Shown: positions 1 through 64,000 of the stretch, one piece after another
Numbering within the stretch: the first letter of the stretch is position 1
Layout: every line of letters begins with the position of its first letter
From: Trachythela sp. YZ-2020
Lineage: Eukaryota; Cnidaria; Anthozoa; Malacalcyonacea; Clavulariidae
Assembly (NCBI GenBank): GCA_016169945.1
Contig: JADLSH010000363.1
Coordinates: forward strand, 4,642,001 to 4,706,000
Length of the DNA: 64,000 bases
Direction: 5' to 3'
Made by a program: the position numbers and the translations under genes
The notes under the pieces: model-generated
The model's database searches: none
The model's input: the letters and a program-made list of their open reading frames with translations, nothing else
Told to the model about the DNA's origin: nothing

Positions 1-510
1 AGTTGAAATCAACCCAATGATGAAAATTGCTTTCAGTGACGTGGAAGATGTCATTCGTGATCTATACTGTAGTGGTTTGCTGATTTTAAGATATCGGTCA
101 AAACTGATGAACGTCAGTGTATAAATAGATGCTGCTAACGCGAAGGTATCTATCCACACCATAAAACGACAAAGATGAATTGACATGGCGTGTCGCGATT
201 CATGATCGAGATTGTGTTGATAAAACCTTAATGGTGCTACAAACATACCAACCAAAAGGTCAGCGACAGCCAAAGAAGCAATAAAATATTTATTTGGTTG
301 GTGAAGACTTCTTTCTCTCCAGGTGGCAACCAAAACTAAAGTATTTCCCAGAATTGTGAAGATGGTGATAAAAATAAGTATAATTTTCTCTGATAAATAA
401 ACTCGCTCCTGAAATTCTTTCAATTTCATCCTGTCACTGTTCGTCCATTCATCCATCCCTGTTTCATTATTTGTATGATTATATATAGCACTGGTAATGT
501 TTGCCAACAT
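1..510 (-). CDS. Class A (rhodopsin-family) GPCR, 5' part, amine-receptor-like; truncated by the window edge
   Basis: Reading leftward from an ATG at 508-510 gives 170 codons without a stop, open at the window edge; an in-frame TAG lies upstream. Seen: three N-glycosylation sequons in the first 17 residues; TM1 with the G-N pair (N56 = 1.50); TM2 with SLAVADLLVG (D84 = 2.50); an extracellular Cys (C114 = 3.25); D121, seven residues on, at position 3.32; and FDRY (D138-R139-Y140) closing TM3. Known: D3.32 is the amine-contacting aspartate of aminergic receptors, and C3.25 forms the conserved disulfide to ECL2. Inferred: a plasma-membrane, G-protein-coupled receptor for a biogenic amine or similar small ligand. 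TM4-TM7 lie outside the window, so ligand class is unproven; cnidarian opsin-like or orphan receptors can share these features. No intron is seen in this part. It is the only clearly intact host gene segment here. Confidence 0.9.
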   Translation of the reverse strand, partial: MLANITSAIYNHTNNETGMDEWTNSDRMKLKEFQERVYLSEKIILIFITIFTILGNTLVLVATWRERSLHQPNKYFIASLAVADLLVGMFVAPLRFYQHNLDHESRHAMSIHLCRFMVWIDTFALAASIYTLTFISFDRYLKISKPLQYRSRMTSSTSLKAIFIIGLIST

Positions 511-1734
511 CAAAGCAAAACTTGGCCCTAGGTAATGAATAAAAATACCACACTATATATATAGTCAGACAAATTTAAGGATGCTGCAATACGCGCTTCT
601 AGTAAGCTAATAAGTAAATTTTTCGCCTATTGACATGCATGACACAGAATTCTAAATCATTTGAATATTATATTTAGTTATTTCTGTATTTTTCGTATAT
701 TTTAAAGAACTCATGTGGAATTTTAGAGAAAATACAGTGAAGAAGACCATGAAGAGCTGTAGTGGGAAAATTGTCCTGAACTCCCAAGATCATAGAATCT
801 AAACACATATTTCGATATTAAGCCTAATGATCATAATAAACTCCTCCACTCAAAGACTGCATGCCTACGTCAATTATTAATTGCACGTCAAAAGCAAGAT
901 AAACCTTTGTGCATCTCTCATGCAATTTTCATCCAAATTAAACTTAAATTTGACCGATTGGTCCCTGGTTAAGACCATAATACTCCACCACTTGATTTTT
1001 GTATTAATCTGTTTGATATTTTTGAGTAACCTGTTGACAGAAAAACAACCACACATACAAACACACACATCTCGAGGTGAAAACATGACGTCATTGCGGA
1101 GTTCATCGCCGCATTTTTCGACTGTATAGTAAAGCATGTCAGTCACCTTGTGTTTGAGTACCATTCATTTCTACCATCAGAGATGTATTGAATATATCCA
1201 TTACACAACCAAATGATATTTCATAAACAATTCTTCAAATAACTGAAAGAAAAAAAGTAATTATTCATTTTCTGTTATGATTACTGTAATCTTTTATTAA
1301 GCCCCCTCTCTCAAATAAAAATGCCTTTCAAATAACCACCTTTTAACAGTAGTCAATTTATTAAATCTCTTTCTGTATCACACCCCTCCCCATTCACAAC
1401 AAAGACACACATATTATCGTGGAAGTTCGGATAAACCCACTTCTCTATTAAGCACCCCATGTCTAATAAGCTCTCTTTCTCTTTTAAGTTATCCCTCTTT
1501 ATTAAGGTCCCTCTCCAATAATTTACCCCCTCAAACTTGCACGAGAATTGCGATAATTTGAAAACACAGTCTGAAAGGGGCATACACGTATCACGACATT
1601 GATTGCATTATATACCTGCACATAGTTTTTGTTATTCTGTTTGTTGCAAAAATATAAGTATTGCAATTGAGAACAGATAGACATTTCATTTTGATATTTC
1701 AATTTGAATCATGTTGACCAACATCTACAAATGT
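511..1734. other. Non-coding flank of the GPCR gene; nothing firmly identified
   Basis: AT-rich sequence upstream of the receptor start. Short open frames here have no recognisable domain. Around 1280-1530 there is a loose, degenerate recurrence of 'attaag' followed by pyrimidine-rich 'ccctctc' blocks, which may be a decayed tandem repeat. I see no promoter motif I would defend. Confidence 0.4.
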
Positions 1735-1955
1735 TACCGGAGGCATACGGTTTAACGTCTTTATTAAAGTAGTTGACATGAAGGTATATAGGTTTACAAC
1801 CTAGCTATTACTAACAGCTTTTCAAGCAAAGGCTGCATCTTCTCCCTCACTTATTTTATGACCTGAGTGATGCTCCGACATAGGGACTTGAACCAATGAC
1901 CTAGCGCTTCGCAGTTCGATGTTTAAAACAACTGAGCTAACAGCTGCGCTATGAA
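1735..1955 (-). repeat. tRNA-like SINE segment in family R, copy 1
   Basis: On the minus strand about 1872-1948 contains a box-A-like TAGCTCAGTTGTTT and, about 35 bases on, a box-B-like GGTTCAAGTCC, as in RNA polymerase III internal promoters. The anticodon stem and acceptor stem do not pair, so it is not a working tRNA. The same block occurs at 17.5-17.7 kb and 22.9-23.1 kb. Most likely a tRNA-derived SINE head embedded in, or captured by, family R. Confidence 0.6.
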
Positions 1956-2490
1956 TGTGCTCTAGTTAACTATACTATGTATCTATCATATCCTAAAATG
2001 TGGGCATTTCGTTCGATAAAACAAAATGTTGAAGGGTTTTTGTAGAAGGAAGTTTAGCCGAGGAGCAGTTGATTTCCGCTGAAGTTGATTTTTTTACAAC
2101 TGCTCTTGGTTAGGTTTCAAATATGTATGGTCTCCTCAAAATTTTAAAAGATATTATTTATATCTTTATATTTTCATTGTTTACAAATACGGAGAGAAAT
2201 TCCCTCATTGAAAACACTTCAAAAACTCGTAATTCATGTGAATTTCAATTTCATTGTTATCCAGAAATAAACTACAAATAACACTATTTAATATATATGC
2301 GTTATACAAATAGAGTTCGTGTGTGTCTTGCCTAATTTATCAATCCTTCGAACTTTTTAGCCTTCTCTCATCCAGCCTACAATTCTATCAACTCCTATAA
2401 ACTTCCAAGTTCTGCTCGAAATTCTGACTCTTCTTTCCAACTTAGACTTCCAACTGACTGTTCTCAGAACAGTACGTGTCTTTAATGCTT
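1735..2490. repeat. Family R composite repeat, copy 1
   Basis: The stretch from the 'gcatacggttta' block through the SINE-like segment, an 'aggagcagttg...caactgctc' stem (about 2058-2105), 'gagaaattccctcattg' and finally 'cagtacgtgtctttaatgct' recurs in the same order near 17.5-18.0/19.9-20.1 kb, 20.9-21.9 kb and 22.9-23.7 kb. Parts also recur at 13.5-15.1 kb. Copies differ by substitutions and small indels, so the family is old. No coding capacity is visible. It may be the left part of a non-autonomous element several kb long, or a segmentally amplified unit. Confidence 0.75.
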
Positions 2491-2494
2491 CTAC

Positions 2495-2850
2495 CACACT
2501 GCAAAAAATGAAAGTCTAGCCTAGAATAAAATTATTATTTTTCAGATAATTTTTCTTATTTTAAGAAATTATTTCTTGTCAAGAAAAATTCTAAGAAAAA
2601 GGTTCTTGTTTTAAGAAAACATTTCTTAAAATAAGAAAATTAATCTAGGAAATATAATCCGAAATACTTTTTTTCTTATTCAAGAATGATATTCTTGCGT
2701 CATAGAATAAAACAATAAAATTTGTTTAAAAAAAACCAATAATGTTTCAATAAAACAAGAAAATTATTCTTGTTGAGCTAAAAATCTATAAATTCGGTAG
2801 ACAATGATATTTTCACGTTGATTTTTCTTAGTTTCAAGAATACTTGTAAT
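2495..2850. repeat. AT-rich 'TTTCTTA/TAAGAAA' palindromic element, partial
   Basis: Starts with CACTGCAAAAAATG, a terminus style seen in hAT-type MITEs, followed by dozens of TTTCTTA/TAAGAAA words in both orientations that could fold extensively. I could not find the matching right end, so it is either truncated or fused to neighbouring sequence. Confidence 0.4.
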
Positions 2851-3389
2851 GTTATTGACACTCCGGGCAGCTCGTCAAGTAATTCGACCGATTACATCAT
2901 ATGTTTTGCGTCGTATCAAAGAACATGTATTTTTAAAGATCCTCCTGTATATTTTCAAGTTCTCTTGCCAAGACAATTTTTTCACCCGTAGCCATATTAA
3001 ACAAATTAAAAGTAAAAATCTATCTGGCTTTCGACATATATGATTGAATTGAAACTGACTATGTTTCAGTTGAGTTGTGGCCTCGTACGCGAGATTCACT
3101 AAATACAATGGCGAAAAACATACGGAACTGTTTAGTCATACAAATGAAGATTAATGAATTATTTTGGGAATATAATGAAGAGTATTATTTTGAAGATAGA
3201 ATGAAGAGTTTTCATCAGAAAGTCAGAGTTATCGTTGCTGATTATTGTTGCTTATATGCTGGACTACTCAGATATTTGAGATCAGTGCATTCAGTGGTAT
3301 GCAGACGAGTGCCATATATGGGCACCCAAAAGGCTTAGCGAGCGTGCTCTCACAGCGCGTCCTTTTAAAAATCTTCTTGAATTAAAGCT
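2851..3389. other. No gene identified
   Basis: Short open frames on both strands encode nothing recognisable. AT-rich, no tandem structure. Confidence 0.4.
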
Positions 3390-3392
3390 TTA

Positions 3393-3623
3393 AGGCCCAG
3401 ACAGACTGGACGCGATTCGACAACGCGGCGCGATTTTTCGATTTTCACTGACATATAACTTTGATCCTGTTTTATGTTTTTCAAATATTCCAAAGCGCTA
3501 TAACAGTTTGAGTTATTTGATCTGCATATGTTTTAAAATTTCGTTCCATAGACGCTTGTATTTACTTTCAAAAACTGAAAAATCGCGTCGCGTTGCCGAA
3601 TCGCGTTCGGTGTGTCTGGGCCT
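3393..3623. mobile_element. MITE with about 50-bp terminal inverted repeats and TTA target duplication
   Basis: The left end AGGCCCAGACAGACTGGACG and the right end, read in reverse complement AGGCCCAGACACACCGAACG, continue as inverted repeats for about 50 bp. Direct TTA duplications flank it (3390-3392 and 3624-3626). TTA with an AGGCC-type terminus fits PIF/Harbinger-type (TWA) targeting. It is 231 bp with no coding capacity, so non-autonomous. Confidence 0.8.
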
Positions 3624-3626
3624 TTA

Positions 3627-4888
3627 CACATCCACGTCTTCTGCAAATTTTAACGAAAATAGGAAGAAATATTCCAATATTTGAAGAGTCAAACAATAAC
3701 TTGAAAAGTAAGTGTTAAACTATGTAATATTTTTAGATTTTGTTTGTAAATATAGGGTATATAGTCGATTGTTTTCACGTATAATTTCGCATATTTTGGC
3801 TTCAAGAATATGTTATTAAATATTAATAGACATTAAAAACTTTCTATATGCCTTTGTATTTACAGATTATCATTTCAAGCGATAAATACTGAAGTAATAT
3901 GTGGTCGAAGCGAGTCGAACTGTCTAAAACAATACAAACGACGACAAACTACACTTGTCTGCTACGAGGTATGAAAATTATATTGTTGATGATCATGAAT
4001 ATAATTGATACTTTTAAAAGTATATGAAATACTGACTCATTTAGCTTTGATGTTAATACAATCACCAAAGCAAAATCTTTAGCTTTCTATGAGAGGAGAA
4101 CAATCCTTTGTAATAATATAGTATATTGTGCTATCATAATATAATTTCTGTTGAGAACCTGGTATGTTTATGTTGGGGATGGTTAGATGATGTGGAACCC
4201 TAGCCAGCATAGCTACCAGAGCCTAGCCCTGAAAATAGATGGCGCTCAAGCGTCGCAGCTCGCTTTCCCAAGAGGAATTTATTCATAAGACTTTTCAGGT
4301 CTCTCTGGAGTACACGTACCTGTGTTTAGCACAATATATAATATCGGATCAAATATATTTGGTAATTGCACACAAACAAAATGACATCCCTACCAGATTT
4401 ATGCATGCTTATTGCCTGCACTACCTATTTACAAGGGCCAAGCACAGGTAAATTAGGTGCGGGTGCTGTTTGTATTTGAATGTGTCGTACCAAACCTGAA
4501 ATCACATTTTCATGAGCAGTGACAATATTTCGTAGTTATATAGCCCATAGAAATGATAAGTCACTTACAGCATTATATTCATTTAAATACAGCATTATTA
4601 CTTTGCCCAGATCCTGGCGGGGATATTCCATATGCTGGGCAGCTTAAGAGAAAAAAGAAAAAAAAAAATTATTATTAAATATAATAATAAAATAATAATA
4701 ATATTGAGGTAAAATTGGTAAACCAAGTTAGCCCTGCTGCCCGACCCATCTCCAATACCCTAGATATCTTGTGTTTATGGTTTTTGTTAAAACTCTCAAT
4801 ATATAACTTAAAATGGGTAACTTTTCCCTTGATATTGACTGCCATTATTAATGAGGGTAAAATTACACTTGAGGAAGAGTAGATTGTG
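3627..4888. other. No gene identified; AT microsatellite at about 4655-4706
   Basis: Nothing recognisable in either strand. A short A-rich and (AAT)n-like tract lies near 4655-4706. The last 100 bases resemble sequence at about 5930-6000, so part of this flank is a diverged duplicate of the 5.9-6.1 kb segment. Confidence 0.4.
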
Positions 4889-5270
4889 ACAGTCAAACCG
4901 GATGTTCTCTTGCGAGGAACATTGAAATATTGTCATGCAATATTGCAATTTTGACTTGGAGATCGCTATGAGCAATTTCCAACCGACACGAACAAATTTC
5001 AAATTGAAATTCAGAACCAGTTTTGTAAACAAAGCCTCTGATTGGCTTCTAGCAAAAGAAGAAACCAATCAAATACTCCGAGGAATTGGATTGGAGGTTC
5101 ATTCTTGCTAGTAGCCAATCAGAGGCTTTGTTTACAAAACTGGTTGTGAATTTCAATTTGCAATTTTTCGCACCGGTTGCAAATTGCTCAGAGCAATCTC
5201 CAAATAAAAATTGCAATATTGCGTGACAATATTCCAATGTTCCCCGCAAGATAACATCCTGTTTGACTGT
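4889..5270. mobile_element. Foldback MITE with about 180-bp inverted arms (ACAGTCAAAC termini)
   Basis: The left arm starts ACAGTCAAACCGGATGTT and the right arm in reverse complement starts ACAGTCAAACAGGATGTT. The arms match for about 180 bp each, including the 'aaagcctctgattggct' block, leaving almost no loop. A shorter relative with ACAGTCAAAATGGG ends lies at 40,474-40,645. No clear target duplication, no coding capacity. Confidence 0.8.
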
Positions 5271-6844
5271 AATGATTAACAAGAGATACTGTAGGTATTC
5301 ACCATTGTGTTTTAACCTCTTAATTAACTACAATATGCCTTTTATATATTTTATAATCCTAACGTGTCTAGAGTAAGACATTTTTTAACCCATCAATGCC
5401 CAACAATTTTCCCTAAAAATAGCAATGACAACACAGTATGTGGCTGAATGTGTTGACAAGAAACATGTGTAGAATGGTAGATATGTACATGTAGTAATTT
5501 AACTGTCAATTTCCAATATCTTTCATTGTCAAAGTAAATTACGTGTTTGGTTTTCTGGGGGGGATTACCACTGTATTGGTTAGTGACAACTTATGAACAC
5601 CATTGGTATAGTACTCATAGTACCTAACTGAAGTTTGAATAGGACAAGGAATATTTAGGACATATTTGTATGACATGATTTAACAGACCGTTTTTGATTT
5701 TTACCTGACCTTGTCTCAGTTAAGACCACACTCTTAGACATAACATGTTGAGATCCAATGCACCTTGAACCACTGATCTAAGGGGGGGGGGGGCTCCTGG
5801 TCTTAATTGAAAAGAAACCCTAGGTGCATTGGGTCCGGTCCCAGTGGCTCATGTACCCCAAGGGCTCTTTCGAACAAGGTCCCATAGGTAGGCCAGTGTT
5901 GTTCCCAAATAGACAAAAGTTGAAAATCACTAAGTTTTCCCTTGATCTCCCTTTAACAGAGTAAAAGTACACTTGGGGAAGAGTACATTTTTAATTTGCT
6001 GAATTACTTTTAACCCTTTAATTACAATGTTCCCTGTTTAATTTATTACCCTAACCTTGTCTAGGAAACTTGTTAGGTTTTATTGTGAGGGTGATTGCCA
6101 CTGTATAGGTTACTGACAACTTATATATGCCACAGACACAAAAAAGAGCTCTATGGCCCTTTGTGCATGGGGTGTGAAACCCTCAATTAGTCAAACGGCA
6201 GTGTTTGTCCCTCCGGCTCAAAGGTACTTTCGACTAAGCCCCCCAGTTTTTGTCGGTCATAGGAGTTACAACATTGTCTTTTAAAACCTCAAATTGCACT
6301 CAAGTGTACCGTACTGTTTTAGTCTATTACCTATAGTAATTGTCACCATTTCTTGTTTTAAGATGATTTGAAAGTTGACACAGTCATCATGCAAGGCAAC
6401 CAGTTATCTACAACAACATTCTAGCCAACTGGATCTGTTCAGTGAAGGAATAAACTGTCTTGTGAGCTCATTCCATTGTTCAACAAATGTTTTGTTCAGA
6501 AAGAATAATCAATTTATCCAGCAATTAATCCAAAAATAATATGTGTAAGTTCATCCAGTCATGTAGATTACTCTCTTGGGAACCTTTGAATTTTTTGGGG
6601 TCGCGCAAATCGCATTACGCATGTTGGCCGCCATTTCTCTGGCCAGTCAATTGCTTTTTCTGGCCAATAAGCACGCTGAACTGGCTGATCCGCCATTTTC
6701 CTGGCCAGTAAACTGCATATTTTTGCATAAAAAACCGAGGACACGTTGCACAGCTGAGTGGCCCTTCTGTATATATCTTTATTCTGTGACTGTAGCCTCC
6801 TCTGCCGGCAACTCGGTGTCAAACAATAGAATTACACAATAAAG
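5271..6844. other. No gene identified; diverged internal duplication
   Basis: 5930-6130 repeats, with many changes, words found at about 4815-4880 and 5550-5600 ('acttttcccttga', 'attaccactgtat', 'gacaacttat'), so these are two old copies of one segment. A G-homopolymer lies near 5783. Nothing coding recognised. From about 6590-6730 three near-repeats of 'ctggcca' occur. Confidence 0.4.
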
Positions 6845-7790
6845 CAGGCCGTGAAAGAAAGTAACAAGTCAATTTTAGTGAATTAAAATGAAGAAAATTA
6901 AGGCTCAAGGGAATATGGCTTAAAAATTCCATAAAATAAGACCATTAGCGTCAAAGATGAAGGGTTTTTTATACTGTAGTTTAAAGCCTGGTTCACACGA
7001 GTGAGATAAGCATAAGCAGAAATACAAAAGAAAACTTTCCCCCTAGGGCTTAAAAAGACAAAGCGGAAATAATTTTCTTTTGAAATGTCTCTTGTTCCGG
7101 CTTACCTTACGCTTACAGGTTTGTGCTTATGCTTATGCTTATGCTTATGCATATGCTTATGCCTGACAGTGCTTATGTCGACGTTTATGTTGCACACTTC
7201 GCTGCGTCCCTTTGTTTTACACTTTGTCTTTCCTTATGCTTGTGCTTATCTCACTCGTGCAGTGAACCGGGCTTAAACGGTATAAGCAGATCTAAAACAG
7301 GAAAACATTTAGAAACTTTCATTAATTTTGCTGAAACTTTAACAGGTATGTTTAATGTTTTTAACTACGTTTTTGGCGCATAAAACGTTTTGCGTACACT
7401 AATGAAAATAGTGCTCTTTTACGACTTTCCCAACTACAGAAGACACAAATTTAGCTAAGGGGTAATTAAGGTACTTAGATTAGTTCTGCTGCAACATCAA
7501 GTCGTTGTGCTGGTAAATTCAGCTCAAATATTTTGACATGTGTTGCCCGCAAAACATTTGCTTCACGCACGTAGCCACGTTTATTCTGGAAGTGTTCTCA
7601 AAAATGATACTTGGGTATACTTATGTTTACATCTGCTCGGCTTTGTGATAAGTAAAACCCTTCTTTTTAATGAAACAAAACGCCCACTGAAGCGTTCACT
7701 CTGCAGACCTCGTGTAGAGAGGAATAAAGGTAGCGAATTGTAATTCCCTCCTTATAGTCCGCTCCTGTACTTTAAGACAGGACATTTTGG
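6845..7790. repeat. Family R composite repeat, copy 2, left part
   Basis: The block from 'cgtgaaagaaagtaacaag' through 'aaggctcaagggaatatgg' and on to 'gaattgtaattccctcc' and 'tatagtccg' matches 24,940-25,620 in order. The copy holds a MITE at 6984-7274 and is then broken by the LINE at about 7.8-12.4 kb; it resumes at about 12,440. Confidence 0.7.
6984..7274. mobile_element. MITE with GCTTAT hexamer repeats and GGTTCAC-type inverted ends
   Basis: The ends AAGCCTGGTTCACACGAGTG and (reverse complement) AAGCCCGGTTCACTGCACGA flank a core with about eight tandem GCTTAT/GCATAT hexamers (7112-7165). The matching family R copy at about 25,050 lacks it and reads straight through at 'gtaaac', which serves as the empty site. 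Target duplication looks like TAA/TTAA. The open frames here are products of the hexamer repeat. Confidence 0.7.
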
Positions 7791-7937
7791 ACTATTTGAA
7801 CAATAGAACATATTGTGATGGTCAGTCAACGGAACGGACGTATGTTATTTAGCTCCGATGAAATTGCTGACTTTCCTCGCTTATCTTGTTTGTGAACCGT
7901 CTTTTGCTTTCTACATTTCAACTTAATAAATATAAGA

Positions 7938-8746
7938 ATGCCTCCAAAGAAAAAAAAGCAAAATAAATCAAATGGTTCAAGTTTGGAAACGGTTGGAGCG
8001 ACTGCTGCGGATGAGAATTCTGTTATGGCAACCTTCCCGTCTGGTTTGGAAGACATGCTCGATCGGCGCCTAAATCAGCAGTTTGATAAGATTAACGAAC
8101 TCTTTTTGAAATTTAGTAATACGACAAAAAACTGATTTGCAGTCGATAAAGAAAAGCCAGGATTTCCTGGCCGGGAAATTTGATGATCTAGTTGCTTCGA
8201 CTAGCAAGCTCAAAGATGAAACCACAGAGCTTCGCAAAGCTAACCTCAAGCTTCAGAATCAGGTCGACGCTTTAGAGAGTCAAAGTATCCCAGTCGAAGA
8301 TGATATTGAAAGTATTAAGCGTTATTTACGAAGAGATATGCTTGAATTTCATGGAATTCCTGAAAGTTCGGATGAAAATACTACCAGTATTGTATTGCAA
8401 GTTGTTGAGTTGATTGCACCGGAGTTAAATTTGTGTCAGTCAGACATATCAACTAGTCATCGTCTTCCGGCAGTACCCGGTAGAATCAAACCAATTATAG
8501 TAAAATTTGTAAGACGTGACATTCGTAATATGGTATTCAGCAATGGTATTCATTAATGAGAGTCTTACTGCTATATCCCGTGCCATTCTTAACAAAGTGA
8601 AAGAATTTAAACGTCAACATCACTTCAAATTTGTATGGACCAGGCAGGGAAAAATTTTGTTGAAGAAAAACGAAAGCCAATCTGAAACGCATGTTTTTAC
8701 TTCCTTGAAAGAATTTGAAGCGTTTAAAGAGAAGTTTGGTGTTTAA
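7938..8746 (+). pseudogene. LINE A ORF1 (coiled coil / RNA-binding chaperone type), two frameshifts
   Basis: Starts with a basic MPPKKKKQNK leader at 7938. A coiled-coil stretch follows (KLKDETTELRKANLKLQNQV, about 8200-8260). Then comes a region of RRM-like character (RRDMLEFHGIPES at about 8330, SHRLP at about 8456, IIVKFVRRDIRN at about 8494), and a basic tail (FKFVWTRQGKILLKK at about 8628). This order is that of L1-type ORF1 proteins, which bind element RNA as trimers in ribonucleoprotein particles. The frame changes near 8130 and 8540, so no full protein can be made. Known of the family: nucleic-acid chaperone activity. Inferred: same role before decay. Confidence 0.75.
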
Positions 8747-8829
8747 AAGGACCTCAAGGAGGAGACGTAAGCTAGGTTGTGTGGGAGTGAACTTTAGATC
8801 TATAATTTATTTCATTCGCTTCATTAAAC

Positions 8830-11800
8830 TTGTGCGAATTACCATTTTATCATCTTGATGATGATAATTTTGATTTAGTCATGTACGGGATGTCTAACGG
8901 CTGTGTGAACTTCAACTTAGACAGACTTAATTGTTTAAAACTAAATCCCTTGTCTCTTGATAAGTATAAACATTTCTCTTTATTCCACTCCATAGATCCC
9001 GGAGTGTGCCTTTAACGAAATTATTCAAAATGATTTAGTTTTTTCTGAAAGCTTATCCTTGATTCATCTAAATATTCGAAGCTTGGGACTTAATTTTAAT
9101 AGTCTAACTAACTTGCTTGTTTCGATTAATCACAAATTCTCTGTTATTGGTATTTCTGAAACTTGGCTACAAGATTCATTGCCCAATGTCGATATTGTTG
9201 GATATAACTTCGTACATGACTACCGTTGTGATAGATCAGGTGGAGATATTGGTTTATATTTAAGCTTAGGCCTGGAGTACATATCTCGTAATGATTTATG
9301 CTTTCCTCAAAGTCTGTTTGTTGAATTAATAACTAATTGTACAGTGTGTCTCAAAAAAACTGAACCCATTCAAATTCAAATTAACTCTAACGTATTGTAG
9401 TGATTTGACAGCTCTAATTGCTTTGGATTAATGGTTGGGTAAGAACACAAGGTCTTGTACTCATGGGACAAAACTCAAAGAAATAAACATTAGAAAATTT
9501 AGAAGAAATATGTTTAAATTAAGAAATATGTTTAAATTCAGACCTGCAGAAAGGATAAAATGGGTCAGTTCACTGCAGAGCAGCGCATATTTATGGTGTT
9601 ACATTACAACCGTACCCAAAGTTTAGTAGCAGTGACTTTTTTCGCAAATATTTTTCGAGTGAGCAAGTGTCAAAAGATTTTATCGTTGACAGCAGTCTTT
9701 TCAAATAAGTTGTAAATTTATCTGAGCATGAATTAAATGAAGAGCAAATTATTGTAAATACATTTGCAACACCTTGTACATATGAGCGTCAAGTTATTAT
9801 TAATTTCCTATGGCAATGTGTGGAAGAACTTGTGAGTTGTGTTTTAATTTACGCATATTAATTTGACGAGGGATTAGAGCTGTCAAATTACTACAATACG
9901 TTATAGCTAATTTGAATTTGAAAGGGTTCATTTTTTTTTATACACACTGTAGAAGTAAAAACAATATTATAGGCATTGTTTATCGGCCACCAAGTCAAAA
10001 TGTAAATGACTTCATTGGTAGTTTAAATTCTCTCATGGGAATAATCTCCAAGGAAAACAAATTTTGCTATTTAATGGGTGATTTTAATCTAAATCTATTG
10101 AATCACCACACTCATCAACTCACTGCTGAATTTTTAGATATTATGTTTGGTCATATGTTTTCCCATTAATAACGCTCCCTACAAGAATAACTGCTCATAC
10201 TGCAAGAGTCATTGATAACATTTTTACTAATCGCTCAGATAATCATTCTTCAAATGGCTTATTGCTAACAGATATTTCTGATCATTTACCCATATTTAGC
10301 GTTTGCCTAAACCAAGTAACAGATTTGGATCACGACAAATACTTAGTATTCCGTGATAAAAATTCAAATAATGTGGCTAAATTTCGCCATTGTCTAAATA
10401 ACATAAATTGGTATAACTTAGATGGATTTCACGATCCATTACTAGCGTATGATAGTATTTTTAACAAATATCGTGAAACTTATAATAATTGTTTCCCATT
10501 GAAAAGAGTAAGAAAACGAAAATATGCTTTAACAAAACCGTGGTTGTCCAAGGGTCTCCTTAAATCAATAAGACGGAAGAATAGATTGTATAAACGATAC
10601 TTAACCCCTAGTTCTGAAAATGAATCGTCTTATAAAAGATACAGAAACAAATTGAATCATTCTTTAAGATTAGCTAAACGTATTTATTATGATAAACAAT
10701 TTGATTATTCTAAAAGTAATAATAAAAGATCTTGGAAATTAATAAATGAAGTTATTAATAAGAATAAAGGTTCTAGAAAACTATACCACCAATTTTTGAT
10801 TTAAATGATACAGACATGTCGGATCCAGTTGAAATTGCTAATCATTTTTGTGATTATTTCAATAATATTGGTTATAATTTAGCCAAGAAAATTCCTGATG
10901 CTAGCATTTCACATCGAACTTATTTATCTGGTATTTATTCCAGTTCAATATCACTTAGTTTAACTACCCAACTGGAAGTATCAGATATAATTAATTCACT
11001 GCGATCCGGGACTGCTGCTGGTTATGATACATTCCGATATCTGCCTTGAAGGATTCTGTTGACTTAATTTCAGGACCGCTTGCCCATATAATTAATTTAT
11101 CTATCTCTTCGGGTTATTTTCCTGATAATATGAAAATCGCTCGTGTTATTCCCCTATTTAAATCCGGTGATCGTAGGTTTTTCCACAACTATAGACCCAT
11201 ATCGATCTTGCCAATATTTTCTAAAATACTTGAAAGAGTTGTTTATAAGCGGGTTATGGAGTATATAAACATATCGGATATTCTTTTTCATAATCAATAT
11301 GGCTTTAGGAAAAATCATTAAACTTCTTTTGCTTTAACATACTTATGTGATAAAATAACATCAGCAATAGATAGAAAGCAGTTTACGATTGGATTATTTC
11401 TTGACCTTTCTAAAGCTTTTGACACGGTAAATCATAGTATACTGCTTGATAAACTTTATCATTATGGTATCAGGGGAATAGCCTTCAATTGGATGAAGAG
11501 TTATCTTAGCAACTGTGTACAATTTGTTCAATATAATGAAACCTTTCCTTCAAAGTCGATTATCCAGTGCGGAGTGCCTCAAGGCTCCATTCTTGGGCCA
11601 CTCTTGTTTCTCCTCTTTATTAATGACTTAAGTAATATCTCCAATATCTTTGAATTTTGTTTGCCGATGATACCAATATATTTTTTTCTCATCAGGAACT
11701 TTCATCTGTTGTGAGTACTGTTAATTGTGAAATTGATAAAATGTCTTAATGGTTTAAAGCTAACAAGTTGTCTTAAATCTAGACAAAAAAGAATTGACAT

Positions 11801-12293
11801 TGATTTATCTCTATTGATATTGAAAATAAATGGTTATCAAATCACTAGGGTAAAGGAGGTTGTTTTCCTTGGAGTTATTCTAGATGAACATATTTCCTGC
11901 AAACCTCATATTTCTTACGTTGCCAGGAAAATATCAAAATCTGTAGGTTTTATATACAAAGCGAGTTTTTTCCTGTCCAAATCTGCTTTACGTAAGTTAT
12001 ATTTTTCTTTAGTGTACCCTTATTTACAGCATTGTGTAACTGTATGGGGTTCTACATACCCCGCTAATCTTAATCGTATTATTCTGTTTCAAAAACGCAT
12101 TAGGATACCCGATAAACAACCATTTGATGTACATACTGAACCGCTTTTTACTAAATTAAAAATTCTTAAGTTTGATAGGATTTATTTGTATCATCTTGGA
12201 AAATTCATGTATCAATATCACAATGGCTTACTCCCTAGTAGTTTTGACAATTTCTTTTTACCTATGAACCAAATTCATTTTTTAACTCGTTAA
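8830..12293 (+). pseudogene. LINE A ORF2: apurinic-type endonuclease plus reverse transcriptase, broken
   Basis: Endonuclease: ISETWLQDS (about 9152), then after the mariner insertion YRPPSQN (about 9978), GDFNLN (10,078) and SDHLPIF (about 10,277). Reverse transcriptase: YRPISILPIFSKILE (about 11,190), [13 protein letters not shown] (about 11,398), [13 protein letters not shown] (11,572) and the catalytic FADDT at 11,660-11,674, which lies out of frame with the block before it. The C-terminal part runs to 12,293. At least five frame changes or stops (near 10,150, 10,800, 11,040, 11,320 and 11,650) besides the insertion. APE endonuclease plus a GVPQGS/FADD polymerase places it in the CR1/L2/Jockey group; finer placement needs a tree. 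Confidence 0.85.
9342..9949 (+). mobile_element. mariner-like element, internally deleted, in LINE A endonuclease
   Basis: The left end CAGTGTGTCTCAAAAAAACT and the right end (reverse complement) CAGTGTGTATAAAAAAAAAT continue as inverted repeats for roughly 80 bp. TA dinucleotides flank it (9340-9341, 9950-9951). At about 9560 the plus strand reads MGQFTAEQRIFMVLHYNRTQ, which resembles the N-terminal helix-turn-helix seen in mariner-type transposases. The DDE catalytic part is missing at 608 bp. Taking out the element with one TA rejoins the endonuclease reading frame, which proves insertion after the LINE. Confidence 0.85.
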
Positions 12294-12962
12294 GTGATGA
12301 CATACGAAATGCACCTCGTACTACTTCATTCCTTTCTAAATTAAACAGTTTTTTATTTACATTGTGATATTGACGTATGTGATTGTTTTTTTATTTTAAT
12401 GATTGGTTATTTATAATATTTATTGGTTATTTAGAACTATCGTCGTGATTGGGTGGATTAATGAATTTCATATGCAAATTATATTGAGCCTTGACAAACA
12501 GAATATAGATTTTTAAAGTTGTTTTTCTAAATAAGCTATGCCTTTCGCTGCATTTTACATAATCCATGACTTAGCATGTTAAGTTTTCGAAGTTTTAGTG
12601 TTTAGTTTTATTCTTATATGTTTTAAACTTGTGGTCATTCGCTTGAGAATCATATTATCTTATTGAGCTGTATATTAACATAGACCTCAGCAACGCTTGT
12701 GTATATTCCATGCCTATAAACTCTAAATCGCTTTCGTCTGGAAAGTTAAATTTTGCTGTTCACCAGTCAAGCAATGTTTATATGTTGCAGAGAAAGGTTA
12801 ATTAAAAAAGCGTACTCAGCTAAGTAAAAAATGTACACCAAAGTTCCTTTCTTGCATATTCTTTGGCCGAATTTCCATTTCATTGCGTTAATGACTTCTC
12901 CACCTCACTGCATACTCAATGAGTCGTCCCCTTTACTTCAACTTACTTCCCTCGATCGGTAG

Positions 12963-13160
12963 GGGGCTTCGGTGCCGCGGTCGTCAGGGCAAGCGCCTTT
13001 CACCTCTGAGTTCGTGGGTTCGATTCTCGCAACGGACTGATGTGAAAAGAGTCGGTCAACGCTCTGCCGAAAGTCGTGAGTTTTCTCCGGGCACTCCGGT
13101 TTCCTCCCACAGGGAAAGTTGACAGGGTGGGTTAGGATAAACACAGTTCAGAAAGTAATA
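12963..13160 (+). repeat. tRNA-derived SINE, copy A
   Basis: The head GGGGCTTCGGTGCCGCGG is followed by a box A at about 12,972-12,990 and a box B GGGTTCGATTCTC at 13,017. Then comes a conserved body with 'cactccggtttcctcccac' at about 13,092. The same head and body occur at 36,880, and the body alone on the minus strand at about 48,800. Structure: pol III tRNA-like head plus conserved central domain. Whether that domain belongs to one of the named SINE superfamilies needs alignment. Confidence 0.8.
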
Positions 13161-13356
13161 TCACAATCGTTGTAAAGATAAAATAGTCTAGGCTAAGTAT
13201 GTAATTAGGTAAGCGTAACACTTGATGTAAAGCGCATTTGATCATATTCACATGTAAATTTGCCCTATAGAAACGTTAATTGTTGCTTGACCTATTATGA
13301 CATCATCACATACTAATTAGGGCGGGCTCCCCCCTACTCCACCCTTACAAACCCTC

Positions 13357-13422
13357 GCATATCCTAACCCACCCCCTCACACACACCCTCGCACAAACCC
13401 TCACACACACCCTCGCACACAC

Positions 13423-13455
<33 letters not shown>

Positions 13456-13490
13456 GCCTCACACACACCCTCACACACACCCTCCCCTCA
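13357..13490. repeat. CA-rich microsatellite, (CACACACCCTCG)-type
   Basis: About 134 bp of imperfect CACACACCCTCG/CACACACCCTCA units with a pure (CA) core near 13,430-13,456. Long Val/Cys frames on the minus strand are a by-product of the repeat. Confidence 0.9.
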
Positions 13491-13659
13491 CCCACCATGC
13501 TCCCGTTTAGGTCTAATAGACGTATAGAGTTCCTCTTTACGAAAGAAATTATCTCTTTGAACAAAATCTTCAAACATTCGTAATTCACATGAATTAAACC
13601 CTGTCCATATAGTTATCCAGAAGAATCGAGAAGTAAACTATACAAATAACGCTATTTAT

Positions 13660-14885
13660 TTTTTTATTATCTAGAGCGGGCGGAATCCTAGGCTTTCCTG
13701 CATTCTGATTGGTTGCAGCAGCGGGCGGAATTTAGGATATTTTTACCGCGGTCCGGAATCCTAGACAAAATTGAAAGTTTGTTTACTTTCCCTACTTTTT
13801 CAAAGTTTTATTCTCGAAATATTATAATTTTAAAAAATTATGAATAAATTTGGGATTCTTAAAACTTTTTAATCTGATTGTTTCGTGCGACAAAACAATT
13901 TAATGACGAAATCGAATATTTCTTCTTTTCGCATGCACCTTTGGCTTTGTCAACTTGACAAAAAAATAAATACGTTATTTACCGTTTTAGTCGGTCCGGA
14001 TAGAAAAATATTTTCCCTCGGTCTCAAAAACGGCCCTCGGCCTTCGGCCTCGAAAGGTTCAAAAACTAGCCTAACGATAGTTACAGTACAAAAATGAATT
14101 GCATCAACTCTAAAGAAATTCTTACCAAGCACGATGCGCCGAGAAAACTAATATATTTGTTTTAAATGCTCATGTATTTCAGTATTTGTCCACATTAAAG
14201 TTAAAAAAATACAGTTTAAACAGATATCATGGAAGAAAAAACTTTTCTCCAATCATAAAACTTAAAAACATGGACCAACCGTAGTGAAAACATGATTTTT
14301 CTGCCCATTTGTTCAAGTACTTTTCGTACATACATATTGTAAACAAAAAAAAATAAAGCCTTATGTTTTTTATCGTGAAACGACCAGAAAAAAATTACAG
14401 CATACCTTGCTCATTGTCCAGTTTTAGTAGAAAGCGTTGATCGAAGTCAAAACACATGCATTCACTGCATGATTGACTTAATGAGTTTTTTATGGGCAAA
14501 GCAAGTAAACACGAAGATATCCTTGTCGAAGATATCCTTGTTGAAGAAACACTGAACACCAGAAAACCAGGCCAAAACCTTTCATTCCTATGCTTTTCTG
14601 CTGCCATATTTAAAAAAACATCGTGTACATTTTTACAGAAACTATGTTTTTTTTGTGAGTTTCTTGCCAGTTTTCTTGAGTTTTCGTCTTCGTGTTTTCT
14701 TTCAACGTTCAAGTTTTGTCAGCCCAGCTTTGATTTCACAATTGCACTGATCTCAAATTATTTCGCTACACTGGAATTTTCAATTTTAATAAATTCTTAA
14801 ATTTTACATATGATAAAAAATATACGTGCCGTCGGTCTTGAAAACGTGGGCACATTTTTTCTCATCCGGACCTCGCAACCGGTAA
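13660..14885. other. Unclassified insertion inside family R
   Basis: Family R sequence ends at 'aacgctattta' (about 13,655) and resumes at 'aaagaacatatatttac' (about 14,885), so about 1.2 kb is inserted. Inside, GC-rich blocks ('gcgggcggaatcctagg' 13,676; 'ggccctcggccttcggcctcg' near 14,031) sit in AT-rich DNA. 'Cggtcc gga' words appear near both ends, hinting at terminal repeats, but I could not align them. No protein recognised. 'gaagatatcctt' is directly repeated at 14,515-14,540. Confidence 0.45.
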
Positions 14886-15654
14886 AGAACATATATTTAC
14901 TAAATATGCATTAGTTCGTGTGTGTCTTATACCTGTATTTATCCTTCGTAATGCTTTTAAATTTATGTTGTTAACTTTCTCTCAATTTATGTTGCTGTGA
15001 CTTCATTCCACCTTAAACTTCCAACTGAGTGTTCTCAAAATAAACAGCACGTGTCTTTAATGCTCCTACCATTTGCGCCACCAATCCGAGCCCATACATC
15101 AACTCGTTACCAGGCTACAGATGTGTTCAAGGTTACTCTCCAAACATTATGTATTCTTTTCTTTCAAAATTTTCAAATTTTAAATTAGCGTCAATTCATT
15201 GTTCGTTGACATTACTCAATCAGAAAAATTGCTGGCTACGTTGATTTTAGATAAGCAACTGCACCAAAAAGATGTCTTTGTGTAAACAAATCGAAGGAAC
15301 AGTGAAAAGAAAATTTGAAGGGGGAGAAACTATTTAAAATTCTGTTTCTTCCAAAATTGTTGACACAAGTATTTATAGTTCTAGAACATGAGTTCATTGT
15401 CACCTGGTAAAGTTCAATTATTTTGACATGTGTTTCCAAAACATTTGCTTCACGCATGTAGCTACGATTATTCTGGAAGTGGTCTCAAAAATAATAATTG
15501 GGTATCCTTATGTTCACATCAGCTAGCCTTTGCGAAGAGTAAAACCCTTCTTCTTAATAAAACAAGACGCCCACGGGCTTCAGTTCATTCTCACCTCGTG
15601 TAGCGAGAGACGAAGCTAGCGAATTGTAACTCCCTCCTGGACTTTTAGTCCTTT

Positions 15655-15775
15655 TAAGATCATAGTCATGGACATTTAGGACTATAGTGCACTATTAGAA
15701 CTATATTTAGTCATGACTATAAAGATTATAGTATGAATTTTTAAGATTATAGTCATGACTTTTAGGACATAATCG
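15655..15775. repeat. Degenerate array of palindromic 'tagTCATGActa' words
   Basis: Several spaced copies of GTCATGAC or GTCATGGAC with 'ttaggactata' spacers. A longer version lies at 25,610-25,890 at the equivalent place of another family R copy. Could be a protein-binding or hairpin array of a DNA transposon; function unknown. Confidence 0.65.
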
Positions 15776-16204
15776 TTTCGGCGGATTAATGAATTTAACA
15801 TACAAATCATGTTGAACCTTGACAAACCGCAGAATATAGTATAGAAGTTTTATCTTTCGCAGCTTTTTGCATGGCTTCGCATGTTTAATGTTTAATTTTT
15901 ATTCCTATACGTTAACTTGTGCTGATTTGCTTAGGAATCATATTATTTTATTGTGCTGTGTGATTATCAAAGATCTTAGCAACGCTTGTGTATAATTGTA
16001 TTCTCCATGCCTATGAATTATCATATCTCTTTTCGTCTTGGGAAGTTCAATTTTGTTGTTTACCAGTTAAGCAACGTTTAAATGTGGTAGGGAAAGGTTA
16101 ATTAATAAAGAGTACACGGCGCGCAGTACTAAATGCACAGCAAAGTTTCATTTTTGTAAATCCTTTGGCCGAATTTCATTTTACATCGAATTAATGACTC
16201 TCCC

Positions 16205-16425
16205 ATGTACTGCATACCTAATGAGTCGTCCCCCTCACTGCATACTTGATGGGTAGTCCCCCTCTTACCTTATACTTAATGAGTCGTCCCTCTCACTGTA
16301 TACTTAATGAGTACAGTCGTCCCTCTCACTGTATACTTAATGAGTACAGTCGTCCCTCTCACTGTATACTTAATGAGTCGTCCCCATCACTCTATACTTA
16401 ATGAGTCGTTCCTCCCTCACTCCCA
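16205..16425. repeat. Minisatellite, about 28-34-bp unit 'tcactgtatacttaatgagtcgtccc'
   Basis: About eight tandem units (16,205-16,425); two adjacent units carry an extra 'acagt'. One or two units of it lie at 12,905-12,930 and 27,280-27,340 in the other family R copies, so expansion happened in this copy. Confidence 0.85.
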
Positions 16426-16600
16426 CTTACCCCCCCCCACCTCAAAAAATCCCGATCGATCGGTACCTATAGTTACTCGACCTATTATTACGTTACTGCA
16501 TACTAACTAATTCTCCCTACTCCACTGGCCCTTACTCGACCTCACACACCCTCAGCACCCTCACAAACTCTCACTCACACCCTCAACTTTTGAACACTTT

Positions 16601-17430
16601 TGTACTTATAAAATATCAAATACAACGAAAACAGTTTCACTTCAGACAACTTGTTGTACAGAAAAGGTATCTATTTACGTGGTACCATTAAGATCAACCA
16701 TTTGATCTGTCTATTCGAAACGATAGTTGTTTAACCTACTAAAAGGGGAAGTCAGAGTTCAGAACAACTTAGGCTCAAATAAAAGATTGTATAATACTTA
16801 CCTTGCACACAAAGTCCCGCATAAAAGTCCCGCACAGTAAAGTCCCGAGAAATAAAGCTTTTAAATTTTAACATTTGCATATAACGCAGCCGTCATGCAG
16901 ATATAAGTGAGAGCGGACCTGCGATCAGGAATCTAACGAATGGCCTGGGGCGGATGGAACAAATCGGAACATTGCGCAAATAGTGTCGCCCTGTGCCGAT
17001 GATCTCTCCATCACCGTGCGCATTGAGACGATTCGACAGTAGTGGACGCGTTCAGAACCATGAATAATAATCAAATGTAAGCCAGTGAGAATTGTGTGCT
17101 TAATAAGATTTCATTTACTGACTATATGAAAACAGAGCTTATAGCTAAACGACCATTGAAGAAATTCATTACGGTTTATTGTACATTCCTATTTATACAA
17201 TGGTCTTTCTAAAATCCCATTTTAGCATTCAGCATTAGCGTTTACATAATTACATAATGATTAGGAACTACCTATAGTTTGTTAACATTTCTTTAGCCTT
17301 AACATAAACGATCTTTCCAACGAAAGAGAATTGTAAAGTTATTTAAATTTATATCGCAACTAAATTCTCTACAATATAGTATACATATACATAATGATTT
17401 TTAAGCTCGGCGTGGCTATCCTAAAACGTA
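16601..17430. other. No gene; 17,110-17,430 is a dispersed repeat shared with 28,160-28,450
   Basis: The words 'atgaaaacag', 'gaagaaattcatta', 'ttatacaat' and 'cccattttagcat' recur in order at about 28,165-28,290. The rest (16,601-17,100) shows nothing recognisable. Confidence 0.5.
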
Positions 17431-17431
17431 T

Positions 17432-17480
17432 GAATGAATGAATGAAGACTTTATTTAACGAGAGTTATACACACATGCCA
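17432..17480 (-). repeat. 3' tail of a truncated LINE (minus sense)
   Basis: In reverse complement this reads CTCGTTAAATAAAGTCTTCATTCATTCATTC: a short 3' UTR end followed by an ATTC microsatellite. Such short-repeat tails are usual for CR1/L2 elements. Only the last tens of bases remain. Confidence 0.5.
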
Positions 17481-18030
17481 GTTTACACTGATAAACGTCA
17501 CCAGTGGCATACGGTTTACTGTCTATATATCAAAGATTGTCAGACGTGACGGTTATAACCAATTACAGTTTTTCGAGCTAAAGCAGCACGTTCTCCCTCA
17601 GTTATTTTATGACCTGAGTGTTGCTCCGACACAGGAACTTGAACCAATGACCGGCTGCTTCGCAGACCGATGCTTAGACGACAGAAATAAGGGCTGCGTT
17701 ATGAGTGGGCTCTATAGTTAACTATACTAAATATTATATATCCTAAATTTTGGTCATCTCGCTCGATAGGACAACATTTTGAAGGGTTTAACCCAGGAGC
17801 AATTGATTTCTGCTGGAGGGCTTATAGTTGAATTTTTCAACTGCTCCTGGTTAGGTCCAAAATATGTATGGTTTTCTCAAAATGTCTTAAAATATATTAT
17901 TTATGTCTTTATATTTTCATTGTTTCCAAATTCTGAGAGAAATTCCCTCATTGAAGAAACCTCAAAAAATGTGAAATCAATTTGAGATTGGTCTGTCCAT
18001 CCTGTTATCCAGATCGAAATAAACTACAAA
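17480..18030. repeat. Family R composite repeat, copy 4, left part with tRNA-like segment
   Basis: Includes a second tRNA-like SINE block on the minus strand (about 17,497-17,705; box B intact, box A degraded) and the 'aggagcaattg...caactgctcc' stem. Interrupted after 'aactacaaa' at 18,030 by the Helitron-like pair and resumes at 19,856 with 'taacgctattta'. Confidence 0.7.
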
Positions 18031-18890
18031 CTAGAAATACATGCATGCAGAACCCCTCGCCCATTTGAACCAAACAATTTACTCCCCAAAAGTTATTGTA
18101 ACATGAAGTACTGAGTCGACGAATGTAACCATGGTAACACGCAACATTGTATATTTTTTAAATTTTATATTAATTAGTACAAAATATTGGGTTTTTTTAA
18201 CTATAAAATTATTAATTGCCAACTATATAAAGTGGGTATATGCTATTATGTACTCTTTTAGCTTTGATTTACTGTAACATTCAACCTTAGACGTTCACAA
18301 AACGTTTCGAAATATTCAAAAAACTTCAACTGCTTTTCGAGGAGTATTTTTATACTTCGCACTTGCTTTTGCAATGAAGTTTTTGAGATTTAATGTTTTT
18401 TATTTTTCTATAACATATTTGAATCGATACTAAAATGCTCTTAACGATCAATCAATGTTGTATTGACCACGCAGAATGATCTACACATTTTCAAATTCAC
18501 AAACTATACTGCATGCTGTTAAAAAATCGGCAAAGCAAACATGCAAAATAGACACTTGCCTGTTTAAAACGCTCCTTTTTCGGTCTTTCGACTGTTTTTC
18601 CTCTTGTTAATTTGTCCTCTAAGTAATTTTCATTTATCTTGTTTACTTACATAGAGACTTACTTATAAAATGAGTGCAAAACTATTTTTGAAAAAAGTTT
18701 GCAAAATGGTCTGTGATGGAAGTCTTCTCTCGGCTTGAACTTGCGCATGCGCATAACTTACAAAACCGTCCCGTCCATGACAAAAGAAAATGGCGGACGA
18801 CTTTGCATTCCAAAATGTTTTCACATACCCGGGTGTAAATCTCCGAGCGGAATTAGTACCCTCGCACGGCGCTTCGCGCCGGCTCGGGGA
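18031..18890 (-). mobile_element. Helitron-like element, copy 1
   Basis: On the minus strand the unit begins TCCCCGAGCCGGCGCGAAG and ends TATTTCTAG. A 5' TC, a 3' CTAG and a host site reading A|T are the classic Helitron signature. A GC-rich hairpin (cggcgc ttc gcgccg) lies near the TC end, and GCTCGG/CCGAGC subterminal inverted words are present. No Rep or helicase coding, so non-autonomous. The minus-strand frame over 18,663-18,962 is not a gene. Confidence 0.6.
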
Positions 18891-19018
18891 CAAATGCTGG
18901 TTAATCACCCTAAGCGTTGGAGTGTAAACATATAGGTTAAGAGGTGCATGGCCTGATATCACACTACAAGAGTAAACAAATGAAGAGACTAACTCATGCG
19001 GGGTTTATTAAACACATA
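18891..19018. other. Spacer between the two Helitron-like copies
   Basis: 128 bp with no match to family R or to the copies. It was either captured by the element or is host DNA between two insertions. The first copy does not meet an A|T host junction on this side. Confidence 0.5.
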
Positions 19019-19855
19019 CTAGAAATACACTCATGCAGAATCCCCTCGCCTTAATTCGCCTATTCGAACTCAGAACATACTTCCCAAAATTTATTGTAAC
19101 ATGAAGTATTCCGTCAATCATTGTAATTTGTAACCATAGCAACACGCAATTTTTTACTTTTGGTACAAAATGATAAAATAGTAATATAATATTTGTACTT
19201 TTAGCTATAAACTTATGAATTGCCCCACTATATAAAGTAGATATGTTATTACGTACTCTTTTAGCTTTGGTTTGCTGTAAAATTTAACCTTAGACATTTC
19301 ATAAAAACATCAAAAATTTTCAGAAAACTTCAACTGTTTTTTGACAGTATAATTTTTTAAATTTATCTTTAAAATAGTTTCTGACATTACGTTGTTTCCT
19401 CAAAATTCAAATTTAAACTTGCTAAAATACCTTTTAGGTTTAATCGATATTATATTAATACGCTTTTGCAAATCCACAAACTAAAATATGCAAAATAGAC
19501 ATTAGACACTTACCCGTTTAAAACACTTCAAAAGTCTCCTTTTTTCAGCCATTCGACTGTTTCTCGTTTATCATCTTTTGAAGACTCTATTCATCGGTAT
19601 GTTTTTCCAATAGCCCGAGTATTAAAAATCATTTTTGATGCATATATTAACAAAATATTTATCCGTAAATCTTTAAATGTTTATCCGTATGTTTCTCTCG
19701 ACTTGACTCGCGCATGCGTATAACGTAGAAAACCCTGAACCGTCCATGGCATCGCGGCGGACGACTTTGGATTCCGCTATGTTTTCACATACCCGGGTGT
19801 AAATATCCGAGCGGAATTAGTACCCTCGCACGGCGCTTCGCGCCGGCTCGGGGAT
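19019..19855 (-). mobile_element. Helitron-like element, copy 2
   Basis: Same ends and order as copy 1 (TCCCCGAGCC start, TTTCTAG end on the minus strand). The internal words 'attgtaacatgaagta', 'gcaacacgcaa', 'atgcgcat'-type block and 'catacccgggtgtaaat' are shared. The left neighbour is A and the right neighbour T. Clear substitutions and indels between copies mean that they did not arise in one recent event. Confidence 0.6.
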
Positions 19856-20177
19856 AACGCTATTTAATATATATGCGTTAAACAAACTGAATTCGTGTAT
19901 GTCTTGTCTAATTTATTAATCCTTCGAAATGATTTTCAATATTTTAACCTTCACTCATCCGGCCTTCAATTCTATCAACTCCTATATAACCTCCCAAGTT
20001 CTGCTCGAAATTTCGACTCTTCTTTCCAATAACATAAACTTCGTACGGACTGTTCTCAAAACAGTATGTGTCTTTAATGCTCTATAAAATTAACTTGATT
20101 GACGTTTCAAAAAGTGTTGTTTATATTGCGTGACCAATCAGACATGAGATACGTCATCTCGCTACCACGCTACTAAT
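19856..20177. repeat. Family R copy 4, right part
   Basis: Continues from the 18,030 break: 'taacgctatttaatatatatgcgtta', 'tcctatataacctcccaag', 'cagtatgtgtctttaatgct', then 'aaaattaacttgattgacg' as at 23,706. Broken at 'gctactaat' by the nested element at 20,178. Confidence 0.7.
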
Positions 20178-20860
20178 AGAGACCTTAAGGCCGGTTTACA
20201 GTTCGCGAGAATTGGTCGCGCGAAGGAGCGAATTTGTCACTGAGCATGCGCGAGGGTTATTTATGGCAAATTTCGTCATTCTACTTGATTCGCAGCGACT
20301 GGCGAAAGAGTTGAAATTTTTCAACAGTGAACGAATTAAAGTTTAGCCAATCAAGAGCCAGGATTTTTGCAAGTTTGCAAATTTTCGAGCGAATTTTAAA
20401 ATGTGTAAACCCGATTCGCTATGTTCGCGCAAATAATTCTCCAGTTCGCGCGACGTATTCGCGCGAACTGTAAACCGGCCTTTACGATGTAGGACGGCAA
20501 CGCGAACGACGACGGCCAAAATAAACTCGTTCAAATAAATCAATTAAATAAAACTTGTCGCGTATTATCAATCGTATGAATTCACTTCAGTTTGAGGAAG
20601 TTGAGATAACGGCTTTTTGGTTTAGAAGATTTCTACTTCAGTACTGAGCCAATTTGCTGAGTACCACTTCTCGCGGCTTGAAATGCAGACGTTGCACACA
20701 AGACGCAAACATCTGTAGTTTACCGTTGTAAACAGAGCGAGGATGACGTCTAATACTCCCGTGGGATTTTAATTATTCATTTCTATTCTAAAATACTATA
20801 AATTTGATTGTACTTATAGCCGTCGTCGTCACGTTGCCGTCTTGAAATCGTAAGGTCTCT
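20178..20860. mobile_element. TIR element with AGAGACCTTACGAT termini, containing a nested MITE
   Basis: The left terminus AGAGACCTTA (interrupted) then CGATGTAGGACGGCAACG; the right terminus in reverse complement AGAGACCTTACGATTTCAAG. 'AAT' flanks both sides (20,175-20,177; 20,861-20,863), and family R copy 6 at about 23,800 provides the empty site ('gctactgatatg'). The left inverted repeat is split after AGAGACC-TTA by the MITE at 20,188. Non-coding. Confidence 0.75.
20188..20481. mobile_element. MITE (AGGCCGGTTTACAG termini, TTA target duplication) nested in the 20,178 element
   Basis: The left end AGGCCGGTTTACAGTTCGCG and the right end in reverse complement AGGCCGGTTTACAGTTCGCG match, with about 40-bp inverted repeats rich in CGCGCGAA. 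TTA lies at 20,185-20,187 and 20,482-20,484. Because the host here is another element's inverted repeat whose partner is visible, the empty site and the TTA duplication can be verified within the window. Same target and AGGCC start as the MITE at 3393. Confidence 0.85.
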
Positions 20861-20863
20861 AAT

Positions 20864-21882
20864 ATGGTCAAGTTTACTCTACGCTTCATAATCAGATTTT
20901 TAAATAAAACAACGCAGGTAACAGCTGTGTAGTGAGTGCGCTTCAGTTAATTATTCTATTAACAATAAATCATATGCTAAATTTTGGGCATCTTGTTCGA
21001 TAGAACAGAATATAGAAAGGCCTTTTGTAAAAGGAAATTTAAAGCGAAATCTATGTGTTGCTACCTAAATTACGGCTCTCTTTTAATTAAAGTCTTAAAC
21101 GTAAAACCGCATAACCTCGATTTCTAAGAGCGAAAAGCACAATGGACCTGCATATGTAGAATGGTGGCATGGAAATGATGTTTTACAAAATGGTACGAAC
21201 AAATAAAACCGTTCAGGAAGAGATTTTTCAGAGAACAACGTCAGTTAAATGTATATATTTTAGACCCAATCAGAAGCAGATCTTTCCTGCTGGAAGGTCT
21301 TTATAGTTGTATTTTTCACAACTGCTCCCAGTTAGGTTTAAAATACGAATAGATTTGTTCGATATTTCCTAAAGGACATGATATTTTCGTTGTTTCCAAG
21401 TTCTCAGAGAAATTCTCTCTTTGAAAATATTAATCTTCAAAAAGTCGTACGAATATGTGTTTAACCATATCCATGTTGTTATCTAGATGTAAACTACTAA
21501 TGGCGCCAATTAGAACATATATGTGTTACTTCGTATATCTTTATACCTTTATTAATCCTTCGTAAACATTACGAAGATAACAATCTAGTAATTAATGTAA
21601 TCTAGATAACAACATGGATATTTAAACACACATTCGTACGACTTTTTGAAGATAAATTTGTTCAATGAGAGAGTTTCTCTGAGACCTTGGAAACAATGAA
21701 AATATCATGTCCTTTAGGAAATGTCGAGGAACAACATGTTCAGCTGATGTTGTTAACTTTCTTTTCTCCTGACTTCTATCAACTCCCAAATTCTGCCGCT
21801 AAAATTCTCACTTTCTTTTCGAAATTCCATATTTCAACTGACTGTGCTCAAAGCAGTACGTGTCTTTAACGCTTTTTCCAGT
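20864..21882. repeat. Family R composite repeat, copy 5, with an inverted duplication
   Basis: Carries 'gtcaagtttactct', 'ttgggcatcttgttcgatag', 'caactgctccca', 'gagaaattctctctttg' and ends 'agcagtacgtgtctttaacgct'. About 21,357-21,490 is repeated in reverse complement at about 21,607-21,740 ('tttcctaaaggacatgata' against 'tatcatgtcctttaggaaa'). That makes a foldback with about 130-bp arms not present in other copies. Confidence 0.7.
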
Positions 21883-21890
21883 TCATAAGG

Positions 21891-22645
21891 CAGGGTTTTT
21901 TTTAAGAAAAATTTAGAACTGCACATTTTGTCATACTGTCCCAACATGCCAGGGCCTTTTTCAAGAAATGGTTAGTGGGGGGGCATCAACGAAAAGGGAC
22001 CTAACAAGAATGTGGTATATTGAGGGTGTGTGGATGTGGTTGGGGGTCCTCCCCAGAAAATTTTTGAGTTTCTGTGGCTTGATTTCCTGCATTTTCAGAG
22101 ACATTTTTTGAAATATCCCATCTAAACAGACTGAGCTTTTGGTGTAAAAGCAATGCTTTGTTATGAGAATATCATAACTTTCTTCTGACCTATAAACTTA
22201 AGAACTTTTGGACAAAAGGGACCTTCACTGGGAGGATAGTTTACTGGGGCTAACATTGGGGCTGGGGGGGATTTGGCCCCCCAGTATATTAATTAAAAAA
22301 GGCCCTGCGACATGTCATAGCATGAAATTCAACTCGCGCAAATGGCACCATTTTTTCTTATTAAACTTTCATTAACTGATTCTCATCCCTTCAAATAGAA
22401 ACGATGCTGAAAATTGTCAACAAAAATTATATTGTTGAGTTTTTTATGAGAAATTCTGGTACTGCTTTTGTTATTGAAGCTATATGTATTCCATTTATTC
22501 CTTCGATTACTTTAGTTTTCTACAATAAATATCCATATCCTGAAAGTTCGTATTTTTTTCAACTGCACAAAATATTTTTTAGAGTTGCACAAATTGATTT
22601 AGAACTGCACATTTTGTGTAGAACTGCACGTTAAAAAAAACCCTG
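21891..22645. mobile_element. hAT-type non-autonomous element, copy 1 (8-bp duplication TCATAAGG)
   Basis: Termini CAGGGTTTTTTTTAA at both ends (inverted), flanked by perfect 8-bp direct repeats TCATAAGG at 21,883-21,890 and 22,646-22,653. CAGGG ends plus 8-bp duplications define hAT superfamily insertions. It is 755 bp; the 76-codon frame at 22,404-22,634 shows no transposase motif. A second copy at 62,023-62,780 differs by eye only by a 3-bp indel in a G-run. Confidence 0.95.
21950..22307. mobile_element. Older hAT-like MITE nested in copy 1
   Basis: Inverted ends CAGGGCCTTTTT; flanks caacatgc and cgacatgt match at 6 of 8 positions, a worn 8-bp duplication. The same nested block is in the copy at 62 kb, so it was already inside the parent when the larger element last moved. 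Confidence 0.75.
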
Positions 22646-22653
22646 TCATAAGG

Positions 22654-24400
22654 GAAGCGTCAAATATATGTTTCTGCCAAAACACTACGCGTAACCCCCC
22701 CTCCCCCACCCATAGTCCCACCCTACCAAAAACGTGAGCCCTAATAGCGGATAATTTGTAATAGATAAAAATTCTGTGTTGTTTTTAAAGTACACTAGTT
22801 GTTTTGCGCAGGCATAAACGTTTCTCATGAAAATTGAAAGAGGAGTATAGGACACCTTTGCTTCATTTAGATATTTCAATTTGAATTAATTATGTTAATC
22901 AACAGGTTTTAACAACCCAATCTACAAACGTCACCAGTGGCATACGGTTTACCGTCTATACATATTAAAGATTGTTTATAACCAATTACAGCTTTTCGAG
23001 CAAAGGCAGCTTCTTCTCCCTCACTTATTTTATGACCTGGATGTTGCTCCGACACAGGGACTTGAACCAATGACCTAGCGCTTCACACTTCTATGCTTAA
23101 ACAACTGAGCTAACAGCTGCGTTATGAGTGTGCTCTAGTTAACTATAATACGTATGATATCCTAAAATGCGGGCATCTCGTTCGATAAAAACATATTGAA
23201 GGGTTCTTCTCGAAGGAAGTTTAGCCCAGGAGCAGTTGATTTCTACTGGAGGGCTAGAAGTTGAGTTTTTACAACTGCTCCTGGATAGGTTTAAAAATTG
23301 TATGGTGTCCGCAAAAATATTTAAAAGATATTTATATTTATATCTTTATTTTTTCATTGTTTACAAATTCGGAGAGAAATTTCCTCATTGAAAACACTTC
23401 AAAAACTCGTAATTCATGTGAATTTCAATTTTCCCTGTCTATAATGTTATCCAGAAGTAAACTACAAATAACGCTATATATTTACAAAATATGCATTTAT
23501 ATACGAACTGAGTTCGTGTGTGCTTTACCTTATTAATTCTTCGTAATGATTTTCAATTTAGGCTGTTTAATCTTCTTTCTTCCTGACTTCAATTTTATCA
23601 AATCCTATAAACTCCCAAGTTCTGTTCGAAATTCTGACTCTTCTTTCCAATTTAAACTTTCAACTGACTGTTCTCAAGACAGTACGTGTCTTTAATGCTC
23701 CTAACAGTCTATAAAATTAACTTTATTGACGTTTCAATAAGTATTGTTTATATGGCGTGACCAATCAGAGATTAGATACGTCAAATCGCTACCATGCTAC
23801 TGATATGTTCAAGTTTACTCTCCAAGCATTACGTATTCTTTTCTTTTAAAATTTTCAGACGTAAAATTTACGTAAATTAATTGCTCGTTTACATTACTCA
23901 GTCGGAAAAATTATAGACTAAATAGCTACGTTGTTTTAGATAAGCAACTGTACCAATTCAAATAGTATTTACGAGAAAGACGCCTTTGTGAAAGTAACTG
24001 TGTAAACAAATCGAAGGAACAGTGAGAAGAAACTTGAAGGAGACTCAATTTAAAATTCTGTCTCTTCCACATTTGTTGACACGGGTATTTAGCTGAAGGC
24101 TAAAGTGTACTTATATAGCGTATTGTTTTAGAGAGTGAGTTCATTGTCAGCTGCTGAAGTTCAAATATTTTGACATTGTGTTGCCAAGAGATTTTGTTTC
24201 ATGCACGTAGGTATGACTATTTTGGAATGGTTTTTTTCAAGAATGCTTATATATACTTATGTTTACATCTGCTCGGCTTTCTGAAGCGGTGAAATCATTA
24301 TTATTCAAAATTACCGAATATTTTGACAACCGTTGAATAAAATAATACTTTACCTTACTTTAAAATACATCACAAATATATATAAGTGCATCTGCCGTCC
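22654..24400. repeat. Family R composite repeat, copy 6
   Basis: From about 22,865 it carries the tRNA-like block (minus strand, about 22,920-23,130, box A TAGCTCAGTTGTTTAAGC and box B GGTTCAAGTCC both good), the 'aggagcagttg' stem, 'gagaaatttcctcattg', 'cagtacgtgtctttaatgctcc', 'aaaattaactttattgacg', 'tttactctccaagcatta' and 'aatcgaaggaacagtg'. It preserves the empty sites for the elements at 18,031 and 20,178. No coding sequence. Confidence 0.7.
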
Positions 24401-24934
24401 ACCTCTGTACCCTCCTCCGCAATAATTTTATAGGCAAGATGATCTTTCCAAAGGTTCGCAGGCTCGGGGGACGAGATTGCAGTGGATAGTGAAGGACAAT
24501 TTCATTACTGCCACGCCCTTCTCCCCTTCCTCTTGAACAATTTCTGCCAACTAATTTTATTGTTTCCCACCGAGTTGACGGCGGAGGAGGCTACCGCCTA
24601 TGCGCCCCTGCTTGTGTCGATCTTTAATGCAGTTTTCTAGTGATTATATTTAATTTTTTTCAACCGAAAGTGACAATTAAGAGTGGTTCCATTTTGACTC
24701 TACGCTTAAACACCGCAGGTTATCTCTGCGGGAGCTCCGACGTTCTCTCCTAGTTGGAATATAACACTGGAAATCGTGTAATTTTAAGCGACAAAAACAC
24801 GCATCATGCATGAGCTTTTAAATTATTATACCCCATCTTCGGCCTTTTGTTGAAAAACTGCTGTTTAATTGCGAACGGCTAACAGCTTAATACCCCGGTC
24901 CACAAAATATACGACTCGTGAGTTTCAATTTTGA
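24401..24934. other. GC-richer non-repeat patch, unidentified
   Basis: About 24,395-24,625 is notably less AT-rich ('ccgtccacctctgtaccctcctcc', 'gacggcggaggaggctaccgcc') than its surroundings and has no visible partner in the window. I recognise no protein or RNA. It may be an insertion into family R. Confidence 0.35.
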
Positions 24935-25609
24935 AATGCAGGTCGTGAAAAAAGTAACAAGTCAATTTTAGTGACTAAAATGAAAAAAATTAAGGCTCAA
25001 GGGAATATGGCTTATGATTAGAGTCAAAGATTAAGAGTTCAGAATTTTTTATACTGTGGTGTAAACGATATAATTAGGCTTAAAGCAGCAAAATATTTCG
25101 AAACTGAGAAAAAACGGATAAATATTAACTACAAGCAATTGTAACTCTTTCATCAATTTTGGTGAAACTTTAACAGATATATGTTTAATGTTTTTAATAT
25201 TAAAGTGTGAAAAGAGAGAGAATTGGCGCCTGAAACGTTTTGCGTAAGCTAATGAAAATAGTGCTCTTTTACGATTTTCCCAACTACAGAAGACACAAAT
25301 TTAGCTAAGGGGTCATTAAGGTACTTGGATTAGTTCTACTGCAACATCAATTCGTTGTGTTGGCAAATTCAGCTTAAATATTTTCACATGTGTTGCCGAA
25401 ACATTTGCTTCACGCACGTAGCCACGTTTATTCTGAAAGTGTTCTCAAAATAATACTTAGGTATACTTATGTTTACATCTGCTCGGCTTTGTGAAGAGTA
25501 CTGAACCCTTCTTTTTAAAGAAATAAAACGCCCACTGAAGCGTTCACTCTGCAGACCGCGCGTAGCGAGGGACAAAGCTAGCGAATTGTAACTCCCTCAT
25601 TATAGTCCG

Positions 25610-25890
25610 GTCCTGTACTTTAAGGACTTTATTCATCACAATTAGGACCATATATAGTCATGACTACTTGGATTATAATGACGGACTTTTAATACTATAG
25701 TCAATCATGACTACCTGGACTATAGTCATTGACATTTAAGACTAAGTCATGGACACTTGATTTAGGGCTATAGTCATAACTATTAAAACAATATATAGTC
25801 ATTACTATTTGAACTATATGCATGACTATAAAGACTGTAGTATATGAACTTTTTAGATTATAATCATGACTTTTAGGACTACAGTCATGA
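25610..25890. repeat. Extended array of palindromic AGTCATGACT words
   Basis: At least ten irregularly spaced 'tagtcatgacta'-like words with 'ggactata' or 'ttaggacta' spacers over 280 bp. Corresponds to the shorter array at 15,655. Confidence 0.7.
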
Positions 25891-26210
25891 TCGATTGGGT
25901 GGAATAATTAATTTCATATGCAAATTATGTTGAGCCTTGACCCGCAGAACATAGATTTTCTAAATAAGTTTTATCTTTCGCTGCTTTTAACATGGCTTCG
26001 CATGGGTAATGTTTAATTTTTATTTCCTATACGTTATCGTGTGCTCATTTGCTTCACAATCATAATATTTTATTGAGCTCTGTATATTAGCATAAACGCT
26101 TGTGTATTTTTATATTATGAATGCCTAAAATCGCTTGTTTTCGTCTTTGGAAGCTGAATTTTATTGTTCACCAGGCATGCAAGCAACGTTTATATGTTGC
26201 ATGCCGCTAA

Positions 26211-27200
26211 GGGACCGTTCATTATTTAAGAGGGGGGTGGACCGGTGGATTTGGGGGGTGGGCCACGGTTTTAAATTTTTTTGGGGGGGTGGGCCAGGGT
26301 AATTATACCTAAGGAAAGGGGGTGGGCCTACCTGATTTTTAAATACAATTTTAAAGACCATAGTAAAATCGCACAAAGCCTGGGTACCAGGTTGAAATCG
26401 CACACTCTTTGAAATTTACTTAATAACATAGACGGATTTTCTGGGGTGCGGGGGTGTGCAACCCTCCCCAAACGAAACGTTCATCGCTCTAAAAAAAATT
26501 TCAATCCCCCCAATCTTAATAAATAGTCCAATATGCAACCCTATAGAACCCTATGGGGGTTTGCAGGGTCATTTAACTCTCTCGAAAGACCTGCCAAATT
26601 CATTGACTTGACAACTTCAACTTGCTTCGAATGCCTTCTGATGTGTTCTAGAAACTTTGATTTTTTTCAAAATTTCCCGGGGGTGCTTTGCTTTCTAGCC
26701 TCCCGCCAGCAGCTCCACCCCTGGACCTCACTGAGGGCTGAGCCCTGCAGCACAACGTTTGGTGACGTCTTGTTACCTCACTATCTCACCCCCTTAAAAT
26801 TTCTGGCACCCCCCTAGTAATAAATATGAAATCCGTCTATGCTTAATAATGCAGCCATCTGGGAAAAGTAAAAAGTACAAATGAAGTTTTTCATATTAAA
26901 AAAAACATTTTATTGAAGTATCACTCAAAGATATTTGTTTCTATTTCTAAACAATTGGTCCAGTTTTATCATATTTTACAATAATAATATTTTTCTTTCA
27001 AATGGATACGTGTATCTTGACAGGGGGAAATTAATCAAACTATATTGGGGGTGGGTCATGAATTTGTGTTCAATGACATGGGGTGGGCCACAAAAATTTA
27101 ACCGTTGTTCATGGGTGGGTCAAGGAAATATTGTAAATCAATGCTGCAAACTATTGTAAATCAATGCGGCCCACCCCCCTCTTAAATAATGAACGGTCCC
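26211..27200. mobile_element. TIR element (GGGACCGTTCATTATTTAAG ends) inside family R copy 7
   Basis: The left GGGACCGTTCATTATTTAAG and the right end, in reverse complement the same 20 bases, extend to about 30 bp including a G-run (GGGGGG TGG). Internal 'gggtgggcca' words repeat. Comparison with 12,820 and 16,120 shows that the host sequence is contiguous there. A short duplication such as AAG is possible but not certain. It contains a nested hAT-like element. No transposase seen. Confidence 0.75.
26427..26841. mobile_element. hAT-like MITE (CATAGACGGATTT ends, 8-bp duplication CTTAATAA)
   Basis: Inverted ends CATAGACGGATTT; perfect CTTAATAA at 26,419-26,426 and 26,842-26,849. Nested in the 26,211-27,200 element, which is nested in family R. 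The 94-codon plus-strand frame here has no transposase features. Confidence 0.85.
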
Positions 27201-27380
27201 CAAGTGGAAAATGTACAGAAAATTTTTATTTCTGCAAATCTTTTGGCCGAACCTAGTTTTCATCGCATTAATGACTCTCACCGCATTCTTAAGTAGTCGA
27301 CACCCTCACTGAATACTTATAATAATGAGTCGTCCCTCCATCACTTCCATTTACTCTCTCTCAAAATCCCAGTCGATCGG

Positions 27381-28690
27381 TAAATGGCGTTTCAGAGACT
27401 CTAGATTTCAAGATTTTCTGGGCGAGAATGCCCACATACCGCACATAGTGCCCTCGTGCTAGCGGCATGGGGCCCCAATAGACAAATTTTGCTCTGGCCG
27501 ACCCCTTTATCACGGCGGTTTGTCTGGCAAAACGAACTCACGCCCCTAATGCTTAGACCCAAGTTACGCTCCTGTCAGGAAGTGTCTATAAATGATGCGC
27601 AAATGTCCTGAAAATGTTAAACGCGTTACATGCCTGCATAACTATTAGCAGGCTACCCTCCACTTTTTGAGATGGATTTTGGCCCTTCGGCGCGATCGCA
27701 AAGACAATGTTCTTCAACGAGCAAGGGCCAGCCGAGGTATAATTCGATTTCCACCTACAAATTTAAATAAAATATTTGTTCAGAAAGCAGGAAATCGTGT
27801 CTATGACGTCCTATATTTCAAAATTTCCCAGAGGAAGATTTCCCATGCGAATGGGTGTCCTACTGCATCAGTCGTCCTATTCTGCTGGATCTGCCTCTGT
27901 GTACATGAGCTCAGTAAAAATATGAAACGTAACTTACGCAAGTTGAATTGTGCGGCTACTCATGCGCAAGTTATTGCATGCAGTAGCACGCAGCACTGCA
28001 GCAGCACATATATTTATCGACTTTTTGGATTAAAATTCGGTCGGGTTAAAAGTCGGTCAAGATTGATGGGTCGGTCTAATTTCGAGACGATGTGCTTAAA
28101 AATAATTCATTTATTCATTCATTCATTCAGGCATTCATCGTTTGTTCATTGATTCGGTATAATAGACTCTATGAAAACAGGGCTAATAGTATAAAAAACG
28201 ACCAGTGTTTAACTTGAAGAAGTTCACTACGTTTATTATACATTTTCTATTTATACAATCTGAATTAAAATCTCATTTTAATCATGCAAACAACCTATTT
28301 GAATGTTAATATAATATGCTTATAGCTATAATTTTATGCGCCTCAGGGGTAATCAACTAGATAAGATTTAATACGTGTAATAAAATATACAGCTATATTA
28401 GAAGTTAAATAAATGTTGACACTAAAGTCATAAAGTGACTTAATTGTTTCCTTTGTACGCCGAGAGTTCCAAGAAGTGAATACTGAATAAAGGTATACTG
28501 CGAAAATTATTTTACCCTTTCACTTGATTAAATAACTTAAATCTTATTCAAATCATCTGTTCAATAATTACTAAGGTAACTCAGTCTCGGGTATTTAAAC
28601 ATCCTGCTGAATATTTCGGTTTAATCTTACATGATGCAAACAATCTATCAATGGCGTGTCTATCACACACACATATATAACACACGCGTG
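27381..28690. other. No gene; decayed repeats
   Basis: 27,385-27,450 ('ggcgtttcagagactctagattt', 'gattttctggg', 'gagaatgccc') matches a block at about 33,935-34,000. 28,103-28,135 is an (ATTC)n run. 28,160-28,450 matches 17,110-17,430. A 161-codon frame at 27,667-28,152 has low-complexity His/Ser ends and no domain; I do not call it. Confidence 0.5.
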
Positions 28691-28713
28691 TCATTGCGGA
28701 CGGTAATAAATTT

Positions 28714-30226
28714 GTGAGCTCTAGTACTTGCACAAATTTTACAATTAAGAGCATCAATGTGAATTCAGTAAAGCTCTTAAATAATCAATCTTGCTTAATT
28801 TACGACAGTCGTCGTATAAAGTGGATACGGGATCTTAATGCACTGAAAAAATTCGTTGAAGATGTTATCAGCTTATCTGAAAATTGGAACTCACCTGGAG
28901 GCATGGCTAGACAGTTTCAAAGCAGTGACTACGATTTCACCCTAACCTGGTATCCGGGAAAACAAAACTCGCTAATATTTCATGGGAAGGATGATTTTTT
29001 GATGAATGTGCTGGACAAACCCAATGTTCAACAAGCGACCACTACATTGCCTGTGAACAGTATGCTCATAACCGATATAGAGCCTGATATAGAACATAAT
29101 GTTATTGAAAATATACAAATGTTATTATCAGCGAGAAACCTCATTGTGGAAATTGCGAAAATATGGCGATAAAGCTGTCAGAAATTGAGAAGAAATTGTG
29201 CGGTTTGTATGATATAACACACAAAATTTATAATAGACTTACTAAATCGACAGTGGTAGGCGATGACTTGGGTCAAAAGTCTTGTAATTCTGGTCATTCT
29301 AATACCGTAAATAATCGCAATCAGTGGAATAATTGCCCTCTTCCAGAATATTACGAATTGACTACAGACTTAGAAGAAGTTAAGTTAGATGTTGTGATAA
29401 ATCATACTAAACTCTCCAATAATATTTCATTAAACAGTAAGGTTATTTGTGAAAACACCCAAGAAATTAACCAACTTAAGGAACAATGGACCAATATGCA
29501 AAACGAGCGACAAATATTTTCTAAAGAAATTTCAAAACAAAATGAAATAATTACGCAATTATCCTCTCAAGTGTGCAACTTGCAGAACACACAATTAATC
29601 CATCGCACTCATGCAACAATGCGTTAAATCATTTCATCCAAAGAATTCGCTCAACACTCAACAGACCGTTGAGTGTCCTGATCCAAACAAGTTGCATAAC
29701 GCCCAACAGAGCGCTGCCTAATTTACCTGATTCAACGAAACCGCTCAATAAAAAACGCAATGCTCTGAATATCAAGCCTAATGAAAAATCAGTAAGGAAA
29801 AATGTCGACTTAACACATGGAAAACAGCACAAATCACCTTCAGAAATTACACAAAGTCACATAACAACGGCCCAACCGAGAATGTCTACAAATAGGAAAA
29901 TTCATCCCAAAGAAGTGTTAAAGCCTTGTAAAACCATTCGAATTCAAGACGAAAAGCAAATTTCGAATAACTTGAACATAGGCGACTTCGGGAATTTACC
30001 GCTGATTGATACCCCAGTTTTATCTTTAAATCGATACCGAAAGGACAATCGACCAACCAGTGAACAATATAAAATCCCAGTTGAAATAACCACCCGTTCC
30101 CTACAGGAAACTAGAGTAAAAGCAAGGCGATACAATGCCAAGGGTTTTCGGAACGTCCATTATATCCTCGTAACGATTGGCCGACCGCCAATCTGTGGTA
30201 ATATCTTCGTCAAACCAGAATTGTAA
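28714..30226 (+). pseudogene. LINE B ORF1 region (three overlapping frames)
   Basis: Frame 1 (28,714-29,172) has RRIKWIRDLNALKKFVEDV then ENWNSPGG and LTWYPGKQNSLIFHG. I remember W-x-SPGG plus a WY block from other invertebrate LINE-encoded ORF1-type proteins, but do not know its function. Frame 2 (29,163-29,627) is rich in polar heptads (about 29,440-29,590) and could form a coiled coil. Frame 3 (29,573-30,226) is basic, Pro/Asn/Lys-rich and probably RNA-binding. The first frame has no ATG at its start. The overlaps of 10 and 55 bases suggest one ORF split by two frameshifts. Confidence 0.55.
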
Positions 30227-30239
30227 ACATATTAATCAC

Positions 30240-33200
30240 AATGTATTTTAAAGAAAGTTCGTCCCCAGAAACAGTATGATATACCCGCTTTTATATCTGC
30301 GAATGTTAGGAAATTAGAAAACAAAGTAGATGAAATACAAGAAATTACTGTACTTAAGGTGGCTCCCTACAATTATTGAATTATTGAAATATTGTAAATT
30401 TATGATTTGTTTGATTTGTTTTGAAGAACTGTTACTTGTTAGCAAACAAAAAAAGTACCACATATATTGAGCAACATTCTAAGAGTCGGAAATTGTTCAC
30501 AAATATGACGTCATTATCGTTGCTATGGTAACAATGACGTTTCAATATGGCCGACATGTTAGCTTTTAACGCATTTTACTCGAAAAAACGCCTGGTTACC
30601 CCTATTTTTTATTTTATAAAACATTTTCGTCTAGTACAATAGATCATCTAAACAAATTTAAAAAAATTCTGTAGAGCCAAATTTAAAAAAAATTAATAAA
30701 CATGATTTTTCGTTGGCTCTACAGAATTTTTTTAATCTTATTCAGATAATCTATTTTTCTGAAAAAAAAAGGTTTCAATATCGGCCATATTGAAACGTCA
30801 TTGTTACTATAGCAACGGTGATGACGTCATTTATGCAAACAATTTTCAGCTCTTAGAATGTTGCTCAACATAAGTCGTACAATTTTTGTTTTGTAACAAT
30901 TAAAAATTATTTTAAAACTTTGATCTAAATCATAATTTTCCACATTTCAAAAAATTGTAGGGAGCCACCTTAACAATGCTAAGGTCGTATGTATAACGGA
31001 ATCGTGGCTTACAATGCAAGTCCCTGACCATGGGACCAGTTACAATGCAAGTCCTTGACAAGTTGCGATGTCAGGTTATGACCTATTCCGAAAAGATAGA
31101 TCTCATACAGTTGGAGGTGGGGTGTGCATGCATATACATTCATGCTTATAACTTAAAGAATGTATCGAGGAGCAAGTTGAAGCGCTTTGGATGCTGCTCA
31201 GACCACATAAATTACCTAGAAGTGTTACGTGTATCATTGTTGTTGTGATATACCACACAACATCCCATCGAGAACCTGAAAATATAATACTTAAGGATCA
31301 TATTCAATGCAATCTGGATAACCTACTAAGAAAATACCCAAACGCTCTAGTTGTAATAACTGGAGATTTCAATTTAAACTCAACAGGGTTAAAACAAATA
31401 CATCTAACAGCACCCAACCATCTTAAACAATTAATTACTTTTAACACTAGAGAATCAAATATCCTCGACTGGTTTCTAACAAATAGACCGAAACTATTTA
31501 CCATGCAGCAACTCCCCAAGATTGAGTCATCGGACCATTTTACAATCCTAGCAAAACCTATTGACCCCAACAGAAATATCAAAGAAACCAAGAAAGTCAC
31601 ATACGTGACATGAGAGACAGTAACTGGCGCGCATTCGGTCGCTGGATGACAACAAAGGACTGGACTCCTGTAACAGAAAAAACCTCCTGCGAAGATAAGT
31701 TTCAACTTTTCCTTTCCGAACTAAAAGACGCAATAGATATTTATTTACCAGAGAAAACAGTTATTATTCACCAGAATGATCGACCTTGGATAACGAAATA
31801 ACTCAAGCTCATGATTAAAAAAAGACAAAATGCATTTATCAAATATGGTAAAAACTCTATGCCGTACAAGCAATGGAAGAACAAAGTCCAGCAAAGGTTA
31901 AAACTACTAAAGCTGTTTATTATAAACAGAAGATAACAAACCTAGACCAGTGTAAAAGTAGCAAATGGTGGAAAGATCTTAAATCCCTTACTGGACAGGG
32001 CATTAAACAAGAATGGTATCATCAATTTCTAAAAGATGACCAAGATGTGAAAGGACTAGCAAGCAAAATCAACGACATATTCCTGATCAACGACATAATT
32101 CTTCACCATTACCACTGCAGAAAAACGAAAAAATCCAAGTCGTCGCAGAACTTCTTGCTACTGTAGAAGAGGTCCAATTTTCAGTAAAGAGCATCAAACT
32201 GTCTAAATCAGTAGGACCAGACAACTTACCAAACAAGGTGTTGAAGGAATTTGCCCCGGAATTAGCCCCGGAATTAGCCACAGTCATACAAGACATTTAT
32301 AATCAGTCATTGATTGAAGGCTTTGTCCCTCAGTTGAGAGATGCTCCATTATCTCTCCCATACCAAAAGAACCCCGCCCCCCGCAAACAATTGAAAAAGA
32401 TCTACGCCCGATATCACTTACGTGCACCCTGGGGAAAGTGATGGAAAGTTTGTTTTGTACACGTTTTCTACCACAGTTAGATGGGAAGATTGATCGATAC
32501 CAGTATACCCGTAAAGGTCTGTCAACAACGGATGCCTTCATAAGCTTCCTTGAACCCATTTATGAGGCAATTGACAACGGAGATAATATTGCCCGGATCT
32601 TCTTTACCGATTTCTCCATGGGATTTGACCACATAGACCATAATATACTGATGGGTAATCTTCAAAATCTTAATATACACCCTGCTCTTATGAACTGGGT
32701 ATCAGCATTTCTTTCTAACAGAATGCAAGCAGTCCGAGCAAGCAGTCCGAATTGCCGGAGTACTGTCTGATGGGAAATGTCCGAATGGCGGAATACCGCA
32801 AGGAACAAAACTGGGTGTAATATTGTTCTCTGTAATGACGAATAAGCTTCTTATCGACTGGAGGTTAAGAACGAAATTTGTTGATGACACCACAGCTCTA
32901 GAAATAATCCCAAGGATCTCGATTAGTCTGATTAATATAGCAGCAGACGACATTAATGATTTTGCCGAAAACAACCATATGAAACTCAAACCCAAGAAAT
33001 GCAAGGAGATGGTAATAATTTTTTTAGAGTACAATACTACGGTACCTATAACTATAGGTAATAATACTATTGAAAGGGTAAAGAAATATAAACTTCTTGG
33101 AGTTATTTTAATAGACAACCTAAAATGGAATGAACATGTTGCTTACATATAATATGGAAAAGCATGTAAAAGATTATACTCATTGCGTATATAACATAAA

Positions 33201-33473
33201 GCTGGTCTTGAAACAGACAATATGTTAAAAGTTTATCTTGCAACTATAAAACCAATACTAGAATATGCGGTACCAGTTTGGCAGGCTATACATGAATATC
33301 TTTCACATAAAATTGAATCGGTCCAAAAAAGAGCCCTAAAAATTATTAAACCTGGAGAAGAAAACTATGATGAACTTTTAAAACTGTTCAACGTGGAAAA
33401 ACTACAGACAAGACGAGAGCAATTATGTAAACAATATATGGACAAAATTAAAACCCCAAATCAGGCCTATTAA
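30240..33473 (+). pseudogene. LINE B ORF2: APE endonuclease plus reverse transcriptase, broken
   Basis: Endonuclease: VVCITESWLT just right of the inserted element (about 30,985), GGGVCMHIH (about 31,113), GDFNLNSTG (31,362) and SSDHFTIL (about 31,527). Reverse transcriptase: KSVGPDNLPNKVLK (about 32,208), IFFTDFSMGFDHIDHN (about 32,598), GGIPQGTKLG (about 32,788) and FVDDTT (32,877). The thumb/C-terminal part KPILEYAVPVW is at about 33,250. FVDD replaces the usual FADD, still with both catalytic aspartates. Stops and frame changes near 31,250, 31,610, 31,800, 32,160, 32,440, 32,770 and 33,150. Confidence 0.85.
30358..30969. mobile_element. TTAA-flanked foldback element in LINE B endonuclease
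   Basis: Ends GGTGGCTCCCTACAAT, inverted; TTAA at 30,354-30,357 and 30,970-30,973. The inverted arms extend over most of its 612 bp, with TGACGTCA-type words and 'caatatggccgac' in each arm. Leaving one TTAA rejoins the endonuclease frame (ITVL to NNAKVV). TTAA targets point to piggyBac or Kolobok-type mobilisation; no transposase is present. Confidence 0.88.
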
Positions 33474-33820
33474 ATACATTTATTACCTCATCCATGTGAT
33501 AGAGAACATGACTATAACTTGCGAAACAACAATAGTCGAAACTTTTATCTTTTTAATGATAAATCGTACTGTCGAACAAAGTTATGCGGTGACTTTTTTA
33601 CCTTTAAATACCATTAACTTTTCATAGATATAGTTTTATGCAGATATTTAAATAACTTTAATATATAGTTTATAGGTTTGAAACGTTGTAAATAAATAGT
33701 TTTTCCTTTTATTCCCTTTCTTATTGATAGGTAAAATCTGGACTCGTTAATTCAGTTTTTGTATCTAGTTTACAAACTGCAAGAGAGTTTAATAAACTTA
33801 AATTATTATTGTTATTGTTA

Positions 33821-34339
33821 TGCCACCCCAGGAATCGGATTTGTCCCCCCCCCCGCAGTCACACCAATTCTGCCCCCAGACGAATGTGCGCAATTTTGAA
33901 TGTGTATATCTGGGGATCAGAGTGGTCCCAAAAGGCACGAAATAGCGTTTCAGAACCCCCAGATTTTCGGCGGGAGAGCATGCCCCCGGACCCTGCTAGC
34001 TAGAGATTCTCGGCCTTTGGCCTGACCTTTTAAGAGGAGATTTTTTAGTAACTCGAGTATTTTTTGTTAAAAACGCTCAAAACTTAGTAACCAGGCTTTT
34101 GCTATAGGGCTAACATTCCGGGGATTAATGCCCCGTTTCAAAGCGCACTTCGTGGCGGAGATTTTACTGCAAGAAGCTATATTGGCGGGAAAATTAAACT
34201 AGCGAAAATATATTGAAAAAGGAAAAGTTGTGAGTTAAAAAGGTTAGTATAGTGTTAGTTTAGTGCATTACTACAATCTTTGCACAAAATTTTCATTCTA
34301 AAAGTTGTTTTTTATGCTAATTTTGGTACGTAAATATTA
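33821..34339. other. No gene; decayed dispersed repeat at about 33,935-34,000
   Basis: 'agcgtttcagaacccccag', 'ttttcggcgggagagcatgcccccgg' parallels 27,385-27,450. A C-homopolymer lies at 33,847. Otherwise unremarkable. Confidence 0.45.
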
Positions 34340-34726
34340 AGCCTCTTACAGACGAGCAAGTTTTCTATGACAAGTTTTCATATGACAAGTTTTATTTGCT
34401 CGTCTGTATACGCAACTTTGCCAAGTTTTTCTATGACAAGTACACTTGTTCAAAAGCTAACATGCTAGCTTTTGAACAAGTGTACTTGTCATAGAAAAAA
34501 TTGCCAAAGTACAAATTTTGCTCGTCCGTATGGGTCAACAAGGAAAACTTGTCAAAGTAATTTGAGTGCGGTTGGTCAGCAATCTATTGTTGTATTAGCT
34601 ATCATTGCGGTCAGAAAACCACAAACATGTGATAGAAAATTTGTTGTACGTACACACGTGCAATTGGCAAATAAAACTTGTCGTATAAAAACTTGTCATA
34701 GAAAACTTGCTCGTCTGTAAGAGGCT
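34340..34726. mobile_element. MITE with long perfect inverted ends (AGCCTCTTACAGACGAGCAA)
   Basis: At least 40 bp of inverted repeat, then internal direct repeats of 'tgacaagtttt' and a central palindrome 'tttgaacaagtgtacttgtc'. The border is TTAAGCC...GGCTTAA, so the duplication is TTAA or TA. Not coding; frames crossing it are spurious. Confidence 0.8.
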
Positions 34727-34729
34727 TAA

Positions 34730-35410
34730 CCTTGCCCTTGGCCTTGGCTATATGTTGCAAACCAACTTTTAAAAACAGAAAATTGACATAAAATGAGCAA
34801 AAATGTATAACCATACTTATATTTTATACGCCAGAAAGACAGCAAAACAAACAATAATAAAGATACACTTTTTAGCGTAATATTTTGGCAATATTTCTTT
34901 ATGCAAAGAGTTAACACAAAATTCATGTATAAACCGATAAAAAAGCAATACATGATACAAAAAATGATAAAAAAGTCAAGGCAAAGCCAAAAACTGAATG
35001 GCAAACAAGGCAGAAAAACAACTGCACGTATACATGTCTAACTTTAACGGACTATAATACAGAGTGAACCTTTGGTTTTTCACAAAACTCGAAAGTGTTA
35101 TAAACGATATTCGTAGATTATAAAAGAGACATTCAGACAACGAAAATGGACGGCAAAGTTCCTTCAACTTCATGCACAAAATCAAAGGTAATGAAAATGA
35201 TGATTTTTTAACTATATACGACTATACAGCATGTCATATTATGCCAGGCTTCCGTTCATGCGTGCAGCTTGAAATTTTTCTTACACTTGCATTTTGTAAT
35301 TCCTTGTCTTTGAAGACTTTCCTCTTGAGACTTTTATAGTATTTGTTTATATACGCAAATCTATATATGCTGATAATGAAGAATACATTTGCATTCATTT
35401 TATACAACAG
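34730..35410. other. No exon identified upstream of the helicase-tail-like exon
   Basis: AT-rich. Begins with 'ccttgcccttggccttgg'. A pyrimidine-rich stretch with 'acag' at 35,407-35,410 could be the splice acceptor of the next feature. No earlier exon of that gene could be found by eye. Confidence 0.4.
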
Positions 35411-35776
35411 AATAACACTTTCAAGGCGTTATATGGGAAAAATAAAGCCTCGTCAAAAAAGATCCAAGCCGCTAATATGTTTGGAAAAAGCCATTCATCG
35501 GTAAAAGCTATTGCCGAGGTTTTGCGAGTAGAAATTTCCACCGCAGAAGTTTACATACTCGACGCCTATTGTGCTGGTGCTCCTATATCAGTCGAGAAAC
35601 TTGCCAATGAACTGAATGTCCACAGTCCACTAACTGATAAAATCGCTCGGCTAATCGAGGACGGTTTACCGACCCTGAGACAAATCAAAGACGCTCTTGA
35701 TGGTTATGTTTCGTACAATCAAATAAAAGTAGTTTTGGTGGCGATCATTCGAGACGAACTGGATAAATTGGTATAG
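35411..35776 (+). CDS. Probable terminal exon: helix-turn-helix/helicase-tail-like domain
   Basis: The open frame runs through 35,411-35,776 after a likely acceptor (tttatacaacag|aata); an ATG-initiated version would start at 35,477 and give 99 residues. Seen: SVKAIAEVLRVEISTAEVYI followed by DAYCAGAPISVEKL, then TLRQIKDALDGYVSYNQIKV to the stop. It looks like a winged helix-turn-helix region with a paired helical bundle. The pattern recalls the C-terminal HTH tail of RecQ/WRN-type helicases, from memory only. No frameshift, and no LINE or transposon motif. Alternatives: last exon of a host gene whose other exons lie to the left, or a retrotransposed fragment. Confidence 0.4.
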   Translation, partial: NNTFKALYGKNKASSKKIQAANMFGKSHSSVKAIAEVLRVEISTAEVYILDAYCAGAPISVEKLANELNVHSPLTDKIARLIEDGLPTLRQIKDALDGYVSYNQIKVVLVAIIRDELDKLV

Positions 35777-36879
35777 ACAAAAGATCTGAAAAAGCCAAAA
35801 ACCTTTTTAGTGAAGTTATATAATGACAGTTCAATTTCTTTGTTATTGCAATCAAATGTTATAGGAGTAAAATAAATTTGTTGCCAAAATGTTTCGCCAC
35901 GGCTTGTTCATTGCTTTTGAGTTTCAAATGTTCGATGTTTTGTAAAAATCGATTATGATTATTGTATGTTGTATTTTTGCACATATTAATTAGCCAACAC
36001 TGGTGTTAAAACCTTTTTAAAATCAAAGGTATTTTTTGTTTTAAAAATAACGAAACTGGTTGTCAAATTTTTCGAACCCGAAGGCAGCCTACCTTGTCTT
36101 GTTTTCACGAATGGCAAACATCCCGATATTGCAACCAAGTAATCTTGAAAAATTCCTCATATTTTACTGTATTTTCTTCGCGTCTAATAAGAATTGAATA
36201 GAATCCTTTTTCACAAGAAAAATGCTTGCCTTCCTTTGCCTCGTGTTTTTCAAAAATGAATGTCTAATTGTCTATCGATTGACTGCCTCGATTGTATGCA
36301 TAACCTTGATAACCCGTATGTAGAAATTCTGCGCATGCTCACAAAAACCATTCGTTAATCGCGATTTAAAACGCGTGGATCCATGTTATGGCATTGAGTT
36401 TCAACACCGTTATTAAAAGTATAGTACGAAGCCATACAGCAAAATACGAAGGCCTTAATTGATCACACCCCCCTCCCCTAATTGAAGAGGGCGCCAAAAT
36501 TTAATCGACGCCCCTATCGAGTCAAGGCTCCTGTACGCTTATATTTTCAACTACTGCATGAGCCACGTTAGTGAACCACTATTAACCACTGTTTCTGCGG
36601 TTAACTAACTATGAATTCTTGCAGTGATCGATGGGACACATGGAAGCTTTTCCCCTAAAGCTGTGGAAAATCTGGACGGCACTGATTCAGTGTCTGCCAC
36701 TTTGCAAAACATTTGGAGAGGGGGGTAGGGTAAAGCATTTTCCTTATAAACCATGCATGCATCGTTATTATTCAAATACTATTACAAGTTATCCAGTGTC
36801 CGCAACTGTGCTGTTTGGAATAGTAACACTGATTTTCAATTTACGGGGAATTATAACTACATGCAGGTCACTTGTATGC
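35777..36879. other. No gene identified
   Basis: Downstream of the exon an 'agtaaaataaat' stretch at about 35,868 could serve for 3' end formation. The rest shows nothing I recognise. Confidence 0.4.
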
Positions 36880-37130
36880 GGGGCTTCGGTAGCGCAGTCG
36901 TCAGAGCAAGCGCTTTTCACCTCTGAAATCGTGCGTTCGATTCTTGCTGGGGACTCAGAACACGTATTAGCCTGCATCGCAGACGTTTACCTTCACATTG
37001 CCTTCACATTTCCGGTAGGAACTAGACACGTATGTGAAAAGAGTTAGTCCACGGAAAGTCGCGGGTTTTCGCCGGGTACTCCGGTTTCCTCCCACAGGGA
37101 ATGTTGACTGTATGGGTTTGGTTAGCCCTA
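36880..37130 (+). repeat. tRNA-derived SINE, copy B
   Basis: GGGGCTTCGGTAGCGCAGTC head with box A at about 36,888-36,905 and box B GCGTTCGATTCTTG at about 36,933. After a 60-bp insertion relative to copy A, the body 'tactccggtttcctcccac' lies at about 37,077. Best-preserved tRNA-like head in the window. Confidence 0.8.
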
Positions 37131-37654
37131 AAAAACTTACCCATCGTAGCTGTGGTCCCTGGTCAAACATGAGTGATACTGTGACAGCCAGAGGCGCCTA
37201 TAAATCACCAATCACCGATTCTGGTGAATCGTGAGCAAATGGCCTTTCGTTTTGATTCAGGCCAAGAATGTATTCGTGACGTAATTATCGAAAGGGTGTA
37301 TTCAGCTTAGTTCTCAGCTGCAAATAAGGAGGATTAGCACACCCCCACTTACTTACTTACTTAACCACTGGCGTAGGAACCACGGGAGCTGGGGGATTGA
37401 ACGACGGTAACATTTTGCACAGGCGGCTAAGCCCCTAACATAGATTAAGTTTGAAATATATTCCTTTTAGGCACGATATGCTTATAAATAAAGATATCAT
37501 TCAAAAGATGGCCTAATTATTTAAATCATTTCCATGTGTGCTTAATTGTAATTATAAAAACATAAAGTATATAATATATTCTTAATTGACCAGTTTTCCA
37601 AAACCCCAAAATGAGCACTTTTAATACTAATATGTCCGTATTTCTTTATGTAGG
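37131..37654. other. No gene; SINE tail or flank
   Basis: Possible SINE 3' part to about 37,230. A (CTTA)n run at 37,349-37,363. AT-rich otherwise. Confidence 0.4.
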
Positions 37655-40366
37655 CAGGTGAAAGCGAAAATCATAAATGTTTCATATGTAACAACAACGT
37701 TCAGCAAAATGAGAAAATTCGGCGGGTAACTGAAAGTAATTTCACACAGCTGGGAATTGCTGCTGCAGATCTGGCAAAGGGTTTGCGAATATGTGCACGT
37801 TGTTGGCTCTCAAAAATGGTCAGAGGTCATAAGAGATGCGCAATTCAAAGTTGTACCACCCCGAGAAAGAAACATACGAGACTGTATGCATTGCCATTAA
37901 ACCACGCAGATGAAGAATGCTGCCAAGATGTGATGGAACGGTTCCAGGTAGCAAAAGAAGGGAAAGTGTGTGGAAGATGCAGAACCTAGATGATAGCATG
38001 TATTGAGCGTGAAAAACGCCAGACGCCACTACAGTCTACATCTGCAATGCCTTCAAAAGCAAGTAAAGAAAAACCCTCTACTTCGGGAAGACCAAGGGTA
38101 AGCTGCACAGAAGCAAGTTCGGCAACTAAAAGACGCATGAAAGTGTTGGCAAAGAATATGTTGTCGAGAGTGGTTGATGAATGTGACGAGATTTCTTGTG
38201 GAGAGGGCTCGCAGTTAGTACAAGATGTCATCAAGAACACAGTTCTGAAGGAAAACATCACTACACGTACAGAGAAAGCAAATGAACAAAAGATGAGGAA
38301 TATTGTCGAAGGCATATCGGAGACATACGAAAAGGAACGCCATGGATCAGCTGGAAAGATTAGGCTACTATGTGCAATAGCGCCGCATTTTAGAAATAAA
38401 GAAATAAAAAAAGCCATCCACTGTACGGACTATGAATTAACCGAATCCCGTAAGCATGCAAAGCTACATGGTGCTGGAGCTACACCAAACCCTGAAGAAA
38501 AGGTTAAGCGATTTCGAATTCTACCTAGCCTTCGTCTTAAACTTCATCCACCATCCCGACAACACTTGTCGATCGTCTCACCGAATGGCATCATGCGAAG
38601 GATCGAAGTCGTCTTGGATCTCCGACATGTTTGAAGATAAACAACAACCGGTAATGTGGCTTAAAGACGGGAAGCTCCATCTCTATAAGAAATACAAGGA
38701 AGAGTGTAAGAAAGAAGGCAGAACACCAATTTCAGAATCGAAATTTCGTGATGGGTTAAACGCAGGAAACTTCAAGGAGATGGCTAGAATGACAGGATTG
38801 TGCAATATTTGCACAAAATTGGACAAAGCTTTTCGACTTGATCGAGATGCTGGGGAAAGAGATCAATGGCGATACACCAATTGACACAACCGAAGTTTTA
38901 GAAGAAGACGAGTTTGGCAACGAAAGCGTTCAACTGACAACAGTGACCATGATCGACATCACAGACCAAGATGACGAATACAAACAATATAATCCTCTTC
39001 CAGTCGATTCGCCCGTATTAATGATTGAATTCAATCCACGCGTAACTGAACTCAAAGAATTAGAGAAGAGATGCAAGATCCTCAAAGGACACCTCCTTTC
39101 AAAATTTTCCTCTGAGCTTCAGTCACATTCAGCATGTCCTTTCCACTGTATAGAATTGCTACTCGACGAAAACTCAAATTGCAACGGTGATTGCACACAA
39201 AACTGGTATTTTTCAGCCAGCGCATTTGAGGCAACCTTCAAAATTTTTCTACGCGTCACGATGATGTAAAATCACTCGTCATATGGTCAGATAATGGACC
39301 TCATTATCACAACACTTCCATAATTTTATGGTTAAGCCGCGCTTCAGATCTTTGGAACATGAACATTGAGCGATACGCATTCTTCGAAGCTCAAAAAGGG
39401 AAAACGTCCCTGGACTCACATTTTGCCACCTTTAAATTTGCACTAAAAGCGTGGATGAAAAGGGGAAACGACTTACTTGACAGTGCGGACATAGTTGAAG
39501 GAACAAAGGAAAACTTGAAAGGAACACACGTGTACGAAATACATATAGATAGATTAAAAGAGCCACCAAGCGCTAAAACTCTGGAAGGAATAACATCATT
39601 TTCAGACTTTACATTTACTGAAAATCCAAATGGTAAATCCAAATATAAATCGGTTGATGCAAGAGAATTAACCAATATAGGCACAAAAAAGAGAATAGAA
39701 CCTGAAAGGGTTACAAAGTTATGGCCGTCGTACTTAGCGAGCACTTCTTTGTCGACTGGAGTTACCTCAGAGTTCGACGAACAACTATCTGAGAACATTG
39801 AACCAAAATGCAAAAAAGCAACACCTGAAAGGAGAACCAAATCAGATGTGAAGAATATCAACAGCGGCTACAATTCGACCAATGAAACAACCCCATCCAC
39901 ATGTCCGAAATGCCATAAATTCTTCCTTCGACAAGGGTGTATGCTAAACCATGTCTCCTCATGCTCATATCCTAACAAAGAATCAAAATGGAAAACATTA
40001 CATGAACTTAAAACATCAGTTCCTGTGGTACAAGCAATGGGGCTTTTAAACAATGTGCGACACTATGATATTAGTACTCTAATCCATAAGAATGGATATG
40101 AAGAAGAGTCAACATTACTATGGTGCTCTTTGCTGGCAGGAAGCGCTCGAAGAACAAGAATAGGAAAACGCCATCGCTTCGCAGCGTCACAAAAAGATCT
40201 GATGGAAGAATGTTTCAATGTTGGTGAAAAAGATAAACGTCAACGATACACCACCCAGTCTTGCCAGCGGTTAATGGAGGAAAAGTTAGGGAAGGAGCTT
40301 ACGCTAACTACACGTCAGATCGCGAGTTATTGGGGTGCTTATAAAAGAAAGAAAAATACAGAATAA
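37655..40366 (+). pseudogene. DDE-like transposase-derived gene with zinc-binding modules, degenerate
   Basis: After a possible acceptor at 37,654 the frame has a Cys-pair module (CFIC at about 37,680; CARCWLSK at about 37,795). An in-frame TAG at 37,987 precedes ATG 37,990. A charged region follows to about 38,510, then a shifted frame (38,520-38,840) with HHPDNTC and GLCNIC, another to about 39,240, and a last frame from about 39,265 to 40,366. This last frame has WSDNGPHYHN and FFEAQKGKTSLDSHFA, which look like the second D and the E of a DDE integrase core. It then has a C2H2 finger (CPKCHKFF...HVSSC, about 39,902-39,965) and a basic C-terminus. At least one stop and three frameshifts. 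I recall related multi-copy proteins in invertebrates but cannot name the superfamily. Confidence 0.6.
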
Positions 40367-41879
40367 GTATAGCATGATACAACGTGATAATATATTATAC
40401 TAAAGTAAATATATTTGCATGTATAGTTACAACAAAAACCTTTTGTTACATTCCAAGCCTAATTTGTATCTTTACAGTCAAAATGGGTGTTCATTTTGCA
40501 ACCAATATGAACAAACTGCAAATTGAAATTCACATGCAAGTTTGTAAACAAAGCCTATGGTTAGCTACTAGAAAACAAAGAAGCTGTGTAAATATTCTGT
40601 GACCATAGTGCAATGTTTCTCCCAGCAGAACACCCATTTTACTGTAATCTGTATCAAAACACTGAAATATATACAGTATAGGTTTATATATGAGCCACTA
40701 CCTGTATATATGGATGGCAATTTACGTTAAGTGGTTTGTCGCAACGTTTTCAGGTCTCTATTAACCCAATGCACTATTAACGGCACCAGGGGACAAGGCA
40801 GATATATGCCTTTAGATTGGAAGCATAAAAGTACCGGTACAGTTAATAGTAAAAGCCACATTAAATATACAATACCATATAGTTAGAGCATGATATCAAT
40901 GTAGATTGTTTTCTTGTTAATAGTTGAAATTTATAGTATGCATAAATTTGCATTGTTATACATGATACAAAATATAGTATGTCAAAGGGTCCTTCGGATG
41001 AGATGGATGAGATTCTAGCCTAAAATAGAACAGAAGTATAATGTTAAGCTTAACTTATATACCAATTACAATGTGCTGGCTACAATTGAATTTCTAATTT
41101 GATACATTTGCTTGTCAGTGGTAGCATACTGCCAGTTAAACTGGGCTAACACTAATTAACGTGCTTAGTGAAAAGTATTGGGTTCTCAGTTTCTTGGTGA
41201 GGCATTACAGTGCAATGCACCTTATTTCAGTTTACTTTGTCATGTTATGCCGAAAAATTTAATTTGTTACCATACTTGCCAACTTACCCAATTCTGTGAT
41301 AATCATAACTTGCACACAGCCCTTTTACCAACATACATAATTAGGGGGCAATTAGGAATCAGACCCCACCCCTAACCAGTCACATCAATTCTGGGCATCA
41401 AATGAGTGGAATAGCAATATTTGGTAATTTGGCAATTATATGTTGAATATTTTCCTGAGGAGCATACCTATGGACCTCCCTAGTTAGAAACATTATGCCT
41501 TCATGCTCTTGAACGGATTAGTACGTCACACAAATGTTAACAATTGTGGCTACTGACTATGAATTTGGACAGCAAAAATGAGACACAATTACAAATTTGG
41601 TCTTGATTACTAACTGTTGCCATAGCAACCTTCTATTCAATTTCGAACATGTACTAACACTATGATAACTGTTGGATAACTTTTTGACATAATAAAATAT
41701 GCTTATTCACAGATTTTCAGAAGTCCAAATACACATTTCAAAAAAAATAATAAAAAAATAGGTCAATAAATAGGTCAAGTCAGGTCATATTCAGCTCTGC
41801 TTAATTTGACTTGAAAATTCTCTTAAAGTGAAAATTTAATATCAAATTCGATATTAAATTTGTTCAAATAACCTGCTCA
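40367..41879. other. No gene; short foldback at 40,474-40,645
   Basis: 40,474-40,645 has ACAGTCAAAATGGGTGTTC and, inverted, ACAGTAAAATGGGTGTTC at its ends. Its middle shares 'aaattgaaattcaca' and 'tttgtaaacaaagcct' with the foldback at 4889, so it is a shortened relative. 41,535-41,600 resembles about 48,600-48,660 ('atgaatttggacagcaaaaatgaga'). Remainder unremarkable. Confidence 0.55.
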
Positions 41880-42636
41880 ATCAGTCTGTGTATTTCTGTG
41901 GTGTTTCTATATTGTTTTGATCGTAATTTGTGGAATAATTGTTCGTCGTATCTCATCATATTGTGTCTATAGCTACGAACTTCATCTATTTTACTGGATT
42001 GCTTTATTTCTCCTGATCCTGTGGACATTATTGTTTACCATACTACAGGACACATTGCTCATTTTATCGCTGTGAAGTTTTGGTATCATTTGGTCTCTTC
42101 AAATTTAAAAAAATCTGAATTATTGTATTTTTGACCGTTGGAAATTTAAATCACTGGCGTCCTTACTGGGGATCTATAGCAACAACATTATTCCTTGATT
42201 CTTCGCGTATTTTGAACAAACTATCATTTATTATCGTTATTTTGATCGTTTTAACTTCTCCCTGCGTGTTGTTGTGCACTATATAATCTTAACTGTGTGT
42301 TATTCTTGGTATATCGTCGTTCTGATGTTTTAACGCACAATATTCTAATTACGTAATATGTCATAATGATAATGCCTGGAGTATGGAAGTCGTGTAAATA
42401 ATTCTACCAAGATTCTAACATCATCGGTTTATGGAATTGGTCCTCTTTCTGCTTTTCACTCTTTCCTGCTCTGGTCCTCTTGCTTATCTATTTATAATTG
42501 TTGTGAAATTTTGAATTATTCACGATTTTTATCGGGATATTTTCCGCTTGTTATTCAATTCACCGTAACCTTTGGCCTTGACAATTGAAACCTAACACCT
42601 CGACATTGCGTATTCGGGATTTTCCCTGACATTGAT

Positions 42637-43629
42637 ATGAAAATGATTTTTAATCTAGTTAAAATAATATTTCTTATATGGCTACTCATTTTTCGCCTGG
42701 ATATCAGCTCCAACTTCACCGGAAGGTCTCAACTTCCTTTGAAACCCGTAATGGTCTCAAACGTCTCTTCAATTTCAACGTTTTTCATATCCAAATTCAG
42801 CTGTCGTCGTTCTTCAGTTAAAGTTCTTTATAACAGTAACACTACCGCGTCATTTCACCCCATTATCAAACTGATTCATGATGTGGAGCTCAACCCTGGT
42901 CCAACTCAAAATAACACTGAATCTTTACCTACTAACTCACATTTTCGTTGTTTGAGTTGGAACTGCCGCAGTTTGTTCAGCTTACATAAATTATCTGAAG
43001 GAGAATTCATGTCTAACCATCTCAGTCTCCAGGATTTCGTCTACTCCGAGTCACTTGACATAATTTGCCTTACCGAGACCTGGTTGTCCAACAAATATTT
43101 GAATAAAGAAATCCTCCCACAAGATTACCATGTTTTCCGCACTGATCGAAAAATTAAAACTGGAGGCGGCGTTCTTATTGCTACAAAGGATTCTTCCTTT
43201 ACTGATGCCAAACAAGTGGCCATAAATCAATACTCTGATCTGGAAATTATTTGCGTTGAATGTATTACAGGCAACCGGGGTAAAGATTCACGAACTCTTG
43301 TTGTGTGCTGTTACAGACCTCCCAACCCTTCTCAGAAATGGTTTCTCTCGTTTAAAGAATTCCTGGACTGGGCTGACCATGTTTACGACAAAATAATCAT
43401 TACTGGTGATTTTAACTTCCCTAGAATCTCATGGTCTGAAACCGTGGTTATACCCGCCGGAGAACAAGAGTGTCTCTTCTACAATACATTATCTGACCAT
43501 TATTTGAGTCAACTGATTTTCACTCCAACACGAGAAAGAAACATTCTTGATCTTCTGATTACAAATATGCCAGACAACATCAGTAATATTGAGGTCTTAA
43601 ACCCAAACAAATACAATTTGTTTTCAGAT
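42637..43629 (+). pseudogene. LINE C ORF, N-terminal part: hydrophobic leader, 2A-like motif, APE endonuclease
   Basis: Residues 1-20 from MKMIFNLVKIIFLIWLLIF form a signal-peptide or anchor-like hydrophobic leader. Residues 82-89 are DVELNPGP, the 2A-type ribosome-skipping motif. The endonuclease follows: LSWNCRSL (about residue 106), CLTETWLSN, TGGGVLIAT, VVCCYRPPNP, ITGDFNFPRISW and NILDLLITN. The frame is cut just after the SD of the C-terminal SDH signature; the H comes back after the insertion, at 44,730. Known: APE endonucleases nick target DNA for target-primed reverse transcription. Inferred: the leader plus 2A would yield a short N-terminal peptide and a separate enzyme starting at Pro89, or alternative targeting of the two forms. 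Confidence 0.85.
42880..42903 (+). other. 2A-like ribosome-skipping motif (DVELNPGP)
   Basis: Eight codons fitting the canonical D-[VI]-E-x-N-P-G-P signature exactly, preceded by IKLIH. In this motif family peptide-bond formation between the last Gly and Pro is skipped (here G88/P89). Such motifs are known in APE-type LINEs of marine invertebrates as well as in some RNA viruses. Confidence 0.9.
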
Positions 43630-44729
43630 TTTATTTTTTTTTTTTAATCTTTCTAGAATTTCACATTAAATAGTAAATACTAAATACTAATACTATTCAC
43701 ATTTTATTTTAAAACTGTATAAAAAAAACATACTAAGACTAATGTTAAGAGTTAATATTTACAAGTAATCTTAAAAAATTTGAAAAAAATTTTTATATAT
43801 TGATAACCCATTTCGACTCACTCCAGCGTTCAGTTAAAACATTCAATCCCATATACACAATTGCTTTTTTTTTCTTAAATCGTTCGATATCTAAAATTAT
43901 ACATTTTTCTTTTTTTGATCTAGTTTGTCTTGTCTTGTGTCTGATTAACTGTTTCTGTATCTATGTGTAGTGTATAATCTATGTTCTGTCATTGTTTGTT
44001 TTTAAGGTTTCCCACATCTCTTCTTCTCTGCGAGCCTTAATGTTTAATGTTACAGTCCAATAGTAATGTAACTCAAGTGTCTAGACCAGACTATCCTGCT
44101 GCACTCTATGACTCGTTCTCTATGTCAGTAGACTGTTCCTCTAAGTTTCATTTTAAAATTTGGCACAATATTCAAGTGTCGATCTTATGACAGCCATATA
44201 AAGGGCTTTAATTAAATTTTCCATAACACTAACATTTTAACAAATAACCTTTTTACAGTCTTTTTTTTTTTACCTTTTTTTTAATTTTTTTAACAATATA
44301 GCATGTGTTGAAGTGATCAAAATCAGTAATTTGTAACATTTGTAACACCAAGTAATTTGTAAATATTTGTCTATTGAAAATACAGGTGGATTAGTTTCAT
44401 TTTTTCATTAATATTTTCTTTTTTTTTTTCGTACTTGGCTGGATTTAACTCCATCATATATTTTCTCACCACTTCTTAACTTTTTCTCAACTTTAACCTC
44501 TTTCCTTCCCAGCCTTTCCCTTCAGCTAATACCTGTGCATGATATAATGCAATGGTATAAGTAAGCATCATCCATATGTATTGTATATAATTCAAATATA
44601 ACATTAGTTTCCATGCTGGTTGATTAGTTTCATATTGATTTCTTCACAGAGAGAGAGGGATTTTTCTCAATCTTGGTTGCTCAGCTGCAATTACAATTGG
44701 CAATAACCCTTGGGCACTCTTTACTTATG
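43630..44729 (-). mobile_element. Insertion in LINE C, including a 5'-truncated LINE fragment in minus sense
   Basis: Separates the S-D and H of the endonuclease SDH signature. The left end on the plus strand is T-rich (poly-A tail of a minus-sense element). The minus strand at 44,161-44,219 reads ALYMAVIRSTLEYCA, the typical thumb-to-C-terminal motif of CR1/L2 reverse transcriptases. Poly-T runs at 44,262 and 44,419 suggest more than one event. I could not see a clean target duplication. Confidence 0.65.
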
Positions 44730-47060
44730 CACAAATGCTTACTCTTTGACTTTAGACAAAAGGTAACCGCTTCTCATAAAATAAGAAGAACAATCTATGA
44801 TTACCAACGCGCGAATTTTAATGAAATGAATCGGACATTGCAATCGCTAAAATTTGACTGGATGACAAATGATTCCACATCTGATATTAACGATGATTGG
44901 ATTTCATGGAGAGACAGTTTTCTCGCAATCGCTGATAAGCACATTCCTCAAAAAAACAATAAAAGGAAAACATAACCCACCATGGTTAACAGGTGAAGTA
45001 TTTAATGTGCTCAAAAAGAAGGAAACATTACGCCGAAAACTTCAGCGCAGTATTGGCAGTCAAGTCGATTCAATGAAGGAGAAATATAGAAATCTTCGAA
45101 GTACTGCTAAGAAATTAATCAAGACCAGTCGAGAAAATTTTTATGCATCATTAAGTGAGTCTCTATATTCAAATCCTAAACGCTTTTGGTCGTTCTTCAA
45201 ATCAACCACTAAGTCCTGCAGAATCCCACATCAGGTTTCTATCGCTGTTGAAAATACCGACTCCTCCTCACGTATCATCTCCAACAATGCAGAAGAAACA
45301 GCCAATTTATTCAATTGCTACTTCAACTCAGTCTTTTTAAAAGAATCTGATATTAATGATGTTAATGGTACCCCAATTTCGCCTATATCAAGTGAAATAA
45401 TTACAGAGATTACCCTGGAACCATGTGAAGTACACAATGTATTGTGCAATCTAAATCCAGACAAAGCCTCTGGACCCGACAAAATACCCATTCGCTTGTT
45501 GAAAGAATGTGCTTCTAGCATCACTCCATCACTCACGTATCTGTTCAACAAGTCACTAAATTCTGGTAGTCTTCCGACAGAATGGAAACTTTCCAATGTC
45601 ATTCCACTTCATAAAAAGGGAAACAAAACCTATGTTGAAAACTACAGACCCATCTCTCTGATGTGTGTTGTTGCAAAGGTTTTCGAGCGTTGTATTTTTA
45701 ACAGAATAGTAGACCATGCTCAGAAATTGATATCAGATAAACAGCATGGTTTCCTAAAAGGGAAATCTTGTGCGAGTCAACTCTTGTCAGTGCTTCATCG
45801 TATCGGTCAAAATTTAGATAAGGGTAAGCAAACTGATATCTTGTACCTGGACATTGCCAAAGCCTTCGATACTGTTGACCACAAACTCCTTCTGCAAAAA
45901 CTTTATCAATTTGGGATCACGGATAAAGTTCTGAACTGGTTTACGAACTACCTATTAAAACGTCAACAGCGTGTACTTGTTCATGGTGCCACGTCAGATA
46001 TGCTTACAGTTACCTCTGGTGTCCCTCAAGGATCAATCCTTGGACCTTTGTTGTTTCTGATTTACGTAAATGACCTTCCTCGTCAATCTCTTCACCATTT
46101 GTGGATGTTTCTCTATTCGCAGACGACATAAAGTGTTTTTCAATCGTTGAGTCCTCTAGAGATGCTCATATTTTGCTTGCTGAAGTGAAAAATGTGGAGA
46201 ACTGGGCACAAAGTTGGCGACTAAAATTCAACGCACATAAATGTAAAGTCCTTAGTGTCACCAGGAAACGCAACCCACTCGTTGTTGAATACCAGATGGA
46301 TGGTCGGTCATTGCAACATGTCTCCAGTCAGAAAGATCTTGGGGTAACAGTTACTTCTGATCTCACTTGGTCTATCCACATCCACGAACAGATCACTAAG
46401 GCCAACCGTATGCTTGGTATGCTGAAACGTTCGACTGTTCAAGTTAAAGATGTTAACACGCGTCGCAATCTGTATCTCTCACTAGTCAGGTCACACCTTG
46501 CCTATGCCTCTCAAGTCTGGAGCCCACAAAATGTCAGCATGTGTGGCGAATTGGAACGAATCCAACGGAGGGCTACCAAGTACATTCTGTCTTTGCCTTT
46601 CGAAACAGACATCGCATACAAAACGAGACTAGCTACTTTAAACATGTTACCACTGAGCTACTGGCACGAATATCTCGACGTTTTATTTTTGTTTAAAAGT
46701 ACGCGAGGGCTTATTATAACTGATCTCGATATTCTACCCAAGCAAGTCAACAGAGTTAACTTAACCATGAATTTACGGTCGGTAAAAAATTCTGTCACCA
46801 CTTATCACATACCATCAACCAAAACGTTATGTTTACAGAACAGTTATGTGTTGAGAGCTTCGCGAATTTGGAATACACTTCCTGAAGAACTACGTATGCC
46901 GGATATTTCGTATCAAAAATTCAAAAAACTCCTTTTTGAGTACTATTACGCAGCGACTGTAACAATTTTTGACACTGAAAACCAACAGTCTTGGAAATCA
47001 ATATGTTTAAAATGCCATCAAGCAAAACAATTGACCACCTCAAAAAACTGTTGCTATTAA
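44730..47060 (+). pseudogene. LINE C ORF, C-terminal part: reverse transcriptase
   Basis: Linker with HNPPWLTGEV (about 44,973). RT: LNPDKASGPDKIPIRLLKEC (about 45,451), YRPISLMCVVAKVFE (about 45,643), KQHGFLKGKS, LYLDIAKAFDTVDH (about 45,843), [14 protein letters not shown] (about 46,015) and FADDIK with catalytic aspartates (46,116-46,133). Then a thumb with LVRSHLAYASQVW (about 46,485) and a C-terminal IWNTLPEELR block (about 46,867). Frame changes near 44,960 (A-run) and 46,090. Both RT aspartates are retained. Known: copies element RNA at the nicked target. Confidence 0.9.
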
Positions 47061-47292
47061 CTTTATTAAACTTTAACTATATGAAAATACTTTGTCTAGT
47101 GTATGTATGTTTGTAAGTGTATTGAGAATGTTAGTCATGTACTATATCTATGTAATATATTTAGTTTATATAATGATCCGTAATTTCAGGACACCAACGT
47201 AATTGGCTCACGCTGTGCTGGTGTTCCTGCGCCGTCTTTATCACGTATAATTATTATTGACGGCAAAAGTTAATAAATAAATAAATAAATTT

Positions 47293-48794
47293 CCTAGCAC
47301 TAGATTAACAAACAGCATTGAGCCACCTTAATAGATTATCATGCAAAGAAATAAGGAATGCCAATGAAAATTGGCAAATTCCTCCGAGGACCACCCCTTC
47401 GATTTTTTTCAAAGCAAACTCATTTTGAAGTATTATATAATTATATCTAAATCTTACATTAACAATAAGTTTAGCCTGCGCGTGATAGTTATATAGAATA
47501 TTTAGCAGATTAGAATACCCAACACCAACCCTTTTAGGCTCATTTTGCAATTATCAATCTATATTACATGACAAGAATATCAATATTTCTCAGCTAATAT
47601 TTTTTCCAGTTATATTTCCAATTTTAGTGCCACTATTAGGATCGTTGTAAGCTAATGTGCATCTATTTCGAATGGTAACAATAAATTTTGCTATTTTAGA
47701 GCAAAAATGACAAGATATATAATTTCTTGTTAAATGGTAACAAATTAGAAGACCTGAAGTCAAAAATACAAAAATATCCAAGAGGACCTCCCTTTGGATT
47801 TCCTTCAAAATCTGTAGTTTTAAACTTGAGTACCTTAACTTAATGAATTTTTGAGCTTACAACTGGAGGACACATATCTTACTAGAAATTTGGATTTTTA
47901 TAGACTTTTAGTTAAGTAGAGCCAAATGTCATTGAAATTACAATTATAGAATATTGAAAATATTAATTCAATCACACTTGTAGGAAGTGTCAATTTTCAT
48001 TAGACAGTACTGAGAGTACCATAGTTTAGTAAATATAAGAAAATAACTAAGGTTTATTACAAAATATTATGTGAAAATGAATAAAACAATCATGGAATCC
48101 ATAAGACAATGATACGAAACCAAAACAAAATACTTTCGAAAGGTAAATGAACGCTGATAGATCATCAAGTTACAGAGACGTCACTAGTTTAACAGAGCTA
48201 CATATTCTAGTCAAATACTGTATTTTTAAAAGAAATTTGATATGAAATAAGATAGTATAATGTAAAAACAGAGTAGGAAAAGTTGTCATACCTGGGAGTC
48301 TTCTGTTGTAGAACATCGCTCCTTCACGTATTGAAAGAACCTGTTTCATTCGTTAATCACTGTGGAAACCTTGTACAAACTTCGGACATACTAATAGTGT
48401 TATGAAGACTTCATCAGAAGTATTTCTTTTTAAATATGAGCAGTTTTCGCCCAAAAATTTAGACGCCAACTCATCGAACTCAACATTACACCCGCCATTG
48501 TGCAAAACGCAGCAAATTCCTTCGTTTTCGCGGAAAGGAGCAAGTATTTTTGAGCGCGAGTTTCTCGATTTACTAAAAAATCTCCTCTTAATCACACCAA
48601 TGTTAATATCGTGGCTACCGCCATGATTATGAATATGGACAGCGAAAATGAGACCTCATAGTTACAAAAAAATCTCTTTTTCCTCTCGCGCCTTTGCCCT
48701 CGGCCAAACCTTGACAGCCCACATTTTTTTTTCATTTAGCTTCGCCAACTAGGGCAGGGTCACCACAACAGCATATCCCAATTACTGTGGGCCC
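47293..48794. other. No gene identified
   Basis: AT-rich. 'cctccgaggaccaccccttcgat' (47,381) and 'ccaagaggacctccctttggat' (47,777) are weakly similar and may be an old duplication. 48,350-48,630 has open frames on both strands without domains. Confidence 0.4.
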
Positions 48795-48915
48795 TTTTAC
48801 CTAACCCACCCTGTCAACTTTCCCTGTGGGAGGAAACCGGAGTACCCGGAGAAAACCCACGACTTTCGGCAGAGCGTTGACTTTACTCTTTTCACTTGAG
48901 GACTGGGTTCGAGTC
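48795..48915 (-). repeat. tRNA-derived SINE, copy C (body only)
   Basis: In reverse complement: 'aagtcaacgctctgccgaaag', 'gtactccggtttcctcccac', 'aaagttgacagggtgggtta', as in copy A at 13,050-13,135. The tRNA-like head is not convincingly present. Confidence 0.75.
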
Positions 48916-49168
48916 GCATTGAGAAAGTTCTCACTGAGTAAGAAGTTACATCGTTGCGATATGTAAATTTAGAACATAGATATTCTATCGGGAACGAGGT
49001 TATTTATCTCTTGGAGACCAATGGTGCAGTTCACTACTAGGCCTTCATGCATTTAACAGGTACAAACTGAACTTTACCAAAATAAATATTGTATATATTT
49101 CTAATTAACTATGCGATAGAGTTACATTTCTATTATACTCTTTCTTAGTTGTATTATTTTTTATCCAG
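48916..49168. other. Intergenic, nothing identified
   Basis: A plus-strand 'gggttcgagtc' at 48,906-48,916 looks like a box B but has no partner box A. The last bases (tttttatccag) could be a splice acceptor for the pseudogene that follows. Confidence 0.35.
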
Positions 49169-49804
49169 GTTGTGATACCACCAGTGCTTTCTACGGTAAA
49201 GGCAAAGTTACTGCTCTGAAAATCGCAAGAATGAAAGAAAAATATGCAGATCTCTTCTGGAACGTCGGCAGAGAAGCCAGGCCATCGACACCACTGAAGG
49301 AGGGCTTGTATGGTTACGTGTGCCATCTTTACGGTTTGAAGAGTGCTCCGACGTCAACTCAGTCAGGTTTCAAATTTTTAAGGGTGGAAATACGACGAAG
49401 AATCAATGCCACCAAATCAGGATTCGTTAGACCAGCACGTGAGTCGAGCAAACTACCAATGCTACATCTGGCGACATGCATCGCAACCGTCATTGAACAT
49501 GGAACCTTTCTGCAACCACAGGTGGAAACTAGATGATTGTGGCAACGTCTTAATCCACTGGACGACCATTCTTCCAGCCCCCGACTCGGTCCTGGAGTTT
49601 GCAAATTGCAAATGCAAGAAAGCCTGTCAAAACAACAGATGTTCCTGTCTGAAAGCAAAGCTGAAGTGTTCAGATCTGTGCAAGTGCATTGGCTGTAAGA
49701 ATAACAATGGCAATGTTGATGGAAACGATGAAAGTGATTCTGATACTTACGATCGCGATGAACAAGATCATAGCTCAAGTGACATCAGCGAAGACGAATA
49801 CTAA
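49169..49804 (+). pseudogene. Repeat-encoded protein with Cys-rich C-terminus, one frameshift
   Basis: Starts abruptly with GCDTTSAFYGKGKVTALK after a possible acceptor (atccag|gt). It continues with LKEGLYGYVCHLYGL (about 49,297), changes frame near 49,395, then PPNQDSLDQHVSRANYQCYI (about 49,409) and FANCKCKKACQNNRCSC (about 49,600), with more Cys pairs and an acidic tail to 49,804. I remember the GCDTTS / RANYQ / Cys-rich combination as a common multi-copy protein in invertebrate genomes, probably transposon-encoded; its function is unknown to me. The C-terminal Cys cluster could bind zinc. N-terminal part missing. Confidence 0.5.
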
Positions 49805-49999
49805 GTCTCTCTTCAGGTTAATAGTATACATTATGATGCATAATAACATGAACATTTTCGGCGACGTTACGACGCAAGGGCATTAGGCATCCGCATTGAA
49901 CAATATACAAACTGGTACACGCTACTCGCTAGTCCCGATAATCATGATAACGCTAAGTTAGTTCATCTGAGTTTTTAAGCTTTTTATTTGAAAACGTTG

Positions 50000-50195
50000 G
50001 GCCGTATATGAATTTGAAGCTATTAAAAAGTTATATTTTACAAAAAACTTCAATATTTTAACAAAAAAAAATACGAAAACAATCGTCATTTTGTATAATA
50101 TTCCCTAAAAGTTTTCAGTATTTCCCTTTTACCTAACGTCTTGAAGTTTCCACCTCAAATAGAACTTTTTAATAGCTCCAAGTTCATATACGGCC
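50000..50195. mobile_element. Small MITE-like inverted repeat
   Basis: The left GGCCGTATATGAATTTGAAG and the right (reverse complement) GGCCGTATATGAACTTGGAG continue to 'ctattaaaaagtt'. The interior is AT-rich. Target duplication not resolved. Confidence 0.65.
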
Positions 50196-51377
50196 TAATC
50201 TTCGGCGTCAAGAATTTCAACTAAAAACTCAGGAAAACCAAATCAAGCTGGCTTCAAAAATTCAACTGGTGTCCTGGTTTTAGCGATCCAGTTATTTTAT
50301 AGCTCAGTTGGCTTCCTCCCATTACTAACATCCAGTGGTAACCACTGAGCTATATAATACCTGGAGGAAGTACTCGGCAGAAAAAAGTGAAGCCAAAAAC
50401 ATTAGTCTAGGACCTGTATAGGAGTTTGTATGCGTTTCATTTAGCACAGGCAATCTCAACTGTTTTAGGGTAAAATGACCATGGCGGTCAACATGGCATA
50501 TGTGCGAAAACCTGAATCCGGGACGAGGATGGGACGAAAGTCCTGAAAATGACCCCGCCCTGAAACGGCAGTGCCGACATAGCTCTAACTTCCGAAAAGC
50601 AAAAGCGACAGCCTTTCTGAAGTGCTTATAGTGTTTAGAAGGTTGCTTTTAGGGGTAGTTATTGGAAGGAAAAATTTGTCTAAGTATAATATTTTACAAG
50701 AAAATGACCATGCACCACCACTGGCCAACTGCTAATTATGCATGAAATAACTAATATACCTTGCAGAGATTAAATTTTCTTATTTCCTAAAAAATTTTAT
50801 CATGGGATGAAAAACTATGCTTAATTTAATATAATTATTGTAGATTTCATAAGGATTGACATTGTTTTGCTTAAATATAATACATTTTATTTCACTGACC
50901 CCCCACCAAAACACGATTTCAGCCATATTTTGCCGTCTTGTTTACTTTTTATCGCCGAGTCTTGCAAGTATGATCCAATTGTTGTACTTTTACATAATGA
51001 TAGATGGCTAAAGAAGATTTCAACCAAGTTTCGTCAAGTTTTGAAGCAGTGCAGTGTATTTTATCTTCGATGTTGTGTCCTTCGATATTTCGTCAAATAT
51101 ACGTTATATACCGCCATTGCAAGCCTCGCAGCTTCTCTGCCCGATAAATGCCACTTCTTCGTCTTCATATGTATTTAGATTACAGTATCCAAGAGTACTT
51201 CATTGTAGAATAGTCCTAATCGAAAAATTGAAAACATTAGTTGCACTTGAAAGGAAAAAACCTCCCATAACACATATAGGATCAGAATCAAGAACACAAG
51301 TTTAAAAATAATTTGAAAGTCACGCGCAATCTTCGCGAAAACTCCTCGTGGGCTACTTAACAGGGGGGCAATATTTT

Positions 51378-51560
51378 CACGAAACGTTTGTTCGCCACCA
51401 CAGAACCCAGTATATATATTATATTTATTGTATTTTTATGATTTATGATAAAAACAACAGAAAATACGGCAAAAATTTATTGTTTTTATCATAAATCATA
51501 AAAATACAATAAATATAATATATGTACTTGGGTTCTGTGATGGCGAACAAACGTTTCGTG
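51378..51560. repeat. Foldback palindrome, about 85-bp arms
   Basis: The left arm CACGAAACGTTTGTTCGCC and the right arm (inverted) match to the centre near 51,470 ('gataaaaacaa' / 'ttgtttttatc') with a loop of about 20 bp. Could extrude as a cruciform or be a miniature foldback transposon. Confidence 0.8.
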
Positions 51561-52579
51561 CTTCATTGCGTCGCGCTCAGTTGGGAACATAATTTTTCCC
51601 CGTGTTAGACGGTGACTAGGAGGTGCCGTTGGTTGGTTGGGCAGGAAGGCAAAAGTAGATCTAGATTTAAGTTGGTTCTAGCAGTCATGGTAAATTTGAA
51701 ATGGTAAATTTGCTCCCGCAAAAAAATTTGAAATGTAAAGTCACTGAAACGTCATTTCATGCACTTTGGGGGAAGATTTTAAAGAATTCTGATGATCAGA
51801 AAATGTCGAACATTAGATTAGCTAATTTTTCAAATTGCCCAAACTGGACTTGATCATATTTTTGCCCGACCAAATGACCAATGTGGCAAAATTTTCCCTA
51901 CAAAATTGCAATTGTTAAACATTGGGATATCTCACCCCCAACCCCCACTAGTTACGCCCCTGCTTGGGTAGTAACGACGGATAAATAATATAAAATTGCA
52001 AGATACACCTGCATAATTATTTGGTTCTGTGCACTTGGAGCAGTGGTTTCAAGTGGTTGTGTGGTTTTGCAAAGAAAGGCGTTGTAATCAAAGCTTAGAA
52101 ATTTTGTCCAGACGAATCTTTCGTTCTTTTATTACTGCATTAAACATGCCAGTCAAAGTGCACGTTGTCTATTGGTAAGTAATACAATATAACAATTTAT
52201 ATGATGTAATTTGAGGGTAATATTTTACGTGTGCGTCACAGCTGATTCTCTATTTTTAACACCGTTAATTTAACTTTTATGTATTCAAGTTAATTTAGTT
52301 AGGTTAACATGGATATGTATGTGTATCATTCTGGTGAAGACGCCCGATCAAAGGAGACTGCAGGAGATTTTTTTGGTTAAAAACTAATATGTGTTGATTT
52401 AATGGCATTTTTAGGAGGGTTTGCGTAATTTCGCTGGTCTGATTTTCAAAACTAGTAAATGTAACAGAAATGTGTTTACATGCATGCATGGGAATATATT
52501 TATCGGTCGCCACTTGTTTCCATCTACCAAACTTTTTCAACTTTAAAGTAAAGTTAAAAACTTTGTAATTTTGTAACTG

Positions 52580-52647
52580 ACCCTAACCTTAAAACCCACC
52601 GTAACCCCTAACCTAACCCTAAACCTAACCCTAACCTAACCATAACC
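52580..52647. repeat. Interstitial telomere-like tract (CCCTAA)n, degenerate
   Basis: About eleven CCCTAA/CCTAA/CCATAA words in one orientation, e.g. 'cctaaccctaaacctaaccc'. Matches the metazoan TTAGGG telomere repeat read from the C-rich strand. Internal position suggests a repair insertion or old telomere fusion. Confidence 0.75.
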
Positions 52648-52649
52648 AA

Positions 52650-54609
52650 ATTGATGAAGAAAAATCAAGAAAAACGAATATGAAAATCTTTGAAAATCGG
52701 AAAAAATTAAATTGCGTAACGTCAGTTTGATATAAATGGAAACAAGTGAAAACCATATTTATCTCGCCTATAGGCGCGATCCCGCCTCTTTCTGCTGGGT
52801 CTCGTCATGACGAGTTACCCGGTTGTGTCATGTAAACCGTCACCCGGGAAAACTATACGTTTCTGTAACGGCCAGGATCTCGCCGCTGCCGAGTAACTCG
52901 CGTTGCCAGGTATATCGCCTCCATAGACTTGCCAACCTATCCCAAGCAAAAACAGTGAGATCTACAATTTTCCTATCAAAAAATAGTAAGAACTAGATGA
53001 TGGAAAAATAGAGAGACAATATAACAAAACAACACATACTGCATTTTCCCCATGCAGCAGTAGTATAAGAAATGGCACAATAATATAATATACTAGATTT
53101 TTATTGTATTCTGTGGATTCCTAATAGCTTGACTGAGCAATATAGGCTAACAGGGGCTGTTGTGCGTGCGTGTGTGTAGTTTTCAAATGACCGATATAGA
53201 AACAATTTTCGTGACAGCTATTCTGCATTTCTGTTATCGCCTGTGTACAGACGTTTACTCTTGCTGTATACAAGCAGAAAGGCTATTTTGCATTCTGAGT
53301 GAAAGATACAATGTGAGATTTTAATCCCTTCAGTTTTAGAACAAGAAATCTCATTTATCGTGAGAATTGAGCGCAAAATCGTGAAACCGTGAGATTGTGG
53401 TCAAAAATGTGAGTCTCACGGCAAAACCGTGAGACTTGGCAAGTCTGCCTCCACATAAACAAGCCCTGAAATGTAATCTTATGTGTAATTTGTGGATGTT
53501 GTTAGTGTTCCTCACTATTAACCACATTAATTTATATTTTGTTAATTACTTTCAGTGGTGGCTGAGGGTACAAGTCGAAGGTGAGATACTGTAAATTAAG
53601 TTTAGCAGTTTTTGCCTTGAGAATTTCTCAATCAAGTTGCCTATATTGTTGAGCCAGTGGTTGGGAGGGGAGAGAGAGTTTTCTTACTTTTCTATAAGTT
53701 TTACATATTTGATTTTAATATAACATTTATAGTACGCGCGTGCTGATTGGTCGAGAAGCGTGTTTCTATAACTGTATAGAACATAGATATAATAAACCGT
53801 ATAGAAACACGGAAATTTTCCCGCCACAATTTAAAATAATAAAAAAACCAAATTTAATGCGAATTATAAAACTTTGAATACTATTTAAAAACAATTTTAA
53901 TGCTTTTACACATTTTTGACTGTTAATTTTCAAACAGAGTTGTTTTCTTGCAGCGAACTGAATTGACGAGCAAAGTTCAGCATGCGTACGTAATGAGAAT
54001 TTGTAAATTAATCGAGTTTAAAAAATGTCTTTTGAGTTATATTATAAAAGAAATAGAAAAAAAAATTTCCTGTGTTTCTATACACTTATAGAAACACCCT
54101 TGGGAGTTTGGGAGAACTCGAAATAACGTGGATTATTTCTCGTTCTCCCAAACTCCCACGCGTGTTTCTATAAGTGTATAGAAACACGGAAAATGTTTTC
54201 TATTTCTTAAATGTAACATGAATACATATAGAATGATTTTACAATGACAAATGTGCATCTTTCAGTTGTATCCTTACTGCGTCCGCCCTTTTTCCGGGTA
54301 GGTGCAGGTTGCTCGCTTTATAATTATAGAACATGGTGCCAAAAATGGCATATTGCCACAGTTATTGTTGAAACTTGTCTATTGAAATGCTTACTGCAGG
54401 GATTATTCTAAGGAAATTTTATCACTGCACAAAAGCGCGAAAAATGATAAAATTTATATAAATTTAGCGACATTTTAGAAAACGTTCTGACTGCCCTGCA
54501 TGAGTGCATATACTCTGATTCTGCAAGTTAAAGTTTATCCCATGCATGTCACTAATTATATGCAGGCAAATGAGCCAAAATCACCGCTAATGAGCCCAAA
54601 TCATTAGTG
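52650..54609. other. No gene; hairpin-rich stretch at 53,720-54,190
   Basis: 54,069-54,189 forms a 120-base perfect-looking inverted repeat ('tgtttctatacacttatagaaacac', 'gggagtttgggagaac' paired with 'gttctcccaaactccc'). The 'gtttctata...tatagaaacac' word also occurs around 53,760-53,810. 53,330-53,440 has 'gtgag..tgtgagattgtgg' near-repeats. No coding sequence seen. Confidence 0.5.
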
Positions 54610-55180
54610 GCGACTAAAAATGGAACGACCACGTGACTTACATCGTGAAAAAGTCTTCAAAAGACTAAGACTTCTTAAGACTAAGACTTCTTAATTAAGC
54701 GAGTTTGCGCTGACAGTAAAAATTTGATTTAAGTGTACGTAACATGCATACAGTGTAAGACCAATCTTGGAGTATTGCACCCAAATTTGGCATCATAACA
54801 TCCCCGAATACTTATCGAAAGGTGTTGAAAGGATCCAGTCAAGAGCTTTCAAAATCATCAGTCCATCACTAGCATACGACGATGCCTTGGCAGTATTCAA
54901 TATTCCAACCTTGTTTAATGTTTTCAAGACGTCAGAATGTTTGTGTTCGGCATTCTTCAAGAATAAGGTTCTTCCTCAGTCTAGTCCACTATCTGAACTT
55001 GTTGAAACCGCGAAAAGTCCTAGTCACAATTTAGGTGTTTCCAAAAAAACCGTTGTTCCGTTTAAATGTAGAACTAATCGTTTGAGAGACTCGTTTATTC
55101 CATCGTCCGTAAAATTATACAATGAATCTTAAAACTGAAATTTACTTTGATTACATTTTCATTTTATATTTTATTATTTA
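54610..55180 (+). pseudogene. 5'-truncated LINE fragment (RT thumb and C-terminus)
   Basis: At about 54,617 the plus strand reads KWNDHVTYIVKKSSKRLRLL. After an AT-rich break, RPILEYCTQIWHHNIPEYL starts at about 54,757 and the frame stays open to the stop at 55,132 (NRLRDSFIPSSVKLYNES). These are the last blocks of a CR1/L2-type reverse transcriptase. Catalytic motifs are absent, so it is dead on arrival. Confidence 0.75.
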
Positions 55181-55925
55181 GTAGGACCTACGTTTCTAAC
55201 AATTTGTAAATAGTCAAATTGATCTAGTATCAGAATGTAAATGATAGATGTATTTCAACCTTGTGGTTGCAAAGTCTTTCCGTCAATTCAAATCTTTCCA
55301 ACCTAGAAAATCACACACATAGAGCCGGCTTTTAGCCAGGTCCAGGATGCCAAAACTGGCCTGTCAATCATTGACAAATCAATTGTCAATTTACCAATAT
55401 TGAACATGGCCCCGTCTACTGTAGTAGGGTTGGCCGGCCTCCTGGCTAAGAATTGCACTGACGAGCAAAGTAATATTTGTTGCATGCACAATTATTAGGA
55501 TTTCCATAATATTCTTGTGTAAATCTAAAGAAAATTCTACATATTTTAAATGTTGACTAATTGCAACAAACAAAATAGCTCGTTTGAAACTTGTGCTATC
55601 ATGTATGCCCTCTCAAGGAGGCCATGTTGCTGCAACTTGCAACGCGATTTCTGCACAGAGCCTTGTTATGTACAAATGTACGCACAGAAAAACTGTAAAC
55701 ATATCGAGCGTTTACTTCGCTGATATTATCATTCTCATTCATATATGTTTAGCAAGAAAATATCAAGCTTCATAATTCATGCTCACAATTTCTTTGCGAA
55801 TATACTTTTTACCTAATATCAGTAGCTTAACCCGTCTATACAGGATCGGAAGTGATTAGTATTCAAAGTGCACACGGGTGTGCGCACAATAGTAATTAGT
55901 ATTCAAAATGACGGGATGACGTCAT
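55181..55925. other. No gene identified
   Basis: Possible LINE 3' UTR remains to about 55,260. 'attagtattcaaa' is directly repeated at 55,856 and 55,896. Confidence 0.4.
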
Positions 55926-55929
55926 CAGC

Positions 55930-56000
55930 GTACGTACAGGGGTGTACGTACAAAGCGTACATACAGCGGTGTACGTACAAGGGTGTGCGTACGGGGGAGT
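55930..56000. repeat. Degenerate 'ggtgtacgtaca' tandem repeat
   Basis: Four or five units of 'ggtgtacgtaca'/'agcgtacataca', about 17-20 bases apart. Confidence 0.7.
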
Positions 56001-56020
56001 GCGTATGTCTGGAAATTCTC

Positions 56021-56203
56021 TAAAGCTTCTGTGGAGCTTCTGTGGAGCTTCTGTGGAGTTTCTGTGAAGCTTCTGTAAAGCTTCTGTGAAGCTTTTGTAA
56101 AGCTTCTGTGGAGCTTCTGTAAAGCTTCTGTGAAGCTTCTGTAAAGCTTCTGTGGAGCTTCTGTGAAGCTTCTGTAAAACTTCTGTGGAGCTTCTGTGGA
56201 GCT
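56021..56203. repeat. 12-bp minisatellite AGCTTCTGTRRA, about 15 units
   Basis: Uninterrupted run of 'agcttctgtgga', 'agcttctgtaaa' and 'agcttctgtgaa' variants. Twelve is a multiple of three, so two minus-strand frames stay open as Gln/Lys/Leu/Ser/Thr repeats; I treat these as artefacts. Confidence 0.92.
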
Positions 56204-56802
56204 CTCCAAAATATGAGTAATTAGTGACGCTTGGATGCATGCATAAATTAACACAGACAAAGATTAACGTTTTAAACAATTTATTCCTTTAGGTATAACA
56301 ATTATTTACACAAATATACAGTTATTAAACATATTGTCCAGCTTTTACACTGTTTTCTGTGCGAGGGTCGATGTGAGGTCGATGTGAGGTAGAAATAATT
56401 TTTGAGCAAAATCGAAATCCTATCGAAAGGACGTGGCTGCGAAATTTTTTCTCAACCGCCCCTACGTTCGCATTGCCCCACTCCCCTGCCCTACCATCGC
56501 CCCGGCGTGCCTGGCGTAAGTTCGCAGTATACAATCTCTGAGTGGGCATGTTTGAAAAAGTGTTTCTATTTTTTTGTATTAGAGTTGAGAGGCGACACCA
56601 ACGACTACTGGATGGTTTGAAGTTACTGTTGATGGAAAACTTGTTCATTCAAAAAAGGTAATACACAAGTGATATATATCATACCACATGATTGGCTGTG
56701 TTGTATTACATTTTATAATATAGCATTTGCAAACTCTCAACGTTGATTGGCTGAGAGCCGTGAGTAGGGTAAAAGGGGAGGTCCTGGCACACTTTTTTGC
56801 TG
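56204..56802. other. Flank between minisatellite and virus-like cluster; left edge of cluster not found
   Basis: Nothing recognisable. 'gttgattggctgagagccgtgag' (56,741) is followed by the repeat-rich promoter region. I looked for an inverted terminal repeat that would mark the left end of the element and could not identify one without the right end. Confidence 0.4.
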
Positions 56803-56976
56803 ACGTCAGCACTTTTCAAACGTCAGCACTTTTGACACCCGATTCCCCTTCCACTCCACCAAAACACATCCGTGAGGAGTCCAAAATATGTTTTAAAACA
56901 TACTTGATAAAATATTTTTTAAAACATGGTTGATAAAATATTTTGTAAAAATTCGGGAGACCATCGGGAGACCATC
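56803..56976. promoter_or_regulatory. Direct-repeat region upstream of the first virus-like gene
   Basis: Three sets of direct repeats in 175 bp: ACGTCAGCACTTTT at 56,803 and 56,820; TTAAAACAT-nn-TTGATAAAATATTTT at about 56,892 and 56,918; CGGGAGACCAT at 56,954 and 56,965, with a third CGGG abutting the TATA box. Such iterated blocks suit enhancer or origin function, but this is inference. Confidence 0.55.
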
Positions 56977-57014
56977 GGGTATATAAGGACATGCATAAGT
57001 ACATGTGAAATAAA
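56977..57014 (+). promoter_or_regulatory. TATA-type promoter of the first virus-like gene
   Basis: GGTATATAAGGACATGCATA, then 'agtacatgtgaaataaa' directly before ATG 57,015. An almost identical block precedes ATG 57,376, which supports a common promoter and start context. TATATAA is about 30 bases from the ATG, so the 5' UTR would be only a few bases or a second site is used. Confidence 0.75.
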
Positions 57015-57329
57015 ATGACTGTTATAACCTCAACCGTTAAGTTTTACAAGGATAACAAAGCGTCTCAAATACGCATTGGGATGTTAATACGACGAAATCC
57101 TTTTAAGTTTGTAAGTTACAATACAAACTACGAAGACACTGACAAAATCCAAGTTGATATATTACCAGATGAGTTAGTAATACACTTTTCCAAGGAGTCT
57201 TATTTTGAGTACGATCCAAGTCTTCCATTAGCCACTTTGAAAGACCTGGAAGATATTGGTGATAATGATCCTAATGAGATGTTTACCGCGGAGGAACAAC
57301 TTGAGTTAGGATTGTACGAAGAGTTTTAA
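57015..57329 (+). CDS. Small acidic protein, unknown, first gene of virus-like cluster
   Basis: 104 residues from the ATG right after the TATA block. The N-terminal half is basic and beta-prone (KFYKDNKASQIRIGMLIRRN); the C-terminal half is strongly acidic (DLEDIGDNDPNEMFTAEEQL). No Cys, no membrane segment, no motif I know. The promoter-proximal position and shared TATA block with the next gene suggest coordinate, possibly early, expression. The acidic tail could be an interaction or activation region; that is a guess. No hairpin follows it; the next promoter starts within about 10 bases of its stop. Confidence 0.7.
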   Translation: MTVITSTVKFYKDNKASQIRIGMLIRRNPFKFVSYNTNYEDTDKIQVDILPDELVIHFSKESYFEYDPSLPLATLKDLEDIGDNDPNEMFTAEEQLELGLYEEF

Positions 57330-57337
57330 AGCAGGAT

Positions 57338-57375
57338 AGGTATATAAGGATATGCATGAGAGTACATGAAATAAA
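57338..57375 (+). promoter_or_regulatory. TATA-type promoter of the Cys-rich gene
   Basis: GGTATATAAGGATATGCATG, 'agagtacatgaaataaa', then ATG 57,376. Differs from the 56,977 block by only a few bases, while the coding regions following are unrelated. The conservation is therefore of the promoter itself. Confidence 0.8.
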
Positions 57376-57948
57376 ATGGCTTATATTGAGATAGTAAGTA
57401 TGGGGAACAAATACATGTGTAACAAGTGTAAACACTATGGTAATTTAAATGAAATCCAACTTCATGTAAAAACTACACACAATGGTAAAAAAATTAAGTT
57501 TTACTGTCCATACTGTTCGTATAAGACATATGATCTTAACACATACACTGATCACATAGACCAAGAGGAAAGTGACGAGTGTATGTGTGGATGGTGTTCT
57601 ACTTGTGACCTAGGTCATGAAAAAGATAACAAGGAGTGTTGTTGTGATTGTGGTCCATGTGAGGCAATGTACAAAGATAATAAGTGTAAATGTGAGTGTG
57701 CAGGAAATGATTATTGTAAAGGAAAATGTAAGTGTGACGAGTGTGACAAAGAATGCGGTAGATTGTGTTATTGTAAGGGCGATAAATCTTGTAAGGGCGA
57801 GTGTGAGTGTGAGTGGTGTGATGAGTGCCATATAAACTGTGACTATTGTGAGTCTTGTACAAATCCAGATTGTGAATGTGACTTTTGTATCCATCGTAAT
57901 ATAGGTGGATGTGATAATAGTGACTGTGAGTATGAATGTTGTAACTAA
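57376..57948 (+). CDS. Zinc-finger protein with an extremely Cys-rich C-terminal half
   Basis: 190 residues. The N-terminus has two C2H2-like fingers (CNKCKHYG...H.KTTH at about 15-36; CPYCSYKT...YTDHID at about 44-61). From about residue 68 on there are some 40 cysteines, mostly as C-x-C, C-x2-C and C-C-x-C, alternating with acidic and Lys residues (e.g. CKCECAGNDYCKGKCKCDEC). No signal peptide, so cytosolic or nuclear. Possible roles are metal binding, nucleic acid binding or a disulfide-rich virion part; the sequence does not decide. The repeated short Cys units suggest internal expansion. A stem-loop lies 10 bases after the stop. Confidence 0.75.
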   Translation: MAYIEIVSMGNKYMCNKCKHYGNLNEIQLHVKTTHNGKKIKFYCPYCSYKTYDLNTYTDHIDQEESDECMCGWCSTCDLGHEKDNKECCCDCGPCEAMYKDNKCKCECAGNDYCKGKCKCDECDKECGRLCYCKGDKSCKGECECEWCDECHINCDYCESCTNPDCECDFCIHRNIGGCDNSDCEYECCN

Positions 57949-57957
57949 AACAAACTT

Positions 57958-57984
57958 ATTTGTAACCTTTAACGGGTTACAAAT
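57958..57984. terminator. 3' stem-loop (ATTTGTAACC / GGTTACAAAT)
   Basis: 10-bp perfect stem with a 7-base loop, 10 bases after the stop at 57,948. Same stem family as at 58,553, 59,138, 62,811 and 63,255. Read as a transcript 3'-end signal by position. Confidence 0.7.
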
Positions 57985-58021
57985 CGTATTTTTAAACAAC
58001 TTCTAAAGAAAATAATAAACA

Positions 58022-58261
58022 ATGTCACAATCACAATGTAATTATATTGTTACTAAAACAAACAAATTTTCATGTTCAGAATGTACATGGTCGGGTAGTC
58101 CTACTGGTTTAAAATTACATAAGAAAGCAAGTCATGGTCTTAAATATAGTCATAATAATAAGCCTAATCATCTTAAATGTCCCACTTGTGATAAAGTTTT
58201 TACAAACATGTTTAAATTTAAAAAACACCACGAACTTGAACATCCTTTTAAAAGAATGTAG
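58022..58261 (+). CDS. Two-finger C2H2 protein, paralogue 1
   Basis: 79 residues, basic. Finger 1 is CSECTWSGSPTGLKLHKKASH (C-x2-C-x12-H-x4-H type) and finger 2 CPTCDKVFTNMFKFKKHHEL ending in EH. Finger spacing and the S/E-CTWxG-x-TG-x-KLH core are shared with the next gene, so the two arose by duplication. Likely a DNA- or RNA-binding regulator. ATG sits in the cluster's A-rich context (aataataaacaATG). No hairpin between this gene and the next, which starts 43 bases on. Confidence 0.78.
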   Translation: MSQSQCNYIVTKTNKFSCSECTWSGSPTGLKLHKKASHGLKYSHNNKPNHLKCPTCDKVFTNMFKFKKHHELEHPFKRM

Positions 58262-58303
58262 ACAAATCGTAATATTTTAAAACAAAACAAAGTAAGAATA
58301 AAA

Positions 58304-58540
58304 ATGCCTAGAACTCGAAATTACAAATGTACTTATCCCTTAGATAAAGTAACCTGCACACACGAATCGTGTACTTGGGAAGGATCTTTTACTGGACATA
58401 AATTACACGCAAAAGTAACCCATGGTACTGGTAGTAAACATTTAGACTGGAAAAAAGAATCTGTGGTATGTGATACATGTAAAAAGGTTTTTAAAAATAA
58501 GGACATATTAAAAAAACACATGGTGGTAAAAAACCATTAA
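58304..58540 (+). CDS. Two-finger C2H2 protein, paralogue 2
   Basis: 78 residues, basic. Finger 1 CTHESCTWEGSFTGHKLHAK then VTH (C-x4-C spacing, slightly atypical), finger 2 CDTCKKVFKNKDILKKHMVV then KNH. Clearly related to the preceding gene. Its last codons overlap the start of a block of about 65 bp (58,530-58,594) repeated before the gene at 59,181. Likely a nucleic-acid-binding protein. The stem-loop after its stop is the palindrome at 58,553. Confidence 0.78.
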   Translation: MPRTRNYKCTYPLDKVTCTHESCTWEGSFTGHKLHAKVTHGTGSKHLDWKKESVVCDTCKKVFKNKDILKKHMVVKNH

Positions 58541-58552
58541 ATCAGAGAATAA

Positions 58553-58583
58553 AAATTTGTAACTTACAATTGGTTACAAATTT
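58553..58583. terminator. 3' stem-loop (AAATTTGTAAC / GTTACAAATTT)
   Basis: 11-bp perfect stem, 9-base loop, between the stop at 58,540 and ATG 58,596. The same 31 bases recur unchanged at 59,138-59,168. Confidence 0.75.
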
Positions 58584-58595
58584 ATAAATAAAATA

Positions 58596-58931
58596 ATGAG
58601 TGACAGTAACTTTAAAGTAATATTGAATTCGGTTGGTTTTGGTTTGTTATGTGCATCTGCTGTGTTGTTGATTCAAAAATATTTTAAAAAACCACTTAAA
58701 CTTAAAGACGAAGCATGTAAATGTGGAGTGTGTGAGTGTGAAGACATTGTACCTAAAAACACTGATTGTTTTGAAGAAGATTGTAATGGTGTTTTTAAAA
58801 AATATAAATTAGACACAAGCTGTCAACTATGTTTGTTTAATGATTTTACCTATGATAACACACCTTGTACTAGAAAAGAAGAAGGAATAAAATGTGGAGG
58901 TATTATGAGGGACTGGGTTAGTTTAGAATAA
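58596..58931 (+). CDS. Membrane-anchored Cys-rich small protein
   Basis: 111 residues. One transmembrane segment near the N-terminus (about 8-27, VILNSVGFGLLCASAVLLIQ) followed by basic KYFKKPLKLK, then a Cys-rich domain (CKCGVCECED ... C.EEDC ... CQLCLF ... C ... C) to the C-terminus. No cleavable-signal look: the hydrophobic stretch is preceded by acidic and polar residues. The pattern fits a virion-membrane or host-membrane protein with a zinc- or disulfide-stabilised domain. I do not recognise a family. Confidence 0.72.
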   Translation: MSDSNFKVILNSVGFGLLCASAVLLIQKYFKKPLKLKDEACKCGVCECEDIVPKNTDCFEEDCNGVFKKYKLDTSCQLCLFNDFTYDNTPCTRKEEGIKCGGIMRDWVSLE

Positions 58932-59137
58932 ATGGATATCCCAGTATGCGTGTGTTAAAAAATATTGGTGTGACACACACCCAAAAAAAAAACGAAACAG
59001 AGATATGTATAAGATTTGCCAGTATTTGGTGTGAAAGTATGAAAAGTGCGTCTAAAAACTAGACGCATTCTATCCATAATCTTGGGGTAATTTCATTTTA
59101 TTAGAATTAACGAAAAAACCATTAAACCAGAGAACAA
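58932..59137. promoter_or_regulatory. Intergenic spacer with a second, different hairpin
   Basis: Longest gap within the rightward genes. Holds 'ggtgtgacacacaccc' (about 58,967) and a perfect 8-bp hairpin TGCGTCTA-aaaac-TAGACGCA at 59,047-59,067. The right end ('aaccattaaaccagagaa') is a duplicate of 58,532-58,549. Confidence 0.5.
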
Positions 59138-59168
59138 AAATTTGTAACTTACAATTGGTTACAAATTT
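59138..59168. terminator. Stem-loop upstream of the structural genes, identical to 58,553
   Basis: Part of the block of about 65 bp duplicated from 58,530-58,594. Lies 12 bases before ATG 59,181, so it may act as a leader element as well as a 3' end. Confidence 0.7.
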
Positions 59169-59180
59169 ATAAATAAATAA

Positions 59181-59726
59181 ATGGCACTTAGATATGGATA
59201 CTCAAATGATGAGCCAAACTACATACACAACCTAAAACCTATTAGAGCGGAACCAATGTACTTACTAACGACTAGTGATTTCCGTGGGACTTATGATGGA
59301 TTGGCTAAAGATGCTTGGCGTCACCCTATGGACAGAAAGAAAAACTATGGACCAATGTACATCTGGTGTCACAATTGGTTTACGGAAAACTCGGGGATAT
59401 CTCTTAGAGCTCACATTATGGACGACGACGCTGATATTACAACACCAATGAGAATATTATATTCTTTATACTGTACAATGTCAGATGGTACAAAAATAAC
59501 AAGGGACCTAAAAGAAATAAATTTAGCCACGAAACAGATTCCAGGAACAAATTTTTTCATGTTGGATGAAGAATTTAGTATTCCAGAAGTTGTCCCTGAG
59601 TACAAAACCATGGAACTTATGGTTGTAAAATTTAAACAACTTTCTGATGAAACAGGTGGTAACGAGTCCACTCTCCATGTAACCACTTACACTGTTGAGC
59701 CAAACAATCTTTTTAAGTCTAAATAA
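59181..59726 (+). CDS. Putative virion structural protein (unknown family)
   Basis: 181 residues; starts MALRYGYSNDEP. No Cys cluster, one Trp-rich part (AWRHPMDRKKNYGPMYIWCH, about 45-64), many alternating hydrophobic residues, no membrane segment. The next protein starts MALAFGYTKDNR: the MAL-x2-GY-x2-D start is shared. With only four bases between stop and next ATG, the two are probably co-expressed. A beta-sandwich minor capsid or fibre-base protein would fit, but no fold can be proven by eye. It is too short for a double-jelly-roll major capsid protein. Confidence 0.6.
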   Translation: MALRYGYSNDEPNYIHNLKPIRAEPMYLLTTSDFRGTYDGLAKDAWRHPMDRKKNYGPMYIWCHNWFTENSGISLRAHIMDDDADITTPMRILYSLYCTMSDGTKITRDLKEINLATKQIPGTNFFMLDEEFSIPEVVPEYKTMELMVVKFKQLSDETGGNESTLHVTTYTVEPNNLFKSK

Positions 59727-59730
59727 AATA

Positions 59731-60801
59731 ATGGCATTAGCATTTGGATACACAAAAGATAATAGATACACATCGGTAGGAGGTCAATCTGGACCCCCCG
59801 GAGCGCAGGGGCCTCAGGGTCCCGATGGGATACAGGGTGAAAGAGGAAACCCCGGGCAACGAGGTCTTCGAGGATTTAAGGGGGAAAGGGGCCTCGGGCA
59901 AAAGGGAGATACCGGGGCAACTGGGATCGCGGGGGCAAAGGGAGATACTGGGCAACAAGGAATCCAAGGTCCACATGGGCTTACAGGGAACACTGGTGCA
60001 CAAGGGATTACTGGGTTAGAAGGTCCACGAGGTTATCAAGGTTTACATGGTATTAAAGGTGATACCGGAATACAAGGTCCGCCAGCCATTAGAGGAACTG
60101 ACGGTGCAAAAGGTGACAAGGGTGATTCAGTAACCGGAGCAAAGGGAGATACCGGAGCAATTGGGCCAAGGGGATTTACTGGAATGGAGGGGGCAAGTGG
60201 AGATCGAGGAAGTATTGGTGGTCAGGGGAATTCTGGATCTCGAGGGCAAAAGGGAGATACCGGGGCAACTGGGCAAAAGGGAGATACCGGGTCAACCGGG
60301 TCAAAGGGAGATACCGGGGCATCACCATCTAATAATTTTTTGATAACTTATAAATCTAAGCCTGGAAAGTACTATCTCATATCTGCAAAAAATAATATTG
60401 CATGTACTAGAAATAATAACCTAATTTTGAAGTCCATAATAACAACAAAAGGAGATTACATACTTAAATACAAACTAAGATTGGTACCAACTTATTTAGA
60501 GATTGGTGATCCAAATATTACTAAGACAAGTAGTTGGTACTCATCAGATTTTGGTGATTATGCTAATCTTGACACATGTATATATGTAGAAAGTGTTATT
60601 AAACCATTTTTTAAAGTTGTAACAGGTGGTACAATATACAGTTCAAGCTTACCACATCATATTTACATGGAGGGTATTGTTTCCCTTGAGAAAGGAGCAA
60701 CAGTAGAACTAAAATCTTACACAAATTATTTTGGTGACTTTTACAGTTATCTTCTTTACGATGTCATAGATCCTGTCATGGTTCTTACCAAAGTTAGTTA
60801 G
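59731..60801 (+). CDS. Collagen-like fibre protein with globular C-terminal domain
   Basis: ATG 59,731 is chosen over a non-ATG extension to 59,695 because it follows the A-rich start context and keeps the MALAFGY start shared with the upstream gene. 356 residues: short head (1-17), about 59 Gly-X-Y triplets (about 18-195) with small breaks (near 54-56, 112 and 134), then a Gly-poor, Tyr/Leu-rich beta-like domain (about 196-356). GDTGAKGDTG-like units are near-tandem at the DNA level, and this part is far more GC-rich than its neighbours. There is no signal peptide and no animal collagen C-propeptide or NC1. Such proteins serve as fibres or tail tips in phages and large DNA viruses, so receptor or host binding is the probable role. 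Confidence 0.82.
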   Translation: MALAFGYTKDNRYTSVGGQSGPPGAQGPQGPDGIQGERGNPGQRGLRGFKGERGLGQKGDTGATGIAGAKGDTGQQGIQGPHGLTGNTGAQGITGLEGPRGYQGLHGIKGDTGIQGPPAIRGTDGAKGDKGDSVTGAKGDTGAIGPRGFTGMEGASGDRGSIGGQGNSGSRGQKGDTGATGQKGDTGSTGSKGDTGASPSNNFLITYKSKPGKYYLISAKNNIACTRNNNLILKSIITTKGDYILKYKLRLVPTYLEIGDPNITKTSSWYSSDFGDYANLDTCIYVESVIKPFFKVVTGGTIYSSSLPHHIYMEGIVSLEKGATVELKSYTNYFGDFYSYLLYDVIDPVMVLTKVS

Positions 60802-60817
60802 CTTGGCACCTTGTATC

Positions 60818-60839
60818 TCCAATCATTTGTGTGATTGGA
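60818..60839. terminator. Stem-loop after the collagen-like gene
   Basis: TCCAATCA-tttgtg-TGATTGGA, 8-bp perfect stem, 16 bases after the stop. The sequence differs from the ATTTGTA family but the position is the same. Confidence 0.6.
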
Positions 60840-60856
60840 AATATGGTAAAATAAAA

Positions 60857-61450
60857 ATGAAAACACCATTTAACATGCTTATAACAGGTTCAACGGAGTG
60901 TGGTAAAACATATTACCTGTTAGAAACATTAGTCAACGACTATTTCCATCATTTTCAATACATATTCCTTGTGTGTCCAACATTCGAGTACAACAAAACA
61001 TACCAAGATTGGAAATACAAGGACTCTCAAGGATTTTACGCAATACAATGTGAACAAGATCAAGTGGAAAGTTTCCTTAAATACATTGTCGATAAATACA
61101 AAGGTACTAATTCCCTAATAATATTAGACGACTGTGCAAGTTCACGGACAGTTAAAACCAGAACATCTGAGCTCGTTAACTTAGCTTTTTCCGCACGACA
61201 TTACAACCTAAGTACGATAGTCATCACCCAAAAATTAACAGCCATCACACCTGCTTATCGTGAGAACATAGCGAAGTTAGTAATTTTTGACACACCCAGT
61301 GCGCTTGCATGGAAAACAATCTCTGATGAGTTTCTTGATGTTCCGAAACAAGAACAAAACACCCTTAGAAATACACTTAAAGAAAACAAATACGCACGGT
61401 TGGAAATTAACCTTAGGTATCCAAGGTTTCATAAAATAATAAATGGATAA
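60857..61450 (+). CDS. A32-like / FtsK-HerA-type genome-packaging ATPase
   Basis: 197 residues from ATG 60,857 (A-rich context taaaataaaaATG; an upstream non-ATG start at 60,803 would run through the hairpin). Walker A GSTECGKT at about 11-18. Walker B with two acidic residues, SLIILDDCAS, at about 90-99. A Gln sensor follows (IVITQKLTA), plus an Arg-rich helix before it (SARHYN). Known: this P-loop family pumps viral DNA into preformed capsids in poxviruses, Polintons, adintoviruses and relatives. Length is near the usual 200-270. No break; all catalytic motifs are present. The stop overlaps the next gene's start (ATGGATAA). Confidence 0.85.
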   Translation: MKTPFNMLITGSTECGKTYYLLETLVNDYFHHFQYIFLVCPTFEYNKTYQDWKYKDSQGFYAIQCEQDQVESFLKYIVDKYKGTNSLIILDDCASSRTVKTRTSELVNLAFSARHYNLSTIVITQKLTAITPAYRENIAKLVIFDTPSALAWKTISDEFLDVPKQEQNTLRNTLKENKYARLEINLRYPRFHKIING

Positions 61451-61892
61451 TCAAGATGACATTGAAAAATTACGCGAGGAATTAATAGACCTCTCTGAGA
61501 AAGGTTACATTAACCAGACTAAGTCATATCTAAAAAATAAAAGAAGGGGAACACCATCCGTGTTAAAAAAAATAATGGATGAGTACATTAAATACAGGGA
61601 TGATGTCAACAAACATAAGATGGCTGTTAATTTTGTGTTACTTGGTGTATCTATTAGTGATAATTTTTGTGGTAGTTACTTTAAGATTGATGACAGTCAA
61701 GAATTTATAAAAGTGATACTTGCTGATGAAAACATTATGTTTGTGATTAAGGATCTATTACCTAGTTATACACCAGATGATTATTACAGTAAATATGTAT
61801 TGGCAGGTGTCGCATTTGGTACATTATGTTATGACAGAGTAAGTGTGGTTGGAAGCGAAGTGATAGAAGTGGTTGAAAATGTAGAAGAATAA
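61443..61892 (+). CDS. Unknown protein, overlaps the ATPase gene
   Basis: 149 residues; ATG at 61,443 inside the last codons of the ATPase (8-base overlap). Basic, helical first part (EKLREELIDLSEKGYINQTK; KNKRRG), mixed C-terminal part with a weak hydrophobic stretch (about 118-130). No Cys motif, no membrane anchor of full length. Overlap with the packaging ATPase suggests co-expression, possibly a packaging or assembly role. Last of the rightward genes. Confidence 0.72.
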   Translation: MDNQDDIEKLREELIDLSEKGYINQTKSYLKNKRRGTPSVLKKIMDEYIKYRDDVNKHKMAVNFVLLGVSISDNFCGSYFKIDDSQEFIKVILADENIMFVIKDLLPSYTPDDYYSKYVLAGVAFGTLCYDRVSVVGSEVIEVVENVEE

Positions 61893-61904
61893 AAGAGAAG
61901 CCTC

Positions 61905-62022
61905 TGTTCTAAAAAAAAATTATCATCCTGTTACGAACATTTTCCATGGTTTTCCCATAGACACAGTTCGGTCCAGACTTATAGTAAATTACTCCAAACT
62001 TATCACCTCGAATATCTGCATC
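61905..62022 (-). pseudogene. Scrap of a family B DNA polymerase gene, minus strand
   Basis: The minus strand of 61,924-61,967 reads NCVYGKTMENVRNRM. The YGKTMENVR stretch matches, from memory of the family, the conserved region around motif B (K-x3-N-S-x-Y-G) of protein-primed family B polymerases in Polinton-like elements. The open frame around it is only a few dozen codons, stops at about 61,909 in an A-run and has unrelated sequence before the motif. The hAT-type element at 62,023 is inserted in its 5' part. It is therefore a remnant, not a gene. Confidence 0.6.
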
Positions 62023-62780
62023 CAGGGTTTTTTTTAAGAAAAATTTAGAACTGCACATTTTGTCATACTGTCCCAACATGCCAGGGCCTTTTTCAAGAAA
62101 TGGTTAGTGGAGGGGGGGCATCAACGAAAAGGGACCTAACAAGAATGTGGTATATTGAGGGTGTGTGGATGTGGTTGGGGGTCCTCCCCAGAAAATTTTT
62201 GAGTTTCTGTGGCTTGATTTCCTGCATTTTCAGAGACATTTTTTGAAATATCCCATCTAAACAGACTGAGCTTTTGGTGTAAAAGCAATGCTTTGTTATG
62301 AGAATATCATAACTTTCTTCTGACCTATAAACTTAAGAACTTTTGGACAAAAGGGACCTTCACTGGGAGGATAGTTTACTGGGGCTAACATTGGGGCTGG
62401 GGGGGATTTGGCCCCCCAGTATATTAATTAAAAAAGGCCCTGCGACATGTCATAGCATGAAATTCAACTCGCGCAAATGGCACCATTTTTTCTTATTAAA
62501 CTTTCATTAACTGATTCTCATCCCTTCAAATAGAAACGATGCTGAAAATTGTCAACAAAAATTATATTGTTGAGTTTTTTATGAGAAATTCTGGTACTGC
62601 TTTTGTTATTGAAGCTATATGTATTCCATTTATTCCTTCGATTACTTTAGTTTTCTACAATAAATATCCATATCCTGAAAGTTCGTATTTTTTTCAACTG
62701 CACAAAATATTTTTTAGAGTTGCACAAATTGATTTAGAACTGCACATTTTGTGTAGAACTGCACGTTAAAAAAAACCCTG
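62023..62780. mobile_element. hAT-type non-autonomous element, copy 2 (8-bp duplication TCTGCATC)
   Basis: Same CAGGGTTTTTTTTAA inverted ends as at 21,891, with perfect TCTGCATC at 62,015-62,022 and 62,781-62,788. 758 bp; the nested CAGGGCCTTTTT MITE is at 62,082-62,442. By eye the two copies differ by 3 bp in a G-run near 62,110. The 76-codon frame 62,539-62,769 belongs to the element. Inserted between the converging virus-like gene sets, harming none. Confidence 0.95.
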
Positions 62781-62810
62781 TCTGCATCCATCCGAAGTTT
62801 AATGAACCAA

Positions 62811-62838
62811 AAATTTGTAACCTAAGGGCTACAAATTT
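62811..62838. terminator. 3' stem-loop of the leftward genes (AAATTTGTA / TACAAATTT)
   Basis: 9-bp perfect outer stem plus CC/GG. Just beyond the stop of the gene ending at 62,845, i.e. 3' of it on the minus strand. Confidence 0.7.
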
Positions 62839-62844
62839 TACTTT

Positions 62845-63243
62845 TTACTGTTTTAAAATGCGGACTTCCTCTTCTAAATTTCGGACTCTTTCTTTTAAAG
62901 TGATCACTTCTTCACTTACATCATTTAGATCACTCTTCATTGTATAATAATTTTCCCAAAAAGATTTAGCCGACTTTTTACCTCTTTCTACAGCCTTGTC
63001 ACTTTTTAAAATATCAACTTTTCTACTAAGAAGCTTTTTTACGGTTACTCTTTCACTATTACATGAACATCTATGTTGATATGGGTTACAATCACAAGGT
63101 TGTGACTCACTTAGGAAATAAATATCTGGTGACATATCTTCAATAATTGTGGTAAGATCTCTTCTTGGTCTTGGTCCATCCATATCGTTGTCAATGTCAT
63201 AGTCATCGTTAGACAATAATAATTTTTGATCATTCTTACTCAT
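62845..63243 (-). CDS. Coiled-coil protein of the virus-like cluster, unknown
   Basis: 132 residues from ATG 63,241-63,243. The N-terminus is acidic (NDDYDIDNDMDGPRPRRD). A small Cys/His group CDCNPYQHRCSC lies at about 50-61. The C-terminal part (about 95-132) has heptads (VITLKERVRNLEEEVRILKQ), a likely coiled coil for oligomerisation. No membrane segment. Flanked on both sides by ATTTGTA stem-loops, so it is probably its own transcription unit. Role unknown; scaffold or regulator are both possible. Confidence 0.72.
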   Translation of the reverse strand: MSKNDQKLLLSNDDYDIDNDMDGPRPRRDLTTIIEDMSPDIYFLSESQPCDCNPYQHRCSCNSERVTVKKLLSRKVDILKSDKAVERGKKSAKSFWENYYTMKSDLNDVSEEVITLKERVRNLEEEVRILKQ

Positions 63244-63254
63244 TTATATTAAAA

Positions 63255-63283
63255 AAATTTGTAACCTATAAGGCTACAAATTT
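63255..63283. terminator. 3' stem-loop of the leftward genes, second
   Basis: AAATTTGTA ... TACAAATTT with 11 bases between, lying 3' of the gene that ends at 63,299 and just upstream of the start at 63,243. Confidence 0.7.
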
Positions 63284-63298
63284 ACACATTCCATTGAT

Positions 63299-63697
63299 TT
63301 AATCCTCAGCAATATCGTTAGAGACATACTCACCCACTTTTCTCAGTCTTTTCACTTTAAAGTTTAGATGCTTCACACCGTCTTTTTCAAACACCGAATG
63401 ACATTCAAAAATAACATTAATATGCACCCTACCAACATTTAAGAGTTCTGTTTTTTGTTTTTCAGATAGGCCACCTACGGACAAGTATATTGTGTTACCA
63501 TTATACCCCTTCATAAACTCTTTTGTCTCGTATTCAGCTTCCAAACTTAATAGTTGTTTTACCATATCATCATCCTCGATGATAATTGGTACATTATAAC
63601 CACCATTTTTAAATTTTGACTTTTCAACACCCCATGTTAAACAACTTGGGATTTCAAATACTAATGGACTTTCAAATTTCACTGTATTACCACTCAT
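63299..63697 (-). CDS. Unknown protein of the virus-like cluster
   Basis: 132 residues from ATG 63,695-63,697 to a stop at 63,299. Beta-rich look (alternating hydrophobics: VKFESPLVFEIPS, RVHINVIFECHSVF, LNFKVKRLRKV), acidic patch IIEDDDMV, two Cys, no membrane segment. It does not resemble a polymerase, integrase or protease. A single-domain beta-barrel nucleic-acid-binding or virion protein is a plausible guess. 40 bases separate it from the next leftward gene's stop, without a stem-loop, so the two may share a transcript. Confidence 0.7.
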   Translation of the reverse strand: MSGNTVKFESPLVFEIPSCLTWGVEKSKFKNGGYNVPIIIEDDDMVKQLLSLEAEYETKEFMKGYNGNTIYLSVGGLSEKQKTELLNVGRVHINVIFECHSVFEKDGVKHLNFKVKRLRKVGEYVSNDIAED

Positions 63698-63737
63698 CTC
63701 TTTATTAGGGTTATTTTAAATCCTATAAACCAAAATT

Positions 63738-63977
63738 TCATTTTACTGCTCTTCTAGTTTGAATTTCGTTGTACGCAAAGTAACCTAACGCTATCGCTAA
63801 AATCCACATGTTGTTACCTAACCACATTAACCCTTTTGCCCCCATACTTAGAACAGTTGAAATAATACTTCCAATGGCACCAAATACAGGACCTAATGCA
63901 CTAAGTATTTTAGCAACCCCCTTACCAAACTTTGACACTCCACGAGCACCGGCAGTAAGAGTACTTCTACCAGCCAT
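63738..63977 (-). CDS. Small hydrophobic, Gly-rich virion-type peptide
   Basis: 79 residues if started at ATG 63,975-63,977 (MAGRSTLTAGARGVSKFGKG); an upstream ATG at 63,993-63,995 would add six. Basic, Gly/Ser-rich N-terminus, then a long hydrophobic part (ILSALGPVFGAIGSIISTVL) and a second apolar segment (MWLGNNMWILAIALGYFAYN), ending basic (QTRRAVK). Small basic/amphipathic proteins of this type act as minor core or membrane-active capsid proteins in adenovirus-like and Polinton-like viruses. That function is inferred from character only. Confidence 0.65.
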   Translation of the reverse strand: MAGRSTLTAGARGVSKFGKGVAKILSALGPVFGAIGSIISTVLSMGAKGLMWLGNNMWILAIALGYFAYNEIQTRRAVK

Positions 63978-64000
63978 GACAATTGTTGTTATCAACCCTG
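63978..64000. other. Window edge within the virus-like cluster
   Basis: The leftward gene set evidently continues past the right edge; nothing can be said about it here. Confidence 0.6.

Follow-up and report, generated by a model that had tools for sequence, protein, structure and literature searches.

As described in the sources cited, Polintons or Mavericks (class Polintoviricetes) have cnidarian members that include a Stylophora element and P1-HM of Hydra, and Polinton-like viruses (PLVs) mostly lack pPolB and the rve integrase (PMC11071308). Adintoviruses are defined by a PolB with an N-terminal OTU-like domain, a hexon recognizable by BLASTp against the hexons of reference adintoviruses and an integrase with a C-terminal chromodomain (PMC11071296). 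According to the account cited here, no Maverick particle had been observed as of 2021 (PMC8097293). The adenovirus fibre is made of an N-terminal tail, a shaft and a C-terminal head, and some adenoviruses have several fibre genes of different lengths (PMC8156859). In protist Polinton-like viruses, collagen is found in a putative attachment protein, where its partners are Peptidase_S74 or phage-tail domains; two of these collagen fibres have adenovirus-type N-termini (PMC12220804). Finally, mRNAs of Mimiviridae and Marseilleviridae follow a hairpin rule, by which palindromes occur between ORFs, behind the stop codons (PMC5413956; PMC4402537).

The window analysed here is a 64,000-nucleotide stretch from the cnidarian Trachythela sp. 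YZ-2020. The gene cluster at 56803..64000 belongs to a Polinton (Maverick), a virus-like element that has integrated in an animal genome, and makes up its left third. The element is about 20.05 kb long and extends from window position 56763 to L010:3812 (L numbers are our locus labels). Its border is at 56763 and not at 56803, where the original prediction had started the cluster. The long inverted termini (217 bp, over 217 alignment columns) are 99.1% identical between left and right and have the AG/CT ends typical of Polintons. A 6-bp target-site duplication is another trait of these elements, and GCCGTG flanks both ends here. The features within the window are collected in Table 1.

Table 1. 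Features of the element in the window, with positions on the forward strand
Feature	Position	Strand	Remark
Target-site duplication GCCGTG, left copy	56757..56762		right copy directly behind L010:3812
Left inverted terminal repeat, AG start	56763..56979		right copy L010:3597-3812, CT end
Candidate promoter TATATAAGG	56980..56988	+	26 nt ahead of first gene's ATG
104-aa ORF, no family	57015..57329	+	
Candidate promoter TATATAAGG of Cys-rich gene	57341..57349	+	
Cys-rich protein, 190 aa, no family	57376..57948	+	
Palindrome (putative RNA hairpin)	57958..57984	+	about 10 nt past stop codon
C2H2 zinc-finger protein, 79 aa	58022..58261	+	
Zinc-finger protein, 78 aa, weak C2H2 match	58304..58540	+	
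Palindrome (putative RNA hairpin)	58553..58583	+	about 15 nt past stop codon, 15 nt ahead of ATG
111-aa protein, hydrophobic N-terminal stretch (by eye)	58596..58931	+	
Palindrome	59138..59168	+	209 nt past nearest stop, 15 nt ahead of next ATG
Class B spike candidate, 181 aa	59181..59726	+	shared tag = residues 1-16 (59181-59228)
Collagen fibre of class D, 356 aa, with N-terminal tag, G-X-Y shaft (about 18-198) and 158-aa head	59731..60801	+	ATG 59731
A32-type packaging ATPase, 197 aa, Walker A GSTECGKT	60857..61450	+	starts at ATG 60857
149-aa protein, unknown family	61443..61892	+	overlaps ATPase stop
Insertion, 758 bp, ends CAGGGTTTTTTTTAA/TTAAAAAAAACCCTG, TCTGCATC flanking both sides	62023..62780		empty site in L011
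Palindrome (putative RNA hairpin)	62810..62839	-	core motif 9 nt past stop of gene 62845-63243
132-aa ORF, no family	62845..63243	-	
Palindrome (putative RNA hairpin)	63255..63283	-	core 18 nt past stop of gene 63299-63697, 14 nt ahead of next leftward ATG
132-aa ORF, no family	63299..63697	-	
C-terminal part of 296-aa protein, hydrophobic C-terminus	63738..64000	-	whole ORF L009:738-1628

Right of the cluster lie genes for an integrase, a PolB, a 405-aa capsid protein and a protein with a Bro-N domain. Its core genes make the element a Polinton, and it is the spike cassette that is unusual. The prediction of a Polinton-like endogenous DNA virus is supported by the flank it had proposed to check, where replication and capsid genes and the matching inverted terminus and 6-bp duplication are found; the claim that no known virus group matches was too strong, the core genes being those of Polintons. 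The copy was also thought to be young, in keeping with the near-identity of its termini and with the 99% identity of the ATPase of another copy. That it reads without stops, from which it was suggested that it may still be functional, holds for the genes listed in the window but not for the integrase to the right, which is broken into two ORFs.

The likeness to Polintons extends to the retrovirus-like (rve) integrase, PolB, the A32-type ATPase, the double-jelly-roll capsid protein (from a model) and the many genomic copies, the ATPase having at least 150 matches in the genome. The integrase matches rve at 1.3e-7 (32.3 bits against a cut-off of 32.6); one piece matches the IS481 transposase in NCBIfam (6e-10), and the C-terminal piece has no chromodomain match at E 0.1. 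Two overlapping pieces of PolB match PF03175 at 8.5e-4 (profile positions 52-224) and 9.5e-6 (236-461), both below the cut-off, and Pfam finds no PolB match in the full-length protein. A Peptidase_C65 match, also below the Pfam cut-off (E 0.13), is a weak OTU-type hint. With a PolB that carries this hint, the rve integrase, the modelled capsid protein and a probable animal host, the element resembles adintoviruses; Pfam gives no chromodomain match and no clear OTU match. For the hexon, 145 relatives were found, and among the 120 listed 20 name Paramuricea clavata and none names another organism. A 226-aa protein (L009:4144-4824), picked by eye, is a candidate minor capsid protein (penton); it has no Pfam family, and its sole NCBIfam match is at chance level. 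An adenain/Ulp1-type protease, another Polinton gene, is not recognized by Pfam among the 24 scanned ORFs of the window copy. Searches of the PDB by sequence with the ATPase, capsid and PolB proteins and with spike, head and capsid profiles yielded nothing reliable. Scans of viral metagenome contigs with the ATPase, its alignment (A1) and the capsid (A2) and spike (A3) alignments found no relative, and the window has no tRNA and no Rfam match at the gathering threshold.

Within the window, the nine rightward intronless ORFs (57015-61892) and the leftward ones from 62845 onward are confirmed. Two start codons are corrected, to ATG 59731 for the collagen protein and to ATG 60857 for the ATPase. 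The packaging ATPase matches Pox_A32 at 2.5e-16 (60.3 bits, cut-off 22.8) and a PHROGs terminase at 1.4e-8; it is under purifying selection, with low dN/dS in the 21 copies read. The collagen-like fibre matches PF01391 (8.4e-26). One of the small zinc-finger proteins has a C2H2 match slightly below the curated cut-off (3.2e-5) and the second a weaker one (1.3e-3). The virion-like hydrophobic peptide proposed at the right edge is really the C-terminus of a 296-aa protein. In L011-L015 and L018, the Cys-rich protein has 91-97% identity across the stretch that aligns. The 758-bp insertion is probably a hAT-like MITE, foreign to the element; it contains the ORF at 62539-62769 and is missing from another copy.

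The spike cassette consists of one to four ORFs that share an N-terminal peptide (the tag), and it lies upstream of the ATPase in all 27 copies read. Apart from the window copy, 20 of these were not drawn at random but taken as the top ATPase matches, and six more were hand-picked from lower in the list. Classes A and B are 93% identical over the 16 residues of the tag and 31% identical over the rest of the protein, in a comparison that drew on 31 rows. The full set of classes A, B and C with the unclassed rows has 36, and the five set aside were the fused L017 A (247 aa), the 149-aa L012 B and the three that are unclassed. The tag is conserved at the protein level, not as DNA. As in adenoviruses, several fibre-type genes have a common N-terminal tail (weaker in the collagen class), and in the collagen class the tail is followed by a shaft and a C-terminal head. 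The differences are that the shaft consists of collagen G-X-Y repeats, that as many as four tagged genes stand in tandem and that the tag sequence, by eye, is dissimilar to the adenovirus tail. In protist Polinton-like viruses, too, a putative attachment protein contains collagen repeats, whereas here the collagen is joined to a 158-aa head and its tag is common to collagen-free sister proteins. The class B spike is modelled with a low-confidence tail (residues 1-40) followed by a beta domain; none of 20 candidates in a search with this 181-aa protein reached E 0.001. Structure comparison placed birnavirus capsid, carbohydrate-binding and TNF-like chains among its top rows, but at background Z. 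The fibre matches collagen-type families in PHROGs, many of which are tail fibres. Its head has no Pfam match; a C1q/TNF-like fold was considered for it from the sequence by eye. Polinton core genes with their termini are of a known kind, but the spike-cassette variant appears new: the parts of the literature examined mention no cassette with a common peptide, collagen fibre or 3′ hairpins for animal Polintons.

The fibre head and the ATPase have had different histories (AU p<1e-50, tested on those 16 of the 21 copies whose head is complete, in groups named only after the heads were seen). The rank correlation between them is rho 0.06 (136 non-independent pairs from 17 copies, including L016, whose head frame is lost). 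The different histories suggest that spike-like genes are shuffled between copies, a possible way to change the target of attachment. The same mosaic could come from gene conversion among copies integrated in host chromosomes, rather than from recombination of replicating elements. Templates would be plentiful, given the number of ATPase matches in this single genome, and the data are compatible with exchange before or after integration. We nevertheless consider gene conversion less likely, since both the fibre and the ATPase frames are full in the head-sharing copies (the window copy, L012, L013, L021 and L022) and the ATPase has a low dN/dS, as would be seen if exchanged forms had continued to replicate.

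Palindromes are another feature of these copies. Of 46, 33 lie 8-25 nt past a stop codon, eight have no upstream stop within the locus and five are farther away; one of the sites taken as rightward (L016, 1306) belongs to a neighbouring partial copy. The palindrome at 59138 duplicates that at 58553 within a 71-nt repeat (94% identity). We infer that they are RNA hairpins marking the 3′ ends of mRNAs. Sense was assigned from the side of the ATPase block on which a palindrome lies; among 28 distinct hairpin sequences, the sense form has the greater stability in 24 and the antisense form in three. Could they instead be DNA operators or promoters of the next gene, bound for example by the zinc-finger proteins of the element? 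They are near-symmetric as DNA, and 22 of the 46 are 14-24 nt ahead of an ORF start. This also seems to us less likely, because G-U pairs, where present, are compatible only with the sense RNA, and because at several leftward-gene ends (62810; L011, L013, L014, L015, L018, L021 and L027) the next same-strand ORF of at least 70 aa is 1.6-4.1 kb off; at the leftward end in L029 no such ORF follows. In L019 and L022-L024, the next same-strand ORF is 113-287 nt from the leftward-end palindrome. The putative hairpins resemble those of the giant viruses in lying between ORFs behind stop codons. They differ in belonging to a small integrating element that has no RNase III-type enzyme by Pfam among the ORFs scanned.

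As an explanation of the whole, we favour with some confidence an integrated Polinton whose spikes are docked by the tag and exchanged by recombination and whose mRNAs end in hairpins. The common peptide would serve for docking, as a tail by which several different spikes are held at one capsid site, most likely the five-fold vertex, by analogy with the adenovirus fibre tail on the penton base. The heads may bind cell surfaces, and recombination among co-resident or co-infecting elements may swap them; swapping would change attachment while the core stays the same. Alternatively, the tag may be a signal for virion incorporation or for loading cargo into the particle or assembly site, consistent with its presence on otherwise different proteins and with an N-terminus modelled without structure. 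We give this decidedly less credence: one tagged protein has a collagen shaft and then a head, as is typical of external fibres, and the movement of the head between lineages has been independent of the adjoining ATPase. A host multigene family or chance ORFs can be dismissed with near certainty, as the inverted termini, target duplication and replication and capsid genes form a single 20-kb unit. The presence of both PolB and the rve integrase rules out a PLV.

In closing, docking by the tag leads to a prediction that is small and testable, namely binding of the tag peptide to one capsid protein, and the cassette copies offer natural sequence pairs for finding the vertex protein. The palindromes may be an mRNA 3′-end signal in a style shared with giant viruses. 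We also entertain, without yet favouring it, the view that animal Polintons live as free viruses, or did so until recently, with giant-virus-like hairpin mRNA ends. They would carry interchangeable spikes on a common peptide at one capsid site, recombination between lineages would swap these spikes, and receptor use would so evolve apart from the replication core. The spike set would then be the collagen fibre and up to three short beta-domain spikes. A conserved docking peptide with heads that hop between lineages is what would be expected of virions that meet receptors.

Reading of the ORFs in the window, C332:4642001-4706000, bore out the original prediction of a packed gene cluster: nine genes run rightward and three or more run leftward. 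Extension to the right, proposed at the same time, was fruitful: the right flank (read as pieces L009 and L010) holds a matching inverted terminus, 99.1% identical over 217 columns. GCCGTG stands directly outside both repeats and the element ends in AG...CT. From the repeats and the flanking GCCGTG, the Polinton is therefore about 20.05 kb long.

Coordinates of features in the window, its right flank (L009, L010) and sister copies (L021, L037)
Feature	Location	Remark
Element	C332:4698763-4718812	
Inverted repeat, left	window 56763-56979	
Inverted repeat, right	L010:3597-3812	
11-bp tandem repeat array	window 55977-56236	a short way left of element
TATATAAGG	window 56980, 57341	26 nt upstream of first and second gene; in repeated 48-nt block, 79% identical
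758-bp insertion	window 62023-62780	CAGGG ends; TCTGCATC on both sides
Bro-N genes	L009:9175-9837; L037:153-815	3.6e-25 and 2.4e-8
Third perfect palindrome	L009:9883-9911	between divergent genes
265-aa ORF	L021:2502-3296	upstream of spikes

Blocks similar to the 48-nt block occur in sister copies L011, L013, L014, L015, L018 and L019. The 758-bp insertion, absent in L011, probably entered the window copy after the element's integration; from features typical of the superfamily, we take it to be probably a hAT-like MITE. The 265-aa ORF, with similar, partly shorter ORFs seen by eye in L022-L024, L032 and L034, weakly matches PCNA (PDB, E 0.009; Pfam PCNA_C, 0.016) and may be a Polinton-borne sliding clamp.

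In its own genome (578 Mb, 396 contigs), the ATPase has at least 150 scored matches from 714 candidates, the nearest among those scored being 99% identical. Two matches of equal score lie 5.5 kb apart on contig C138 (L016 and L017), apparently a local tandem duplication of part of the element. Constraint acted on the family during its divergence. When pairs are kept only if dS exceeds 0.02, the ATPase has a median dN/dS of 0.075 (205/210 pairs, 21 copies) and the 181-aa protein one of 0.21 (136 pairs, 17 copies); the median is 0.30 both in the 149-aa protein (189/190 pairs, 20 copies) and in the fibre head (135/136 pairs, 17 copies).

The ATPase and fibre-head genes, some 60 nt apart, differ in history. 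Between the window copy and L021/L022, dS is 1.24/1.29 for the ATPase and 0.08/0.08 for the head, whereas against L014 it is 0.19 and 0.75; synonymous divergence of the head thus falls about 15-fold below that of the ATPase in the first comparison and exceeds it 4-fold in the second. Identity plotted along the genes shifts between the two. In trees of 16 copies, with groups picked after the heads had been inspected, monophyly of the head-sharing copies is rejected by the ATPase data (p 3e-60), that of the ATPase-close copies by the head data (p 4e-53). Since the contrasts run opposite ways in such close neighbors, recombination or gene conversion, rather than rate, explains them. The Bro-N slot seems to be exchanged between copies too, like the spikes, because the proteins at this place are of different kinds and L038 has none among the ORFs listed there.

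The window holds five instances of the palindrome TTTGTAAC..GYTACAAA, all within the element, against 0.02 in shuffles. Among 21 copies scanned, 19 have it, at 46 sites, and L026 and L028 lack it. A G-U pair is readable only on the + strand at 13 of 18 sites in the rightward part, and only on the - strand at 20 of 28 in the leftward part; no site of the 46 has one fitting the opposite strand only. The stems of the other 13 are symmetric or, in three cases, mismatched on both strands. The more stable hairpin is sense at 41 sites, antisense at four and equal at one. Most sites (33/46) lie within 25 nt downstream of a stop codon; five are farther and eight lack such a stop in the locus. A perfect palindrome of different sequence follows the capsid gene at 13 nt, and another, also of different sequence, separates the 136-aa gene from the Bro-N gene. 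Among three further copies checked, the former is retained in L037 (24 nt past the capsid stop) and L039 (82 nt); the latter position is occupied in all three (L037, L038, L039), with a differing sequence in L038. A similar pattern, termed the hairpin rule, is described for Mimiviridae and Marseilleviridae (PMC5413956, PMC4402537). Operators or promoters of the next gene are a rather unlikely alternative. It gains slightly, at the expense of the main reading given below, because 22 of the 46 sites also lie 14-24 nt upstream of a start and because the density of perfect palindromes in L009 equals that of the host (0.33 against 0.34 per kb in the host part of the window; 0.83 in the left part of the element). 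The third perfect palindrome is at odds with a 3′ role.

On balance we favor, with fair confidence, a Polinton with tagged, exchangeable spikes and 3′ hairpins. The titles and abstract openings listed from the open-access literature announce neither such a cassette nor such hairpins in an animal Polinton, and their novelty there is probable, not proven. Collagen is already known in attachment proteins of protist PLVs, relatives of Polintons (PMC12220804). The element would pack itself, via its own ATPase, into a double-jelly-roll capsid, and the cassette would provide alternative spikes, presumably surface-exposed and receptor-binding, with a common flexible tail. Like the fibre tail of adenoviruses in the penton base, this tail probably occupies a single site of the capsid; some adenoviruses carry two fibre genes (PMC8156859).
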